A stretch of 64,000 bases of DNA from Paroceanicella profunda (lineage in GTDB: Bacteria; Pseudomonadota; Alphaproteobacteria; Rhodobacterales; Rhodobacteraceae), in NCBI RefSeq assembly GCF_005887635.2, contig NZ_CP040818.1, forward strand, positions 2,696,501-2,760,500, read 5' to 3'. This document shows positions 1-64,000 of this stretch, piece by piece. The stretch's first letter is position 1. Each line of letters begins with the position of its first letter. Below the pieces are notes generated by a model. That model searched no databases. It worked only from the letters and a program-made list of their open reading frames with translations, and had not been told where the DNA came from. The translations under genes and the position numbers were made by a program.

Positions 1-311
1 CGCAGGGTGTGCAGCGGGTTGAGCGAGGTCATCGGCTCCTGGAAGATGAAGCTGATGTCATTGCCGCGCACCTTGCGCAGCAGCGCCGTGGAGGCGCCCA
101 CCATCTCCTGGTCGCGGTAGCGGATCGAGCCGGTGAGCGCCGCGCTGTCGGGCGTCAGCGCCACGGTGGACAGCGCGGTGATCGACTTGCCGGAGCCGCT
201 CTCGCCCACGAGGGCCACGGTCTCGCCGGGTGAGATGTCGAAGCTCACTGCCTTCACCGCGGCGGCGTCACCGAAGCGCACGCTGAGGTCGCGAACGGAA
301 AGCAGGGTCAT
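1..311 (-). CDS. yejF: Peptide ABC transporter ATP-binding protein YejF (partial, N-terminus only)
   Basis: The first 103 codons of a duplicated-ATPase ABC protein are visible before the left edge. The start ATG (311-309) overlaps the yejE stop by 4 bases (ATGA), so the two are translationally coupled. The visible part has the Walker A motif GESGSGKS at residues 36-43 and a Q-loop QEPMTSLNP from residue 91, the form typical of oligopeptide/dipeptide importers. In the family YejF carries two nucleotide-binding domains in one chain and energises uptake through YejB and YejE; only part of the first domain is in this window. It is cytoplasmic, on the inner face of the membrane. The assignment to YejF rather than DppD/OppD rests mainly on the yejA-B-E-F gene order. 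Confidence 0.88.
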   Translation of the reverse strand, partial: MTLLSVRDLSVRFGDAAAVKAVSFDISPGETVALVGESGSGKSITALSTVALTPDSAALTGSIRYRDQEMVGASTALLRKVRGNDISFIFQEPMTSLNPLHTL

Positions 312-1417
312 TTCAGGGTCTTCCGGGGGTCGAAGGCATCGCGCACGCCCTCGAAGATGAACACGAGCAGCGAGAGCATGATGGCGAAGGTGAAGAAGGC
401 GGTGAAGCCCAGCCAGGGCGCCTGCAGGTTGTTCTTGCCCTGCAGGGTCAGCTCTCCCAGCGAGGGGTAGGCGGCCGAGAGCCCCAGCCCGAGATAGTCG
501 AGCGTGGCCAGACCGCCGATCGCCCCGGTGATGATGAAGGGCAGCAGGGTGAGCGTGGCGACCATGGCGTTCGGCAGCACGTGGCGGAACATGATCGTCC
601 AGTCCCGCACCCCCAGCGCCCGGGCGGCGCGCACGTATTCGAAGTTGCGCGCGCGCAGGAACTCGGCGCGCACCACGCCCACCAGCGCCGTCCAGCTGAA
701 GAAGGCGATCAGCAGGGTGAGCAGCCAGAAGGTCATGGTGAACATCGCCGAGAGGATGATCAGGATGTAGAGGCTCGGCGTGTTGCCCCAGATCTCCACC
801 AGGCGCTGGAACACCAGGTCCACCCAGCCGCCGAAATACCCCTGCGCGGCGCCCGCCACGATGCCGATCGCCGAGGAGACGACGCCCACCACCAGCGCGA
901 AGAGGATGGAGATGCGGAAGCCGTAGATCACCCGGGCGACCACGTCGCGCGCCTGGTCATCGGTGCCCAGCCAGTGGTGCGCGTCCGGCGGCGAGGGCGC
1001 GCGGTCCACATCGTAGTTCACCGTGTCGAAGCTGTAGGGGATGAGGGGCCAGAGGATCCAGCCGCGCTCCACCGCCGCGCCGTCGACGGTGCCGGTCCCG
1101 GCCTGGGCCTTCACGCCCTCGGGGTCGTCGAAGCAGGACTCCAGCCCGCCGGAGACGATGAGGCACTGCACCACCGGGTCTGTGTATTGCGCCTCGGTGG
1201 CGAAATCTCCGCCGAAGGCGGTCTCCGGGTGGAAGGTGAACACCGGGGTCATCCACTCCCCGCGGTAGGAGACCAGCAGCGGCCGGTCATTGGCCAGGAA
1301 CTCGGCGAAGAGCGCCAGCACGAAGAGCACCGAGAACACGATGAGGGACCAGAACGCCCGGCGGTTGGAGCGGAAGGCCGCCAGCCGCCGGCGCTGCAGG
1401 GGGTTCAGCCGCGGCAT
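308..1417 (-). CDS. yejE: Peptide ABC transporter permease YejE
   Basis: This is a 369-residue inner-membrane permease of the OppC/DppC class. A first membrane segment lies near residues 23-45, followed by a long periplasmic stretch of about 100 residues that is characteristic of YejE, then five further hydrophobic segments. The cytoplasmic EAA-type loop that contacts the ATPase reads EYVRAARALGVRDW followed by RHVLPN in the C-terminal third. The start lies 1 base after the yejB stop and the end overlaps the yejF start, so all are one operon. With YejB it should form the channel for peptides delivered by the upstream binding protein. Confidence 0.92.
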   Translation of the reverse strand: MPRLNPLQRRRLAAFRSNRRAFWSLIVFSVLFVLALFAEFLANDRPLLVSYRGEWMTPVFTFHPETAFGGDFATEAQYTDPVVQCLIVSGGLESCFDDPEGVKAQAGTGTVDGAAVERGWILWPLIPYSFDTVNYDVDRAPSPPDAHHWLGTDDQARDVVARVIYGFRISILFALVVGVVSSAIGIVAGAAQGYFGGWVDLVFQRLVEIWGNTPSLYILIILSAMFTMTFWLLTLLIAFFSWTALVGVVRAEFLRARNFEYVRAARALGVRDWTIMFRHVLPNAMVATLTLLPFIITGAIGGLATLDYLGLGLSAAYPSLGELTLQGKNNLQAPWLGFTAFFTFAIMLSLLVFIFEGVRDAFDPRKTLK

Positions 1418-1418
1418 G

Positions 1419-2498
1419 TCAGGTCTCCCGGCTGGCGAAGTCGATGCGCGGATCGATCAGCATGTAGGTGAGGTCGGTCAGCAACTGCACGAAGAGCCCC
1501 ATCAGGCCGAAGACGTAGAGCGTGGCGAAGACCACCGGGTAATCCCGCTGCATCGCGCTCTCGAAGCCCAGCCGGCCCAGCCCGTCGAGCGAGAAGATGT
1601 ACTCGATGATGAGCGAGCCGCCGAAGAACACCGAGATGAACAGGCCGGGGAAGCCGGAGATCACGATGAGCATCGCGTTGCGGAACACGTGGCCGTAGAG
1701 CACCCGGCGCTCGGTGAGGCCCTTGGCGCGGGCGGTCATCACGTATTGCATGCGGATCTGGTCGAGGAAGGAGTTCTTCGTGAGCAGGGTGAGCTGGGCG
1801 AAGGCGGCGATGGTCAGCGCCGCCACCGGCAGGGTGATGTGCCAGAAATAATCCACGATCCGGTCCCACCAGCCGAGCTGATGCCAGTTCTCCGACACGA
1901 TGCCGCGCAGCGGGAACCACTGCCAGTAGGAGCCGCCTGCGAAGAGCACCATCAGCAGGATGGCGAAGAGGAAGGCCGGAATGGCATAGCCGATCACGAT
2001 GACTGCGGAGGTCCAGGTGTCGAAGGCGGTATCGTCACGCACCGCCTTCGCGATCCCCAGCGGAATCGAGATCATGTAGGCGATGAGCGTGGACCAGAGC
2101 CCGAGCGTGATCGACACCGGCATCTTTTCCAGCACCAGGTCCACCACGGAGATGGAGCGGAAGTAGCTCTCGCCGAAGTCGAAGGTCACGTAGCTCTTGA
2201 GCATGATCAGGAAGCGCTCGAGCGGCGGCTTGTCGAGGCCGAACTGCTTCTTGAGGTTCTCCACGAAATCCGGCGGCAGGCCCTTGCCGCCCTGGTAGTC
2301 TCCCGATCCGCCGGAGGTGACCTCCTGGCCGCCGCCCGAGAGCCGCTCCATGCCCGCCCCGGGCCCCTCGTTGATCTGGGCGAGCACCTGTTCCACCGGG
2401 CCGCCGGGCACGAACTGCACCAGCACGAAGTTGATGATCATGATGCCCAGCAGGGTCGGGATCATCAGCAGCAGACGCCGCAGGATGTAGGCTCCCAT
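1419..2498 (-). CDS. yejB: Peptide ABC transporter permease YejB
   Basis: A 359-residue permease of the OppB/DppB class. It opens with the typical N-terminal membrane segment (YILRRLLLMIPTLLGIMII), then a soluble region of about 110 residues with a Gly-rich loop, then the five-segment transport core. The EAA loop appears as MTARAKGLTERRV with HVFRNAM just after. It begins 20 bases after the stop of the binding-protein gene and abuts yejE with a 1-base gap. It pairs with YejE in the inner membrane. The operon order binding protein, B, E, F supports the name more strongly than the sequence alone. Confidence 0.92.
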   Translation of the reverse strand: MGAYILRRLLLMIPTLLGIMIINFVLVQFVPGGPVEQVLAQINEGPGAGMERLSGGGQEVTSGGSGDYQGGKGLPPDFVENLKKQFGLDKPPLERFLIMLKSYVTFDFGESYFRSISVVDLVLEKMPVSITLGLWSTLIAYMISIPLGIAKAVRDDTAFDTWTSAVIVIGYAIPAFLFAILLMVLFAGGSYWQWFPLRGIVSENWHQLGWWDRIVDYFWHITLPVAALTIAAFAQLTLLTKNSFLDQIRMQYVMTARAKGLTERRVLYGHVFRNAMLIVISGFPGLFISVFFGGSLIIEYIFSLDGLGRLGFESAMQRDYPVVFATLYVFGLMGLFVQLLTDLTYMLIDPRIDFASRET

Positions 2499-2518
2499 TC
2501 AGCGACCTCCCGCGCGGC

Positions 2519-4396
2519 TCAACGCAGCGCGCCTTCGGCGCGGAGCTTCGCGGCCCTGGCCTCGTCCCACCACCACAGGCTCAGCTCGCCCATGGAATAG
2601 GCGGGCAGGGGGTCCGGCCGGCCGAAGACGTCGAGATAGGCGATGGTGTGGCTGCCCTTGTACCAGTTCGGCACCCACAGGTGCATGGCGCGCAGCACCC
2701 GGTCGAGCGCGTGAACGGCGGTATTCAGCTCGTCGCGGTCCCGCGCGTTCACGATGTCGGCGATGAGCGTGTCCACCGCCGGATTCGACAGGCCGGTGAG
2801 ATTGGCCGACCCGGGGGTCTCCGCGCTCTGCGAGCCGAACATCTGGCGCAGCTCGTCGCCCGGAGACATCGACATCACGTAGCGCTGGGAGGTGATGTCG
2901 TAGTCGAAGCTCTTGCGGCGCTGCTCCTCCTGGGCGGCGTCGATGGAGCGCAGGGAGGCGTCCACCCCGAGCTGCCGGAGGTTGTCGACATAGGGCGTGA
3001 TGATGCGCTCCATCGAGGGGCTGTCATTGAGGAACACCAGGCTCAGCACCTCGCCCTTCGCATTGGTGCGCAGGCCGTTCCGCACCGTCCAGCCGGCCGC
3101 GTCGAGCAGCTTGCCGGCCTGGCGCAGCACCCGCCGGTCGATGCGCTCGGTGGAGGAGACCGGCGGCACGTAGGCAGGCTCGGTGAACACGGCTTCCGGC
3201 AGGTCCGCGCGCAGCGGCTCCAGCAGCTTCAGCTCGGCCTGGGTCGGCATGCCCTCCGCCTTCAGCTCGGAATTCTCCCAGAAGGAGGCGGTGCGCTTGT
3301 ACTGGTCGTAGAACAACGCCTTGTTGGACCATTCGAAGTTGAACACCATGGCCAGCGCCTCGCGCACCCGGGGGTCCCGGAACTTCTCGCGGCGCATGTT
3401 GAACCAGAAGCCCTGGGTGCCGGAGGGCGTGGCGTCCGGGATCACCTCGGTCTTCACCCAGCCCTTGTCGATGGCGGGGAAGTGGTAGGATTCGGCCCAG
3501 AGCTTGGAGAGATACTCCTCGCGGAAATTGTAGCCGCCGCCCTTGAAGGCCTCGAAGGCGGCCGTGTAGTCGCCGTAATACTCGAAGCGGATCTCGTCGA
3601 AATTGTTCTGGCCCACGTTCACCGGGAGATCCTTCGCCCAGTAATCGTCGCGCCGCTCGAAGGTGATGGAGCGGCCCGGATCGGCGCGCTCGACGGCGTA
3701 GGGGCCGGAGCCGAGCGGGGGGGTCATGGTCGACTCGGTGAAGTCATGCGTGTCGTAATAGGCCCTGGAGAGGATCGGCATCTGGCCTGCGGTGAGCGGC
3801 AGGTCGCGGGTGGAGGCGCCGGCGCGGAAGGTGAATTTCACCTTGTGGGGGTCCAGCGCCTCGACGCTCTCGAAATCCTGGAACTGGATCGCGTAGGAGG
3901 GGGTGCCCTTGTCACGCAGGGTCTCGAAGGTGAAGACCACGTCATCGGCGGTGAGCGGCGAGCCGTCGGAGAACGTCGCCTCCGGGCGCATGTCGAAGAT
4001 CACCCAGGAGCGGTCGGCGGGGTATTCCACCTTCGAGGCCACGAGCCCGTACTGGCTGTCGGGCTCATCGGCGGAGCCGGTCATCAGACTGTCGAAGAGC
4101 AGGCCCAGGCCCTGGCCGGAATTGCCCTTCAGGATGAACGGATTGAGACTGTCGAACGTGCCGAAGGCCCAGGTGGAATGCAGGCCGCCCTTGGGGGCGT
4201 CCGGGTTCACGTAGTCGAAATGGGGGAAGCCTTCGGGGTACTTCAGGTCACCGAACACCGAGAGCCCGTGCGAGATGGTGACGGCATCTGAGGCATCGGC
4301 CCCGGTTTCGGCCCCGAGCGGCAGGGGGTGGGCTGCGAACATCGCGATCGCGGCGAAGGCGGCACGCCAAGGGGCGGAACGGGGGACAAGGCTCAT
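2519..4396 (-). CDS. yejA: Extracellular solute-binding protein, family 5 (YejA-like)
   Basis: This is the periplasmic receptor of the yej importer, 625 residues from the chosen start. The frame is open for 30 further codons upstream, but the ATG at 4396 is preceded by AGGGAG at a good distance and begins a clear Sec signal peptide (basic start, hydrophobic AAFAAIAMFAA, probable cleavage after the PLPLGAE region). The mature protein starts with the family signature around HGLSVFGDLKYP and continues with SBP family 5 features (FSDGSPLTADDVVFTFE). Length fits YejA proteins, which are longer than DppA. Known YejA proteins bind oligopeptides; the substrate here is inferred from the family. Confidence 0.9.
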   Translation of the reverse strand: MSLVPRSAPWRAAFAAIAMFAAHPLPLGAETGADASDAVTISHGLSVFGDLKYPEGFPHFDYVNPDAPKGGLHSTWAFGTFDSLNPFILKGNSGQGLGLLFDSLMTGSADEPDSQYGLVASKVEYPADRSWVIFDMRPEATFSDGSPLTADDVVFTFETLRDKGTPSYAIQFQDFESVEALDPHKVKFTFRAGASTRDLPLTAGQMPILSRAYYDTHDFTESTMTPPLGSGPYAVERADPGRSITFERRDDYWAKDLPVNVGQNNFDEIRFEYYGDYTAAFEAFKGGGYNFREEYLSKLWAESYHFPAIDKGWVKTEVIPDATPSGTQGFWFNMRREKFRDPRVREALAMVFNFEWSNKALFYDQYKRTASFWENSELKAEGMPTQAELKLLEPLRADLPEAVFTEPAYVPPVSSTERIDRRVLRQAGKLLDAAGWTVRNGLRTNAKGEVLSLVFLNDSPSMERIITPYVDNLRQLGVDASLRSIDAAQEEQRRKSFDYDITSQRYVMSMSPGDELRQMFGSQSAETPGSANLTGLSNPAVDTLIADIVNARDRDELNTAVHALDRVLRAMHLWVPNWYKGSHTIAYLDVFGRPDPLPAYSMGELSLWWWDEARAAKLRAEGALR

Positions 4397-4682
4397 CGGC
4401 AACTCCCTGTTGCGGAATTCCCGGTGGAGGGTATTTGCGCGCGCAGGGTGTTGCAAGCCGCTACCCGGCCCATCGGTCCGGAACATGGCGCAACCCGCGC
4501 GATTGTGACCGGATGTGCAGCGACCGGGGCCCGGGGCCGGGACCAGCCCGTGCTCCGGCCCGGCGGAACGGGCGCGACCGGCATGTGCCGCGCCCGGAAC
4601 GGGCTGTCATTCCGGAGTTGCAGGACGCCGCCACACCGCAACCGCCCGCGCGCTCCGGGCCCGGGGTACGCCGCAGCCGGGA

Positions 4683-4778
4683 CACATGCAGAGACCGGGA
4701 CATATAGAGACAGGGACATGCAGCGACAGGGACATGCAGCGACAGGGACATGCAGTGACCGGGACATGCGGTGACCGG
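4683..4778. repeat. 16-bp tandem repeat, about six copies
   Basis: Within the 542-bp gap between the binding-protein gene and the cytochrome c gene, the core GACATGCAGCGACAGG recurs with exact 16-bp spacing (GACATG or GACATA at 4699, 4715, 4731, 4747 and 4763, plus a degenerate copy at about 4684). The middle copies are nearly identical and the outer ones have drifted. No gene is supported in the rest of the gap, apart from the hairpin element at 4826. Confidence 0.9.
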
Positions 4779-4825
4779 GCCCGGTGACACCGAGGCCCTG
4801 CGGCGCGGGACGGCGCCCAGGGGCC

Positions 4826-4903
4826 GACGGGGGGAACGCCTGCCTCGCCGAGGGGGCCTCCGGCCCCCGCAGCCCGGCAGGCGCGACGCAGACCCTTCGG
4901 GCC
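4826..4903 (+). repeat. Dispersed nested-hairpin (REP-like) element, copy A
   Basis: Outer arms CGCCTGCC (4837-4844) and GGCAGGCG (4876-4883) enclose an inner stem GGGGGCC/GGCCCCC (4852-4858, 4862-4868) with a 3-base loop. The same arrangement, with the same spacer words GCCGA and GCAGCCC, occurs at 25323-25400. It lies 3' of the cytochrome c gene, which is on the other strand. A terminator or REP/BIME-like role is inferred; there is no T-run. Confidence 0.75.
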
Positions 4904-4938
4904 TGCGCGCCGCCCGGCGTGGACGGGGCAGCGCCCGG

Positions 4939-5448
4939 TCAGTTCTGCGCGGCGAGGTAGGCGGCCACGTCGGCGCCGTCCTGGTAGTCGCGGAAACCTG
5001 CGAAGCTCATCTTGGTGCCGGGCACGAAATCCTTCGGCTTGTGGAGGAAATGGGCGATCTTCTCCGCCGTCCACTCCCCTTCGGCCTCGGCCATGCCCGA
5101 GGAGTAGTTGAACCCGGGCAGGCTGCCCATGTCGCGCCCCACGATGTGGTAGAGCGAGGGGCCGACGCCGTTCGCGCCTTCCTCAAGCTTATGGCAGGAC
5201 TTGCACTTGCTGAACTGCTTCTCGCCGTTGGCCGGGTCGGCCTGGGCGACGAGGGCTGCGTAGTCGACCTCCTCGGCCTCGTCGGCGGGGGCGGAGGATT
5301 CGGCCACTTCAAGAACATAGGCGGCTTCGCCCTCGCCGTGCTCGCTGCCGAAGTACAACGGATCGGCGATGAAGAAGCGCACGCCCAGAAAGACCAGCAG
5401 GCTGGCACAGAGGCCGGCGACGATCTTGGTGATCTCCATCGTGTTCAT
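4939..5448 (-). CDS. Membrane-anchored c-type cytochrome (c552/CycM type)
   Basis: A 169-residue monohaem cytochrome c with an uncleaved N-terminal anchor. The frame is open further upstream, but the ATG at 5448 directly precedes the hydrophobic anchor (residues about 6-27, IVAGLCASLLVFLGVRFFIA). A negatively charged Ala/Glu-rich linker (residues 36-66) leads to the haem-binding motif CKSCH at 82-86; the likely axial methionine is in GTKMSF (Met147). The family carries electrons between the bc1 complex and cytochrome oxidases on the periplasmic face. It is divergent from pheA, an arrangement I associate with Rhodobacterales. Whether it equals CycM or c-y cannot be decided from sequence alone. 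Confidence 0.88.
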   Translation of the reverse strand: MNTMEITKIVAGLCASLLVFLGVRFFIADPLYFGSEHGEGEAAYVLEVAESSAPADEAEEVDYAALVAQADPANGEKQFSKCKSCHKLEEGANGVGPSLYHIVGRDMGSLPGFNYSSGMAEAEGEWTAEKIAHFLHKPKDFVPGTKMSFAGFRDYQDGADVAAYLAAQN

Positions 5449-5786
5449 CAGGGTTCTTACCTTTGCTCCCGCCCGGCTTTGCCCGGGCACATTGCTATCG
5501 CCCGCCGTGACGGGCCGTTGCTGTTGCCCGCGCGCGGCGGGTGCCGGTGCCCGCGATATGCGGACCACTGCTCGCGGCCGTCAGGGCGGCACGCGCTTCT
5601 CCCTCTCCTCCGCCGGGGCGGAGGGCAGATGACCCCGTCCGAAGAGGCCGGGCCGGCATCCGCAACAGTATTCACCGCGTCGCATGCACGCCCTGCAGGA
5701 TTTTTAGCCGCTTCCCCATGGCCACCGCAAGGTGTAGAAGGCGCGACCATTCGCCGTGCCGATCCTATGCTTGAGGATATGAATCA
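5449..5786. other. Divergent intergenic region, cytochrome c / pheA
   Basis: This 338-bp gap must contain the promoters of both divergent genes. No further gene, RNA or convincing operator was recognised in it. Confidence 0.5.
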
Positions 5787-6644
5787 ATGAATACCACGCA
5801 GGGCCGCATCGCCTTCCAGGGCGCACTCGGAGCATATTCCCACCAGGCCTGCGCAGAGGCGTTTCCGGAGATGGAACCCTTGCCCTGCAACACGTTCGAG
5901 GGCGCCATCGCCGCGGTGCGCGAAGGCCGCGCCGAACTGGCGATGCTGCCGGTGGAGAACTCCACCTACGGCCGCGTGGCCGACATCCACTCGCTGCTGC
6001 CGGGCTCCGGCCTCTACATCGTGGGCGAACATTTCGTGCGCGTGCACATCTGCCTTCTCGGCGTGCCGGGCGCGACGATCGCGGACGTGCGCGAGGCGGT
6101 GAGCCACACGGTGCTGCTGGGCCAGTGCCGCAGCTTCCTCGAAGGCCATGACATCGCCCGGGTGACCGATTCCGACACGGCCGGTGCGGCCAAGCACGTC
6201 GCGCAGGACGCGAACCCGGCCCGCGCTGCGCTCGCCTCGGAGCTTGCCGGCTCGATCTACGGGCTCGAGGTGCTGGCCCGCAACATCGAGGACAACAGCC
6301 ACAACACCACCCGCTTCCTGGTGATGTCGCCGCGCAAGATCGAGGCGGCGCCGCAGGAGCCGGACGTGATCACCACCTTCGTCTTCCAGGTGCGCAACAT
6401 CCCCGCGGCGCTCTACAAGGCGATGGGCGGCTTCGCCACCAACGGCGTGAACATGACCAAGCTGGAAAGCTACATGGTGGGCGGCGCCTTCACCGCCACG
6501 CAGTTCTACGCCGACATCACCGGCCACCCGGAGGAGGCGCATGTGCGCCGCGCGCTGGAGGAACTGCGCTACTTCACCACCAACGTGGCGATCCTGGGCG
6601 TCTACCCCGCATCGGCGCTGCGCAAGGAACAGGCGGCGGGCTGA
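5787..6644 (+). CDS. pheA: Prephenate dehydratase
   Basis: A 285-residue monofunctional prephenate dehydratase, which converts prephenate to phenylpyruvate in phenylalanine synthesis. The dehydratase domain starts at once (FQGALGAYSHQACAEAFP) and carries the substrate motif NTTRFLVM near residue 172. A C-terminal ACT domain follows from about residue 193 (TTFVFQVRNIPAALYKAMGG). In the best studied enzymes the ACT domain has ESRP for phenylalanine binding; here the matching site reads ESYM, so feedback control may differ. There is no chorismate mutase domain. The start is the first ATG in the frame, just after a TTGAGGATATGAATCA stretch. Confidence 0.95.
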   Translation: MNTTQGRIAFQGALGAYSHQACAEAFPEMEPLPCNTFEGAIAAVREGRAELAMLPVENSTYGRVADIHSLLPGSGLYIVGEHFVRVHICLLGVPGATIADVREAVSHTVLLGQCRSFLEGHDIARVTDSDTAGAAKHVAQDANPARAALASELAGSIYGLEVLARNIEDNSHNTTRFLVMSPRKIEAAPQEPDVITTFVFQVRNIPAALYKAMGGFATNGVNMTKLESYMVGGAFTATQFYADITGHPEEAHVRRALEELRYFTTNVAILGVYPASALRKEQAAG

Positions 6645-6699
6645 CTCCGGCACCGCCTGCCGCATCGCGGCAGCGGCCTTGCGCCGGTGTCGCGCCCAC

Positions 6700-7230
6700 A
6701 CCGTCCAGGCCGGCGGGCCGGGCCCGGTGGCCGTCCGCTCTGCCGGGGCTGCCACGGGCGAAACGTCCCATCAGGACGCCGTACTCCGCGCCACGGCGGG
6801 TGAGACGCCGACCGGCACCCTGCGCTGTAGCGGGTGCGGCACCCGGGGGCTGCGGGGGGCGCAATCCGTCGGGTGAAGCGTTCGGGCTTCTGCTCCTTTG
6901 TGAGCGGGTGCCCATGTGCGAGACGCCAGATCAGTACGCTACAGGCTGCGCCGCGACGGGTGCGGCACCCGGGGCTGCCTGGGGCGCAGCACGTCGGCCG
7001 AAGCGCTTGCGCTGGCGGCTCCGCTATGAACGGGTGCCCACGGGTGGGACGCCTGATCAGTACGCCGCAGCGGGTGCGGCACCCGGGGCGCGGCGCGTCG
7101 GGAGAAGTGCCCGGGCGTGTGGCTCCGTTCTCCACGAGTGCCGGCGGGCGAGTCGCCGGATCGGCTCTCCGCACTCTGCGTTGCGGCGCGTGCGGCGCCC
7201 GAGGTTCTGCGCGGGGTGAGGCCCGTGCGC
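6700..7230. repeat. Degenerate tandem repeats of about 114-126 bp
   Basis: The 658-bp gap between pheA and nudC holds no supportable gene. It contains at least four diverged copies of a unit opening with CGGGTGCGGCACCCGGGG, starting at 6831, 6957, 7071 and (diverged) 7187, spaced 126, 114 and 116 bp. A second landmark, GATCAGTACGC, recurs about 100 bp into copies 1 and 2. A still weaker copy may precede 6831. The opening word is itself partly palindromic (GTGC...GCAC). Confidence 0.75.
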
Positions 7231-7302
7231 CAGAGCCCCCGGGGCCGGCACGCGGGCGGGTGCCCGGGCCGCTGCGGGGTGCCGGGGGTGTGCCCCCCGA
7301 CG

Positions 7303-8262
7303 TCACACCTTCCCGGCGGCCCAGGCCTCCAGCAGGGTGCGCGCGATGGCGCCCTTGCGGGCGGCGCGCAGCCAGGGCGAGAGGCCGGCGAAGCTTTCCA
7401 TCACCTCCTGGCGGGTGACCCAGCGGGCGTCCTCGATCTCGGCGGGGTCGACGGTGATGTCGGTGCCCAGCGCCTCCGCCGCGCAGCCCATCATCAGCGA
7501 GGCCGGGAAGGGCCAGGGCTGGCTGGCCAGGATCCGCACCGCGCCGAGGCGGATGCCCGCTTCCTCGAACACCTCGCGGCGGCAAGCGGCCTCCACCGTC
7601 TCGCCCGGCTCCACGAAGCCCGCCAGGAGGGAGTACATCCCCTCCGGCCAGCCCGGCGAGCGCCCGAGCAGCACCCGGTCTCCCCGGGTGGCGAGCACGA
7701 TCACCACCGGGTCGGTGCGCGGGAAGTGGTGTGTGCCGCAGGACGGGCAGTCGCGCTGCCAGCCGCCCTGGGCGGGTTCGGTGCGCGTGCCGCAGCGCGC
7801 GCAGAACGGGTGGGTCTCGTGCCAGCCGAGCACCGCCTTGGCCATGGCCGCGTCGCCGGCGTCATCGGGCGAGAGTTCGGCCATCAGGGCGCGCAGGTCG
7901 GAGAAGGCGTGGTCCTCGGGCAGGCCGGGCCAGGCGTTTGCGGTGCGGTCGACGAATTCGGCCATGCCGGCGGCGTCGGCCTCCGGGTCCTCCCAGGCCG
8001 AAACGTCATGGCTGAAGCGCGGGGCGCCGTCCTCCAGCCCCAGGAAGACCGGCGCATCCCGCGCAACGGCCAGCGCCGCGGCATCGGTGGGCAGCCAGGC
8101 CAGCGTCGGGCCGGGGCTGAGGCGCATCAGCGGCTTGCCGCGCCAGATCGCCAGGGTCCGGGCGTCGGGGTGGGTGAGAAGGCCGGAGGCTTCGGAGCGC
8201 AGGTGCGCGGCGCGGTCGATGCGTTCGGCACCGAAGGTGATGTCGGATTCCAGGGTCGTCAT
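7303..8262 (-). CDS. nudC: NAD+/NADH pyrophosphatase NudC
   Basis: A 319-residue Nudix hydrolase. The order of parts matches NudC: a variable N-terminal domain, a zinc ribbon (CARCG ... CPSCG at about residues 184-204), then the Nudix box GFVEPGETVEAACRREVFEE and EAG, and the NudC downstream signature SQPWPFPASLMMG. NudC cleaves NADH to NMNH and AMP and, in other bacteria, removes NAD caps from RNA. It is divergent from the FAD oxidoreductase gene, with 176 bp between starts. The downstream side faces the degenerate repeat array. Confidence 0.95.
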   Translation of the reverse strand: MTTLESDITFGAERIDRAAHLRSEASGLLTHPDARTLAIWRGKPLMRLSPGPTLAWLPTDAAALAVARDAPVFLGLEDGAPRFSHDVSAWEDPEADAAGMAEFVDRTANAWPGLPEDHAFSDLRALMAELSPDDAGDAAMAKAVLGWHETHPFCARCGTRTEPAQGGWQRDCPSCGTHHFPRTDPVVIVLATRGDRVLLGRSPGWPEGMYSLLAGFVEPGETVEAACRREVFEEAGIRLGAVRILASQPWPFPASLMMGCAAEALGTDITVDPAEIEDARWVTRQEVMESFAGLSPWLRAARKGAIARTLLEAWAAGKV

Positions 8263-8438
8263 ATCCGGGCTGTGGCCCCGCCTCGTGCTGGATGGTCCGG
8301 AGGGGCGGCCGCCGTCTGCGACCGGGCCCCGGACTGTCTGGGATGGCCGCGCGGGGGCGGCCTTGGGTGGGCGCAGCTTGCATCATCCGCCGCGCGGCCG
8401 CAATGTGCGCGCCGCAGGCAATCAAGCGGGAGTGCAGC

Positions 8439-9545
8439 ATGAAGTCCATGTCACGTCGGGCGCTGGTCGTGGGAGCGGGCATCAACGGGCTGTGCACCGC
8501 GAGGGCCCTGGTCCACCGGGGGTGGGAGGTGAAGCTGCTCGAGGCCGGGCCGCTGCCCAACCCGCATGCCGCCTCCCATGACTTCCACCGCCTGATCCGG
8601 CCGCATTACGCCGACCACCCGGTCTACGCCAGCCGCTTCGGCGCGGCGCTGGCGGCCTGGGAGGAGGTGTGGCGCGATCTCGGCGCCACCCATTACGTGC
8701 CCCGCGGCATGGTGGCGCTCAGCCGCGCGCCGGGCGACTGGTCGGAGCGCGCCGGCATCAGCCTGGCCGCGCATGGCATCGCCCACAGCGTGCTGCCGGC
8801 GGAGGAGCTCGCCTCCCGCTTCCCGCACCTGGAGACGGAGGGCGTGCGCTCCGCGCTCTGGACCGGGCAGGGCGGCGCGCTGCTGGCGGACCGGATCCTC
8901 GCGGGGCTGGCGGAGTGGCTGGCCGGCCGCGGGGTGCGCCTGCACCCCCACACGCCGGTGACCGGGGTGGACGCCGCCGCCGGCCGGGTGGAGACGCCGC
9001 GCGGCTCCTTCTCCGCCGACCTCGTGGTGCTGGCAACCGGCGTCACCCTGCCGGACATCTCGCCCGTGCCGGTGCCCGGCGCCGAGCCGCGGCGCTGCAC
9101 GGTCGTCTACGCCGACATCCCCCCCGACCTGCTGCCTCTGTGGGAGGACGCGCCCTGCTGGATCGACCTCGGGGATGGCGACGACCTCTGGGGCATGCCG
9201 CCCATGCTGGGCCTGCCGGCGAAATTCGGCTGCGGGCTGGACACCCGCGCCGGCGACCCGGCGCGCGAGCGCGAGGCCTCGGACGCGGACACGGACCGTA
9301 TCCTCTCGCATTACCTCGGCCGGATGAAGGGCGCGGAACGGTTCATCCCGCGCGCCACCGTGGCGAATTTCTACCTCATGGCGGAGGAGGAGCGCTTCTT
9401 CCTGCGCCAGCAGGGCAGGGTGATCAGCCTCTCCGCCGATTCGGGCCACGGCTTCAAGTTCGGCGCGCTCACCGGAGAGGACGTGGCCCGCGCCATCGAG
9501 GATGACCGGGTGGAGGAAACCGCGCGGCTGCTTGCCGCGCTGTGA
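8439..9545 (+). CDS. FAD-dependent oxidoreductase, DAO (D-amino acid oxidase/sarcosine oxidase-like) family
   Basis: A 368-residue flavoprotein. The dinucleotide-binding motif VVGAGINGL occurs at once and the C-terminal FAD contact SADSGHGFKFG is of the glycine/sarcosine oxidase type. Start choice: the ATG at 8439 has GGGAG eight bases before it; an alternative ATG nine bases later (8448) is possible. The fold is typical of enzymes that oxidise secondary or primary amines (sarcosine, glycine, N-methyl amino acids), but the substrate cannot be read from the sequence. It is a single gene, divergent from nudC and followed at 60 bp by the SRP RNA. Confidence 0.85.
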   Translation: MKSMSRRALVVGAGINGLCTARALVHRGWEVKLLEAGPLPNPHAASHDFHRLIRPHYADHPVYASRFGAALAAWEEVWRDLGATHYVPRGMVALSRAPGDWSERAGISLAAHGIAHSVLPAEELASRFPHLETEGVRSALWTGQGGALLADRILAGLAEWLAGRGVRLHPHTPVTGVDAAAGRVETPRGSFSADLVVLATGVTLPDISPVPVPGAEPRRCTVVYADIPPDLLPLWEDAPCWIDLGDGDDLWGMPPMLGLPAKFGCGLDTRAGDPAREREASDADTDRILSHYLGRMKGAERFIPRATVANFYLMAEEERFFLRQQGRVISLSADSGHGFKFGALTGEDVARAIEDDRVEETARLLAAL

Positions 9546-9570
9546 GGCGCGCGTGGCGCGCATCGCGGGG

Positions 9571-9599
9571 TTGATCCCGCCGCGCCGCTGGCCTATATC
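9571..9599 (+). promoter_or_regulatory. Predicted sigma-70 promoter of the SRP RNA gene
   Basis: TTGATC (9571-9576) and TATATC (9594-9599) are separated by 17 bp. The predicted start 7-8 bases downstream coincides with the first base of the SRP RNA closing stem at 9607. Confidence 0.7.
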
Positions 9600-9604
9600 G
9601 TGCG

Positions 9605-9702
9605 GCGAGAGGTTGGCGCGGGCGGACGCCTCGCCAACCTGGTCAGGTCCGGAAGGAAGCAGCCACAACGAGCCCCGTTCGGGTCGTGTTCAGCCTCTCA
9701 CC
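9605..9702 (+). ncRNA. ffs: Signal recognition particle RNA (small bacterial type)
   Basis: The strand carries the universal SRP domain IV core GGTCAGGTCCGGAAGGAAGC with AGCC after it, at 9640-9664. The ends pair: GAGAGGTTG (9607-9615) with CAGCCTCTC (9691-9699), giving a hairpin RNA of about 95 nt. In bacteria it binds Ffh and targets nascent membrane proteins to FtsY. Its position upstream of murJ and dnaX resembles other Rhodobacterales. A promoter at 9571 and a terminator at 9706 delimit it. Confidence 0.95.
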
Positions 9703-9705
9703 CAG

Positions 9706-9737
9706 AAACCCCGCTCCGGCGGGGTTTCGCGTTTTCC
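9706..9737 (+). terminator. Rho-independent terminator of ffs
   Basis: Perfect 9-bp stem AAACCCCGC (9706-9714) / GCGGGGTTT (9719-9727) with a TCCG loop, followed by a T-rich stretch (TCGCGTTTTC). Confidence 0.88.
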
Positions 9738-10014
9738 GGGCCTGCGATATGTGCCGCGCGGACCATCTGCGCCGACATGGGCTGGCGCCGCTCCTCCTCC
9801 CGCAGGCCGAAAGCAAGGCGCAGCCGGACGGCGGTCGCTCCCGCCCGGGATCTGGCGCGCGGCGCCGGCCCCGGCCGGGGGACGTCCCGGCGCCGGTGCC
9901 GGGCGCATTCAAGGGCCGCCTTCTCCGCAGGCCGCGGAGGTGATCGCCGGCCCCCGGGCGCAGACGATGCGGGCTCGGCGGGCCACGGCGCTCCCCGTCC
10001 GGCCGCCGCGCGAT

Positions 10015-10165
10015 CGGGGCGCGCCACGCGCGCGGTGCGATGAGAGCGCGCCACGTGCGACGCGATGAGGGCGCGTCTCGCGCCACGCGATGAGGGCGCG
10101 TCTCGCGCGCGGTGCGATGAGGGCGCGTCTCGCGCCACGCGATGAAAGCGCGCCACGCGCGCCAT
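10015..10165. repeat. 25-27-bp tandem repeat, five copies
   Basis: In the 556-bp gap before murJ, a unit with the core CGATGAGGGCGCGTCTCGCG recurs with GATGA at 10039, 10064, 10089, 10116 and 10141, so the spacing is 25, 25, 27 and 25 bp. The remainder of the gap (9738-10014, 10166-10293) shows no gene. Confidence 0.9.
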
Positions 10166-10293
10166 GCGCCGGGAGCGCGACGCGGGGCGCGCGGCCGAAC
10201 CGGTTGCGGTTTACCTTGCGCGCAATACCTGCTCAAACCGCGCGAGGCATCAGCCCCCGGCGGCGGGGGCGGTGGCCGGGAGCGGGTGCGCCG

Positions 10294-11829
10294 ATGTCGC
10301 TGTTTCGTGGGTTCCTTTCGGTGGGGGCGTGGACGCTGGCCAGCCGGGTCGTCGGCTTCGCGCGGGACGTGATGATCGCGGCCTACCTGGGCACGGGCCC
10401 GGTGGCGCAGGCCTACACGGTGGCCTTCACCCTGCCCAACATGTTCCGCCGGTTCTTCGCGGAGGGCGCCTTCAATACCGCCTTCGTGCCGATGTTCGCC
10501 CGGCGGCTGGAGGCGGGGGACAACCCGCGCGGCTTTGCCGAGGAGGCCTTCTCCGGGCTCTTCGCCGTGGTGCTGGCGGTGTCGCTGCTGGCGCATCTGG
10601 CCATGCCCTGGCTGGTGCTGGGCATGGCGGCAGGCTTCGCGGGGGATTCGCGCTTCGACCTCGCGGTGGCCTACGGGCGGATCTGCTTTCCCTACATCCT
10701 GTTCATCTCGCTCACCGCGCTGCTGGGCGGGCTGCTGAACGCGGGCGGGCGCTTCATGGCCGCCGCCGCGGCGCCGGTGCTAATGAATGTCGTGCTGATC
10801 GCGGCCATGCTGCTGGCGCAGGCGCGGGGCTGGGACATGGGGCTGACGATGGCCTGGTCCACGCCGGTCTCGGGCATTGCGCAACTGGCCGCGGTGTGGT
10901 GGGCGGCGCGGCGCATGGGCTTCGCGCTGCGGCTGCGCCGGCCGCGCCTCTCACCCGACATGCGCCGGCTGCTGGCGGTGGCGGGCCCGGCGGTGCTGGC
11001 CGGCGGCGTGGTGCAGGTGAACCTGCTGGTGGGCCGCCAGGTGGGCTCGTTCTTCGACCGGGCCATCCCCTGGCTCACCAACGCCGACCGGCTCTACCAG
11101 CTGCCGCTGGGCGTGGTGGGCATCGCCATCGGCATCGTGCTGCTGCCCGACATCTCCCGCCGGCTGGAGAGGGGCGACACCGAGGGCGGCCGCCATGCCT
11201 TCAACCGCGCCACGGAATTCGCGCTGTTCCTCACCCTGCCGGCGGCGGTGGCGCTGGTGGTGGCGGCGCACCCGCTGATCTCGGTGCTGTTCCGGCGCGG
11301 CGCCTTCGCCGAATCGGACGTGGGGCCGACCGCGCTGGCGCTGGCCATCTATGGTGCCGGCCTGCCGGCCTTCGTGCTGCAGAAGGTGCTGCAGCCGCTC
11401 TATTTCGCGCGGGGCGATACGCGCAGCCCGTTCCGCTTCGCCCTGTGGTCCATGCTGGTGAACGCGGGGGTGGCGCTGGGGCTGGCGCCGGTGATCGGCT
11501 TCTCCGCCGCCGCCCTCGGCACCAGCGTGGCGGGTTGGACCATGGCGCTGCAGCTCTGGCGCGGCGCCCGGGCCTTCGGCGCGGCGGCCGCGCCGGATGC
11601 CCGCCTGCGCCGCCGCCTGCCGCGCCTCCTCGCCGCCTCGGCGGTGATGGGGCTGGTGACCTGGGGCGGCCTGCAGGTGCTCGGCCCGGCGTTCTACCAG
11701 CCGGGCCTGCGCTACCTCGCCCTGCTGGGGCTGGTGGTGGCGGGGGGGCTGGCCTACCTCGCCCCGGCGCTGGCGCTCGGCGGGGTCCGGCTGTCGGACC
11801 TGCGCGCCGAACTGGGGCGGCGGGGCTGA
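10294..11829 (+). CDS. murJ: Lipid II flippase MurJ (MviN)
   Basis: A 511-residue polytopic membrane protein of the MOP/MATE-like superfamily that moves lipid II across the inner membrane for peptidoglycan synthesis. The N-terminus matches the family closely (GAWTLASRVVGFARDVMIAAYLG, then AFTLPNMFRRFFAEGAFNTAFVP), including conserved basic residues facing the central cavity. About 14 hydrophobic segments can be counted. The frame is open 68 codons upstream into the 25-bp repeats; the ATG at 10294, preceded by GGGAG, is where homology begins. Length is normal for the family. Confidence 0.95.
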   Translation: MSLFRGFLSVGAWTLASRVVGFARDVMIAAYLGTGPVAQAYTVAFTLPNMFRRFFAEGAFNTAFVPMFARRLEAGDNPRGFAEEAFSGLFAVVLAVSLLAHLAMPWLVLGMAAGFAGDSRFDLAVAYGRICFPYILFISLTALLGGLLNAGGRFMAAAAAPVLMNVVLIAAMLLAQARGWDMGLTMAWSTPVSGIAQLAAVWWAARRMGFALRLRRPRLSPDMRRLLAVAGPAVLAGGVVQVNLLVGRQVGSFFDRAIPWLTNADRLYQLPLGVVGIAIGIVLLPDISRRLERGDTEGGRHAFNRATEFALFLTLPAAVALVVAAHPLISVLFRRGAFAESDVGPTALALAIYGAGLPAFVLQKVLQPLYFARGDTRSPFRFALWSMLVNAGVALGLAPVIGFSAAALGTSVAGWTMALQLWRGARAFGAAAAPDARLRRRLPRLLAASAVMGLVTWGGLQVLGPAFYQPGLRYLALLGLVVAGGLAYLAPALALGGVRLSDLRAELGRRG

Positions 11830-12096
11830 GAGGGCGGAGTCCCGGAGGGGGGAAGGCGCCCCGGTAGCCGCTCCGGCGGCGGCGTGCCCATGGGGGTGAA
11901 CTCCGCGCAGCGGCTCCTGCCTCACCTCCCGGGATCGGGCGCGCGTGCCGCGGGCCCTGCGGACGCCCGCTGCCCGCCGGGGGGACCGCACCCGCCCTCG
12001 CGTGGTGAAACTCCGCTCCCTGGCCGGGCGGCGCTTGTGACCCCGCCGCGCAGGGCTTAGGCTGGCGCAAGACCCCACCCCCCTTCCGAGAGAGCG

Positions 12097-13899
12097 ATGA
12101 GCACGACCGAGCAAGCCGCCTATCATGTCCTGGCCCGCAAGTACCGGCCCTCGACCTTTGCCGATCTCTTCGGGCAGGAGGCGATGGTCCGCACCCTGCG
12201 CAACGCCTTCGAGAACGACCGCATCGCCCATGCCTTCGTGATGACCGGGGTGCGCGGGGTGGGCAAGACCACCACGGCCCGCATCATCGCGCGCGGGCTG
12301 AACTGCGTCGGGCCGGATGGCACGGGGGGCGTGACCATCGAGCCCTGCGGCGTCTGCGGCCCGTGCAGGGCGATTGCCGAGGGCCGGCATGTGGACGTGC
12401 TGGAGATGGACGCCGCCACCCACACCCAGGTGGACCGGATGCGCGAGCTGCTCGCCTCCGTGCCCTACCGGCCCACCGAGACGCGCTACAAGGTCTACAT
12501 CATCGACGAGGTGCACATGCTCAGCACCTCCGCCTTCAACGCGCTGCTGAAGACGCTGGAGGAACCGCCCGAGCATGTGAAGTTCATCTTCGCGACCACC
12601 GAGATCCGCAAGGTGCCGGTGACCGTGCTCTCGCGCTGCCAGCGATTCGACCTGCGCCGCATCGAGCCGGAGGTGATGGTGACGTTCCTCGCCGGCATCG
12701 CGGCGAAGGAAGGCGCCGCCGTGGCGCATGACGCGCTGGCGCTCATTGCGCGCGCGGCGGAGGGGTCGGCGCGCGACGCGCTGTCGCTGCTCGACCAGGC
12801 GATTGCCCATGGCGCGGGCGAGACCACGATGGAGCAGGTGCGCGCCATGCTCGGCCTCGCGGACCGCGGCCGGGTGCTGGACCTCTTCGACCTGGTGATG
12901 CAGGGCGACGCCGCCGGCGCGCTGGCCGAGCTGGGCGAGCAGTATTCCGCCGGCGCGGACCCGGTTTCCGTGCTGCGCGACCTGGCCGAGATCACCCATT
13001 GGGTGTCGGTGGTCAAGATCTCGCCCGATGCGGCGGACGACCCGACCATCGGCCCCGACGAGCGGGTGCGCGGCCGCGACATGGCCACCCGCCTGCCGAT
13101 GCGCGCGCTCACCCGCATGTGGCAGATGCTGCTGAAGGCGCTGGAGGAGGTCTCCACCGCGCCCAACGCGATGATGGCCGCGGAGATGGCGATCATCCGC
13201 CTCACCCATGTGGCCGACCTGCCGAGCCCGGAGGAGCTGGTGCGCCGGCTGTCCGCGCAGCCCGTGCCGCCGGCGCCGGGCGGGGGCGGGGCGCCCGCCG
13301 GATCGCCGGGCGGGGGCATGACCACCGCGCGGGGCGGCCCGGCCGGCACGGTGCATGCGCCGCTGCGCGGGCCCACGGCGGTGATCGCCGGCGGGGCGGG
13401 GGCCGCCCTCGCCCGGGCCCCGCGCCCGGAGGACCCGCTGGCCCGCTACGCCACCTTCGAGGACGTGGTGGCGCTGATCTCGGCAAAGCGCGACGTGAAG
13501 CTGCTGGTCGACGTGGAGAACCATCTGCGGCTGGTGAGCTATGCTCCCGGACGCATCGAGTTCGAGCCGGCGGGCGACGCCCCGCCGCAGCTTGCCGCCA
13601 ATCTCTCGCAACGGCTGCAGACCTGGACGGGCGCGCGCTGGGGCGTGTCGATCACCGGGTCCGGCGGCGGCACGACCATCTCGGAGAAGAAGGCCGAGAC
13701 CCGCCAGGATCTGCAGGGCCGTGCCCTTCAGCACCCGCTCGTGCAGGCCGCCCTGGCCGCCTTCCCCGGTGCCGAGATCCGCGAGGTGCGCGACGCCGCG
13801 GCACTGGCGGAACCGGACGTGGAGGCTTATGTGCCCATCGACCCGGATGACGTGCCGGATGACTGGGATCCGCTGGATCCGTTTGGCGAGGAGATGTGA
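12097..13899 (+). CDS. dnaX: DNA polymerase III subunit gamma/tau
   Basis: A 600-residue clamp-loader subunit. The AAA+ domain carries Walker A GVRGVGKTT near residue 52, a four-cysteine zinc module (CGVCGPC preceded by the Cys of GLNC), the DExx-box IIDEVHML and sensor 1 FIFATTE with the SRCQRFDLRR sensor region. A Pro/Gly-rich linker (about residues 388-445) leads to the tau-specific C-terminal region that contacts the polymerase and helicase. It begins the dnaX-ybaB-recR cluster; ybaB follows after 3 bases. No obvious frameshift signal for a separate gamma form was noticed. Confidence 0.96.
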   Translation: MSTTEQAAYHVLARKYRPSTFADLFGQEAMVRTLRNAFENDRIAHAFVMTGVRGVGKTTTARIIARGLNCVGPDGTGGVTIEPCGVCGPCRAIAEGRHVDVLEMDAATHTQVDRMRELLASVPYRPTETRYKVYIIDEVHMLSTSAFNALLKTLEEPPEHVKFIFATTEIRKVPVTVLSRCQRFDLRRIEPEVMVTFLAGIAAKEGAAVAHDALALIARAAEGSARDALSLLDQAIAHGAGETTMEQVRAMLGLADRGRVLDLFDLVMQGDAAGALAELGEQYSAGADPVSVLRDLAEITHWVSVVKISPDAADDPTIGPDERVRGRDMATRLPMRALTRMWQMLLKALEEVSTAPNAMMAAEMAIIRLTHVADLPSPEELVRRLSAQPVPPAPGGGGAPAGSPGGGMTTARGGPAGTVHAPLRGPTAVIAGGAGAALARAPRPEDPLARYATFEDVVALISAKRDVKLLVDVENHLRLVSYAPGRIEFEPAGDAPPQLAANLSQRLQTWTGARWGVSITGSGGGTTISEKKAETRQDLQGRALQHPLVQAALAAFPGAEIREVRDAAALAEPDVEAYVPIDPDDVPDDWDPLDPFGEEM

Positions 13900-13902
13900 G
13901 CG

Positions 13903-14238
13903 ATGTTCAAGGGTCTCGGCGACATGTCGAAGCTGATGAAGCAGGCGCAGGAGATGCAGCAGAAGATGGCCGATGCGCAGGCCCGGCTGGAGGAGATCGA
14001 GGCCGAGGGCAGCGCCGGCGCCGGCATGGTCCGCGCCGTGGTCTCGGCCAAGGGCCTGCTGAAGCGGGTCAGCATCGACCCGTCGATCTTCTCCGCCGAG
14101 GACCGCGAGGTGGTCGAGGACCTGATCGTCGCCGCCGTGCAGGACGCGCAGGAGAAGGGCCAGGAGAAGGCCCAGGCCGAGATGGCGAGCGTGACCGAGG
14201 GCATGCCGCTGCCCCCCGGCATGAAACTGCCGTTCTGA
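13903..14238 (+). CDS. ybaB: Nucleoid-associated protein YbaB/EbfC
   Basis: A 111-residue small dimeric DNA-binding protein. The N-terminal helix is Met/Gln-rich (MSKLMKQAQEMQQKMADAQ), as in the family, followed by the beta-strand region and a charged C-terminal helix. The gene starts 3 bases after the dnaX stop and is in the conserved dnaX-ybaB-recR order, which links it to recombination and replication-fork repair. Length and motifs are typical. Confidence 0.95.
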   Translation: MFKGLGDMSKLMKQAQEMQQKMADAQARLEEIEAEGSAGAGMVRAVVSAKGLLKRVSIDPSIFSAEDREVVEDLIVAAVQDAQEKGQEKAQAEMASVTEGMPLPPGMKLPF

Positions 14239-14401
14239 CCCTGCAAGGGTCCGGCGGCGCCCGGCCCGCAGGGCAGGTGACGGGCCGGGCCAGGTGAGGG
14301 GCCGTGCGGGACCGCGCGACCGGGCAAGGCGGGCATGGAACCAGCGGGCCGGGCCACCGCGGATACGGGACGCCGGCGAGGTGCGCGGATGAGGAACACC
14401 G

Positions 14402-14422
14402 ATGAGTGACGCCTATGAGTGA
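14402..14422 (+). CDS. Six-codon minicistron overlapping the recR start (possible leader)
   Basis: ATGAGTGAC occurs twice, at 14402 and 14415. The first copy has the better-placed ribosome site (GAGGAAC) but reads only six codons (MSDAYE) before TGA at 14420-14422, which overlaps the recR start codon region. The second copy opens recR. It may simply be a duplicated start, or translation of the mini-ORF may feed recR. Confidence 0.3.
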
Positions 14423-15020
14423 CGGGGCCGGCAAGGAAATCGAACGGCTGATCGACCTGATGGCCCGGCTTCCGGGCCTCGGGCCGCGCTCCGCCCGCCG
14501 GGCGGTTCTGGCAATGATCCAGAAGCGCAGCCTGATGCTGGAGCCGCTGGCCCAGGCGCTCACCGATGTGTCCGCCACGGCGCGCGAATGCGTGGAATGC
14601 GGCAACATCGGCACGTCGGACATCTGCGCGATCTGCGCGGACCCGCGCCGCGACCCGGGCCTTCTCTGCGTGGTCGAGGATGTCTCCGACCTTTGGGCGA
14701 TGGAGCGCACCGGCGTGTTCGCTGGGCGCTACCACGTGCTGGGCGGCGTGCTCTCCGCGCTGGACGGCACCGGGCCGGAGGACCTGCGCCTGCCGCGCCT
14801 GGTGGCGCTGGCCGGCAGCGTCGATGTGCGCGAGGTCATCCTCGCCCTCGGCACCACCGTCGACGGCCAGACCACCGCCCATTACATCGCCGAGGCGCTC
14901 GCCGGCTGCAGCGTGGCGGTGAGCTCGCTCGCCCAGGGCGTGCCGGTGGGCGGCGAACTGGATTACCTCGATGACGGCACCATCTCCGCCGCCCTGCGCG
15001 CCCGCCGGGTGATGGGCTGA
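14415..15020 (+). CDS. recR: Recombination protein RecR
   Basis: A 201-residue RecFOR-pathway protein that loads RecA at gaps. Visible parts are the helix-hairpin-helix region ([18 protein letters not shown]), a zinc finger ([16 protein letters not shown]), and the Toprim domain ([18 protein letters not shown] ... GRYHVLGG). The chosen ATG at 14415 gives the family's normal N-terminus; a GTG nine bases upstream is in frame but less likely. It ends the dnaX-ybaB-recR cluster after a 176-bp gap. Confidence 0.95.
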
Positions 15021-15040
15021 GGCGTCAGCCTTGGGCAGGC

Positions 15041-15091
15041 GCCGGCCTCGCCCTCGGGCATGGTCGCCGCCGGGGCGGGCGCGAGGCCGGC
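15041..15091 (+). terminator. Inverted repeat after recR (possible terminator)
   Basis: Perfect 11-bp arms GCCGGCCTCGC (15041-15051) and GCGAGGCCGGC (15081-15091) around a 29-base loop, followed by ATTTCGCG. It lies 21 bases after the recR stop. The rest of the 441-bp gap to the EamA gene shows no supportable feature. Confidence 0.35.
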
Positions 15092-15461
15092 ATTTCGCGC
15101 CATGAGCGGGAACCATGCCAGACGTATCGAAGGGGCCTGACCGGAGGACAGACCGCCGCAGGCCGTCGCGGCGCCTGAGCGGAAACGGTTCGGCAGGAGC
15201 GGTCTTCGCCCCGCTGGCCGCCCAAGCCGAAAGCAAGGTCGTCCGTTCGAGGGTTTCCCCCGGCGTCGCGACATCCGGCAGGGCGGACCGGCGCCAGCGG
15301 GGAGGGTCGGGCCCGCCGGGTCCGGCGATGTCGTTGCGCCCGCCTGCCATCGGCCGGTCCCCCGTCGCGCCCCTTTCCGATGCCCGATGTCGCGGCTCGG
15401 CGATGAGGCATGGTGGCGCCGCCCGTCGGCGGGGCCCGAATGACTTTCGGCGCCGCCGGGC

Positions 15462-16385
15462 TCAGGCGGCGCGGCGCTGGCGGCGCAGTTGTGCCTCGCG
15501 CCGGGCGATGTAGAGGGTGGAGCCGATGATGATGACGGAGCCGGCCAGCGTGGCGGCGTCGAGCGTCTCGGCGTAGATCAGGTAGCCCGCAGCACCCAGC
15601 AGCACCAGCCGCAGGTAGGTGAGCGGGGCCAGCAGGCCGGCCTCGCCGAAGCGATAGGCTTGGATGTCGGCCAGCCCGCGCATCGCGCCCGCCGCGATCA
15701 TGGCCAGCATCACCATCCACAGCCAGGGCGTGTCGGGCAACTCCAGCACCGGCCAGGCGGCGGGCACGGAGATCAGCATCGTCACCGCGGCCGAGGACAG
15801 CAGGGTGGAGAAGGAACCGTCCGTCTCCGCCAGCCGCCGCGACATCGACAGCGCCAGCGCCAGCAGCAGCGAGGAGGCCAGCGCCGCCAGCATCGCGATG
15901 TCGAAGCTCTCCGCCGTGGGCCGCAGGATCACCACGGCGCCGAGAAAGCCCAGTGCCGAGGCCGTCCAGCGCCGCGGCCCCACCTTCTCGCCGTGGAACA
16001 CCCCGGCCAGAAGCGTGGCGAAGATCGGGGCGGTGAAGAACAGGATTGTGGCCGTTGCCAGCGGCAGGTGGGCGATGGTGTAGAAGCCGAGATGCATCGA
16101 CACCCCGGTGAGCACCCCGCGCACGAGGTGGTGCCAGGGCAGCGAGAAGCGCGTGCCCCGGCGCAGCCGCGGCACCACCGCGATCATCCCCAGAAGGGCG
16201 AGCAGCGTGATCGCCGAGCGCAGCAGCACCAGCGTCGACGGGCTCAGCGTGGCGGAGAGTTCGCGCACCCCCAGGGTCATCGCGCTGGAGACCAGCACCG
16301 AGACCAGCATCCACAGCGCACCGCGCAGGTTGTCCCGCGCCGGGCGCAGGGTGGCGGCATGAGGGGCGGCTTGGGCGACGGGCAT
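15462..16385 (-). CDS. DMT-superfamily permease, EamA family
   Basis: A 307-residue membrane protein with ten predicted segments arranged as two EamA repeats. The frame stays open upstream through GC-rich sequence, but the ATG at 16385 (MPVAQAAP) is 24 residues before the first membrane segment (ALWMLVSVLVSSAMTLGVREL) and gives a normal EamA length. Such proteins export amino acids or other small metabolites; the substrate is not identifiable. It stands alone between long gene-free stretches. Confidence 0.85.
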   Translation of the reverse strand: MPVAQAAPHAATLRPARDNLRGALWMLVSVLVSSAMTLGVRELSATLSPSTLVLLRSAITLLALLGMIAVVPRLRRGTRFSLPWHHLVRGVLTGVSMHLGFYTIAHLPLATATILFFTAPIFATLLAGVFHGEKVGPRRWTASALGFLGAVVILRPTAESFDIAMLAALASSLLLALALSMSRRLAETDGSFSTLLSSAAVTMLISVPAAWPVLELPDTPWLWMVMLAMIAAGAMRGLADIQAYRFGEAGLLAPLTYLRLVLLGAAGYLIYAETLDAATLAGSVIIIGSTLYIARREAQLRRQRRAA

Positions 16386-16725
16386 CACGGCTCCGGGAAG
16401 GTGACAGGTGGACAGGCGGGCCCACCCCGGGGCCGGCGCCCCGGCAGGCGGGACACCGCGCGGCGCAGGGGGCGCGGATCGGCGGCAGGCTCCCCCGGTC
16501 CACAAGCCCCGCACGCGCAGAGGCGGCCGGCCCGGCGCCCCGGGGCCCCTGTTTCCGTATACGCCGATGTGCGCCTCATATGGAAGGCCCCCTGACATAT
16601 TCGCGCAAGCTCCTGTGCGCGTCCGCATGGGGACGGGCCGCACTCGGAACGCACAACTTCGCCGGAGCCGTGACGGACCCGGCGCACGCGCGTCCCGCCG
16701 GGGCCTCGACGCACTCGTGCTCCGC

Positions 16726-16900
16726 GTGCCGTGCGGGACGCGGTGTGCATCTGCCCGCCGGTGCCGGGCGGTAATCGGTGCGCATGTGCCTGCCGGTGCC
16801 GGGTGGGAAGCGGGACGCACGCCCCCGCGGGTGCCGTGCGGGATGCGGGAGGCAGGGTTCCTCGGGTGCCGTGCGGAATACGAGTCGCCGGCTTGCGCGG
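16726..16900. repeat. 35-bp tandem repeat, five copies
   Basis: In the 892-bp gap between the EamA and TPR genes, GTGCCG recurs at 16726, 16761, 16796, 16831 and 16866, an exact 35-bp period. Copies share a GTGCCGTGCGGGA-like opening and have drifted in the remainder. The rest of the gap (16386-16725, 16901-17277) contains no gene that I can support. Confidence 0.88.
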
Positions 16901-17277
16901 TGGGTCAGCGGGGCACGGGCGCGCGGTTGTGCGGCCCGGAAGCGCGCGGGCAGGGGAGGGACGGTCGGGCCGGGAGCAAGACGGCTCCCCCCGCGGATGA
17001 CGGCGCGCCGGCGTCGTCCGGACGCAGGCGCAGGACGGCATGCGGCTTCGGGCGCCGCGTGCAAATGGGTTGCCCAACGGGCGGTTACGGCGTTCGGATG
17101 CGCCGGCCGCACAGGCCGACATGCACCCCGACAGGCCTGGTGCGCAGGCCATACCGGCGCCCGGATCGACCGGTTGCGCGCGCGGCACTCTGACCGCCGG
17201 GCGCGTGCAGGCTTCCAATCCGCGCCATCTGCCCTAGATTGCCAGTCCTGCTTCACAGGAACGGACGAGCTTTGCCG

Positions 17278-18096
17278 ATGCGCCCCATCCCGACAGGTTT
17301 CCTTCTTCTCGCCGTTCTGGCGCTGCCGGTGGCCGCCCGGGCGAATGATCTCGACACCTGCGCCGATGCCTCGGTCCGTCCACAGACCTCGGCCCAGGCC
17401 TGCGCCCGGGTGTTGAAGAGCGGCAACCTGACCACGGCGGAGCAGGCCCGCGCCCTGGTGAACCAGGCCATGGCCTTCGCGGCCTATGACAGCCTCGGAC
17501 GCGCGCTGCAGGCGCTCGACGACGCGGCGCGGCGGGACCCGCGCCTGTTCGCCATCTACCCCAACCGGGCCTTCGTGCACGAGCGCATGGGCCAGTTCGA
17601 CGCCGCGCTGGCGGACTACGACCGGGCGCTGGCGATGAAACCCTCCGATCGCGACACGCTGTTCGGCCGCGGCACGCTCTACCTGCGCCGCGGCGCGCCG
17701 GAGAAGGCCGTGGAGGATTTCGACGCGGTGCTGCGGCGCGACGGGCGCGACGTGAACGCGCTCTACAACCGCGGGCTGGCGTTGGCCGCCGCGGGGCGCA
17801 CGCTGGACGCGGTGCGGGATTTCGACGGTGTGCTGCGCGCCCATCCCGACGATTCGAGCGCCTGGCTGGAGCGTGGCCGCGCCCGGGCCCAGAGCGCGCC
17901 GCAACAGGCGCTGGAGGACGTGAGCCAGGCCATCCGCCTGAAGCCGGAATGGGCCGAGGCGCATGTGCTGCGCGGACAGATCCTCGATGCGAACGGGCAG
18001 ACCGACGCCGCGAACCGCGACTTCCTGAGGGCTTTCGAGCTGGGATACCAGGCCGGATGGCTCACCGAGCGCGTCACCCGCCTGCGTGGCGGCTGA
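17278..18096 (+). CDS. Exported tetratricopeptide repeat protein
   Basis: A 272-residue secreted or periplasmic protein. The ATG at 17278 opens a Sec signal peptide (TGFLLLAVLALPVAARA, likely cleaved there). The mature part has about five TPR units, clearest at residues 91-125 (NRAFVHERMGQFDAALADYD), 127-158 (LFGRGTLYLRRGAPEKAVED) and 161-192. TPRs bind other proteins; no enzyme motif is present. A TTG start 39 bases upstream is in frame but would bury the signal peptide. Function unknown. It is followed by a repeat-filled gap. Confidence 0.8.
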   Translation: MRPIPTGFLLLAVLALPVAARANDLDTCADASVRPQTSAQACARVLKSGNLTTAEQARALVNQAMAFAAYDSLGRALQALDDAARRDPRLFAIYPNRAFVHERMGQFDAALADYDRALAMKPSDRDTLFGRGTLYLRRGAPEKAVEDFDAVLRRDGRDVNALYNRGLALAAAGRTLDAVRDFDGVLRAHPDDSSAWLERGRARAQSAPQQALEDVSQAIRLKPEWAEAHVLRGQILDANGQTDAANRDFLRAFELGYQAGWLTERVTRLRGG

Positions 18097-18127
18097 CCGC
18101 CGGCACCAGCCGCCCGCCCCGCGGCCC

Positions 18128-18610
18128 CGTGACGCTCCGGGCCCGGAGCGCCGACCTTTCCGGCCCCGCGCCCGCTCTCCCCGCCGGCCACCGGGCGCGA
18201 GGTCTTGCCGGGCGTGCGCGGTGATGCTGCGTGACCGGAGCGTTGACGCTTCCAGCCGAACCCCGGCACTCTTTCTGCGGGAGACCGGGAGACCGGGAGA
18301 CCGGGAGACCGGGAGACCGGGAGACCGGGAGACCGGGAGACCGGGAGACCGGGAGACCGGGAGACCGGGAGACCGGGAGACCGGGAGACCGGGAGACCGG
18401 GAGACGTTCCGTGATCGGATCGCGGACATTCCTGGCTCAACCCCTGGCTCTCCCTGTCGAGTACCGGGCGCGGGGTTCTGGCCGGCGCGGCCTGTGACGT
18501 TCCGTGACCGGATCGCCGACACTCCCGGCTCACCGTCTCGAAGATCGGGTGCGGGGTCCTGGCTGGCGTGGCCCGCAACACTCCGTGACCGGACGGCTGA
18601 CCTTTCCGGC
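18128..18610. repeat. Diverged repeats of about 83-94 bp
   Basis: A unit resembling GTGACGCTCCGTGACCGGAT followed by CGCCGACCTTTCCGG occurs near 18128, 18222, 18403, 18495 and 18578. The 8-bp array at 18283 sits inside the second copy. The 590-bp gap holds no supportable gene. Confidence 0.65.
18283..18405 (+). repeat. 8-bp tandem array GACCGGGA, about 15 copies
   Basis: The octamer GACCGGGA is repeated perfectly. Because 8 is not a multiple of 3, every frame reads the same 8-residue period, which explains the spurious open frames. On the + strand the runs GGG are spaced by five bases, fitting the G3-N5 pattern for G-quadruplex formation many times over. Confidence 0.97.
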
Positions 18611-18686
18611 CCGACTCCGGTGCTTCTCCCACCGGCAACCGGGCGTTCTAACTTGCGAGGACGTCTCCCGCCGGGGACCGGGCGTC

Positions 18687-19943
18687 CTAGCTGGCGAGGC
18701 GGGCGAGGAAGCGGCTGCGCAGCTGGTCCTCGTCGAAGATGTCGCGGCCGCAGCGCGGGGCGTAGAGCGGCAACGGGCGGTCATGATCGGCGAGATTGGC
18801 CGGGCCGATGGGCAGCCAGAGGTCCGGGTCGACCGAGGCGATCTCCTCCGTGGCGAGCACCGAGCGGCCGACGGTCTTGCTCAGGTCATCGATGCGCGCG
18901 ACGGTGTTGACCACCTCGCCGATGGCCGAGAAGGACAGGCGCGTGGGCACGCCGATGTTCCCGAACATCACGTCGCCCAGCGCGAGGGAGATGGAGAACT
19001 GCATCTCCGCGTGTTCCGGGTTGCGGCGGTAGCTTTCCAGCCGGTCGAGCGCGCCCTCCATTGCCCGGGTCGCGGCGCGCACGGCCTCGGCGCCGCCGAG
19101 ATCGCCCTTCACCGGGAAGATCGCCAGCACGCCGTCGCCGATGAAATCGAGGATCTCGCCGCCTTCGGCCAGCACCGGCTCGGCGGTGCAGGCGTAGTAG
19201 TCGCGCAGGTAGTCGAGATAGGTGGACGGGGTCATGTGGCCCGAGAGCCAGGTGGAGCCGCGCAGGTCGGAGAACCAGACCACGGCGCGGATCTCGGCGC
19301 CGTCGCCCAGCCGGGCCTCGCCGGCGAACACCCGGTGCGCGGCGATGCGCCCGAGATAGGCCTCGCCCAGCGCCTGCATCACCCGCATCTGGATCGCGGC
19401 GTGGCAGGCCACGGCGAACACCTTCTGGATCCGCGACAGGGCGACGATGTCGTCATCGGAGAACCCGTCGGTGCGCCGGGTGGACCAGCTTGCGAGGATG
19501 CCGGTGGCATTGGAGGTCGCACGCTCCACCCGGGCAATGCGGAAACTCGTCGAAGTGAGCAGGTAGTCGGTGTAGCCCTGCGACTGCAGGTCGTCGAGCA
19601 CGGTGAAATCGCGCAGCGCGTCCGGCCCGGTGAGCTTGCGCCTGAGCCGGGAGATCTGGTTGGAGATCACGTGATGGAACGGAGAGGACAGGAAGGCTTC
19701 CGAGATGCCGGCGTCGTGGCGATACTGGTGGAACTGGGTGCCGCTGTCGCGCCGCCAGTAGATCTGCTCGGCCTGGAACAGCGGATGCAGGGTCGGCCAG
19801 GTGAGGGCCGCGCGGTCCAGCGGAATGCCTGCCGCGCGCAGCCGCGCACAGAGCGACGCGAACAGGGGAACGATGTCCGGGTCGCGGAGGGTTTCGTCCA
19901 GGAGCCACCCCTGGATTTCCTGAATCAGAACATCGTGCTGCAT
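18687..19943 (-). CDS. Class III adenylate/guanylate cyclase with N-terminal sensor-like domain
   Basis: 418 residues from the ATG at 19943 (MQHDVLIQEIQGWLLD); a longer frame exists upstream but matches nothing obvious. Residues 1-190 form a soluble domain of unknown type, seen with cyclases in alphaproteobacteria. The C-terminal cyclase domain has the first metal-binding Asp in WFSDLRGST, the second in DFIGDGVLAIF, and the transition-state pair in VVNTVARIDD, so it should be active. No membrane segment is evident. It lies 134 bp downstream of metG on the same strand. Product (cAMP or cGMP) is not settled by these motifs. Confidence 0.85.
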   Translation of the reverse strand: MQHDVLIQEIQGWLLDETLRDPDIVPLFASLCARLRAAGIPLDRAALTWPTLHPLFQAEQIYWRRDSGTQFHQYRHDAGISEAFLSSPFHHVISNQISRLRRKLTGPDALRDFTVLDDLQSQGYTDYLLTSTSFRIARVERATSNATGILASWSTRRTDGFSDDDIVALSRIQKVFAVACHAAIQMRVMQALGEAYLGRIAAHRVFAGEARLGDGAEIRAVVWFSDLRGSTWLSGHMTPSTYLDYLRDYYACTAEPVLAEGGEILDFIGDGVLAIFPVKGDLGGAEAVRAATRAMEGALDRLESYRRNPEHAEMQFSISLALGDVMFGNIGVPTRLSFSAIGEVVNTVARIDDLSKTVGRSVLATEEIASVDPDLWLPIGPANLADHDRPLPLYAPRCGRDIFDEDQLRSRFLARLAS

Positions 19944-20077
19944 GTGCTCACAGATAGGAATTCGGGTGATCGAAGGGAAGATCACCCTGATGTTAAACGC
20001 CGCGGGCCGCGACAATGCAACCCGTGGTGGAGAGAATTCCCTGCGTTACATCCGGAGATCGTCGCCCCCGGTTCCTG

Positions 20078-21790
20078 TCAGTCGCGCCCGCCGAAGCGGT
20101 CCTCAAGCTCGAGGCGCGTCGCGTCATCGATCTTGGCAAAGAGATTGTCCGGCACGCTGAAGCCGTGTCCGGCGGGCAGGGCGGCCAGGGCCGCGCCGAG
20201 ATCGCCGGGCCAGGCATCGTCGGCCTTCATCGAGTCGAGCATAGCGGAGGATGCATCCGGAATGAAGGGGCGCGAGAGCACCGCGTAGAGCCGGATGAGG
20301 TTGAGCGCGAATCGCACGCAGGCCGCGGCGGCCTCCGGGTCGGTCTTGAAGCTGGCCCAGGGCGCGGCGGATTGCAGGTATTCGTTGCCGATCACCCAGA
20401 TCGCGCGCAGCTCACCGGCGGCCTTGCGGATCTCGATCGCCTCCATGTGGCCCTCATAGGCCTTCAGGCGCGGGGCGATGGCCTCGATGACGGCCTGTTC
20501 GGCCGGGCCGTAGGCACCGCCCGTGGGCACGGTCTCGCCGAACTTGGAGCGGCAGAACTTGGTGACGCGCGAGACGAAATTGCCCAGCACGTCGGCGAGG
20601 TCCTTGTTCACGCCGGCCTGGAAGGCCTCCCAGGTGAAGTCGCTGTCCGAGCTCTCGGGGGCGTTGGACAGGAGCCACCAGCGCCAGTAGTCCGAGGGCA
20701 GGATCTCCAGCGCCTGGTCCATGAACACGCCGCGGCCCTGCGAGGTGGAGAACTTGCCGCCCTCGTAGAGCAGCCAGTTGAAGCCCTTGATGTAGTCCAC
20801 CAGCTTCCACGGCTCGCCCGAGCCCATGATGGTGGCCGGGAAGGAGAGGGTGTGGAAGGGGATGTTGTCCTTGGCCATGAACTCCACGTAGCGGACATCC
20901 CCGGCGCCCATGTCCTCGCGCCACCAGCGCTGCCAGGCGCTGTCGGGCAGGCCGTGCGCGTCCGCCCATTCGGCGGTAGCGGCGATGTATTCGATCGGCG
21001 CGTCGAACCAGACGTAGAAGACCTTGCCCTCCATGCCCGGCCAGTCCTCGGTTCCGCGCTTCACCGGCACGCCCCAGTCCAGGTCGCGGGTGATGCCGCG
21101 GTCCTGCAACCCGTCGCCGTCGTTGAGCCACTTCTTCGCGATGGAGGTGGTGAGCACCGGCCAGTCGGTCTTGCTCTCGATCCACTCGGTGAGGCGGGCG
21201 CGCATGGCGGACTGGCGCAGGTAGAGGTGCTTGGTCTCGCGCACCTCGAGGTCGGTGGAGCCGGAGATGGCGGAATGCGGGTTGATGAGGTCGGTGGGGT
21301 CGAGCTGCTTGGTGCAGTTCTCGCACTGGTCGCCGCGCGCCTTGTCATAGCCGCAGTTCGGGCAGGTGCCCTCGATGTAGCGGTCCGGCAGGAAGCGGCC
21401 GTCGGCGTTGGAATAGACCTGGCGCTCGGAGACCTCCTCGATCAGCCCGGCCTCGAACAGCTTGCCGGCGAAATGCTGGGTGAGCGCGCGGTTGCGCAGG
21501 GAGGAGGAGCGGCCGAAATGGTCGAAGCTCAGGCGGAAGCCGTCGGCGATGTCCTTCTGGACCTGCCACATCTCGCGGCAGAACGCGTCCACCGGCTTGC
21601 CGGCCTTGGCGGCGGCCAGTTCGGCGGGGGTGCCGTGTTCGTCGGTGGCGCAGATCAGCATCACCTCGTGGCCACGCGCCCGCATGAAGCGGGCATAGGC
21701 ATCCGAGGGCAGCTGCGAGCCCACGAGATTGCCCAGGTGCTTGATCCCGTTGATGTAGGGAAGCGCGGAGGTGATGAGGATGCGTGCCAT
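20078..21790 (-). CDS. metG: Methionyl-tRNA synthetase
   Basis: A 570-residue class I aminoacyl-tRNA synthetase. The ATG at 21790 follows AGGA and begins the family N-terminus [21 protein letters not shown], where HLGN is the HIGH signature. A zinc-binding module with two CxxC pairs (CPNCGYD ... CENC) is near residues 126-146. The KMSKS loop appears as [10 protein letters not shown], the form common in alphaproteobacteria. There is no C-terminal tRNA-binding (Trbp111) extension. The MFS gene lies upstream on the same strand with a strong hairpin between them. Confidence 0.96.
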
Positions 21791-21908
21791 GCGTTCCGTC
21801 CTGCGAAAGTCCTTTGCGCGGGAATAGCGCAGGATGCGGGCGAGGGCCAGACGATTGCGCATCGCGCACGGCTTTGGCCCCCCGCGCCGCCGTGCCGCGG
21901 GCCTGCTG

Positions 21909-21944
21909 CGCTCCGCCTCTCCCCGGCCGGGGGAAGGCGGAGCG
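21909..21944 (-). terminator. Strong GC hairpin downstream of the MFS gene
   Basis: Perfect 10-bp arms CGCTCCGCCT (21909-21918) and AGGCGGAGCG (21935-21944) with an inner TCCCCGG/CCGGGGGA stem, six bases past the MFS stop on the minus strand. There is no T-run, so a terminator role is inferred from position and stability only. Confidence 0.45.
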
Positions 21945-21950
21945 TGGCGC

Positions 21951-23165
21951 TCAGCTCCGGCGGCGGCGCAGCAGGCGGCTGAGCAGGAAGCTGGTGCGCG
22001 GCGTGTACCGGTAGGTGGTGCGCTCGGGCACGGTGGGGCGGCGGGTCATGCGGAACAGGCCGAACAGGATGAGCGCCGCGTGGGCGAGCGAGATGTAGGC
22101 GAAGAGCGCCGGCGCCCCGTAGGCGCTCATCAGCACCGAGGCGAGCAGCGGCGAGGCGATGGCCCCGAGCCCGTAGAGGAACATCAGCGAGGCGTTGAGC
22201 TCGGTCATGAACTCCGGCTCCGCGAAGTCGTTCGCATGGGCGGCGGAGATGGAGTAGACGCAGAATGCGGTGAAGCCGAAGGCGAAGGAGCCGAGCAGCA
22301 CCGAGGCCGGCGCGCTCCCCGCATTGGCCAGGAAGGCGGAGACCGCGACCGCCGCCGCCGAGAGCCCGATCAGCACGTAGCGCCGGTCGAACCTGTCGGC
22401 CAGCATGCCCACGGGGATCTGCGCCGCCGCGCCGCCCAGCACCGCTGCGCCGAGAAACCAGGCCACCGCGCCGGGGCCGAGCCCGATGCTGTTGCCGTAG
22501 ATCGGGCCCACCATGCGGAAGGCCGGCGTCGTCACCCCCGCCACCACCACGCCCGCCGCGCCGAGGGGCGAGAGCGCGATGGTGCGCAGCGGGCGCAGGC
22601 GCGGGGCCTTCGGCGTGGCCGGCTGCGCCTTCGACGTGAGCGCGAGCGGCACCAGGCACAGGCAGCACAGGATGGCGAGCAGGTTGTAGGAGATGTAGGA
22701 GGCCGGCTCCAGCACCGCGATCATCATCTGCGCGATGAGCGAGGCGCCGAGGTCCACCAGCCGGTAGACGCCCATCACCTTGCCGCGCATGTCATTGGTG
22801 ATCTTGGCCTGCAGCCAGGCCTCGGTGACGGTATAGGCCCCGGCCACCGCGAAGCCGGTCATCACCCGCATGCAGGCCCAGGCCAGCGGGCTGATCAGCA
22901 TGGGATGCGCCAGCGCCCCGATGGCCCCGAAGGCGGCGAAGGCGGCGAAGGCGCGGATATGGCCCACCGAGCCCATCATCCGCGGCGCCAGCCAGCAGCC
23001 GAAGAAGAACCCCACGAAATGCGCCGTGCCCAGCAGGCCGATCTCGATGTCGGAAAACCCCTGCTGGATGCCGCTGAGCACGTCGAGCGGGGCGAGCGCA
23101 CCCGAGCCGAGCTGTACCAGACTGATGGACAGGAACAGGGCGGCGAAGGAAATCAGGAGGCGCAT
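21951..23165 (-). CDS. Major facilitator superfamily transporter
   Basis: A 404-residue integral membrane protein with 12 predicted segments in two halves. The first loop motif region ([21 protein letters not shown]) and the second-half equivalent ([15 protein letters not shown]) are of MFS type, and the overall pattern resembles the YcaD-like group. No substrate can be assigned. The start is the ATG at 23165 ahead of a clear first segment ([18 protein letters not shown]). It is divergent from the ABC exporter, and a 14-bp palindrome lies between them. Confidence 0.85.
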
Positions 23166-23240
23166 GGTCCGTCACGTCCGGGGCAGGTGTCCGGACAGCC
23201 AAGCACGGATTCTGCCATCCGGCGCAAGCCTTTTCCACAG

Positions 23241-23254
23241 TTCGCAGCTGCGAA
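23241..23254. promoter_or_regulatory. 14-bp palindrome TTCGCAGCTGCGAA
   Basis: A perfect palindrome in the 333-bp divergent region between the MFS gene (minus) and the ABC exporter (plus). Its central 12 bases TCGCAGCTGCGA, followed by AAT, recur at 52772 between the BCCT and speD genes. Likely a protein-binding site; the regulator is unknown. Confidence 0.5.
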
Positions 23255-23498
23255 ATTCCCGCCGCAGCGCGGGGTGGCGGGCCTCCGACACCCGCTCCGT
23301 GGGGCGGTGAGGGCCTCCGGGAGGGCCCGCCGGGCCGGTGGCGCGCGCCGGCCCGGGCTGTGGCGGCCGGGCGCGACAGGGGCTGCGGCACGGCCCGGCA
23401 GGTGCTCGCCCTTTCGTGAACCGCGACCCTGCGTACCTTGTCCTGCCGGGCCTGCATTGCTATTCGGAAGCCCCAATATCCAGCGAACGGAGCGACGG

Positions 23499-25280
23499 AT
23501 GGCACGAGACAGCAAGGCGGCGGACCGCGAGAAGTCTCGCAGCATCGGGCCATTGCGCGGGCTCTCTCCCTTCCTGCGGCCCTACCGCGGACAGGCGCTT
23601 GCGGCACTTGCGGCGCTCACCGTCACCGCGGCGATCTCGCTCACACTGCCCATCGCGGTGCGCCGGGTGATCGACGGGTTCTCCGCCGAGGATGTGAGCC
23701 GGATGGACGCCTATTTCGGCGCCGCCATCGCCATTGCCGCCGCCCTGGCGGTGGGAACGGCGGCCCGGTTCTGGCTGGTCACCCGGCTGGGCGAGCGCAT
23801 CGTCGCGGACATCCGTCGCGCGGTCTATGACCGGATGATCGGCATGAGCCCGGCCTTCTACGAGAAGCTGATGACCGGCGAGATCCTGTCCCGGCTCACC
23901 ACCGACACCACGCTGATCCAGAGCGTGATCGGATCCTCCGTCTCAATTGCACTGCGCAACATCCTGATTTTCCTGGGCGGCCTGGGCTTCATGCTGTTCA
24001 CCAGCGCGAAGCTCACCGGGCTTGTGCTGCTCATCGTGCCGCTGGTGATCGTGCCGATCCTGACCCTGGGGCGCAAGCTGCGCAAGCTGTCGCGGGAGAA
24101 CCAGGACCGCATCGCGGAGAGCTCCGGCATGGCCTCCGAAACCCTGCAGGCCGCGCAGACCGTTCAGGCCAACACCCATGAACGCGCCAGCCGCGCCGCC
24201 TTCGGCTCGCTCACCGAGCGGGCCTTCGACGCGGCGCGCCGGCGCATCGCCACCCGCGCCGCGATGACCGCGATCGTGATCTTCCTGATCTTCACCGGCG
24301 TGGTGGGCGTGCTGTGGATCGGCGCGCGCGACGTGCGGGCCGGCGACATGAGCGCCGGGGAGCTGGTGCAGTTCCTGATCTACGCCATCATGGTGGCGGG
24401 CGGCGTGGCGGCGCTCTCGGAGATCTGGGGCGAGCTGCAGCGCGCGGCCGGCGCCACGGAGCGGCTGGTCGAGCTGCTCCACGCCCCCGACGCGCTCACC
24501 GACCCCGAAGCCCCCGCCGCTCTGCCCGAGGGCCCGGGCGCGGTGCGCTTCGACAACGTGACCTTCCATTACCCCGGCCGGCCCGGGGTCTCGGCGCTGA
24601 GCGGCTTCTCGCTCGACATCCGCCCGGGCGAGACCGTGGCCCTGGTCGGGCCCTCCGGCGCGGGCAAGACCACCGTCTTCCAGCTCCTGCAGCGCTTCTA
24701 CGCGCCCGAGAGCGGCGCGGTGACGCTGGACGGCGTCGACCTCTCCACCCTCGCCATGGAGGACCTGCGCCGGCGCTTCGCGCTGGTGCCGCAGGAGCCG
24801 GTGATTTTCGCGGCCTCCGCGCGCGAGAACATCCGCTTCGGGCGCCCCGAGGCCACCGATGCGGAGGTGGAGGCCGCCGCCCGCGCCGCCGCCGCGCACG
24901 ACTTCCTGATGCGCCTGCCCGAGGGCTACGACACCTACGTGGGCGAACGCGGCGTGATGCTCTCCGGCGGGCAGAAGCAACGCATCGCCATCGCCCGCGC
25001 CGTGCTGCGCGACGCGCCTGTGCTGCTGCTGGACGAGGCCACCTCGGCGCTGGACGCGGAGAGCGAGCGCGCGGTGCAGCTTGCGGTGGAGGAACTGTCG
25101 CAGGGCCGGACCACGCTGGTCATCGCCCACCGCCTCGCCACGGTGAAGAAGGCGGATCGCATCGTGGTGCTGGCCGACGGCGAGATCGTCGCCCAGGGCA
25201 CCCATGCCGAACTGGTGGCGCAGGACGGGCTCTACGCCCGCCTCGCCCGCCTGCAGTTCACCGACGGCGCCGCCGCCTGA
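23499..25280 (+). CDS. ABC exporter, fused permease/ATPase (MsbA-like)
   Basis: A 593-residue half-transporter. The ATG at 23499 follows GGAG. Six membrane segments occupy residues about 30-320 (PYRGQALAALAALTVTAAIS onward). The C-terminal ATPase has Walker A GPSGAGKTT, the Q-loop LVPQEPVIF, signature LSGGQKQRIAIARA, Walker B VLLLDEATSALD and the switch His in IAHRLATV. It belongs to the lipid/drug exporter family (MsbA/BmrA-like) and works as a homodimer. Substrate unknown. The frame is open far upstream across the antisense MFS gene; that part is not coding. Confidence 0.9.
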   Translation: MARDSKAADREKSRSIGPLRGLSPFLRPYRGQALAALAALTVTAAISLTLPIAVRRVIDGFSAEDVSRMDAYFGAAIAIAAALAVGTAARFWLVTRLGERIVADIRRAVYDRMIGMSPAFYEKLMTGEILSRLTTDTTLIQSVIGSSVSIALRNILIFLGGLGFMLFTSAKLTGLVLLIVPLVIVPILTLGRKLRKLSRENQDRIAESSGMASETLQAAQTVQANTHERASRAAFGSLTERAFDAARRRIATRAAMTAIVIFLIFTGVVGVLWIGARDVRAGDMSAGELVQFLIYAIMVAGGVAALSEIWGELQRAAGATERLVELLHAPDALTDPEAPAALPEGPGAVRFDNVTFHYPGRPGVSALSGFSLDIRPGETVALVGPSGAGKTTVFQLLQRFYAPESGAVTLDGVDLSTLAMEDLRRRFALVPQEPVIFAASARENIRFGRPEATDAEVEAAARAAAAHDFLMRLPEGYDTYVGERGVMLSGGQKQRIAIARAVLRDAPVLLLDEATSALDAESERAVQLAVEELSQGRTTLVIAHRLATVKKADRIVVLADGEIVAQGTHAELVAQDGLYARLARLQFTDGAAA

Positions 25281-25322
25281 GGAGCCTGCGGCACGGCCGG
25301 GCCTTCTGCGCGGACGACCTCT

Positions 25323-25400
25323 GACGGGGGAACGCCCGCCTTGCCGAGGGGGCTTCGCCCCCGCAGCCCGGCGGGCGTGGCGAAGGCCTCTCCGGGCCTC
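25323..25400 (+). repeat. Dispersed nested-hairpin (REP-like) element, copy B
   Basis: Outer arms CGCCCGCC (25333-25340) and GGCGGGCG (25370-25377) enclose inner stem GGGGGC/GCCCCC (25348-25353, 25357-25362) with loop TTC. It is homologous to copy A at 4826, differing in one outer pair (C-G here, T-A there) and in the loop-closing pairs. It starts about 40 bases past the ABC exporter stop. Confidence 0.75.
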
Positions 25401-25814
25401 CGCCCCAGCGGCGCCCGGGTCGCCCGGACCCTTCGGCGGTTGCGCGACGTTGGGCCGATGAGGCCGACAGGGTCACACCCGGCGCGGCTCAACCCTTCCG
25501 CCCGGGCGACCAGCCCGGGCCGCGCCCGACCCTCCCCCCGGGAGGGCGCGATGGCGATGTCATTCGGGGTTCAGCCCTCGTCCGGGGCTTTCGAGATTAA
25601 TCGCCCACCACAAGCGGCGCTGCGCCCACCCAGGGTCGGGCGCGGCCCTTCGTGCCCGGCGGAGACGTTGCATACCTCTGCGCCGGGCAGAAGCCTTGCT
25701 GACTCCCGCGCCGGGTAGAAACGGTGCAAACTTCCGCGTCGGGTGGTGGTGGCGGCATCTTCAGAGGCGCCGTCAGACAAGGGGTTGCACGGGAGTTCGT
25801 GCCGGGCCATGCAG

Positions 25815-26386
<572 letters not shown>

Positions 26387-26567
26387 GGGCTGGAGGCGGG
26401 GCAGGTCGGGCGGCTCGCCGAGTGCTTTTGCCGACTCGTCGCGCGGGGATCCCCGGAGGAGGCGGCGGAGTGTGGGAGCGACGGCCGGGACCACGCAGTC
26501 CGGGTCTGTGCCGGTGCTCGGCAGATCCCGCCCATCCGGGCGGCGGGGCGCCCGGGGGCCGGCCGCC

Positions 26568-27467
26568 TCAGCGCGCGGCTTCGGCGCAGGCCTCCACCAG
26601 CCAGTCGCGGAAGATGCGGGCGGGGGCGTAGGTGCTGCGGGCGCGGGGAGTGACGTAGTAATAGGCGTCGCGGTTGCGGAAGCCCTCGGGCGTCATGCGC
26701 TCCAGCGCGCCGGCGCGCAGTTCCTGGCCGATGAGGAACTCCGGCAGCAGCGCGATGCCCAGCCCCGCCATGCAGGCTTGCGTCACCATGGCGAACTGCT
26801 CGAACTGCATGCCGCCCTGCGCGGGGGGCTCCAGCCCGCGGTCGCGGAACCAGCGTTCCCAGGCCGTGGGGCGCGAGGCCATGTGCAGCAGGGTGGTGCG
26901 GGCGAAATCCTCCGGGCCGGCCAGACCGTGCGCCTCCCGGTGGCCCGGCGCGCAGACCGGCACCATGTCCTCGGTCATCAGGAAGGTGCTGTCGGCGCCC
27001 GGCCAGTCCGGCTGGCCGATCTGGATGGCCGCGTCCAGCCCGGTCTCCGCGAAGTCGAACCGCCCGATGCGGGTGGCGAAATTCACCGTGATGCCCGGGT
27101 TCGCCTCCAGGAACTCCGGCAGGCGGGGCATCAGCCAGCGGGTGCCGAAGGTGGGCAGGATGGCGAGGTTGAGGATGCCACCGCGCACATTGGCCACCAG
27201 CCCCAGCGAGGCGGAGCGGATCTGGCGCAGGGCGGCGCGGATCTCCTCGGCGTAATCCGCACCCTCGGGCGTCAACGTGACCCGCCGCCCGTCACGCGCG
27301 AAGAGCGGCCGGCCCAGCTGCGCCTCCAGCGCCAGCACCTGCCGGCTGATCGCGCCCTGGGTGAGGTCCAGCTCCGCCGCGGCGCGGGTGAAGGAGCCGA
27401 GCCGGGCCACGGCCTCGAAGGCCGCGAGCGCGGAGGTGGAGGGCAGGAGGCGGCGTGAGCTGTTCAT
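26568..27467 (-). CDS. LysR-family regulator (GcvA-like), probable regulator of gcdH
   Basis: A 299-residue LysR-type transcription factor. The N-terminal winged helix-turn-helix covers residues 11-70 (ALAAFEAVARLGSFTRAAAE ... LTQGAISRQVLALEAQLGR), followed by the periplasmic-binding-like effector domain. It is divergent from gcdH, with 98 bp between starts and a perfect 15-bp palindrome 3 bases before its own start. That arrangement is the usual one for LysR regulators of the neighbouring operon, here glutaryl-CoA degradation. The effector is unknown, perhaps glutarate or glutaryl-CoA. Confidence 0.88.
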   Translation of the reverse strand: MNSSRRLLPSTSALAAFEAVARLGSFTRAAAELDLTQGAISRQVLALEAQLGRPLFARDGRRVTLTPEGADYAEEIRAALRQIRSASLGLVANVRGGILNLAILPTFGTRWLMPRLPEFLEANPGITVNFATRIGRFDFAETGLDAAIQIGQPDWPGADSTFLMTEDMVPVCAPGHREAHGLAGPEDFARTTLLHMASRPTAWERWFRDRGLEPPAQGGMQFEQFAMVTQACMAGLGIALLPEFLIGQELRAGALERMTPEGFRNRDAYYYVTPRARSTYAPARIFRDWLVEACAEAAR

Positions 27468-27470
27468 TGC

Positions 27471-27485
27471 ATTACCATAGGTAAT
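27471..27485. promoter_or_regulatory. LysR-type operator ATTACCATAGGTAAT
   Basis: A perfect 15-bp inverted repeat (ATTACC-ATA-GGTAAT) with T-N11-A geometry, between the divergent LysR and gcdH genes and next to the LysR start. It could serve for autorepression and gcdH control. Confidence 0.65.
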
Positions 27486-27565
27486 AAGGCGATGAGAGAG
27501 AATAGCTTGTCTCCACGCCCCGGGGGAGCGAATGTGCGCGCGACATTCGCCGAGGAACGAGATCC

Positions 27566-28753
27566 ATGACCAAGAAAAATGCTTTCGTCTGGGAAGACCC
27601 GCTGCTGCTCGAGGACATTCTGACCGAAGAGGAGCGCATGATCCGCGACACCGCGCGCGATTTCGCCCAGGAGGCCCTGCAGCCCCGCGTGATCGACGCC
27701 TACCGCGAGGAGACCACCGACCCGGGCATCTTCCGCGAGATGGGGGCGCTCGGCCTGCTCGGCCCCACGGTGCCGGAACAGTACGGCGGCGCAGGCGTGA
27801 ACTACGTCTCCTACGGGCTGATCGCCCGCGAGGTGGAGCGGGTGGATTCGGGCTACCGCTCGATGATGTCGGTGCAGTCCTCCCTCGTGATGCACCCGAT
27901 CAACGCCTATGGCTCCGAGGAGCAGAAGCAGAAATACCTGCCGAAACTGGCCAGCGGCGAGTGGATCGGCTGCTTCGGCCTCACCGAGCCCGATGCCGGC
28001 TCCGATCCGGCGGGGATGAAGACCGTCGCCACCCCCACGCAGGGCGGCTACATCCTCAAGGGCGCGAAGATGTGGATCTCCAACAGCCCGATCGCGGATG
28101 TCTTCGTGGTCTGGGCCAAGTCCAAGGCACATGACAACAAGATCCGCGGTTTCGTGCTGGAAAAGGGCATGAAGGGCCTCTCCGCCCCGAAGATCGGCGG
28201 GAAACTGTCGCTTCGCGCCTCCATCACCGGCGAGATCGTGATGGATGACGTGTTCGTGCCGGAAGAGAACATGTTCCCGGAGATCCAGGGCCTGGCCGGC
28301 CCCTTCGGCTGCCTCAACCGCGCGCGCTACGGCATCTCCTGGGGGGCGATGGGCGCCGCGGAGTTCTGCTGGCACGCCGCGCGCCAGTACGGGCTTGACC
28401 GCAGGCAGTTCGACAAGCCGCTGGCCCAGACCCAGCTCTTCCAGAAGAAGCTCGCCGACATGATGACCGAGATTACCCTCGGCCTGCTGGCCTCGCTGCG
28501 CGTGGGCCGGCTGTTCGACGAAGGCAAGATGGCCCCGGAGATGATCTCCATCGTGAAGCGCAACAACTGCGGCAAGGCGCTCGACATCGCCCGGATGGCG
28601 CGCGACATGCACGGCGGCAACGGCATCTCGGAAGAATTCCAGGTGATGCGCCACATGGTCAACCTCGAGACGGTGAACACCTACGAGGGCACCCATGACG
28701 TGCATGCGCTGATCCTGGGCCGCGCCCAGACCGGGCTGCAGGCGTTCTTCTGA
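27566..28753 (+). CDS. gcdH: Glutaryl-CoA dehydrogenase
   Basis: A 395-residue acyl-CoA dehydrogenase-fold flavoenzyme that oxidatively decarboxylates glutaryl-CoA to crotonyl-CoA in lysine/tryptophan/glutarate breakdown. Family signatures are [38 protein letters not shown] and [16 protein letters not shown]. The catalytic Glu lies in [16 protein letters not shown] near the C-terminus. The length is that of GcdH. The stop codon overlaps the start of the CoA-transferase gene by one base (TGATG). The divergent LysR gene probably controls both. Confidence 0.95.
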
Positions 28754-29853
28754 TGGCAACGCCCCTCGAAGGCCTGAAGGTCGTCGAGCTTGCCCGCATT
28801 CTGGCCGGTCCGTGGATCGGCCAGACCCTCGCGGACCTCGGCGCCGACGTGATCAAGGTGGAGAGCCCGGACGGCGACGACACCCGCAAATGGGGCCCGC
28901 CCTTCGTGGGCGATACCGACACGGCGGCCTATTTCCACGCCTGCAACCGCGGCAAGACCTCGGTGACGGTGGATTTCAGCACGCCCGAGGGGCAGGCCGA
29001 GGTGCGCCGGCTGGTGGCCGACGCCGATGTTCTGGTGGAGAACTTCAAGGTCGGCGGCCTGAAGAAATACGGGCTGGACTATGCCAGCCTGCGGGAGGTG
29101 AACCCGCGCCTCGTCTATTGCTCGATCACCGGCTTCGGCCAGGACGGGCCCTACGCCCATCGCGCGGGCTATGACTTCATCATCCAGGGCATGTCGGGCA
29201 TGATGTCGCTCACCGGCGCGCCGGACGGCCAGCCGCAGAAGATTGGCGTGGCGATGGCCGACATCATGACCGCCACCTATGGCGTGATCGGCATCCTCTC
29301 GGCGCTGCACATGCGCGAGCGCACCGGGCGCGGCCAGCAGGTGGACATGGCGCTGTTCGACACCATGACCGGCGTGCTCGCCAACCAGGCGCTGAACTAC
29401 CTCACCACCGGCATCGCCCCCACCCGCATGGGCAACGCCCACCCCAACATCTCGCCCTACGAGGTGATGGAGACGTCCGACGGCCACCTGATCGTGGCGG
29501 TGGGCAATGACGGCCAGTTCGCGCGCTTCGCCGCCATCCTCGGCCTGCCGGCGCTGGCGGGCGACGAACGCTTCGCCACCAACGCGGCGCGCGTGGCGCA
29601 CCGGGGGGAGCTGACGGCGCTGCTCGTGGCCCAGACGAAGCTCCGGACCCGCGACGACCTGCTGGCGGCCATGGAGCGCGAAGGCGTGCCGGCCGGGCCG
29701 ATCAACACGCTTCAGGACGTGTTCAACGACCCCCAGATCATCCACCGCGGCATGAAGATCGACACGCCGACGGGGCCGGGGGTGCGCACGCCCATCCGCT
29801 TTTCGGAGGCGGAGCTGGCGTTGGAGAAGGGAGTGCCGGGGTTAGGGCCTTAG
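28753..29853 (+). CDS. Family III CoA-transferase (CaiB/BaiF), probably glutarate CoA-transferase
   Basis: A 366-residue class III CoA-transferase. The N-terminus (LEGLKVVELARILAGPWIGQ ... LGADVIKVESP) and the catalytic Asp in the motif AGYDFIIQG (about residue 141, after GFGQDGPYAHR) are diagnostic. Enzymes of this family exchange CoA between carboxylic acids through a glutamyl/aspartyl-CoA anhydride. Coupled translation with gcdH makes activation of glutarate to glutaryl-CoA (as in human SUGCT) the best inference. Its stop is only 5 bases from the stop of the convergent AT-rich ATPase gene. Confidence 0.9.
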   Translation: MATPLEGLKVVELARILAGPWIGQTLADLGADVIKVESPDGDDTRKWGPPFVGDTDTAAYFHACNRGKTSVTVDFSTPEGQAEVRRLVADADVLVENFKVGGLKKYGLDYASLREVNPRLVYCSITGFGQDGPYAHRAGYDFIIQGMSGMMSLTGAPDGQPQKIGVAMADIMTATYGVIGILSALHMRERTGRGQQVDMALFDTMTGVLANQALNYLTTGIAPTRMGNAHPNISPYEVMETSDGHLIVAVGNDGQFARFAAILGLPALAGDERFATNAARVAHRGELTALLVAQTKLRTRDDLLAAMEREGVPAGPINTLQDVFNDPQIIHRGMKIDTPTGPGVRTPIRFSEAELALEKGVPGLGP

Positions 29854-29858
29854 TGTAG

Positions 29859-31145
29859 TCAGAAGGCATAGCCGCCCTTAGGGCGAGCAGTCGGGTGATC
29901 GGCTTCGAGCTCAATACCTGCCTGCTCGGCCTTCAAGCGTACGTAGCCCCGTATCATCTTCTCGGTGAACTCGTACCAGCCTTGCCTAGACCCCGTAAGT
30001 ATGCACCCGTGGCTTTCCTTTTTAAGAGAATTCATTCTACTGTTGAATCGCTCTCTCGATATTGGGTTCTTATCAAGATTTCTCATGATCTTCTCGTATG
30101 ATTTGAATATATTCGCGCTGCTTCTTTTTAATTCGTGACCATCTGCCGCTGCCCAAAGTATTTCTGCGTATTCATCTGAGTATTTCTGAGTGGCTCTTTC
30201 GTAAGGTGCTCTAAGCTTCATTTCCATGGATTCTGCAGCTTGCGACATTGCTCGTTCGAAAAGCTTTGATATAGGGGTATTAGCTCCCTCACTCTCAAAA
30301 ATAATCCAGAATAGCTTCTCAGAAATAAAATGAATATAATGCGGAAATCCATCACTAATTCGGGCAATTCTAATCATCGTGTCCCGATCGACTTCTAGCC
30401 CCAGAGTTTCAGCAGCATGAGAAACGATTTCATCGCGCGCCTCAAACGGCAACCTTTCAAGCCCGACTGTGTGGAAATATCGATCCGAACTCGCGTGCGC
30501 AGCCATGATTGCGTCAACGCTCTCTCCGATCCCGCAGAAAATAAACTTCGCGTCTATGTGGCGATCTGAAATCTGTTTCACAAAGTTTGTGAAGTTAATT
30601 TGTTCGTCATGATTTGTAATGAGATCGAATTCATCGATCACAATTACTGGAGAGTCCCCCAAGATTGTACCAAGATGGCGTATTATCGACACGCATTCGT
30701 TGATCGATGTAGGGTCGTCAAGTCGACCTTGCTCCACCTTTTCAGATCTCTCCGCGGAAAGTATCTTGTTTGCAAAGCCAATTTTTTTCTCGATAATTTT
30801 CGAGCGAATTGATGGATCTGTATTACAGGCTTCACTAAGTATATCTTTGATCACGCTTTCGAGTGTGCTGCTTTCATCGCAACCTACGATGATTGGATCG
30901 GTCTTTCCGGAGATCACATACGCTGCAGTTTGAGCCAAGGAAGATTTTCCAACCCCACGAAAGCCATGAATTAGCACGTGGCGACCAGGTTGGAACAACG
31001 CCTTTCGGATACCATCAAGCTGTTGCTGACGTCCACGCAAGAATTCTTCAGAATGAAGTGGTCGCGAAGGAGAAAGTACCTGCGAAAGCTTTCGTCCGAA
31101 TTCACTTTGCTTTTCGAAAGCTTCCGACGCGCTTATTGTGCTCAA
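29859..31145 (-). CDS. AAA ATPase of unknown role, AT-rich, probably acquired
   Basis: A 428-residue P-loop ATPase unlike its neighbours in base composition: by eye roughly mid-40s percent GC with many A/T-ending codons, against about 70 percent on both sides. Walker A is GFRGVGKSS (residues 61-69), Walker B VIVIDEFD (167-174), a sensor 1-like strand FIFCGIGES follows, and a sensor 2-like segment ARISDGFPHYIHF occurs near residue 270. The C-terminal 120 residues may be a winged-helix module. This order resembles ORC/Cdc6-like and STAND-type ATPases. The start is TTG at 31145, with GAGGAGG seven bases upstream. It lies 39 bp after lepA on the same strand. No integrase or partner gene is present. 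A role in defence, replication or DNA binding is guesswork. Confidence 0.8.
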   Translation of the reverse strand: MSTISASEAFEKQSEFGRKLSQVLSPSRPLHSEEFLRGRQQQLDGIRKALFQPGRHVLIHGFRGVGKSSLAQTAAYVISGKTDPIIVGCDESSTLESVIKDILSEACNTDPSIRSKIIEKKIGFANKILSAERSEKVEQGRLDDPTSINECVSIIRHLGTILGDSPVIVIDEFDLITNHDEQINFTNFVKQISDRHIDAKFIFCGIGESVDAIMAAHASSDRYFHTVGLERLPFEARDEIVSHAAETLGLEVDRDTMIRIARISDGFPHYIHFISEKLFWIIFESEGANTPISKLFERAMSQAAESMEMKLRAPYERATQKYSDEYAEILWAAADGHELKRSSANIFKSYEKIMRNLDKNPISRERFNSRMNSLKKESHGCILTGSRQGWYEFTEKMIRGYVRLKAEQAGIELEADHPTARPKGGYAF

Positions 31146-31165
31146 TCTAACGCCTCCTCACCCAT
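31142..31165 (-). CDS. Seven-codon upstream ORF overlapping the TTG start of the AAA gene
   Basis: ATG at 31165 reads MGEEALD and stops at TGA (31144-31142), which overlaps the TTG start at 31145-31143 (sequence ATTGA). Its GAGGAG codons double as the Shine-Dalgarno sequence of the ATPase gene. It could couple translation or be fortuitous. Confidence 0.25.
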   Translation of the reverse strand: MGEEALD

Positions 31166-31184
31166 GGTGACGAGAGTGTAGAGC

Positions 31185-32984
31185 CTACCCGTCCATCTTC
31201 AGCGCATTGATGAACGCTTCCTGCGGAATATCCACCTTGCCGAACTGGCGCATCTTCTTCTTGCCGGCCTTCTGCTTGTCCAGCAGCTTGCGCTTGCGGG
31301 TGGCGTCGCCGCCGTAGCATTTGGCGGTCACGTCCTTGCGCAGGGCGGAGATGGTTTCGCGGGCGATCACGCGGCCGCCGATGGCCGCCTGGATCGGCAC
31401 CTTGAACATGTGCTGGGGGATCAGCTCCTTGAGCTTCTCGCACATGGAGCGGCCGCGGGCCTCGGCCTTGGAGCGGTGCACGATGATCGAGAGCGCGTCC
31501 ACCGGCTCGTCGTTCACCAGGATCGACATCTTGACGAGCTGCTCCTGCTTGTAGCCGGAGATGGCGTAGTCGAAGCTCGCATAGCCCTTGGTGACCGATT
31601 TCAGCCGGTCGTAGAAGTCGAACACCACCTCGTTGAGCGGCAGCTCGTAGACCACCATGGCGCGGGCGCCGGCGTAGGTGAGGTCGAGCTGCACGCCGCG
31701 CCGGTCCTGGCAGAGCTTCAGGACGTCGCCGAGGAACTCGTCCGGCACCATGATGGTGGCCTTGATCCAGGGCTCCTCGATACGGTCGATCTGGGTGACC
31801 TCCGGCAGGTCGGCCGGGTTGTGCAGCTCCGACATCGTGCCGTCGATCAGGTGCAGGTGATAGACCACCGAGGGCGCGGTGGTGATCAGGTCGATGTCGT
31901 ACTCGCGCTCCAGCCGGTCACGGATCACCTCGAGGTGCAAGAGCCCGAGGAAGCCGCAGCGGAAGCCGAAGCCGAGAGCCGCGGAGGTTTCCATCTCGTA
32001 GCTGAAGGAAGCGTCGTTGAGCGCGAGCTTCTCGATCGCGTCGCGCATGTCGTCGAAATCGTTGGTGTCCACCGGGAACAGGCCGCAGAACACCACCGGC
32101 TGCGCGGGCTTGAAGCCGGGCAGGGGCGTTTCGCACTGGCGGCGTTCATGGGTGATGGTGTCGCCCACGCGGGTGTCGCGCACCTGCTTGATCGAGGCGG
32201 TGAGGAAGCCGATCTCGCCCGGGCCCAGTTCCTCGACCGTCAGCATCGCCGGGCAGAACACGCCGATCCGGTCAAGCTGGTAGGTCGCCTTGGTCTGCAT
32301 CATGCGGACCTTGTCGTTCTTGCGCAGCACGCCGTCGATGATGCGCACCAGCACCACCACGCCGAGGTAGGAATCGTACCAGCTGTCGACCAGCATGGCC
32401 TTCAGCGGCGCGTCGCGGTCGCCCTTGGGCGCGGGCAGGCGGGTGACGATGGCCTCCAGCACGTCCGGAATGCCCAGGCCGGTCTTGGCCGAGATCATCA
32501 CCGCCTGCGAGGCGTCGATGCCGATCACGTCCTCGATCTGCTCGCGCACGCGCTCGGGCTCGGCGGCCGGCAGGTCCACCTTGTTCAGCACCGGGACGAT
32601 CTCATGGTCCGCGTCGATGGCCTGGTAGACGTTGGCGAGCGTCTGCGCCTCCACACCCTGGGAGGCGTCGACCACCAGCAGCGAGCCCTCGACCGCGCGC
32701 ATGGAGCGGGAGACCTCGTAGGCGAAGTCCACGTGGCCGGGCGTGTCGATCAGGTTGAGCGTGTAGTGCTCGCCGTCCTTCGCCGTGTATTCCAGGCGCA
32801 CGGTCTGCGCCTTGATGGTGATGCCGCGCTCCCGCTCCAGGTCCATGGAGTCGAGCACCTGCGCCTTCATCTCACGGTCGGTGAGCGCGCCGGTGGACTG
32901 GATCAGACGGTCGGCGAGCGTCGATTTCCCATGGTCGATATGGGCGACGATCGAGAAGTTGCGGATTTTCGAGAGCTCGGTCAT
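31185..32984 (-). CDS. lepA: Elongation factor 4 (ribosomal back-translocase LepA)
   Basis: A 599-residue translational GTPase. G1 is [11 protein letters not shown]2/G3 include RERGITI and DTPGHVDF, and G4 NKVDLP. The family-specific C-terminal end is intact ([20 protein letters not shown] ... INALKMDG). LepA acts on stalled or mistranslocated ribosomes and supports initiation. Length is normal. The cyclase gene lies 33 bp upstream on the same strand and the AAA ATPase 39 bp downstream. Confidence 0.97.
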
Positions 32985-33017
32985 GGGACCGGCTTATGAG
33001 GCCGTTTGTGCGACGCG

Positions 33018-34121
33018 TCAAGCGGGGTTCGCGGGCTCCGCCGGGGCGCGGCGGCGGCGCAGCGTGGCGGGTCGCCGCAGGCGCAGCGCAAGCGGCTTGC
33101 GCCCGGGCGCCGGGCCGATATCCACGGCGCAGAGGCCGATGTCCTGGCCGCGTCCGCGCAGCGGGTGCTGCCCCAGGGCGCGCAGGGTGAGGCCTTCGGG
33201 CGGCGTGAGCCGTGCGGCGATTTCGGCGGAGACCAGGGTCGGCTCGTCCAGCACCCGGCACATCTCCTCGATGCGCGCCGTGGTGTTCACCGTGTCGCCG
33301 AAATAGGTGATCTTGTGGTGTTCCACCCCGACCTCGGCCACGATGACCGGCCCGCCGTGCAGCGCGGCGCGCAGCACCGGAACCGTGCCGAAACGGGCCT
33401 GCCACCAGTCCGCCCGCGACGATACCGCGGCCAGGATGTCGCGCAGGCAGGTGAGGCATTGCGCCCGGTGCAGGCCCTCCGCCATCGTCCAGCTGATGAT
33501 CGCGGCGTCGCCGATGAGGTCCTCCACCGAGCCGTGGTTGTCGCGCACCGGCTCCTCCATGGCCGAGAACAGCGCCGAGAGCAGTTCCATGACCTTCAGG
33601 TCGCCGTGCCGCTCGGCATAGGCGGAGGAGCCCGCGAGATCGATGAACAGGAAGATCCGTTCCTCGCGCACCGGGCGGCGGTATCGGCCGATCATCAGGC
33701 TCTTGAACCGGTGGTGGCCGATGAGGTCGCGCACCCGCAGCGTGGCGGTCACCAGGGTGCAGGTCGCAAGGCCGTAGATGATGCCGGAGATGCCGGGCAG
33801 CGCCGCCACCCGCCAGCTCTCGTTCGCCAGGCCCGCCGCCCACATCAGGCTGCCGACGACGCAGAAGGACGCGGAGAGCATCAGCCCGTAGGCGATCGTC
33901 TCCACCAGCAGGTAGGCGAGGGTGGGCAGTTCCAGGATGCGCCGCCGCAGCCGCCGCAGGATCACGCCCCGCTCCAGCGCGATGATCGGCAGGCACATGA
34001 CGGTGGCATAGACCGCCCCGAGGACGGGAGACCCGTAGATCACCCAGGAATACAGCAATCCGCTGAGGGCCACGGTGGCGGTGATGGCGATCCACGGGTT
34101 CTGGGGCGGGCGAAACTTCAT
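33018..34121 (-). CDS. Membrane-bound class III adenylate/guanylate cyclase
   Basis: 367 residues from the ATG at 34121. Several hydrophobic segments fill residues 8-130 (WIAITATVALSGLLYSWVIY, then PTLAYLLVETIAYGLMLSAS), and the cyclase domain follows from about 150. The first catalytic Asp is in LFIDLAGSSAY, the second in EDLIGDAAIISW, and the Asn/Arg pair in DTVNTTARIEE. All core residues are present. The C-terminus is Arg-rich. It differs from the soluble cyclase at 18687, so the organism has at least two separately built cyclases. Product and signal are unknown. The longer upstream open frame is not coding by composition. Confidence 0.85.
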   Translation of the reverse strand: MKFRPPQNPWIAITATVALSGLLYSWVIYGSPVLGAVYATVMCLPIIALERGVILRRLRRRILELPTLAYLLVETIAYGLMLSASFCVVGSLMWAAGLANESWRVAALPGISGIIYGLATCTLVTATLRVRDLIGHHRFKSLMIGRYRRPVREERIFLFIDLAGSSAYAERHGDLKVMELLSALFSAMEEPVRDNHGSVEDLIGDAAIISWTMAEGLHRAQCLTCLRDILAAVSSRADWWQARFGTVPVLRAALHGGPVIVAEVGVEHHKITYFGDTVNTTARIEEMCRVLDEPTLVSAEIAARLTPPEGLTLRALGQHPLRGRGQDIGLCAVDIGPAPGRKPLALRLRRPATLRRRRAPAEPANPA

Positions 34122-34473
34122 GCGCGGAGGCCATCCTGCCGGAAAGAGATGCGCCGAAGGTAACCATTGCCGCCCGGTGTTTCCAGCGGTGCGGCCGCCC
34201 GGGCGGTTGCAGGTGCGAAGTGCCCCCGGCCTCGGGCGGGGGACGCTTCGCCGGGCGGGCCCTCCGGGCGCGTCCCTGCCCGGCCTCCTGAAGGCGCCAC
34301 GACCCGGCCGGCGCGCAGCGGTTCTCACCCCTCTCCGGAGGGCACCCGGCACGGGGGCGGCCGGCGCCGTGTCACCTGCGCGCGCCATGCATAGCCGCTA
34401 TTGCAGCGCGGCAATTGACGCCGCAGCGCAGCAGGTGCATTCGGAAAAGCGTGTGGCACAAGGACCTTCCCAG
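34122..34473. other. Divergent intergenic region, cyclase / MFS
   Basis: 352 bp between divergent starts. Nothing beyond likely promoters was recognised; a weak TTGACG-N17-CATTCG at 34415-34443 could serve the MFS gene. Confidence 0.3.
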
Positions 34474-35652
34474 ATGACGATGACCCTTCAGGACGTCCCC
34501 CGCTCCCCCGATCTCAGGCGCAGCCTGGCGCTGGCGGTGCTGGTGCTGGCGGCCTTCGCCATCGGCACGGCGGAATTCGTGGTAATGGGTCTGCTGCCCG
34601 ACATGGCCGCGGACCTCTCGGTGTCGATTCCGGCGGCGGGGATGCTGGTGACGGGCTATGCCCTCGGCGTGGTGCTGGGCGGCCCGCCGCTCGCCATCCT
34701 CACCGGGCGGATGGCCGACAAGCGCACGCTCACGCTGCTGGTGGGGGTGTTCGTGGTCGGCAACATCGCCTGCGCGCTGGCGCCGGATTACTGGTCGCTG
34801 CTGGTGGCGCGCTGCATCACCGCCACGGTGCACGGCGCCTTCTTCGGCGCGGCGCTCACCGTGGCGGGCGGCCTGGCCCGGCCGGGGCGCGAGGGCCGGG
34901 CCATCGCGCTGGTCTTCTCCGGCGTGACGCTGGCCAACGTGGCGGGCGTGCCGCTGGGCACCATGCTGGGGCAATGGGCCGACTGGCGGGCGGTCTTCGG
35001 CGTGGTGGCGCTGATCGGCACGGTGGCACTGGTGGGCATCCGCCTCGCGGTGCCGCGGGGCGTGGCCCGGCCGGGGGTGCGCATGCTGGGCGAACTCTCG
35101 GTGCTGCGCGACCGCGAGGTGCTGCGCGCCCTCGCCATCACCGTGTTCGGCTTCGGCGGCGTGTTCACGCTCTTCACCTACATCGCGCCGATCCTCACCG
35201 AGCGCTCGGGCCTCGCGCCCGAATGGGTGGGGCCGGTGCTCACGCTCATGGGCGTGGGGGCGACCTGCGGCCTCGCCCTCGCCGGCTGGATGGCGGATCG
35301 CTCGGCGCGCCGGGCGCTGCTCATTCTGCTCGGGGCGCTGGTGGTGGCCTTCCTCGGCTTCGCGCTGTTCATGGACACTGCGCTGGCCGCGGTGGCGGGC
35401 GTGTTCCTCATCGCGGTCTTCGGCTTCGGTGCCACGGCGCCGCTGCAGAGCTTCGCCATGCAGGCCGCCGCCGCCGCACCCCGGTTGGGCGGCACCTTCA
35501 ACCAGAGCGCCTTCAACCTCGGCAATGCCGGGGGTGCGGCGCTCGGCGGCGGGCTGATCGGGCTCGGCGCGGGCTACGGCATGGTGGCCGTGGCCGCGGC
35601 CCTGGTGGCGGCGGTGGCCATCCTGCTGCTCATGGGCGCGCCGCGTCGCTGA
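34474..35652 (+). CDS. MFS transporter, DHA1 family (AraJ/PbuE-like)
   Basis: A 392-residue carrier with 12 predicted segments. The ATG at 34474 follows AGGA at nine bases and begins just ahead of segment 1. The DHA1 signatures FAIGTAEFVVMGLLPDMA and the loop 2-3 motif LAILTGRMADKRTL are clear. Family members export sugars, purines or drugs. No substrate can be assigned from sequence or context. Confidence 0.88.
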   Translation: MTMTLQDVPRSPDLRRSLALAVLVLAAFAIGTAEFVVMGLLPDMAADLSVSIPAAGMLVTGYALGVVLGGPPLAILTGRMADKRTLTLLVGVFVVGNIACALAPDYWSLLVARCITATVHGAFFGAALTVAGGLARPGREGRAIALVFSGVTLANVAGVPLGTMLGQWADWRAVFGVVALIGTVALVGIRLAVPRGVARPGVRMLGELSVLRDREVLRALAITVFGFGGVFTLFTYIAPILTERSGLAPEWVGPVLTLMGVGATCGLALAGWMADRSARRALLILLGALVVAFLGFALFMDTALAAVAGVFLIAVFGFGATAPLQSFAMQAAAAAPRLGGTFNQSAFNLGNAGGAALGGGLIGLGAGYGMVAVAAALVAAVAILLLMGAPRR

Positions 35653-35689
35653 GCCGGCCCGGCGGCACCGGCGCCGGCCCGGATCGGGC

Positions 35690-36301
35690 TCAGCGCGTCA
35701 CAAGCGCCACCGCGGCGCCGGCCATCGCCACGCTGCTGCCCCGGTTCACCGCCCGCGCCGCGCGCGGCGTGGTGAACAGCCGGCGCGCCCGGGCGGCGAG
35801 CAGCGCGTAGCCTCCCATCACCGCCGTGAGCGCGAGGGCGACCGTGAGCGCCAGCTCGGCATATCCCGCGAGGGTGATCGCCTCCACATCCACCACGCTG
35901 GGCAGCAGGGCGAGGAAGAACACCATCGCCTTCGGGTTCCCGAGGTTGATCGACAGGCCGGTGAGGAACAGGCGCCAGCCGCGCTCGGCCGGGGCGGGGG
36001 CAGCGCTGCGCAGCCCGGGGGCGGCGCGCCAGAGTTTCCACGCGAGCCACAGCAGGTAGGCGGCACCCGCCCAGCGGACCACGGTGAAGACCGGGCCCAG
36101 CGCGGCCGCCAGCGCCGCGAGCCCGGTGACTGCCAGGGTCAGCCAGCACAGCGCGCCGGTGAGGAAGCCGCCGATGAAGGCCGGCGTGCCGCGCGGGCCC
36201 CGCACCAGCACGCGGGAGACCAGCGCCGTCACCCCCGGGCCGGGGACGATCAGCACCGCGAGATAGGCGAGCGCGAAGACGAGAAGCGAGGGGAGGGGCA
36301 T
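35690..36301 (-). CDS. LysE/RhtB-family amino-acid exporter
   Basis: A 203-residue protein with six hydrophobic segments. The family signature VPGPGVTALVSRVLVRGPR occurs near residue 20 and SINLGNPKAMVFFLALLP near residue 115. The ATG at 36301 gives the normal length. It lies 170 bp downstream of the ornithine decarboxylase gene on the same strand, so export of a basic amino acid or related metabolite is possible; this is only suggested by position. Confidence 0.9.
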   Translation of the reverse strand: MPLPSLLVFALAYLAVLIVPGPGVTALVSRVLVRGPRGTPAFIGGFLTGALCWLTLAVTGLAALAAALGPVFTVVRWAGAAYLLWLAWKLWRAAPGLRSAAPAPAERGWRLFLTGLSINLGNPKAMVFFLALLPSVVDVEAITLAGYAELALTVALALTAVMGGYALLAARARRLFTTPRAARAVNRGSSVAMAGAAVALVTR

Positions 36302-36471
36302 GGGCCGGCACCTGTGCGGAAAGCACGCCGGCTGCCGTGCAACGGGGTGGCTGCGTGCGTGGGGGACTGCGCGCGGCAGGCCCGCACGCGGGATCACTCC
36401 AGCAGAAACGACAGCGCCGCGCAAGGCCAATGGCCCGCGCGGCGCCGGAGGCAGGCCTCAGCCGCCTCGTG

Positions 36472-37647
36472 TCAGATGCACATCACTTCGAGCGGGGGGA
36501 AGCCGTTGAACCCCACGGAGGAGTAGCTGGAAGTGTAGGCGCCGCAGTTGCGGATGATCACCTTGTCGCCGGCGCGCAGGCCGACGGGAAGCTGCACCGG
36601 GCGCTTTTCGTAGAGCACGTCGGCGCTGTCGCAGGACGGGCCGGCCAGGATGCAGGCCGAGGTCGCCTCGCCGTCATGCGGGGTGACGAACTGGTAGCGG
36701 ATCGCCTCGTCCATGGTCTCGGCGAGGCCCGAGAACTTGCCGATGTCGAGGTAGACCCAGCGCACCAGGTCGTCCTCGCGCTTCTTCGACGTGAGCAGCA
36801 CTTCGCAGGCGATGGCGCCGGCTTCGGCGACCAGGCCGCGGCCCGGCTCCGCCATGATGCGGCCCACGGCGCCGAAGCGGGCGTGCACGTGGCGCATCAC
36901 CTCGGTGGCGTAGGTGGTCGGGGCCGGAATGTCCTCACCGTAGAAGGCCGGGAAGCCGCCGCCGATGTTCAGCAGGTCGAGCGCGAAGCCGGCGGCGCGG
37001 GCGCGCTGCCAGATGCGGGAAACCGCGTCGAGCGGGGTGCACCACATCGCCGGGTCACGGGTCTGCGAGCCGACGTGGAAGCTGATGCCGACCGGCGCCA
37101 GGCCGAGGTCGCGCGCCACGCCCATCAGGCGGATCGCCTCGTCGCCGCCGCAGCCGAACTTGCGCGACAGCGGCCAGTCAGCCTGGGATTCCTCGATGAG
37201 GATGCGGATGTAGACCTCCGCGCCCGGGGCGTGCTCGGCGATCTTCTCCAGCTCTTCTTCCGCGTCGGCGGCGAAGAGGGTGATGCCGGCGGCATGGGCG
37301 AAGGCGATGTCGGAGACCTTCTTCACCGTGTTGCCGAAGGAGATGTGCTCCGGCCGGGCGCCGAGGCCGAGGCAGAGCTCGATCTCGCCACGGGAGGCGG
37401 CGTCGAAATGCGAGCCGGAGGCCACCAGGCGCTCGACGATCTCGCGGGTCGGGTTCGCCTTCACCGCATAGTGGATGGCGGCCTCGCCGAGGCCGGCCTT
37501 CAGCGCGTGGTACTGGGTTTCGACGGCGTCGATGTCCAGCACCAGGGTCGGGCGATCAAAGCTCGACACCGAGATGAACTCTTCCACTCGTCGGGGTGCA
37601 GACAGGCACACGGGGGCCGAAGCCGCCCAGGCTACGTTCGCGTTCAT
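36472..37647 (-). CDS. PLP-dependent ornithine (ornithine/lysine) decarboxylase
   Basis: A 391-residue fold III (alanine-racemase-type) decarboxylase that makes putrescine from ornithine. The PLP lysine is in YAVKANPTREI, HVGSQTRD and the glycine loop IGGGFPAFYG follow, the PLP-phosphate contact is AEPGRGLV, and the catalytic Cys is in PSCDSADVLYE; the C-terminal GAYTSSYSSVGFNGF is the family end. Three in-frame ATGs occur within 13 bases; the last (37647) is best placed behind ATGGAG. Length and motifs match alphaproteobacterial ODC, some of which also accept lysine. SpeD and SpeE for the next steps lie at 52.9-54.4 kb. It has a structured leader. Confidence 0.92.
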   Translation of the reverse strand: MNANVAWAASAPVCLSAPRRVEEFISVSSFDRPTLVLDIDAVETQYHALKAGLGEAAIHYAVKANPTREIVERLVASGSHFDAASRGEIELCLGLGARPEHISFGNTVKKVSDIAFAHAAGITLFAADAEEELEKIAEHAPGAEVYIRILIEESQADWPLSRKFGCGGDEAIRLMGVARDLGLAPVGISFHVGSQTRDPAMWCTPLDAVSRIWQRARAAGFALDLLNIGGGFPAFYGEDIPAPTTYATEVMRHVHARFGAVGRIMAEPGRGLVAEAGAIACEVLLTSKKREDDLVRWVYLDIGKFSGLAETMDEAIRYQFVTPHDGEATSACILAGPSCDSADVLYEKRPVQLPVGLRAGDKVIIRNCGAYTSSYSSVGFNGFPPLEVMCI

Positions 37648-37763
37648 GGTCATCTCCATCAGACCTGGCCCGCCTTGCGGACCACCCGTTCCAAAAGAGA
37701 CGTTACCGTCGCTACGTAAACACTGGATCTTGCCCAGGCCAGAGGCGCGTGCGTTGGCGTCGT
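37648..37763 (-). promoter_or_regulatory. Structured 5' leader of the ornithine decarboxylase mRNA
   Basis: About 115 nt between the predicted transcription start and the ATG. It contains a hairpin GACG-GTAA-CGTC with a GNRA loop and a GC-rich stem region next to the ribosome site. Alphaproteobacterial ODC genes are known to carry a conserved leader (the speF motif); membership is inferred from position only. Confidence 0.4.
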
Positions 37764-37769
37764 TCGGCG

Positions 37770-37798
37770 GATATGGGGCAATTCCCCGACTCGCGCAA
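37770..37798 (-). promoter_or_regulatory. Predicted promoter of the ornithine decarboxylase gene
   Basis: On the minus strand TTGCGC (37798-37793) and CATATC (37775-37770) are 17 bp apart, about 120 bp ahead of the start codon. Confidence 0.5.
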
Positions 37799-37840
37799 GA
37801 CGTTTTGTTGCGGGGGCGGAAAAAACTTTCAGCTCTTGTA

Positions 37841-37857
37841 TTAACCATTTGGTAAAC
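37841..37857. promoter_or_regulatory. CtrA-like site TTAA-N7-GTAAAC
   Basis: TTAACCATTTGGTAAAC is a near match to the alphaproteobacterial CtrA consensus TTAA-N7-TTAAC and is nearly palindromic. It lies between the phosphatase stop and the ODC promoter, in an AT-rich patch that also has a T6 run (minus strand, 37825-37820), so a terminator for the phosphatase gene is the alternative reading. Confidence 0.3.
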
Positions 37858-37890
37858 AAGAAGATTCAGGCGAAACCGAGGGGTAGAACG

Positions 37891-38373
37891 TCAGGGCCCC
37901 GCGGCGGCCCGGCGCAGCGGCAGGTGGCGGGCCGTGGCCAGGGCGCGGCAGGCGGCGTCCACCAGGTCGAGCACCGTGTCGAAGCCGGAAGCGCCGCCGT
38001 AATAGGGGTCGGGCACGTCGCGGCGCGGCTGGTCGGGCAGCAGGTCGAGAAGGCGGTGCAGTTCGGCGGCACTGCCGGCCGGGCGCAGGGCCTCGAGAGC
38101 GGCGAGATTGTCCGCGTCCATGGCCAGGATGAGGTCGAAGCGGGCGAAATCCTCCGGCAGCACCTTGCGGGCGCGCTGCGCGGAGAGGTCGATGCCCCGG
38201 GCCGCGGCGGCGGCGCACATGCGCGGGTCCGGCGGGTCTCCCGCATGCCAGCCGCCGATGCCCGCGCTGTCGATCTCCGCCGCGCCCGGCGCCAGAAGGG
38301 CGTCCATCACGCCCTGCGCGGCCGGCGAGCGGCAGATGTTTCCCAGGCAGACGAAGAGGATGCGTGTGGTCAT
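37891..38373 (-). CDS. Low-molecular-weight protein tyrosine phosphatase
   Basis: A 160-residue cytoplasmic phosphatase. The catalytic P-loop CLGNICRSP begins at Cys9 and the general-acid Asp is in DVPDPYYGG near residue 129. The order and length are typical of the family, whose bacterial members act on phosphotyrosine proteins or arsenate. No kinase or exopolysaccharide genes adjoin it, so the substrate cannot be inferred. It is divergent from the sirtuin gene with a 49-bp gap. Confidence 0.94.
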   Translation of the reverse strand: MTTRILFVCLGNICRSPAAQGVMDALLAPGAAEIDSAGIGGWHAGDPPDPRMCAAAAARGIDLSAQRARKVLPEDFARFDLILAMDADNLAALEALRPAGSAAELHRLLDLLPDQPRRDVPDPYYGGASGFDTVLDLVDAACRALATARHLPLRRAAAGP

Positions 38374-38422
38374 GGCGGGCTCCGGCGGCTAGCGTCGTCG
38401 CAGGCTAGCGGGAGGCAGGCGG

Positions 38423-39118
38423 ATGGTCGAGAACATCGTGATCCTCACCGGTGCCGGGGTCTCGGCGGAATCCGGGCTCGGCACCTTTCGCGACGCGGGC
38501 GGGCTCTGGACCCGCTATGCGCTGGAGGATGTGGCGACGCCCGAGGGCTTCGCGCGGGACCCCGGGCTGGTGCTGGAGTTCTACTCCGCCCGCCGGGAGA
38601 ACTGCCGCACCGCCAGCCCGAACGCGGCCCATCGCGCGCTGGCCGAACTGGAGAGCGCCTGGCCCGGCGGGCTGCTGCTGGTCACCCAGAACATCGACGA
38701 CCTGCATGAGCGGGCCGGCACCCGGCGGCTTGTGCACATGCACGGTGAATTGATGGCCTGTCTCTGCGCGGCCTGCGGCCGGCGCTGGCCCTCCGCCGGG
38801 CCGATGCACGCGGCGGACCGCTGCCCCGCCTGCGCCGCCGCCGCCGTGCGCCCCGACGTGGTGTGGTTCGGCGAATATCCCTATCACATGAAGGAGATCG
38901 GGGCGGCGCTCGGCGCGGCGGATCTCTTCGTGTCCATCGGCACGTCCGGCAGTGTCTACCCCGCGGCGGGCTTCGTGCAGGAGGCGGCGCGGGCCGGCGC
39001 GCGGACGCTGGAGCTGAACCTGGACCCTTCCGACGGCGCGAGCCTGTTCGACGCGGCGCGCAGGGGCCCGGCCACCGAACTCGTTCCGGCCTGGGTGGCG
39101 GAGATGCTCGGGGGCTGA
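38423..39118 (+). CDS. cobB: NAD-dependent protein deacylase, sirtuin (CobB type)
   Basis: A 231-residue Sir2 enzyme that removes acyl groups from lysines using NAD. It has the NAD motif GAGVSAESGLGTFRD, TQNIDDLHERAG, the catalytic His in HMHGE and a zinc knuckle with CAAC and CPAC. The pair Tyr/Arg in EFYSARRE is the class III signature associated with desuccinylase/demalonylase activity. The start is the ATG at 38423, preceded by GGGAGG. Divergent from the phosphatase gene. Confidence 0.94.
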   Translation: MVENIVILTGAGVSAESGLGTFRDAGGLWTRYALEDVATPEGFARDPGLVLEFYSARRENCRTASPNAAHRALAELESAWPGGLLLVTQNIDDLHERAGTRRLVHMHGELMACLCAACGRRWPSAGPMHAADRCPACAAAAVRPDVVWFGEYPYHMKEIGAALGAADLFVSIGTSGSVYPAAGFVQEAARAGARTLELNLDPSDGASLFDAARRGPATELVPAWVAEMLGG

Positions 39119-39143
39119 GGGCCCCCGGGGACGCCCCCCGGGC

Positions 39144-39611
39144 TCAGGGCTTGTCGCCGTCGGGAGGCGGGATCTCGCCGGCATGTTGCGGTGTCACGCG
39201 CAGCGCCACCGTGATCGTGCGGCCGCTTTCGAAATGCAGGGTGAGCGGCACGATCTCGCCGTCCTCCAGCGGTGCCGTCAGGCCCATGAACATCACGTGC
39301 AGGCCGCCGCGCTCCAGCACCGCCGTGCCGCCGGCGGGCAGGGGCAGGCCCTCGGGCATCGGGCGCATGCGCGCCACGCCGTCGGTGATCTCGTTGCTGT
39401 GCAGCTCCGTGCGCTGTGCGGCCGGGCTGTCGAGCGAGAGCAGGCGGTCATCCCCCGGGCCCGCGTTGCGCAGGGTCATGTAGGCTGCGCCCGACATCGG
39501 GTTGGAGCGGACGGCATAGGCCCCCTCCACCGCCAGCCCGTCGGCCAGCGCGGGCAGGGCGGCCAGTGCGACGAGCGCCGCAAGGGCGCCGCGGACGAAG
39601 CTGTGTGTCAT
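39144..39611 (-). CDS. Periplasmic copper chaperone PCu(A)C
   Basis: A 155-residue exported protein. The ATG at 39611 starts a signal peptide (GALAALVALAALPALA). The copper ligands are those of the PCu(A)C family: His and Met in ELHSNEI and RMRPM, then GLHVMFMGL. Such proteins deliver Cu(I) to the CuA site of cytochrome oxidase. No Sco or cox genes are in the window, so its client is inferred from the family. It is downstream of rpmB on the same strand, separated by a terminator. Confidence 0.9.
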   Translation of the reverse strand: MTHSFVRGALAALVALAALPALADGLAVEGAYAVRSNPMSGAAYMTLRNAGPGDDRLLSLDSPAAQRTELHSNEITDGVARMRPMPEGLPLPAGGTAVLERGGLHVMFMGLTAPLEDGEIVPLTLHFESGRTITVALRVTPQHAGEIPPPDGDKP

Positions 39612-39735
39612 GTCCGGTTTCCTCCCCGGGGTGTGGCGGCCGGTTGCGGCCTGCTCGCCCGGCAGTATCGGGGCGCGCGCGCCGGCGGGCAAGGGAAAGG
39701 GCGGACCCGCTGAAGCGGAACAGGGCGCATGCACG

Positions 39736-39767
39736 AAAACGCCCCGGCCGTTTCCGGCGGGGCGTTT
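39736..39767 (-). terminator. Rho-independent terminator of rpmB
   Basis: Stem AAACGCCCC (minus strand from 39767 side) / GGGGCGTTT with an inner GC pairing, ending in TTTT on the minus strand (39739-39736), about 40 bases past the rpmB stop. Confidence 0.8.
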
Positions 39768-39808
39768 CGGGACGCTCAGGTCCTCCCCGAAGCGGGGAGG
39801 TGCGGGGC

Positions 39809-40096
39809 TCAGGCGGCGGCCTGGGCCTTCTCGATGTCTTTCTTCACCTTCAGCGCGCGCGGCGACAGCTCGGCGTCGGCGGCCTTGGCGAGGAAGGCGT
39901 CAAGCCCGCCACGGTGGTCGACCGACCGCAGGGCCGAAGCGGCGATGCGGAAGCGGAAGGACCGGCCGAGCGCGTCGCTCTGCAGGGAAACCTCGTTGAG
40001 GTTCGGCAGGTAGCGGCGGCGGGTCTTGATGTTGGAGTGGCTGACGTTGTTGCCGGTCAGCACTGCCTTGCCGGTCAGTTCGCAGCGACGAGACAT
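39809..40096 (-). CDS. rpmB: 50S ribosomal protein L28
   Basis: A 95-residue ribosomal protein. The start [22 protein letters not shown] is the L28 signature, followed by [14 protein letters not shown]. Alphaproteobacterial L28 proteins have this longer length because of a C-terminal tail ([15 protein letters not shown]). It is followed by its own terminator. Upstream lies the MeaB GTPase gene on the same strand, 141 bp away. Confidence 0.97.
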
Positions 40097-40237
40097 AGGT
40101 TTGTCCTCGGTTTCTGGTCCCGGCCGGGGCTGCCGGAATGTCCGGGCCAGGCGGGAAAGTGTAAAAACGGTCCGGCCCCTCCCCGGCGGGGCGGCCTGAA
40201 TTTCGAGCCGCGTTCATACTGGGCCTCTGCCGGAGCG

Positions 40238-41245
40238 TCAAGGCCGGGGGAGGGGTTTTTCACCGGCAACGAACAGATCGAGGGCCTGTTCGGCGGCATC
40301 CTCGGGGGTAAGATGCCCGTTTCGCACGCCTTCGGCAAGGGCGGGGAGGCGCGCGGTCACGGCCGGCGCGGCGCGGAACCGGGTGAGCAGCCCCTCGCGA
40401 ATCTCCTGGTCCAGCGCCGCCATGGCCTGGGCGCGGCGCCGCGCGGTGAGGTGGCCGCCCTCGCGCCGCCAGGCGTCGAGCCGGCACATCGCCTCCCAGG
40501 CCTGCTCCAGCCCCGCGCCGGTGACCGCCGAGCAGGTCATCGCCGCGGGAAAGCCCTCGGGGTCCTGCGGGCGGCGGCGCAGCAGGCGCAGGGCGCCGGC
40601 GTAATCGGCGCAGGTGCGGGTGGCGGTGGCGGCCAGGTCGCCGTCTGCCTTGTTCACCAGGATGAGGTCGGCGATCTCCATGATGCCGCGCTTCACGCCC
40701 TGCAGCTCGTCGCCCCCCGCGGGGGCGAGCAGCAGCAGGAAGAGGTCGGTCATGTCCGCCACCATGGTCTCGGACTGGCCCACGCCCACCGTCTCCACCA
40801 GGATCACGTCGAAGCCCGCCGCCTCGCAGATCAGGATCGCGTCGCGCGTGCGCCGGGCCACGCCGCCGAGCGAGCTGCGCGCCGGCGAGGGGCGGATGAA
40901 GGCCTCCGGCGCCCGCGAGAGCCGCTCCATGCGGGTCTTGTCGCCCAGGATCGAGCCGCCGGAGCGCGCCGAGGACGGGTCCACCGCCAGCACCGCCACG
41001 CGCTTGCCCGCCTCCACCAGCCGCATGCCGAAGGCCTCGGTGAAGGTGCTCTTGCCCACGCCCGGCGTGCCGGAGAGGCCGATGCGCATCGCGTCGCGCT
41101 CCGCGGTCGCAAGCACCCGCAGCAGGGCGCGGGCGGCGGCGCGATGATCGGGCCGGGTTGATTCGGCGAGGGTGATCGCGCGGGACAGCGCGCGGCGGTC
41201 TCCGGAGGTCACGGCGCGGGCGAGGGTCTCGGTGTCCTGGGTCAT
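40238..41245 (-). CDS. meaB: MeaB/ArgK-family G3E GTPase
   Basis: A 335-residue P-loop GTPase chaperone of methylmalonyl-CoA mutase. Walker A is GLSGTPGVGKST, followed by AVDPSSARSGGSILGDKTRM, ETVGVGQSE and the guanine motif NKAD. The ATG at 41245 fits homologues; the frame is open upstream into non-coding sequence. The family loads and protects adenosylcobalamin on the mutase. No mutase gene adjoins it here, so a role on a related B12 mutase is possible. It is divergent from imuA with 240 bp between starts. Confidence 0.92.
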   Translation of the reverse strand: MTQDTETLARAVTSGDRRALSRAITLAESTRPDHRAAARALLRVLATAERDAMRIGLSGTPGVGKSTFTEAFGMRLVEAGKRVAVLAVDPSSARSGGSILGDKTRMERLSRAPEAFIRPSPARSSLGGVARRTRDAILICEAAGFDVILVETVGVGQSETMVADMTDLFLLLLAPAGGDELQGVKRGIMEIADLILVNKADGDLAATATRTCADYAGALRLLRRRPQDPEGFPAAMTCSAVTGAGLEQAWEAMCRLDAWRREGGHLTARRRAQAMAALDQEIREGLLTRFRAAPAVTARLPALAEGVRNGHLTPEDAAEQALDLFVAGEKPLPRP

Positions 41246-41417
41246 GCGGGGCCTTCGGCACGGGAGAGCGGGACGGGCATTCGGGCGGGAGAGCGGCGGC
41301 AACGCCCTGTTTCGCCTCGCTCGGGGCACCCTGTCCAGCCCCGATTGCGGCGGGCGCCGCCCCGGTCGCGGAGGAGGGCCGGGACGGGCCCGGAGGCGAA
41401 AAAGCGACTCGCAGTCG

Positions 41418-41432
41418 GAACAAAAAGCGAAC
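41418..41432. promoter_or_regulatory. LexA box upstream of imuA
   Basis: GAAC-AAAAAGC-GAAC, an exact match to the alphaproteobacterial SOS box (GAAC-N7-GAAC). A -10-like CATAAT overlaps its end (41432-41437), so LexA would block polymerase. Confidence 0.85.
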
Positions 41433-41485
41433 ATAATTGGCGCTCACCCGCGCCGGCAGGACGGGGAGACGGAAGGAAGCCGACA

Positions 41486-42295
41486 ATGGACCTGGATGAA
41501 CTGAGAGGGATGATCGCCCGGATGGAGGGCCGGGCCGGGCGCCTGGAGCCGGGGGAGGCCGCGGGAGAGGCGGGGCCACCGGGCTGGACCCTCGGCGCCC
41601 CGGGGCCGGACGCGGCCCTGGGGCCGCCCGGGCTCGAGACCGGCGCGCTGCATGATTTCACCCCGCGCGCGGCGGCGCATGCGCCGGGGGTCGCGGCCTT
41701 CGCGCTGCGGCTGCTGGTGCGCCTGCCCCGGCCCGGGCCGCTGCTGTGGTGCCAGACGGATTTCGCCCTGCGCGAATACGGCGCCCCGGGAATTGCGGCC
41801 TTCCGCGGCGCGGGGCTTGCGCCCGAACGGGTGGTCTTCGTGTCTCTGCGCAAGCCCGCGGAGATGTCCTTCGTGCTGGAGGAGGCGCTCGGCGTGCCGG
41901 CGCTGGCCGCGGTGGTGGGCGAGGGGCCGCCGCTCTCCTTCACCGCCACGCGGCGCCTGGCGCTGCGCGCCGAGGAGAGCGGGGTGCCCTGCCTGTTCCT
42001 CGGCCTCGGCGCGGAGCAGGGGCCCTCCGTGGCGGCCACGCGCTGGCGGCTGGGCCCGGCGCCGGGCCTGCCGCATCCCGATGATCCCGCGGCACCGGGC
42101 CAGCCCGGCTGGTCCGTGGCGCTGGAGCGGGCCCGGGCCGGCCGGCCCGGCAGCTGGAAGGTAACCTGGAATGAAACGACGCATTCTTTCGCTCCGCTTC
42201 CCGTTCCTGCCGGTGGAGCGCGTGTTCCGGGACGAGGCGGCCCGGAGCCGGAGCCGGCAGGACTGGCCGGAGGAGACCGCTCCCGGCAGGCCTGA
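41486..42295 (+). CDS. imuA: ImuA, mutasome accessory protein (RecA/SulA-like)
   Basis: A 269-residue protein starting at the ATG at 41486 behind GGAAGG. It resembles the RecA-fold ImuA proteins of alphaproteobacteria (GALHDFTPRAAAHAPGVAAF, PLLWCQTDFALREYGAPG, VVFVSLRKPAEMSFVLEEAL), with no complete Walker A. It is first in the imuA-imuB-dnaE2 cassette that carries out SOS mutagenesis. Its last 125 bases overlap the imuB start in another frame, more than the usual few bases, which gives ImuA a Pro/Gly-rich tail. A LexA box lies 54 bases before the start. Confidence 0.9.
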   Translation: MDLDELRGMIARMEGRAGRLEPGEAAGEAGPPGWTLGAPGPDAALGPPGLETGALHDFTPRAAAHAPGVAAFALRLLVRLPRPGPLLWCQTDFALREYGAPGIAAFRGAGLAPERVVFVSLRKPAEMSFVLEEALGVPALAAVVGEGPPLSFTATRRLALRAEESGVPCLFLGLGAEQGPSVAATRWRLGPAPGLPHPDDPAAPGQPGWSVALERARAGRPGSWKVTWNETTHSFAPLPVPAGGARVPGRGGPEPEPAGLAGGDRSRQA

Positions 42296-44453
42296 GGCCG
42301 CCGGGCCGCTGGTGCTCGTCGAACGCACGGGGCAGGGCACGCGCATCACCGCCGCCGCGCCGGAGGCGTTGCGGGCCGGGGCGCGGCCGGGGCAGAGCCT
42401 TGCCGATGCCCGGGCCGCCTGCCCGGGGCTGCGGGTGCTGCAGGCCGCGCCGGAGGCCGATCGGGCGCTGCTGGAGCATCTCGCCCGCCGGGCGCAGCGC
42501 CATGCCCCGATCGTGGCGATGGACGGGCCGGACGGGCTGCTGCTCGACACCACGGGCTGCGCGCATCTCTTCGGCGGCGAGGCGGCGCTGCTGGCCGATT
42601 GTCTCGACGGGCTGGCCCGGGCCGGGCTGACGGTGCGCGCCGGGCTGGCGCCCACGCCCGCGCTGGCCCGGGCGCTCTCGGGCTTCGGGGCCGGGCGCGA
42701 GATTGTCCTGCCGGCGGAGATGGCGGAGCGGATCGACCGGCTGCCGGTGGAGGCGCTGCGCCTTGCGCCCGAGCGGGTGGTGCTGCTGCGCCGGCTGGGC
42801 CTGACCACCGTGGGCCGGCTGCGCGCCCTGCCGCGGGTGGCGCTGGAGCGGCGCTTCCGCAGCCGGGAGGCGGCGCTCTCGGTGCGGCTGCGCCTCGACC
42901 AGATCACCGGTGCGGTGGACGAGCCGCTCGCCCCGCTCTCGCCGCCGCCGCTCTACCGGGTGCAGCAGGTGCTGCCCGAGCCGGTGATCGACGTGAGCGC
43001 GGCCTCCATGGTGCTCGACCACCTGCTGCTGCGCCTCGCCGGGCTGCTGGAGCGCGACGGGCGCGGCGCGCGGCTCCTCACCCTCAGCGCCTTTCGCGCC
43101 GATGGCGGCATGAGCGAGGTGCGCGTGCGCCTGGCGCGGCCCGCGCGGGATGCGGCGCGGATCGGGCGGCTGTTCGCCGGCCGGCTGGAGGAGATCGACA
43201 GCGGCTTCGGCATCGACGCCTTCGTGCTCTCGGCCTCCGGGGTCGAGGCGCTCGACGCCCGGCAGGACAGCTTCGTCGCTCCGCCCCCCGCGCGTGGGCG
43301 GCCTGACGCCCTGCCCGGCATGGACGGGCGCACCGGCGTCTCCGGCGGGGCAAACCCCGGAAGGCACGCCGGAACTGGCCCCGGACCGGCCGTGCGAGTG
43401 GCACCCGCGCCGGGCACGGGATCGGACCCGATGAGGCGCCAAGGGATGCCCTCTGGAGCGGGCAGCAGCCCGGTCATGGGCATTTCTGACAGCCCGCGCA
43501 TTGTTTCGGGTCCGGGAAGGGGCTCCGGGTTGGCGCGCGGAGCAAGCTCCGGGCCGGGCGTCGGGCCGGCTGGCGGGGCAGGTGGCCCTGGAAGCGGCGC
43601 TGGCGGAGCGGGTTCCGGGCCGGGCATGGGACTGGTGACCGGCACAGGCGCCGGGCCGGGCCCCGAGGCGCCCCCCGGCACTGCCGTTGAAGCGGGCCCC
43701 GGGGCGGACAGGGTATCGGCCCCCGAAAGATGCCGCGGGATGCCCGCGTCATCGGCCGGCGGCCCGGTCATGGGCAGGGCTGACAGCCCGTGCACCGTCT
43801 CGGATCCGGGAAGGGGCTCCGGGCTGGCGCGCGGAGCAGGCCCGGGGCCGGGCGTCGGGATGACTGGCGGGGCAGGTGCCGCGGCGGGCCCGGGAAGGGG
43901 CGCTGGCGGAGCGGGTTCCGGGCCGGGCATCGGGAAACGTGACGGGGCTGGTCTGGAGCCGGGCCTGCCAGGCGCGATGTTCACCCTGGTCGACACGCTG
44001 GCCAACCGGCTGGGCGGGCGGCGCGTCTACCAGCTTGCCCCGGTGGCGAGCCACCTGCCGGAGCGGGCGATGCGCCGGGTGGCGGTCGGCGCCTCCGGGG
44101 GCGGCGGCGCGGCTGTGCGGAGCGCCGATCCCGGCCCCTGGCCCGAAGCCGCCCCGCTGCGGCCGCTGCGCCTGCTTCCCCGGCCCGAACCGGTGGAGGT
44201 GACCGCCGCGCTGCCCGACGGCCCTCCGCTGCAGTTCGTCTGGCGGCGGGTGCGGCGGGTGGTGCTCCGCGCTGCCGGGCCGGAGCGGATCGCCCCGGAA
44301 TGGTGGCACCCGGACGCCCGTGGCACCGCGGTGCGCGACTATTACCATGTCGAGGATCGCGAGGGCTGCCAGTACTGGCTGTGCCGCGCCCTTGCCCCCG
44401 GCGGCCCGGCGGCCGGCCGGGGGGAATGGTATCTGCACGGGCTCTTCGCATGA
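42171..44453 (+). CDS. imuB: ImuB, catalytically inactive Y-family polymerase homologue, with repeat insertion
   Basis: A 760-residue ImuB; usual members are about 500-550. The start [19 protein letters not shown] and the palm-like region [20 protein letters not shown] are typical, and the catalytic carboxylates of Y-family polymerases are absent, as is normal for ImuB, which bridges DnaE2, ImuA and the beta clamp. After about residue 365 a Gly/Pro/Ala-rich insertion of roughly 230 residues precedes the conserved C-terminal module ([29 protein letters not shown]). The insertion contains two copies of a 98-residue unit. Its stop overlaps the dnaE2 start (ATGA). Part of the SOS cassette. Confidence 0.92.
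43421..43975 (+). repeat. 294-bp in-frame duplication inside imuB
   Basis: The segment from GGGATGCC at 43443 recurs at 43737, a shift of 294 bp (98 codons). Shared words include GCCCGGTCATGGGCA, CTGACAGCCCG and CCGGGAAGGGGCTCCGGG. The second copy fades after about 43960. Confidence 0.85.
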
Positions 44454-47400
44454 TCCGCCGGCCGACCTCTTTCCAGCCGTCCCGGCCTCCCGCGCCGGCG
44501 AACACGCTCTCCATGCCCCGCCGGGAGAGCCTGCACCGGCCTGCCGTGCCCGACGCGCCCTTGCCGGACACTCTCACGCCAGCCCTCGACACCCGTCGCA
44601 CCGCACAAGCCGGCGCCCCTGCCATCCCCGGCCCGGCCCGTGCCGCGCCCGCCGCGCCTCCCACACCGGTCCACGCGACCGCGGGGCCTGCACAGCCCGG
44701 TGCCGCTGCGGCGCCCGGAGCGGGCAGGATCGCTGACACCCCCGTGCCGGCCCGGGCCCCTGCCGGACCGGCGCCGACTGGTCCCGTTGCCATGCCCGAC
44801 GCGGACAGTGCCCCTCCCGCGCCGGCCTGCAGGATTACCCGGCCTGCGCAGCCCGATGCCGCTGCGGCGCTCGAAGCGGGCAGTGCCGATGCCGTGCCGG
44901 TCCGGGCCTCTGTCGGGCCCGCGCAGACCGGTTTCACCGGGGGGCGCAGCGTGGCCGATGCCGCTGTCACGACTTCGCAGGTTCGCGGCACCGCCGGGCT
45001 GGCGCAGGCCGGTGCCGCTGTCATGCCCGGTGCGCGCGGCGCGGATGGCCCGCTCATGCCGGGCCGCGGCACCGCAGGGCTTACGCCGGTCGGGCCTGTT
45101 GCCATGCCCGGGGCGGCCAGTGCCGCCGGTGCCCCCACGCAGGTCCGCCGCCCCGCCGGGCGTGCGCAGACCCACATTGCTCGGGCGCCCGGGCCGGGCA
45201 GCTCCGCTGCCGGGTCCGCGAGAGCTTGTCCCCGGGCCGCGACGAAGGCGGCCGGCGTCCGGCATGAGGGGACCGGCGCCGGGCATGGAGCGGTCGGCGT
45301 CGGGCATGGAGCGGTCGGCGTCGGGCATGGGGCGACCGGCACCGGGCATAGGGGGACCGGCACCGGGGATGGGGGGACCGGCGCCGGGGATGACGCGGCC
45401 GGTACCGGGCATGGAGCGGCTGGTATCGGGCATGTGGCGACCGACGTCTGGTCTGGAGCGACCGGCGTCGGGGATGGCGCGGCTGGTGCCGGGCATGGGC
45501 CTGCCCCGGCGGGGGCGGCGGACCTGCTGCCGTTCCGCCCGCGCAGCGGGAAGCGCCGGCGGGGGCCGCCGGGTGGGCCGCCGGCCTACGGCGAGCTGGC
45601 CTGCACCACGAATTTCTCCTTCCTGCGCGGCGCCTCGCATGCCCGGGAACTGGTGGCGCGGGCGGTGGAGCTGGGCCATGTCGCCCTCGGGGTGGCGGAC
45701 AGGAACACGCTCGCCGGGGTGGTCCGCGCCCATGTGGCGGCGAAGGCGGCCGGGCTGCGGCTGCTGGTCGGCGCCCGGCTGGTGAGCCGCGAGGGGTTCG
45801 AGACCCTGTGCTACCCCACCGACCGGGCCGCCTATGGCCGGCTGTCGCGCCTGCTCACCGCCGGTAAGCGCGCCGCGCCCAAGGGGGAGTGCGATTTCGG
45901 CCTGGATGACCTGCTGGCCCATGCGCAGGGCCAGGTGTTCATCGCGCTGCCTCCCGCGGCGGCTGCGCGCGAGGCGGATTTCGCGCTGCATCTCGCCGCG
46001 CTGGGGCAGGCGGCGCCGGGGCGGGTGTGGCTCGGGCTCGCGCATCGGCAGGGCGGGGATGACCGGGCCCGGATGGCCCGGCTCGCGGCGCTGGCGGCGC
46101 GCGCGGGCCTGCCGCTGGTTGCCCATAACGACGTGCATTACCATGACCCCGCCCGCCGCCCGTTGCAGGACGTGCTCACCTGCATCCGCGAGGGGGTGAC
46201 GGTGGCCGAGGCCGGCTTCCGCCTCGCCGCCAATGCCGAGCGCCACCTGAAGCCGGCGGCCGAGATGGCCCGGCTCTTCGCCGCCTGGCCGGGGGCGCTG
46301 GCGGCCATCGGCGACATCCTGGCCCTGTGCCGGTTCTCGCTCGACGAACTGGCCTACAACTACCCCTCCGAGCCGGTGCCGAAGGGCACCACGCCCCAGG
46401 CGCATCTCGAGGCGCTGGCCCGCGCCGGGGCCGCGGCGCGCTACCGCGGGGCGGTGCCCTCGAAGGTCACCGCGCTGCTGGAGAAGGAGATCGCGCTGAT
46501 CGGCGAGCTGGGTTACGCGCCCTACTTCCTCACCGTGCACGACATGGTGGCCTTCGCGCGCAGCCGCGGCATCCTGTGCCAGGGGCGGGGCTCGGCGGCG
46601 AACTCGGCGGTGTGCTACTGCCTCGGCATCACCGCGGTGGACCCGGCGAAGAGCGAACTGCTGTTCGAGCGCTTCATCTCCCGCGCCCGCAAGGAGCCGC
46701 CGGACATCGACGTGGATTTCGAGCATGAGCGCCGCGAGGAGGTGATCCAGCATGTCTACGCCCGCTACGGCCGCCACCGCGCCGCCCTCGCGGCCACCGT
46801 GATCTCCTACCGCCCGCGCAGCGCGGTGCGCGACGTGGGCCGGGCCATGGGCCTCACCGAGGACGTGACGGCGGCGCTCGCCTCCACGGTCTGGGGCTCC
46901 TGGGGGGACGAGTTGCCGGCGGAGGAGATCCGCGCCGCCGGCCTCGACCTCTCGGACCCGCTGCTGGCGCGCACCGTGGCGCTCACCACCGAGCTGCTGG
47001 GCTTCCCGCGCCACCTCTCCCAGCACGTGGGCGGGTTCGTGCTCACCGAGGACCCGCTGGAGGAGATCGTGCCCATCGGCAATGCCGCGATGGCGGACCG
47101 CACCTTCATCGAGTGGGACAAGGACGACATCGAGGCGCTGGGTATCCTGAAGGTGGACGTGCTGGCGCTGGGCATGCTGAGCTGCCTCGCCCGGGCCTTC
47201 GGCATGCTGCGCGCCTGGGAGGGGGTCGGCCACGACCTCGCCTCCATCCCTCCGGATGACCCGCGCGTCTACGACATGCTCTCGGCGGCGGATGCGATCG
47301 GCGTGTTCCAGGTGGAGAGCCGCGCCCAGCTCAACATGCTGCCGCGCCTGCGCCCGAAGGTGTTCTACGACCTCGTCATCGAGGTGGCCATCGTGCGGCC

Positions 47401-50155
47401 CGGGCCGATCCAGGGCGACATGGTCCACCCCTACCTGCGAAGGCGCGACGGGCTGGAGACGGTGCACTATCCCTCGCCCGCGCCCGAGCATGGCGACCCG
47501 CAGGAGCTGCGCCGGGTGCTGGACCGCACCCTGGGCGTGCCGCTGTTCCAGGAACAGGCGATGCAGATCGCCATCACCGCGGCCGAGTTCACCGGCGACG
47601 AGGCCAACGAGCTGCGCCGCGCCATGGCCACCTTCCGCAACCCCGGCACCATCCACGCGCTGGAGGAGCGCATGGTGGGGCGGATGATCGCCCGCGGCTA
47701 TACGGCCGATTTCGCCTCCCGCTGCTTCGAGCAGATCAAGGGCTTCGGCCAGTACGGCTTCCCGGAGAGCCACGCGGCGAGCTTTGCCATCCTCGTCTAC
47801 GCCTCGGCCTGGGTGAAGTGCCACCACCCGGCGATCTTCTGCGCGGCGCTGCTGAACTCCCAGCCCATGGGCTTCTACGCCCCGGCCCAGCTGGTGCGCG
47901 ACGCGCGCGGCCACGGGGTGGAGGTGCGCCCGGTGGATGTCCTCGCCTCGGACTGGGACTGCACGCTGGAGCCGGGGGAGGAGGGCTCCGCCGTGCGGCT
48001 GGGGTTCCGCATGGTCGACGGGCTTCCCGAGGCCGAGATGCGCGCCTTCATCACCCGCCGCGCCGCGCTCATGGCCGCCGCCCCCGGACCGACCGCCCGG
48101 CGCGACACCGCCCCGAACGCAGGCGGCACGGCCCCCGCCGGGGGGGAGGCGACCGCATCGCCGCGTACGGCACATCCGGCCGCCGGCAGCCCCGTCCCGC
48201 CGGCCCGCGCCCGCGCTGCCGCCTCGCCGCAAGGTCCGGGCGCGGCCGGGGGGGAGGACAGCGCACACCCGGCCGCCCCCCACACCGGCCCGCAGGCCCG
48301 CGGCCCCGCGACATCCACCGAACAAGGCACGGAAGCCGTTGGAAGGGAGGCGGCCGCGCCACCCGGCGGGATGGCCCTGGCCGCCCCTCACCTCGCCCCG
48401 CAGGTCTCCGGCCCCGCGACCTCCACTGTGCAAGGCGCGGAAACCGCGGGGAGCGAGGTGGCTGTGCCATCCGGCAGCACGACCCTGGCCGCCACCCGCC
48501 CCGGTTCGCAGGTCTCTGACCCCGCGACCTCCACGATGCAAGGCGCGGAAGCCGTGGGGAGCGAGGTGGCCGCGCCACCCGGCGGCACGGACATGGCCGC
48601 CCCCCACACGGGCCCGCAGATCCCTGGCCCTGCGGCTTTCACTGCGGACGGCGCGGCCTCGGCTGACAGGGCGCGGGGCGCGCCACCGGGCGCGGCGCAC
48701 CGGGCCAACAGCGGCGCTGTCGCGCAGGCCCGAGGCTCTGCCGTCTCCACGCTGCGGGCCGCGGGCGCTGCCGGGAGGGCGGCGCCCATGCCGCCGGGCG
48801 GGGTGGCCCTGGCCAGCGGCACCCCGCCTCCGCAGGCTCATGGCGCGGGCAGGTCCATGGTGCAGCGCTCCCGCCCGGCTGGGCGGGGGGAGGCCGCGCC
48901 GGCGGGTTGGGCGCATCCGGTTGCCGGAGGAGGGGGGGCGAGGGCGCCCCGAGACGGGACGGAGGCGCCGCCCTCGGAGACGGCTGGCGCCGCGGTGCCG
49001 TCCGGGCCTTCGGGCGGGCCCGCGGTGGTGGCGGACGGGGGAGCCGCGCCCGGGGGCGGCGGGTGTGATGTGGGTCCTTCGGTCCTTCCGGGCGGTGACG
49101 GGTGTGATGTAGGTCCCCCGGTCTTGCCGGGCGGCGACGGGTGTGACGTGGGCGCCCCTGCCATGCCGGGCGGCGATGGGTGTGATGTGGGCGCCCCTGC
49201 CATGCCGGGCGGCGATGGGTGTGATGTGGTCCCCCCGGCCCTGCCGGGCGGCGATGGGTGTAGTGTGGCCCCCCCGGCCCTGCCGGGGGGCGCGGAGGGT
49301 GATGTGGGTGCCCCGGCCCTGCCGGGCGGCGCGGAGAACGCCCGGTTCCGGGAGGCCGCCGGGAGCGCTGCGCTGCCGGAGGCGCGGCTCACCGCGGTGC
49401 CGGACTGGCTCGGCGGGCTCGACGCCTTCCGGGTGACGACGGGGCTCAGCCAGGCCCTGCTGGAGCGGCTGGCCTCGGCGGATGCGCTGGGCGGGCTGGG
49501 GCTGGACCGGCGGCAGGGGCTCTGGGCGGTGCGGGGCATGGGCGCCGATACCGGCCTGCCGCTGTTCGAGGCCGCGGGCCAGACCGGCAGCGGTGCCGAT
49601 CCGGAGGTGCGCCTGCCGGCCATGCGCCTCTCCGAGGAGGTGGTGGCCGATTATCAGACCCAGCGGCTGTCGCTGAAGGCGCACCCGATGAGCTTCCTGC
49701 GCGCGCGCCACGCCGCGCGCGGCATCCGCCCGGCGCAGGCGCTGGGCGAGACGGTGCAGAACCAGCGGGTGCAGGTCTCCGGCGTGGTGCTGGTGCGCCA
49801 GCGGCCGGGCACCGCGCAGGGCGTGGTGTTCATGACCATCGAGGACGAGACCGGCACGGTGAACATCGTGATCTGGAAGGCGGTGCTGGCCCGGTTCCGC
49901 CGCGCGGTGATGACGGCGCGGCTGGTGCGGGTGTCCGGCGTTGTGCAGCGGGCGGGGGAGGTCATCCACGTGATCGCCGGGCGCATCGATGACCTGAGCG
50001 ACGAGCTCTCCCTGCTCTCGGAGACCGGGGACATGCCCGACACCCTCGCGCGGGCCGACGAGGTGAAGCGCCCCGAACCCGGCAGCCGCCACCCCGCGCG
50101 CGCCAGCCACCCGCGCAACGTGCGCATCCTGCCCCGAAGCCGGGACTTCCACTGA
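44450..50155 (+). CDS. dnaE2: Error-prone DNA polymerase DnaE2, enlarged by two low-complexity insertions
   Basis: From the ATG overlapping the imuB stop the protein has 1,901 residues; typical DnaE2 has about 1,050-1,170. Residues 1-378 are an Ala/Pro/Gly-rich extension with 27- and 7-residue repeats. The catalytic core then starts abruptly with [19 protein letters not shown] (379 on). The PHP domain has HNDVHYH; the polymerase Asp pair is in [14 protein letters not shown] (about 750) and the third acidic site in [15 protein letters not shown]. Residues about 1213-1628 are a second insertion of 36- and 13-residue repeats, after which the domain end ([14 protein letters not shown]) and OB fold resume. 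Removing both leaves about 1,108 residues. A start nearer residue 379 is possible, since no good ATG precedes the core. It does translesion synthesis after DNA damage. Confidence 0.9.
45261..45498 (+). repeat. 21-bp in-frame repeats in the dnaE2 5' extension
   Basis: GGCAT or GGGAT landmarks fall at 45261, 45282, 45303, 45324, 45345, 45366 and onward, an exact 21-bp period over about 11-12 copies, encoding a heptapeptide like AVGVGHG or ATGTGDG. Upstream (about 44640-45230) a weaker 27-residue repeat encodes AGPAQxGAA-like units. Confidence 0.88.
48277..48820 (+). repeat. 108-bp in-frame repeats inside dnaE2
   Basis: Units starting at 48277, 48385, 48493 and 48601 are exactly 108 bp (36 codons) apart, with a more diverged copy after. 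Each encodes a segment like [20 protein letters not shown]. Confidence 0.85.
49049..49331 (+). repeat. 39-bp in-frame cysteine-containing repeats inside dnaE2
   Basis: GGGTGTGAT recurs at 49061, 49100 and 49139 and onward every 39 bp, about seven copies, encoding [17 protein letters not shown] 13-residue units with one Cys each in all but the last. Confidence 0.9.
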
Positions 50156-50157
50156 GG

Positions 50158-50440
50158 CGGAGCGTCAGCGAAGCCGGGGCCTTCCATCCGGACGAGGTGT
50201 CAGCGAAGCCCGAGCCTTCCATCCGGACGGAGCATCAGTGACGCCGTGGTCCTTCCCCGAGGTCGAGCGTCAGAGAAGCCGGGCCTTCCACCGAGGCGGG
50301 GCGTGAGCGAGGCCGTGGCGCTTCCCCGCGGCAGGGCGTCGGCGGGCCGGGGCTTCTTCCGGGGCGGAGCGCCAGAGAAGCCGGGCCCTTGCCCGGGGCG
50401 AGGCGCCGGTGAAGCCGTGGTCCTTCCCGGGGCCGGAACA
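50158..50440. repeat. 35-bp tandem repeat, eight copies, 3' of dnaE2
   Basis: The landmark CAGCGAAGCC and variants recur at 50166, 50201, 50236, 50271, 50305, 50340, 50373 and 50407, a spacing of 33-35 bp. The unit carries CCTTCC-(A/C)CCG and differs from the 35-bp unit at 16726. Confidence 0.88.
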
Positions 50441-50453
50441 CCCGGGCAGGCCG

Positions 50454-50923
50454 GGCCGTCATCGGGGCGGGGCCTCGGTTGTTGCACCCTTTGCGGAACA
50501 TGCCGATGCCCGTGTCGTCGGAGGCGCGGACCAGGCCGAAGGTGCATGCGCACCCGCGGGCCCAGGCGTCAACCTCGCGAATGGTCCGGAAGCGTAGCGC
50601 GCAGAACCGGTCGCCGGACTCTCCCCGCCAGACCTGCTGCAGGCCGTCGCCGTTCAGGACGGGGGCGCGGCCGCTTCGAGGGCCCTGAGGCACTGCCCGA
50701 CGCGCCGGAAGGACCCGGAGCGGCCCGCGGAGCCGCGCCATGGGTCGGGCAGGCGCGTGAGGTCATCCGGGTGGTGCGAAATGCCGCACCAACGGGCCGG
50801 AGCCTCTATCCGGCCCAGGGTCTCCTTGTGCCGCTCGAAACGCGACGCCCCGGAGGCGGGCCAGACCAGCGCATCCTGGACATCCGCCATCCGTGTGACA
50901 CTGAGGCCCGAGAGGAACGGCAC
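50454..50923 (-). pseudogene. Small hypothetical gene with an apparent frameshift and lost 3' end
   Basis: Two adjoining minus-strand frames read like pieces of one protein. The first, from GTG 50923 or ATG 50890, reads MADVQDALVWPASGASRF, KETLGRIEAPARWCGISH and RRVGQCLRALEAAAP before TGA at 50654. The second continues with VLNGDGLQQVWRGESGDRF, ALRFRTIREVDAWARGC and SDDTGIGMFRKGCNN. They join if one C is added to the C5 run at 50661-50665. The second frame then runs on into the 35-bp repeats, so the normal end seems replaced. I do not recognise the family. A sequencing error in the C-run is an alternative to a true pseudogene. Confidence 0.5.
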
Positions 50924-51080
50924 CGGCGCCGCGAGGCGGCGCGCTGTTCAGGCCAGGGCCGGGTTTGCCAGGGTCTTCCTCCCGCATCACCATGTCGGCG
51001 CATGCGGCCGCTGCCCTGTCTCGCCAGGCAGGAAAAAGGGGCGCGGCCGGCGGCCACGCCCCTCTTCTTGACCGCGCCGC

Positions 51081-52679
51081 TCAGCGGGTTTCGGTGCGCA
51101 GGCCCTGGAAGATGCACCAGCACATGGCCAGCAGCACGAAGGTGAAGGGGAAGCCGGTGGAGACCGCCATCGCCTGGAGCGCCCCCAGCCCGCCGCCGAT
51201 CAGCAGCGCGATGGCCACCAGCCCCTCGAACACGCACCAGAACACGCGCTGCGGCACCGGGCCCTCGGTCTTGCCGCCGGATGTCACCGTGTCGATCACC
51301 AGCGAGCCGCTGTCCGAGGAGGTGACGAAGAACACGATCACCAGCACGATGCCGATGAAGGAGGTGATGGAGGAGAGCGGCAGCAGCTCCAGCATCCGGA
51401 ACAGCTTCAGCTCCAGCGCCGCGTCGGAGACGGAGGTGACCCCGTCATTGATCATCTGGTGGATGGCCGTGCCGCCGAACACCGTCATCCACAGCACGCA
51501 GACCAGACTGGGGATGAGCAGCACGCAGATGATGAACTCCCGCACCGTCCGCCCGCGCGAGACACGGGCGATGAACATGCCCACGAACGGCGACCAGGAG
51601 ATCCACCACGCCCAGTAGAAGGCCGTCCAGCCATCGCGGAAGTTGTCATCCGCGCGGCCGAAGGGGTTCGCCAGTTCGGGCAGGTAGCCCAGATAGGCCA
51701 GCAGGCTGGAGAAGAAGCCGGAGATGATCTCGCCCGTCGGCCCCACGAAGAGCACGAAGATGAGCAGCAGCGCGGCCAGGATCATGTTGATCTCCGAGAT
51801 GCGCTTCACCCCGGAATCGAGCCCCGCCAGCACCGACATGGTCGCCACGCCGGTGATGCACAGGATGAGCACGATCTTCACCGTTTCCGTGGCCGGCAGG
51901 CCGAAGACCGCCTGCAGCCCGGCCGTGGCCTGCTCGGCGCCGAAACCCAGCGAGGTGGCGAGGCCGAACAGCGTGGCGAAGACGGCGAGGATGTCGATGA
52001 CATGGCCCCACCAGCCCCAGACCTTCTCGCCCAGCAGCGGGTAGAAGCACGAGCGGATGGTGAGCGGCAGGCCCTTGTTGTAGCTGAAGAGCGCCAGTGC
52101 CAGCGCCACCACGGCATACATCGCCCAGGGGTGCAGGCCCCAGTGGAAGATGGTGGCCGCCATGCCGAGCGCGGCAGAGGTGGCCTGGTCGCCCGGCGCG
52201 CCGGCGAGAGGCGCCCAGCTTGCCGCCGAACCGGCGTCCCCGGCCACGGAGGTGGAGTAGTGGGTGATCGGCTCGGACACGCCGTAGAACATCAGCCCGA
52301 TGCCCATGCCCGCGGCGAAGAGCATCGCGAACCAGCCGGAGTAGCTGTAGTCCGGCTCCGCGTCCGGCCCGCCCAGGCGGATGGAGCCGTAGGGGGTGAA
52401 GATCAGCGCGATGCAGAAGATTACGAAAATGTTTCCGGCGGTCAGGAACACCCAGTCGAAGCGCGCGGTGAGCCAGTCCCGCAGGGCGGGGAACGCGTCG
52501 GCGGCGGCATCCTTGAAGATCAGCGTGCCAATTACGAACGCGAATATCGAAAGACCCGAGATCAGGAAGACCGGGTTGTGAATATCAAGCCCGAAGGGAC
52601 CGATCCTGGTGACGATATTGTCCTGCCCGATTTCGTAGTCTGTCTGGATCAGATTCGGATCCGAGTCTGTGTCTGTCAT
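51081..52679 (-). CDS. BCCT-family betaine/carnitine/choline transporter
   Basis: A 532-residue carrier with about 12 membrane segments. Family signatures are GWFAMLFAAGMGIGLMFYGV followed by SEPITHY, the substrate-box tryptophans in WGLHPWAMYAVVALAL, and FYWAWWISWSPFVGMFIARV. BCCT proteins take up compatible solutes such as glycine betaine or choline with Na+ or H+. The C-terminus is short, without a long regulatory tail. It is divergent from speD, with a shared palindrome between them. Which of BetT, BetP or OpuD it equals is not decidable here. Confidence 0.93.
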   Translation of the reverse strand: MTDTDSDPNLIQTDYEIGQDNIVTRIGPFGLDIHNPVFLISGLSIFAFVIGTLIFKDAAADAFPALRDWLTARFDWVFLTAGNIFVIFCIALIFTPYGSIRLGGPDAEPDYSYSGWFAMLFAAGMGIGLMFYGVSEPITHYSTSVAGDAGSAASWAPLAGAPGDQATSAALGMAATIFHWGLHPWAMYAVVALALALFSYNKGLPLTIRSCFYPLLGEKVWGWWGHVIDILAVFATLFGLATSLGFGAEQATAGLQAVFGLPATETVKIVLILCITGVATMSVLAGLDSGVKRISEINMILAALLLIFVLFVGPTGEIISGFFSSLLAYLGYLPELANPFGRADDNFRDGWTAFYWAWWISWSPFVGMFIARVSRGRTVREFIICVLLIPSLVCVLWMTVFGGTAIHQMINDGVTSVSDAALELKLFRMLELLPLSSITSFIGIVLVIVFFVTSSDSGSLVIDTVTSGGKTEGPVPQRVFWCVFEGLVAIALLIGGGLGALQAMAVSTGFPFTFVLLAMCWCIFQGLRTETR

Positions 52680-52771
52680 GAGTGCATCTGTCCCTTCTCT
52701 TAGTTCACGAGAACGAGATTAGCACGGAATGGCAATATGTCACATCCGGGCCGCAAAGCGCGCCGCCCGTC

Positions 52772-52783
52772 TCGCAGCTGCGA
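52772..52783. promoter_or_regulatory. 12-bp palindrome TCGCAGCTGCGA, second occurrence
   Basis: Matches the centre of the palindrome at 23241, again followed by AAT, and again in a divergent promoter region (BCCT transporter / speD). It lies 20 bp upstream of the predicted speD -35 box. Confidence 0.5.
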
Positions 52784-52802
52784 AATCTTCACGAAAAATC
52801 TG

Positions 52803-52831
52803 TTGATATGAATCGCCGGGCCCCCTAGATA
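52803..52831 (+). promoter_or_regulatory. Predicted promoter of speD
   Basis: TTGATA (52803-52808) and TAGATA (52826-52831) with a 17-bp spacer; predicted start near 52838. Confidence 0.65.
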
Positions 52832-52852
52832 GCGGGCTCATTCAGGGTCACC

Positions 52853-52898
52853 GATCCCAACCCCGGCCTCGGGGGGGCGCTAAGGGACCGCTGGGATC
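52853..52898 (+). promoter_or_regulatory. Hairpin in the speD 5' leader
   Basis: Perfect 7-bp closing stem GATCCCA (52853-52859) / TGGGATC (52892-52898) enclosing a CCCCG/CGGGG inner stem, within the roughly 87-nt leader. It may regulate speD or act as a simple 5' stabiliser; it was not recognised as a known riboswitch class. Confidence 0.4.
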
Positions 52899-52924
52899 TC
52901 ATCTGCTGGTAGGGGAGGCGCGTC

Positions 52925-53455
52925 ATGGAAAACGCAAACCTCTTCCGACTGGGGATGGACCTGGAGACAGGCGCCACCCACGAGGAAGCGATTCATCGCG
53001 GCCATCTGGCCGTTGTCGGTGACACCGAAACCAACACGGCTCCGGTTGACCGGGACGTGATGGACCCGTCTCGCGACGATCATTTCATCCGGCGCGACGG
53101 CAAGGTGTTTGCCGGCACACACCTCATCATCGAGGTGATCGAAGGCTCGGGCCTCGACGAGGAAGCCCGGATCCAGAAGGCGTTCCGCGACTGCGTGACG
53201 GAATGCGGCGCAACCCTGCTGCACATCCACACCCACAAGTTCTCGCCGCAGGGCGTGTCGGGCGTGGCGGTGCTGGCGGAGAGCCACATCTCGGTGCACA
53301 CCTGGCCGGAAATCGGCTACGGCGCCTTCGACGTGTTCATGTGCGGCGACGCGCAGCCGTGGAAATCGGTCGAGGTGCTGCGCGCGGCCTTCGACGCCGG
53401 CGAAGTCCGGGTGCGCGAGCTGCTGCGCGGCGACGGTATCTGCGCAGGCGCCTGA
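52925..53455 (+). CDS. speD: S-adenosylmethionine decarboxylase proenzyme
   Basis: A 176-residue bacterial (class 1B-like) proenzyme. It cleaves itself at the Ser in LAESHISVHTWPEIGYG to form a pyruvoyl cofactor, then decarboxylates AdoMet to supply aminopropyl groups. GTHLIIEVIEGSGLDEEA at residue 64 on is the conserved start of the fold. An N-terminal extension of about 55 residues is longer than in many short bacterial SpeD proteins. A GGGGAGG ribosome site precedes the ATG. speE follows 123 bp later on the same strand; the pair supplies spermidine. Confidence 0.94.
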   Translation: MENANLFRLGMDLETGATHEEAIHRGHLAVVGDTETNTAPVDRDVMDPSRDDHFIRRDGKVFAGTHLIIEVIEGSGLDEEARIQKAFRDCVTECGATLLHIHTHKFSPQGVSGVAVLAESHISVHTWPEIGYGAFDVFMCGDAQPWKSVEVLRAAFDAGEVRVRELLRGDGICAGA

Positions 53456-53578
53456 CAGGCGACACGACCAGCGGCGCGGGCCGGGCAGGGAGCGTCCCCG
53501 GCCCGCAGCCCGCGCCGCAAGCGTTTCCGGGGCGCGTGCCGCCCCCTTTACACCCCCACACTCAAAGGACATGGATCC

Positions 53579-54439
53579 ATGACCGACATGCCGCCCTTCG
53601 CCTGGTCCGTCGAGGCGCTGCACGCCGACCACCGTCAGGCGCTGCGCATCGAGACCATGATCTATGACAGCGAGACCGCCCACCAGCGGCTGCAGGTGTT
53701 CGAGAACCCGCGCTTCGGGCGCATCATGACGCTGGACGGCGTGGTGCAGGTGACCGAGGGCGACGAGTTCATCTACCACGAGATGATGGCCCATGTGCCG
53801 ATCTTCGCCCATGGCGCGGCGCGCCGGGTGCTGATCATCGGCGGCGGTGACGGCGGCATGGCCCGCGAGGCGCTGCGCCATACCGAGGTCGAGAAGGTCA
53901 CCATGGTCGAGATCGACGCCGGGGTGGTGGAGTTCTCGAAGAAATACCTCGCCAACATCTCCGCCGGTGCCTTCGAGGACCCGCGCCTGGAGCTGGTGAT
54001 CGCCGACGGCGCCGCCTTCGTGGCCGAGACCACCGATGTCTTCGACGTGATCATCGTCGACAGCACGGACCCGATCGGCCCGGGCGAGGTGCTGTTCACC
54101 GACACGTTCTACGGCCGGGCGAAGCGTTGCCTGTCCGAGGGGGGCATCCTCGTCACCCAGAACGGCGTGCCCTTCATGCAGGGCGAGGAACTCACCCACA
54201 CTATGCGCGCCTTCCGGACCCTGTTCCGCGACGCGACCTGCTATCTCGCGACCATTCCCACCTATGCCGGCGGGCCGATGGCGATGGGCTGGGGCTCGGA
54301 CGGCACCTCGCGCGCCGCTTCGATCGAGGAACTGGACGAGCGTTTCCGCGCCGCGGGTTTCGAGACGCGCTACTACTCCCCCGAAGTCCACCACGCCGCC
54401 TTCGCCCTGCCGGGATACGTGCGCAAGCTCCTCTCCTGA
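53579..54439 (+). CDS. speE: Spermidine synthase (polyamine aminopropyltransferase)
   Basis: A 286-residue enzyme that transfers the aminopropyl group of decarboxylated AdoMet to putrescine. Motifs: FGRIMTLDGVVQVTEGDEF, VLIIGGGDGGMAREALRH, MVEIDAGVVEFSKKY and IIVDSTDPIGPGEVLF, which covers the cofactor and catalytic Asp. The ATG at 53579 follows AAAGGA. Together with speD upstream and the ornithine decarboxylase at 36.5 kb it completes spermidine synthesis. Confidence 0.95.
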   Translation: MTDMPPFAWSVEALHADHRQALRIETMIYDSETAHQRLQVFENPRFGRIMTLDGVVQVTEGDEFIYHEMMAHVPIFAHGAARRVLIIGGGDGGMAREALRHTEVEKVTMVEIDAGVVEFSKKYLANISAGAFEDPRLELVIADGAAFVAETTDVFDVIIVDSTDPIGPGEVLFTDTFYGRAKRCLSEGGILVTQNGVPFMQGEELTHTMRAFRTLFRDATCYLATIPTYAGGPMAMGWGSDGTSRAASIEELDERFRAAGFETRYYSPEVHHAAFALPGYVRKLLS

Positions 54440-54622
54440 ACCGGGCGCAGCCAGCGCCCCTGGGGCTGCGACAGGCGCCGCCGTGCTCCACCGGCGCCGT
54501 CGCCCTCCTGACGCCCGGTCCTTTCCGCGCTCCCGCGCCCCGGCACCGCGGCCGCCGCACGCATCGGAGAGAGGGCGCGGCTTTGGCCAGGGCGCGTCCG
54601 GCGCACGGGCCGGGCCTGCGCC

Positions 54623-55222
54623 TCAGCGTGCGTGGTCGGCGTAGAGGCTGAAATCGGCGGCCAGCGCCTGTTCCAGCCGGGCCCGCAGGGCCGCCGGCAG
54701 CTCCCGGTCCTCGACCACGGGGGAGACATTGCGGCGCTCGAATTCGAGTTTCTCGCCCAGCCGGTCCGACAGCCATTCCGCGAAATTGCCGAAAGTGTCG
54801 TATCGGAAGATGTGATCGATCCCGACCCGGCCATCCGCCCGCCGCGCGATCTCGCTCTGCGGCGGCAGGACCGCATGGGGGGGGCGCACCGGAGCGATGA
54901 AATCCTCCACGAATTGGGCGAAGCTTATCCCGGCGGTGGAGCGCCCGGTGTTGCGCAGCACGTCGCGGCTGCGGAAGGCATACCAGCTCCTCAGCCAGTC
55001 CACCGGCTCGCGCACCAGGCAGACCGTCTCCATCTGCGGTTGGCCGCAGTCGCGCAGCAGGGGGGCCACATGGCGCTCGTATTGCACCAGCGTCATGTGC
55101 TTGACCTGCGGCGGGGCACTGAACTGGATCGGCGCATGCGGGCGCAGCGCCAGCAGCACGGCGGAACTGCCGGTCTTGGGCATGGAGAAGAAGGCGAGCC
55201 GGGCCTGAGGGCAGATCATCAT
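54623..55222 (-). CDS. Sulfotransferase-family protein, paralogue 1
   Basis: A 199-residue protein of the P-loop-like sulfotransferase fold. The 5'-phosphosulfate loop is FFSMPKTGSSAVLLAL near residue 13, and the 3'-phosphate site is REPVDWLRSWYAFRSRD. It shares most of its length with the next gene (MPKTGS, REP(V/I)DWL, SWYxxRSRD, GxxFxxFxxxI, DHxFRY), so the two are tandem duplicates. Acceptor unknown; such small forms are common in Rhodobacterales. Two adjacent ATGs (55222, 55219) are possible starts. Confidence 0.82.
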   Translation of the reverse strand: MMICPQARLAFFSMPKTGSSAVLLALRPHAPIQFSAPPQVKHMTLVQYERHVAPLLRDCGQPQMETVCLVREPVDWLRSWYAFRSRDVLRNTGRSTAGISFAQFVEDFIAPVRPPHAVLPPQSEIARRADGRVGIDHIFRYDTFGNFAEWLSDRLGEKLEFERRNVSPVVEDRELPAALRARLEQALAADFSLYADHAR

Positions 55223-55256
55223 GCGGCGGGGTCTCCTGTGTGAAGGGGGGCGCTGC

Positions 55257-55853
55257 TCACCGGGCGATGTCGTGGTAGATCGCGAGATCCGCGCTCAGCG
55301 CGTCCTCCAGCCGGGCGCGCAGTGCGGCGGAGAGCTCCGCCGGCGCGCGGGGCGAGGAATTGAGCCGCGGGAAGGCGAGCTCCGTGCCGAAGCGCGCGCA
55401 GAGGAAGGCGCGGAACGCCTCGAAATTCTCGTAACGGAAAACGTGATCCACCCCGACGGACCCGTCCGCGGCGCGCACGAAGGCGGCCTGGCTGCCGACA
55501 TTGGCCATCTTCACCTGGCCGCCGACGAGGATGCCGTCGATGAATTCCTCGAAGCTCATTCCCTGGGTGCCGCGCCCGGTTCCGGCCAGCTCATCGCGGG
55601 AGCGGTACCGGTACCAACTCATCAGCCAGTCGATCGGCTCGCGGAACAGGCACACGGATTCGACATCGGAAATGTTATAGCTTTCAAGCATCTGCTCGAA
55701 GAACTTCTCATACCGCGCGAAGTTCATGTGCTTGAACTTCGGCTGCCCGCCGACCCGGAATTCGCACTGCCCGCGCAGCACCGTTTCCACAGAGGTGGAC
55801 CCGGTCTTCGGCATCGCGAGATAGGCGGTCCGGTGGCGGACGGAAATCAGCAT
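55257..55853 (-). CDS. Sulfotransferase-family protein, paralogue 2
   Basis: 198 residues, upstream of paralogue 1 on the same strand with a 34-bp gap, so probably cotranscribed. The phosphosulfate loop is YLAMPKTGSTSVETVL and the 3'-phosphate site FREPIDWLMSWYRYRSRD. The end (ALRARLEDALSADLAIYHDI) aligns with the end of paralogue 1. It is divergent from recA; its start lies 173 bp from the recA start, so the shared region includes the LexA boxes, and SOS influence on this pair is possible but unproven. Confidence 0.82.
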   Translation of the reverse strand: MLISVRHRTAYLAMPKTGSTSVETVLRGQCEFRVGGQPKFKHMNFARYEKFFEQMLESYNISDVESVCLFREPIDWLMSWYRYRSRDELAGTGRGTQGMSFEEFIDGILVGGQVKMANVGSQAAFVRAADGSVGVDHVFRYENFEAFRAFLCARFGTELAFPRLNSSPRAPAELSAALRARLEDALSADLAIYHDIAR

Positions 55854-55929
55854 GCAGAGTGTGCTCCGTGGTTCATCATTCCTAAACCATTGACGCTAAA
55901 ATGAGTCAACAAACAGATACCGAAGGGGC

Positions 55930-55958
55930 TTGTTCGCTATGTGTTCCTGTCGTACTGT
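55930..55958 (+). promoter_or_regulatory. Predicted recA promoter
   Basis: TTGTTC (55930-55935) and TACTGT (55953-55958) with a 17-bp spacer. The first LexA box overlaps the -35 element. Confidence 0.65.
55932..55946. promoter_or_regulatory. LexA box 1 of recA
   Basis: GTTC-GCTATGT-GTTC, an exact match to the alphaproteobacterial SOS box. Confidence 0.88.
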
Positions 55959-55961
55959 GTC

Positions 55962-55976
55962 GAACATCAGGCGAAC
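55962..55976. promoter_or_regulatory. LexA box 2 of recA (opposite orientation)
   Basis: GAAC-ATCAGGC-GAAC, the same box on the other strand, located around the predicted transcription start. Confidence 0.8.
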
Positions 55977-56026
55977 AAACTGGATTTGCCGTGCTCGGCA
56001 AATCGTGAAATAAGGGGTACGCTCAA

Positions 56027-57109
56027 ATGGCACAGACACTCCTGGATCTGAACGAGAGGCGGGGCATGGACAAGCAGAAGGCGCTGGAATCGGCGATGGC
56101 GCAGATCGAGCGCAACTTCGGCAAGGGCTCGATCATGAAGCTCGGCCAGCGCAACGCGGTGATGGACGTGAAGGCGATCTCCACCGGATCGATCGGCCTC
56201 GACATCGCGCTCGGCATCGGCGGCCTGCCCAAGGGCCGCATCATCGAGATCTACGGCCCGGAAAGCTCCGGCAAGACCACCCTCGCGCTGCACGTGATCG
56301 CGGAGGAGCAGAAGAACGGCGGCGTCTGCGCCTTCGTCGACGCGGAGCATGCCCTCGACCCGTCCTACGCCCGCAAGCTGGGCGTGAACCTCGACGAACT
56401 GCTGATCTCCCAGCCCGATGCCGGCGAGCAGGCGCTGGAGATCACCGACACGCTGATCCGCTCCGGCGCGGTGTCGGTGATCGTGGTGGACTCGGTCGCG
56501 GCGCTCACGCCGAAGTCCGAGCTCGAGGGCGAAATGGGTGATCACCAGGTCGGCGCCCAGGCCCGGCTGATGAGCCAGGCCATGCGCAAGCTCACCGGGT
56601 CGATCTCGCGCTCGAACTGCATGGTGATCTTCATCAACCAGATCCGCATGAAGATCGGCGTGATGTTCGGCAGCCCGGAAACCACCTCGGGCGGCAACGC
56701 GCTGAAGTTCTACGCCTCCGTCCGGCTGGACATCCGCCGCATCGGCTCCATCAAGGACCGGGAGGAGACGGTGGGCAACGCCACCCGGGTCAAGGTGGTG
56801 AAGAACAAGGTCGCGCCGCCGTTCAAGCAGGTGGAATTCGACATCATGTACGGCGAGGGCATCTCCAAGCTGGGCGAGATCATCGACCTTGGCGTGAAGG
56901 CCGGCGTGGTGAACAAGTCCGGCTCCTGGTACTCCTACGGCGACCAGCGCATCGGGCAGGGGCGTGAGAACGCCAAGACCTTCCTGCGCGAGAACGCCAC
57001 CGTCTCGCTGGAGATCGAGGACAAGATCCGCGCCGCGCATGGGCTCGACTTCGCCATGTCCGGCGATGACGACAGCAGCGGTGGCGATACCGACGTGCTC
57101 GAGGCCTGA
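56027..57109 (+). CDS. recA: Recombinase RecA
   Basis: A 360-residue strand-exchange ATPase and LexA co-protease. Walker [10 protein letters not shown] (from about residue 78), Walker [13 protein letters not shown], the L1 loop region [19 protein letters not shown] and L2 [20 protein letters not shown] are all intact. The acidic C-terminal tail ([11 protein letters not shown]) is normal. Two LexA boxes lie in its promoter. The divergent neighbour is a sulfotransferase-like gene; alaS follows downstream. Confidence 0.98.
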
Positions 57110-57113
57110 GATC

Positions 57114-57140
57114 CGCGCCCGGCCCCCGCGGCCGGGCGCG
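57114..57140 (+). terminator. GC hairpin after recA (possible terminator)
   Basis: Perfect 11-bp arms CGCGCCCGGCC and GGCCGGGCGCG with loop CCCGC, five bases past the recA stop; no T-run. Confidence 0.5.
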
Positions 57141-57260
57141 CCCGCACCGGATCCGTGCCTTCCACCCCCGCGCGATGGTGGACAGCCTGCCGGTGCCAAG
57201 ATATGACCATGTGCCGATTTCCGGGCCATCGCCCGGAGAACAGACCCCGAGGACACGCAC

Positions 57261-59918
<2,658 letters not shown>

Positions 59919-59947
59919 TCGACATCACAGGAAGGGGAGAAGCGCTG

Positions 59948-60235
59948 ATGCCTGCAGGATACTGGATCGCCCATGTCGCGGTCACCGACGAGGAGGCCTA
60001 CGGCCGCTACGCGAAACTGGCCGGCCCGGCCATCGCGCTGCACGGCGGCGCATTTCTCGCGCGTGGCGGGCGGTATGTCTCGCTGGAGGGCCAGGCGCGC
60101 GCGCGCAACGTGCTGGCGCGCTTTCCCTCGGTGGAGGCCGCGGAGGCCTGCTACCGCTCGCCCGAGTACCAGGAGGCGTTGTCGCATGCGCGCGGCGCCT
60201 CCGAGCGCGACCTGATCATCATCGAGGGCGTCTGA
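59948..60235 (+). CDS. DUF1330-family small protein
   Basis: A 95-residue protein beginning MPAGYWIAHVAVTDEEAYGR, the DUF1330 opening, with RARNVLARFPSVEAAEACY and SPEYQEAL typical of this dimeric ferredoxin-like fold. The ATG at 59948 has GGGGAG upstream. It starts 29 bases after alaS and is probably cotranscribed. The molecular function of DUF1330 is not known. Confidence 0.88.
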   Translation: MPAGYWIAHVAVTDEEAYGRYAKLAGPAIALHGGAFLARGGRYVSLEGQARARNVLARFPSVEAAEACYRSPEYQEALSHARGASERDLIIIEGV

Positions 60236-60350
60236 GCCCGTCCCCTGCCGGGCGCCGGGGCATGTGCCCGCGGGCCCCGGCAATGGTTGACGCCGCGCGC
60301 CGGGCCTGATCTGCCTGTCCTCGCAACAGTTTGAGGAAGGGAGATCCGCG

Positions 60351-61298
60351 ATGATCAGACGCGCGCTCGGCACGACGGGATTTGAGATTGCCCCGCTGGT
60401 CTTCGGCGGCAACGTCCTGGGCTGGACCGCCGACGAGGCCCGGAGCTTCGAGGTGCTCGACGCTTTCGTCGACCACGGGTTCAACGCCATCGACACCGCC
60501 GATGTCTATTCCGCCTGGGCTCCGGGCAATTCGGGTGGCGAATCCGAGACCATCCTCGGCAGGTGGCTGAAGGCGCGGCCCGGCATGCGCGAGCGGATCG
60601 TGCTGTTCACCAAGGTGGGCTCCGCGATGGGCGCACCGGAGCGCAAGGGCCTGTCGCGGCGCTGGATCCTGCAGGCTGTGGAGGATTCGCTGCGCCGGCT
60701 CGGGGTGGAGAGCATCGATCTCTATTTCTCCCACTGGCCGGACGATACGCCGCCCGAGGAGACGCTGGGCGCCTATGACACGCTGCTGAGGGCCGGAAAG
60801 ATCCGCGCCATCGGGGCGTCGAATTTCGATGCCGGGCAGCTTGCCGCGTCGCTGGCCGCCGCCGATGCTGGCCTGCCGGCCTATCAGGTGCTGCAGCCGG
60901 AGCTGAACCTCTACAACCGCGGAGGGTTCGAGGGCGCGCTGCAGGAGCTCTGCGTGGCCCGGCAGATCGGAGTGGTGACCTATTTCAGCCTCGCCTCCGG
61001 TTTCCTGTCCGGCAAGTACCGCTCGAAGGCGGACCTCTCCGTGAGTGCGCGGGGCAGTTCGGTGGAGAAATACCTCGACGAGAAGGGCCTGCGCGTGCTC
61101 GCCGCGCTCGACACCGTGGCGGAGCGGCAGGGCGCACAGCCGGCCGATGTCTCCCTCGCCTGGCTGATGGCGCATCCCGGGGTGACGGCGCCCATCGCCA
61201 GTGCGACGACGCCCGCACAGGTGGAGAGCTTCGCGCGCGCCGCGGACCTGTCACTCACAGCGGATGACATGGCCCTGCTGAATTCCGCGGGTCTCTGA
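60351..61298 (+). CDS. Aldo/keto reductase
   Basis: A 315-residue NAD(P)H-dependent oxidoreductase with a TIM barrel. The catalytic residues are in AIDTADVYSAW (Asp, Tyr), VLFTKVGS (Lys) and LYFSHWPDDTPPEETL (His). The C-terminal cofactor region is VTAPIASATTPAQVESFARA. It belongs to the YajO/Tas-like group; the substrate is not known. It follows the DUF1330 gene by 115 bp and is followed by a gene-free gap. Confidence 0.92.
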   Translation: MIRRALGTTGFEIAPLVFGGNVLGWTADEARSFEVLDAFVDHGFNAIDTADVYSAWAPGNSGGESETILGRWLKARPGMRERIVLFTKVGSAMGAPERKGLSRRWILQAVEDSLRRLGVESIDLYFSHWPDDTPPEETLGAYDTLLRAGKIRAIGASNFDAGQLAASLAAADAGLPAYQVLQPELNLYNRGGFEGALQELCVARQIGVVTYFSLASGFLSGKYRSKADLSVSARGSSVEKYLDEKGLRVLAALDTVAERQGAQPADVSLAWLMAHPGVTAPIASATTPAQVESFARAADLSLTADDMALLNSAGL

Positions 61299-61893
61299 CG
61301 CCGGCAGGGCGGGTTCCCCCGAGCCGACAGCGCGCCGGCCCGCCCGGCCGCACCCCGGCCCAGGGCGGGCAGAATGGCCGGGAAGGGGCGTTTCGAGACG
61401 CCAGCCGGGCCGGCCGCAGAGGCGAGTGCGGGGCCGGCGTCCGGGCTTGCGACGCAGATCAGGCGGCGCGCCCCCGGGCCGCCGCATCGTGACGCCTTCG
61501 GCCCGCGACCGGGCACGCGCGCGGATCCTAGCGCCGATCCTGTGCTTCGGGAGATCGGCCGGTCGGTCGCCTGCAGGCGGGTTTGCACCGCAGGTCAGCG
61601 CGCCGTGGACCATGGAAGATTGCGAGACATTGCAAAGCCGGCAACACCGGTCGGACAGGGGGCCCGGATGATACCGGCCGGCGCTGCCCTTTGCTGGCCG
61701 TATGGCGCGGTTGCGGCCGTGTTCTTCCACCGCGATGTCGCCGGCCGGAACATGACGTTTCGTTTCCCCATATTGATGCGCGCCGGCGGCCGGCTTCGGA
61801 TCGTTTCCTGCCGTGCGGGTGCCCTCGGCCCCGGCCGACGCGGGGTCGGTTCCCCTGCAGGCCGGCCGCAATGCGGGGGGAGGCGCTCAGGGG
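61299..61893. other. Gene-free interval
   Basis: 595 bp between the aldo/keto reductase and the convergent LysR gene. No gene, RNA, tandem repeat or strong terminator was recognised. Confidence 0.5.
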
Positions 61894-62787
61894 CTACGCC
61901 GTCGCGTTCAGCGCCTCCACCCTGCTGAAGGCATCGGCGATGAAGTCCATGAAGGCTACGGCCCGGCGGGGAAGCAGCCGGTTCGCGACGTAGAGCATGT
62001 GAATGGGAACCGGCGGCGCCTCATACCCCCGAAGCACGCGCCGGAGCCGGCCGGTCCTGAGACCGTCTTCGAAAAGCCAGGACGGCCCGAGGGCGACGCC
62101 GAGCCCTGCCAGAGCGGCTTCTCGCACGGCCTGGGGAGAGTTCACGCGGAGACGGCCCGAGACAGGCACCTCAATCCTCGAGAAGCGCCACACGGCGCCG
62201 GTGGAAAGGAGGGAGTAGACGATGCAATCGTGCTGTCCGAGATCCTCAGGCGTGTGCGGTGTGCCGCGCGCCGCAATGTAACCCGTCTCGGCCACACACA
62301 CGCGCTTGAACACTCCGATGCGCCGCGCCCGCAATGCGCTGTCGCTCAGCTCGCCGATGCGCAGCGCAAGCTCGGCGCCCTCGTCGATCAGATTCACGAA
62401 GCGATCGGAGATCTGAAGGTCGAGTTCGAGATCCGGGTTCGCCCGCAGAAAGGACGGAACCAGCGGCATCACGAACTCATGCGCCAGCGCGGTCGGGCAG
62501 GCAACGCGCAGCAGCCCGGCGGGTGCGACTTCGCTCCGGAGGGAGGATTCCGCTTCGGCGACCGCATCGAGTATGCGGCGGGCCTCGGCGTAGTAGCGTT
62601 CGCCCTCGGGGGTCAGATGCAGCTTTCGGGTCGATCGCTGCAGAAGCCGGCGGTGAAGATGGCTTTCGAGCGCCGCCACGTATCGGCTGACGTTCGGCTG
62701 GCTCAGCCCGAGATCCCGCGCCGCCGCCGAGAAGCTGCCCATCTCCGCGGTCCGCGCAAAGCACTGCATCAGCAGGAAACGGTCCAT
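61894..62787 (-). CDS. LysR-family regulator (divergent from SDR gene)
   Basis: A 297-residue LysR protein. The helix-turn-helix is at residues 7-62 (MQCFARTAEMGSFSAAARDL ... LSQPNVSRYVAALESHLHRR), followed by the effector domain. It belongs to the large group with adjacent SDR or quinone-reductase targets. Divergent from the SDR gene with 135 bp between; an inverted repeat at 62801 lies 13 bp before its start and probably serves both promoters. Confidence 0.9.
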   Translation of the reverse strand: MDRFLLMQCFARTAEMGSFSAAARDLGLSQPNVSRYVAALESHLHRRLLQRSTRKLHLTPEGERYYAEARRILDAVAEAESSLRSEVAPAGLLRVACPTALAHEFVMPLVPSFLRANPDLELDLQISDRFVNLIDEGAELALRIGELSDSALRARRIGVFKRVCVAETGYIAARGTPHTPEDLGQHDCIVYSLLSTGAVWRFSRIEVPVSGRLRVNSPQAVREAALAGLGVALGPSWLFEDGLRTGRLRRVLRGYEAPPVPIHMLYVANRLLPRRAVAFMDFIADAFSRVEALNATA

Positions 62788-62800
62788 GGCATTCCGATAT

Positions 62801-62815
62801 ATACACTCACTGTAT
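62801..62815. promoter_or_regulatory. LysR-type box ATACACTCACTGTAT
   Basis: Inverted repeat ATACA-N5-TGTAT with the T-N11-A form, in the AT-rich divergent region between the LysR and SDR genes. Confidence 0.55.
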
Positions 62816-62922
62816 TGATATTATGCGAAACTGCCGGCTTATGCCAGAGAGCGTATAGGTCCATCTGTCGGACCGTGAGGAGCAGCCGCCCTGGCTGGTC
62901 CCGCGAGCCAAGGAGAACCCGC

Positions 62923-63675
62923 ATGTCACGTCTTTCCGGCAAACGCGTCCTGATCACTGGCGGCACGAGCGGCATCGGCCTGGCCACCGCCCGGCGCTTC
63001 CTCGAGGAGGGCGCCCGCCTCATCGTTACCGGAGTGAATCCGGACACCCTGGCCAAGGCACAGGCCGAGCTCGGCCCGGATGTCACCGTGCTCAGCGCGG
63101 ATTCGGCCAGCGTCGACGCCCAGCGCGCGCTGGCCCGAACGGTCGCCGCCGAGTTCGGTCATCTCGACGTCGCGTTTCTCAACGCGGGCGTATCCGTCTG
63201 GCAACCGATCGAGGACTGGACCGAGGAGGCCTTCGACCGCTCCTTCGCGATCAACGTCAAGGGCCCCTACTTCCTCGTTCAGGCGCTGGTGCCGGTCTTC
63301 GCAAAGCCGGCGTCGGTTGTGCTCAATACCTCGATCAACGCCCATGTCGGGGCGGCCCGATCCTCCGTCTACGCGGCCACGAAGGCGGCGTTTCTGAACA
63401 TGGCCAAAACGCTGTCGACAGAACTGCTGGAGCGCGGTGTCCGATTCAACGCCGTCAGCCCCGGCCCGGTGGACACGCCGCTCTATGACAAGCTCGGCAT
63501 TCCGGAGGCGTATCGCGCGCAAGTGGACACCGACATCCTTGCGACGATTCCGTTCGGCCGTCTCGGCGCGCCGGAGGAGATCGCAAGCGCCATCCTCTAC
63601 CTCGCCTCCGACGAGTCCGCCTGGACGCTCGGCACGGAGATCGTCGTCGACGGCGGCCGCACCCTCAACGGCTGA
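62923..63675 (+). CDS. SDR-family NAD(P)-dependent oxidoreductase
   Basis: A 250-residue classical short-chain dehydrogenase. The cofactor motif ITGGTSGIGLATARRF is at residue 10, NAG in VAFLNAGVSV, and the catalytic Ser/Tyr/Lys in LNTSINAHVG and SSVYAATKAA. The end (YLASDESAWTLGTEIVVDGG) is typical. The ATG at 62923 follows AGGAGA. It should oxidise or reduce an alcohol/ketone of unknown identity and is probably induced through the divergent LysR regulator. Confidence 0.92.
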   Translation: MSRLSGKRVLITGGTSGIGLATARRFLEEGARLIVTGVNPDTLAKAQAELGPDVTVLSADSASVDAQRALARTVAAEFGHLDVAFLNAGVSVWQPIEDWTEEAFDRSFAINVKGPYFLVQALVPVFAKPASVVLNTSINAHVGAARSSVYAATKAAFLNMAKTLSTELLERGVRFNAVSPGPVDTPLYDKLGIPEAYRAQVDTDILATIPFGRLGAPEEIASAILYLASDESAWTLGTEIVVDGGRTLNG

Positions 63676-63757
63676 GGGGGACCCCAGACGCTCCGGGCGC
63701 CGCTCGCGGCCGCTCTCCGGGCCTGCGGGGCCCGGCGCCTGGAGCCCCGGTGGCGGT

Positions 63758-64000
63758 TCAGTCGACCTGAGGCGCCACCACCTGCTGCTGCCGCTTCCGG
63801 TAGCGGCCAGGGCTCTCGCCGAACTTTCGCTTGAAGGCCAGGCTGAAGGCGGTTTCCGATTCGTAGCCGATGGCTGCGGCAATGTCCGCGAGAGGCGCTC
63901 TCTCCCGCTTCAGCGCCTCGCGCGCCTTCATCATGCGCCAATGGATCAGATATTCGAGGGGTGCGAGGCCGACGAGCCGCCTGAACCGGTCCGCGAAGGC
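63758..64000 (-). CDS. AraC-family regulator (partial, C-terminus only)
   Basis: The last 80 codons of an AraC/XylS-type regulator enter from the right edge. They cover both helix-turn-helix units' end: LEYLIHWRMMKAREAL, then PLADIAAAIGYESETAFSLA, FKRKFGESPGRYR. The N-terminal ligand domain is beyond the window. It faces the SDR gene tail to tail with 82 bp between stops. Confidence 0.9.
   Translation of the reverse strand, partial: AFADRFRRLVGLAPLEYLIHWRMMKAREALKRERAPLADIAAAIGYESETAFSLAFKRKFGESPGRYRKRQQQVVAPQVD

Follow-up and report, generated by a model that had tools for sequence, protein, structure and literature searches.

In-frame tandem repeats enlarge DnaE2 and ImuB of Paroceanicella profunda at three sites, likely through neutral growth in a repeat-rich genome

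The present study analyzes the error-prone DNA polymerase gene dnaE2 and its surroundings in a 64,000-nucleotide stretch of P. profunda contig NZ_CP040818.1 (the window). DnaE2 is enlarged here by an N-terminal tail and by an internal insert, both made up mostly of direct repeats, and its neighbor imuB holds a third insert that a sequence-only reading of the region had not listed beside these two. The enlargement is real and unusual, and its origin is likely neutral: the explanation that we consider probable is in-frame growth of minisatellites in a repeat-prone genome, retained where a dispensable SOS complex tolerates it. Coordinates of the features are collected in Table 1.

Table 1. Features of the imuA-imuB-dnaE2 region, in window coordinates
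Feature	Position	Strand	Basis
LexA-type box GAAC-N7-GAAC, upstream of imuA	41418..41432	+	motif count, window
imuA, compact, without insert	41486..42295	+	NCBIfam ImuA 24.2 bits (below cut-off 150); orthologue in SM1341 locus L032
imuB, 760 aa, Y-family IMS and IMS_C domains	42171..44453	+	ORF list, Pfam
imuB insert, residues 363-602; repeat spacings 294, 303, 66, 75, 228	43257..43976	+	codon signature, repeats, alignment
dnaE2, error-prone polymerase, 1,901 aa	44450..50155	+	ORF list, Pfam, NCBIfam; start overlaps imuB stop (ATGA)
N-terminal tail repeats, spacings 156, 150, 81 bp	44654..45226	+	repeat spacing analysis
N-terminal tail 21-bp (7-residue) array	45205..45519	+	TRF, repeat spacing
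Tail end DLLPFRPR..., like relatives' PPIPFKRP motif	45521..45586	+	relatives' tails compared
Polymerase core, residues 380-1202, motifs PDIDVDF and LKVDVLAL	45587..48055	+	Pfam, codon signature, structure alignment
Internal insert, residues about 1203-1646, within HHH_6	48056..49387	+	Pfam, codon signature, alignment, AlphaFold
108-bp array of internal insert	48259..48906	+	TRF, repeat spacing
39-bp array of internal insert	49004..49370	+	TRF, repeat spacing
Remainder of HHH_6 and OB-fold, constrained, same frame	49388..50152	+	Pfam, codon signature, dN/dS

An intact but oversized polymerase had been proposed from the letters of the window, and this was confirmed by Pfam and NCBIfam, which find a complete DnaE2 in one uninterrupted frame (the ORF list opens it at an upstream ATG, 44300). 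Pfam matches run from PHP (residues 385–472) through DNA_pol3_alpha (652–906), the finger domain (909–1082) and HHH_6 (1156–1205, covering just model positions 1–46 of 90) to OB (1774–1847), and the NCBIfam model for error-prone DNA polymerase, PRK05672, is matched in two stretches at 1423.9 bits against a cut-off of 939. A fold search of the pdb with DnaE2 returned the PolIII-alpha fold. Each catalytic motif occurs once and aligns with its counterpart, PDIDTDF or LKMDFLGL, in chain 2hpi_A, with the polymerase aspartates in place; the catalytic residues are assigned in part after PMC3919608. No Pfam domain follows OB, in keeping with the rule, in the part of PMC3919608 consulted, that DnaE2 has no C-terminal tau-binding domain past the OB fold. 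The ORF list also includes an antisense open frame of 1,936 codons.

Both additions stand out when DnaE2 is aligned with relatives, the check that the sequence-only reading had called for. The alignment had 120 rows, the window and its 119 best-scoring homologues as listed, with the window's own database entry (P0001) omitted; homologue counts here rest on the best 120 of 8000 scored and the best 120 of 791 matches. The window has 387 residues before NFSFLRG, close to the 378-residue extension first described, where 118 best-scoring homologues (P0002, from Oceanicella sp. SM1341, being set apart) have at most 55, with a median of 11. From LGFR to LERLAAAD there are 486 residues in the window, 108 in SM1341 and 39–52 in 115 of 117 other best-scoring homologues (median 40), the remaining two having 107 and 113. 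The internal insertion, first put at about 415 residues, proved to be one block of 444 at a single point of HHH_6. Elsewhere in the alignment, P0003 shows a 267-residue difference at another place, and three relatives (P0045, P0074, P0060) have a second insertion spot after the LAAGDALRSV segment, of up to 73 residues.

The repeat units reported at the outset were recovered as well, those of 21, 39 and 108 bp by TRF and the 81-bp family as copies at 44966, 45047 and 45128, with spacings of 150 and 156 bp in addition. All spacings listed in the three inserts are divisible by three and the constrained C-terminal part of DnaE2 lies in the same frame, which bears out the claim that the frame has been kept; nor do these arrays resemble those of a contingency locus, where a phase-variable unit is not a multiple of three. 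The open frame alone is weaker evidence, because shuffling the bases of the two dnaE2 inserts still left 1.6–2.4% of the shuffled sequences free of stops, as were several other frames there and the antisense frame. A further array of 35/69-bp units with 7% indels (50136–50437) overlaps and then follows the dnaE2 stop; it is flat in composition like the inserts.

Translation of the internal insert must follow if the protein is made at all, because the constrained C-terminal part (dN/dS 0.33, GC3 0.96) continues in the same frame. The tail requires more argument. It is possible, though in our judgment improbable, that the tail is untranslated, with translation beginning internally, around residue 329, so that of the two additions the HHH_6 insert alone would be real protein: the database entry P0001 (1,573 aa) begins at that residue, the annotated DnaE2 start of SM1341 is likewise internal, and the tail has no codon signature. 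Against this, the upstream ATG (44450 in the window) and the imuB stop run together as ATGA in P. profunda and SM1341 alike, which supports this start. Of 112 loci, 64 gave no anchor match; among the other 48, an overlap of this kind opening a frame of 200 codons or more occurs in 25 (three of these being entries of the two Paraoceanicella genes). In addition the 21-bp array of the tail has 0% indels by TRF, and the SM1341 frame read from the overlap begins MSRPPE, as do 9 of the 28 relatives with tails longer than 24 residues, several of which read MSRPPENPPIPFKRP. The start of the window's protein, MIRRPT, is only loosely like MSRPPE, and most homologues are without such a tail. Given the SM1341 start shared with relatives and an LLPF-like motif after the repeats in both species, it seems that a short N-terminal tail existed first and that the repeats expanded within it. 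The short motif PPIPFKRP or LLPF recurs in DnaE2 tails of several alphaproteobacteria, and one might speculate that it is a docking motif, possibly for the clamp.

The same three sites are enlarged in SM1341, the only genome of the same genus among 60 relatives, with other lengths and other sequences; its DnaE2 tail, for example, has 170 residues with (EA)n. Assemblies often go wrong in tandem repeats, and an artefact of this kind, or else a decaying gene, could be suspected. We regard either as very improbable. First is that passages of the genome paper (PMC7002103) describe Paraoceanicella profunda D4M1T, from Mariana Trench deep water, as sequenced by PacBio and Illumina at 431-fold coverage, and in SM1341, an independent assembly, these sites carry inserts that differ in sequence, so that the worry about the assembly voiced in the sequence-only reading is unlikely to be justified. 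Secondly, the dnaE2 frame has no stop and the core has a dN/dS of 0.25–0.33, which argues against decay. The longest non-coding-like gaps both in the window and in the SM1341 locus L032 fall in imu genes. The imu operon is the one place seen enlarged at the same sites in both species, with only two other genes compared.

The order imuA-imuB-dnaE2 behind a LexA-type box is that of a mutagenesis cassette, and dnaE2 is a maintained, probably SOS-regulated member of it. The sequence GAAC-N7-GAAC, which we take to be the alphaproteobacterial LexA box, occurs four times in the window (0.88 expected) and once in L032 (0.18 expected), where a similar box lies upstream of imuA. Two further boxes at 55932–55976 precede a frame (56027–57109) that reads by eye as recA, about 6 kb from the cassette. 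The identity of imuA rests on position, orthology and a below-cut-off NCBIfam match, and ImuA is compact in both species. In ImuB, the insert sits between a Q-x-x-[LMF] clamp-like motif and a RecA-NT-like motif. The distance from the conserved glutamine (Q in 115 of 120 rows, the best 120 homologues listed) to the RecA-NT-like motif is 240 residues in the window, 403 in SM1341 and 13–34 (median 17) in 118 homologues. Clamp-binding motif, RecA-NT-like motif and ImuB-C are the modules of ImuB given in a passage of PMC6511836, and we name the motifs of the window after these by analogy. General coupling of DnaE2 and ImuB growth was considered and dropped, for three relatives whose DnaE2 has a small insert do not show it: P0012, with its insert at the window's insertion point, and P0045 and P0074, with theirs at the nearby second spot, have ImuB linkers of 16–18 residues, each DnaE2 being presumptively paired with an ImuB by equal length of the longest contig.

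Codon composition separates the inserts from the genes around them. GC at the three codon positions is 0.75/0.50/0.95 in the DnaE2 core, and it is flat in the tail (0.81/0.76/0.78), the DnaE2 insert (0.82/0.76/0.83) and the imuB insert (0.78/0.80/0.77), as also in the array just downstream of dnaE2 (0.71/0.79/0.72). Compared with SM1341, dN/dS is 0.25 for the DnaE2 core and 0.33 for its C-terminal part; over orthologue cores of the two species it is 0.29 for DnaE2, 0.34 for ImuB and 0.39 for ImuA, with a median of 0.22 over 19 genes. Between repeat units (21-, 39- and 108-bp arrays), dN/dS is 1.36–1.44 for the 21-bp and 0.95–1.05 for the 108-bp units; for the 39-bp units, which have few differences, it is 0.38–0.44. 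Low values in the cores, which evolve under purifying selection, together with values near or above one in two of the three arrays suggest that the genes are maintained while those two arrays are free to change. AlphaFold of DnaE2 residues 830–1901 gave the insert a pLDDT of about 27–40 and no secondary structure, with helices flanking both sides, in a run on a shallow alignment (18 rows) with an overall pLDDT of only 52; the shorter insert of SM1341 is predicted as a low-confidence loop (887–948) between two helices. The insert stretches are probably floppy.

The genome of this Mariana Trench piezophile (5,468,583 bases, with contigs of 4,039,866 and 586,520 among others) is rich in tandem arrays. 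In 800 kb (40 stretches, of which L127 lies inside the window) TRF found 195 arrays, 41 of them with a score of at least 200 (51 per Mb), and in an enlarged sample of 1.18 Mb (59 stretches, L127 dropped, 949 gene calls by a home-made codon-score method) there were 54 such strong arrays (46 per Mb). By comparison, 400 kb from 20 relatives gave 32 arrays, one of them strong (2.5 per Mb), and 509 kb of SM1341 gave 91 with three strong, a rate that is a lower bound given its fragmented assembly (110 contigs, in which long perfect arrays may be missing). Composition may explain part of the excess, as the relatives' stretches average 63.5% GC compared with 70.2%; one stretch at 72.6% GC (L172) has six arrays in 20 kb, none of them strong. 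In the 1.18-Mb sample plus the window, strong arrays with coding flanks in the same frame on both sides had a period divisible by three in 6/6 cases, and the rest, which include the array of the dnaE2 tail, in 21/56.

Growth in frame is not confined to the imu genes. Among the 949 gene calls, in-frame gaps in coding signal reach at least 60 codons in 14, at least 150 in six, at least 300 in two and at least 411 in none, compared with gaps of 411 codons in dnaE2 and 226 in imuB; these counts are an upper bound on inserts because some gaps (e.g. L235 and L221) resemble normal coding sequence that merely differs in composition. Other in-frame inserts lie in a GH94-containing synthase (402 codons) and a CbiC fusion (214 codons), and in the SM1341 counterparts, both of which were compared, the insert is nearly absent or absent. 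An impression from the 800-kb sample, that dnaE2 was the sole non-RTX gene with strong in-frame-flanked arrays, was overturned by the 1.18-Mb sample, in which arrays also lie inside genes of L217 and L234. Two losses that could have caused the abundance of repeats were set aside: P. profunda has MutS of mismatch repair, which scores over cut-off in 20 of 21 genomes, and SbcD is over cut-off in 3 of 21, with P. profunda and SM1341 both below, so that a weak SbcD match does not distinguish this genome.

Some other features of the genome were recorded on the way. A stretch at 25815–26386 consists of (GCTCTCC) repeated 81.7 times with no mismatch, and is absent from the contiguous orthologous stretch of SM1341 (L214), to which both flanks align at 89–91%. 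Near-perfect arrays of 7–8-bp units with up to 50 copies (18278–18405; L134, L123, L145, L132) number 16 in 1.18 Mb, and none of period 7–8 was found in 509 kb of SM1341, the more fragmented assembly. A dispersed intergenic repeat of about 180–350 bp (25320–25675) takes 50 of the 55 SM1341 matches of a longer query; it also turns up at a few other points of the P. profunda sample and had no Rfam match. The replicative DnaE (PRK05673, 1474 bits) is encoded on the minus strand (L002, 409–3948) of the 586,520-bp replicon, plasmid pD4M1A (G000:C2), and a core search of P. profunda found no further DnaE-type copy besides this and dnaE2, so that the replicon looks like a chromid.

The patterns detected favor neutral growth because codon GC is flat, without a codon signature, the 21- and 108-bp units have a dN/dS of about 1–1.4, the insert is predicted to be unstructured, and the genome is rich in repeats and has other in-frame inserts. 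On this view, tandem duplications in frame have occurred again and again at three spots, the DnaE2 tail, a loop between two helices of HHH_6 and the ImuB linker, and have lengthened them. Duplications may arise genome-wide by slippage or unequal exchange, and those that are not a multiple of three, or that fall in packed parts of a protein, would be lost. Where the enzyme is dispensable and the linker exposed, duplications could persist as disordered spacers of nearly neutral sequence, which should be translated yet unneeded for synthesis. There are points against this explanation. The 39-bp units behave as if their sequence mattered, on small counts; pure tolerance must explain why this operon is enlarged at the same three sites in both species; and neutral spacers of this length would carry a cost.

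An alternative explanation could be that selection retains the long disordered segments near the contacts of ImuB and DnaE2 as tethers that change mutasome assembly or recruitment. The model in the part of PMC12926913 consulted has contacts of PHP with ImuB-C and of the (HhH)2 region with the ImuB thumb, and all three sites border these predicted contacts: the tail precedes PHP, HHH_6 contains the internal insert, and the insert of ImuB separates its polymerase-like part from ImuB-C. The shared enlargement and the 39-bp array are consistent with such selection as well, but this would not account for the difference in insert sequence between species, for the near-neutrality of two of the three tested arrays, for the ordinary ImuB linkers of P0012, P0045 and P0074, or for inserts of the same kind in unrelated genes, and we consider selected tethers unlikely. 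Of the two guesses made from the sequence, then, tolerance of repeats in the gene is better supported and altered recruitment less so, the 39-bp array and the position of the sites being what speaks against pure tolerance. A bolder and still slightly less likely reading is that evolution has turned the Paraoceanicella mutasome into a machine with loose tethers, in which changes of repeat number tune recruitment or mutation rate; the tethers would be disordered segments at both ImuB-docking domains of DnaE2 and in the ImuB linker that separates its two docking parts, in P. profunda about 1,000 extra residues together. The locus is a natural experiment on the amount of disorder that a translesion polymerase complex can bear, and on whether linker length near the ImuB-DnaE2 contact tunes mutagenesis. 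As tandem arrays are unusually abundant in this bacterial genome and some of its conserved genes are lengthening in frame, the birth of disordered segments from minisatellites may be traceable between two close species.

Large tandem-repeat inserts in DnaE2 or ImuB were not reported in the literature searched, and a search for the word "repeat" in the available text of the D4M1T genome paper (PMC7002103) found nothing. In domain order, catalytic motifs, lack of a C-terminal tau-binding domain, cassette and LexA-type box, the window's DnaE2 is like known DnaE2 systems, and it differs from its homologues in the residues before NFSFLRG (387 compared with a median of 11) and in the HHH_6 stretch (486 compared with a median of 40). 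According to PMC3919608, DnaE2 is the group within the C family in which core length rises with genome GC (rho 0.58); its length varies mainly in PHP and thumb, and it is non-essential in every genetic study cited there. Here the variation is instead in the N-tail and HHH_6. Palindromic in-frame repeats in DnaE2 were already known: PMC3733652 reports REP/RPE inserts in DNA-repair genes, DnaE2 included, mostly of 20–30 residues with clusters of 43–82. Repeats in frame within DnaE2 are the likeness to these, whereas the inserts of the window are direct tandem repeats, hundreds of residues long, and their inverted pairs are imperfect only (none in the tail and five in the internal insert, 72–88% complementary, in repetitive GC-rich DNA), so that they are not REP/RPE palindromic elements. 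Three Bradyrhizobium loci (L040, L043, L099) do have inserts with exact inverted repeats of 16–20 nt in the LGFR-LERLA stretch, slightly upstream of the window's insertion point, and P0012 and P0038 have 67 and 71 extra residues exactly at that point, so that this part of HHH_6 takes in-frame DNA repeatedly and by different routes.
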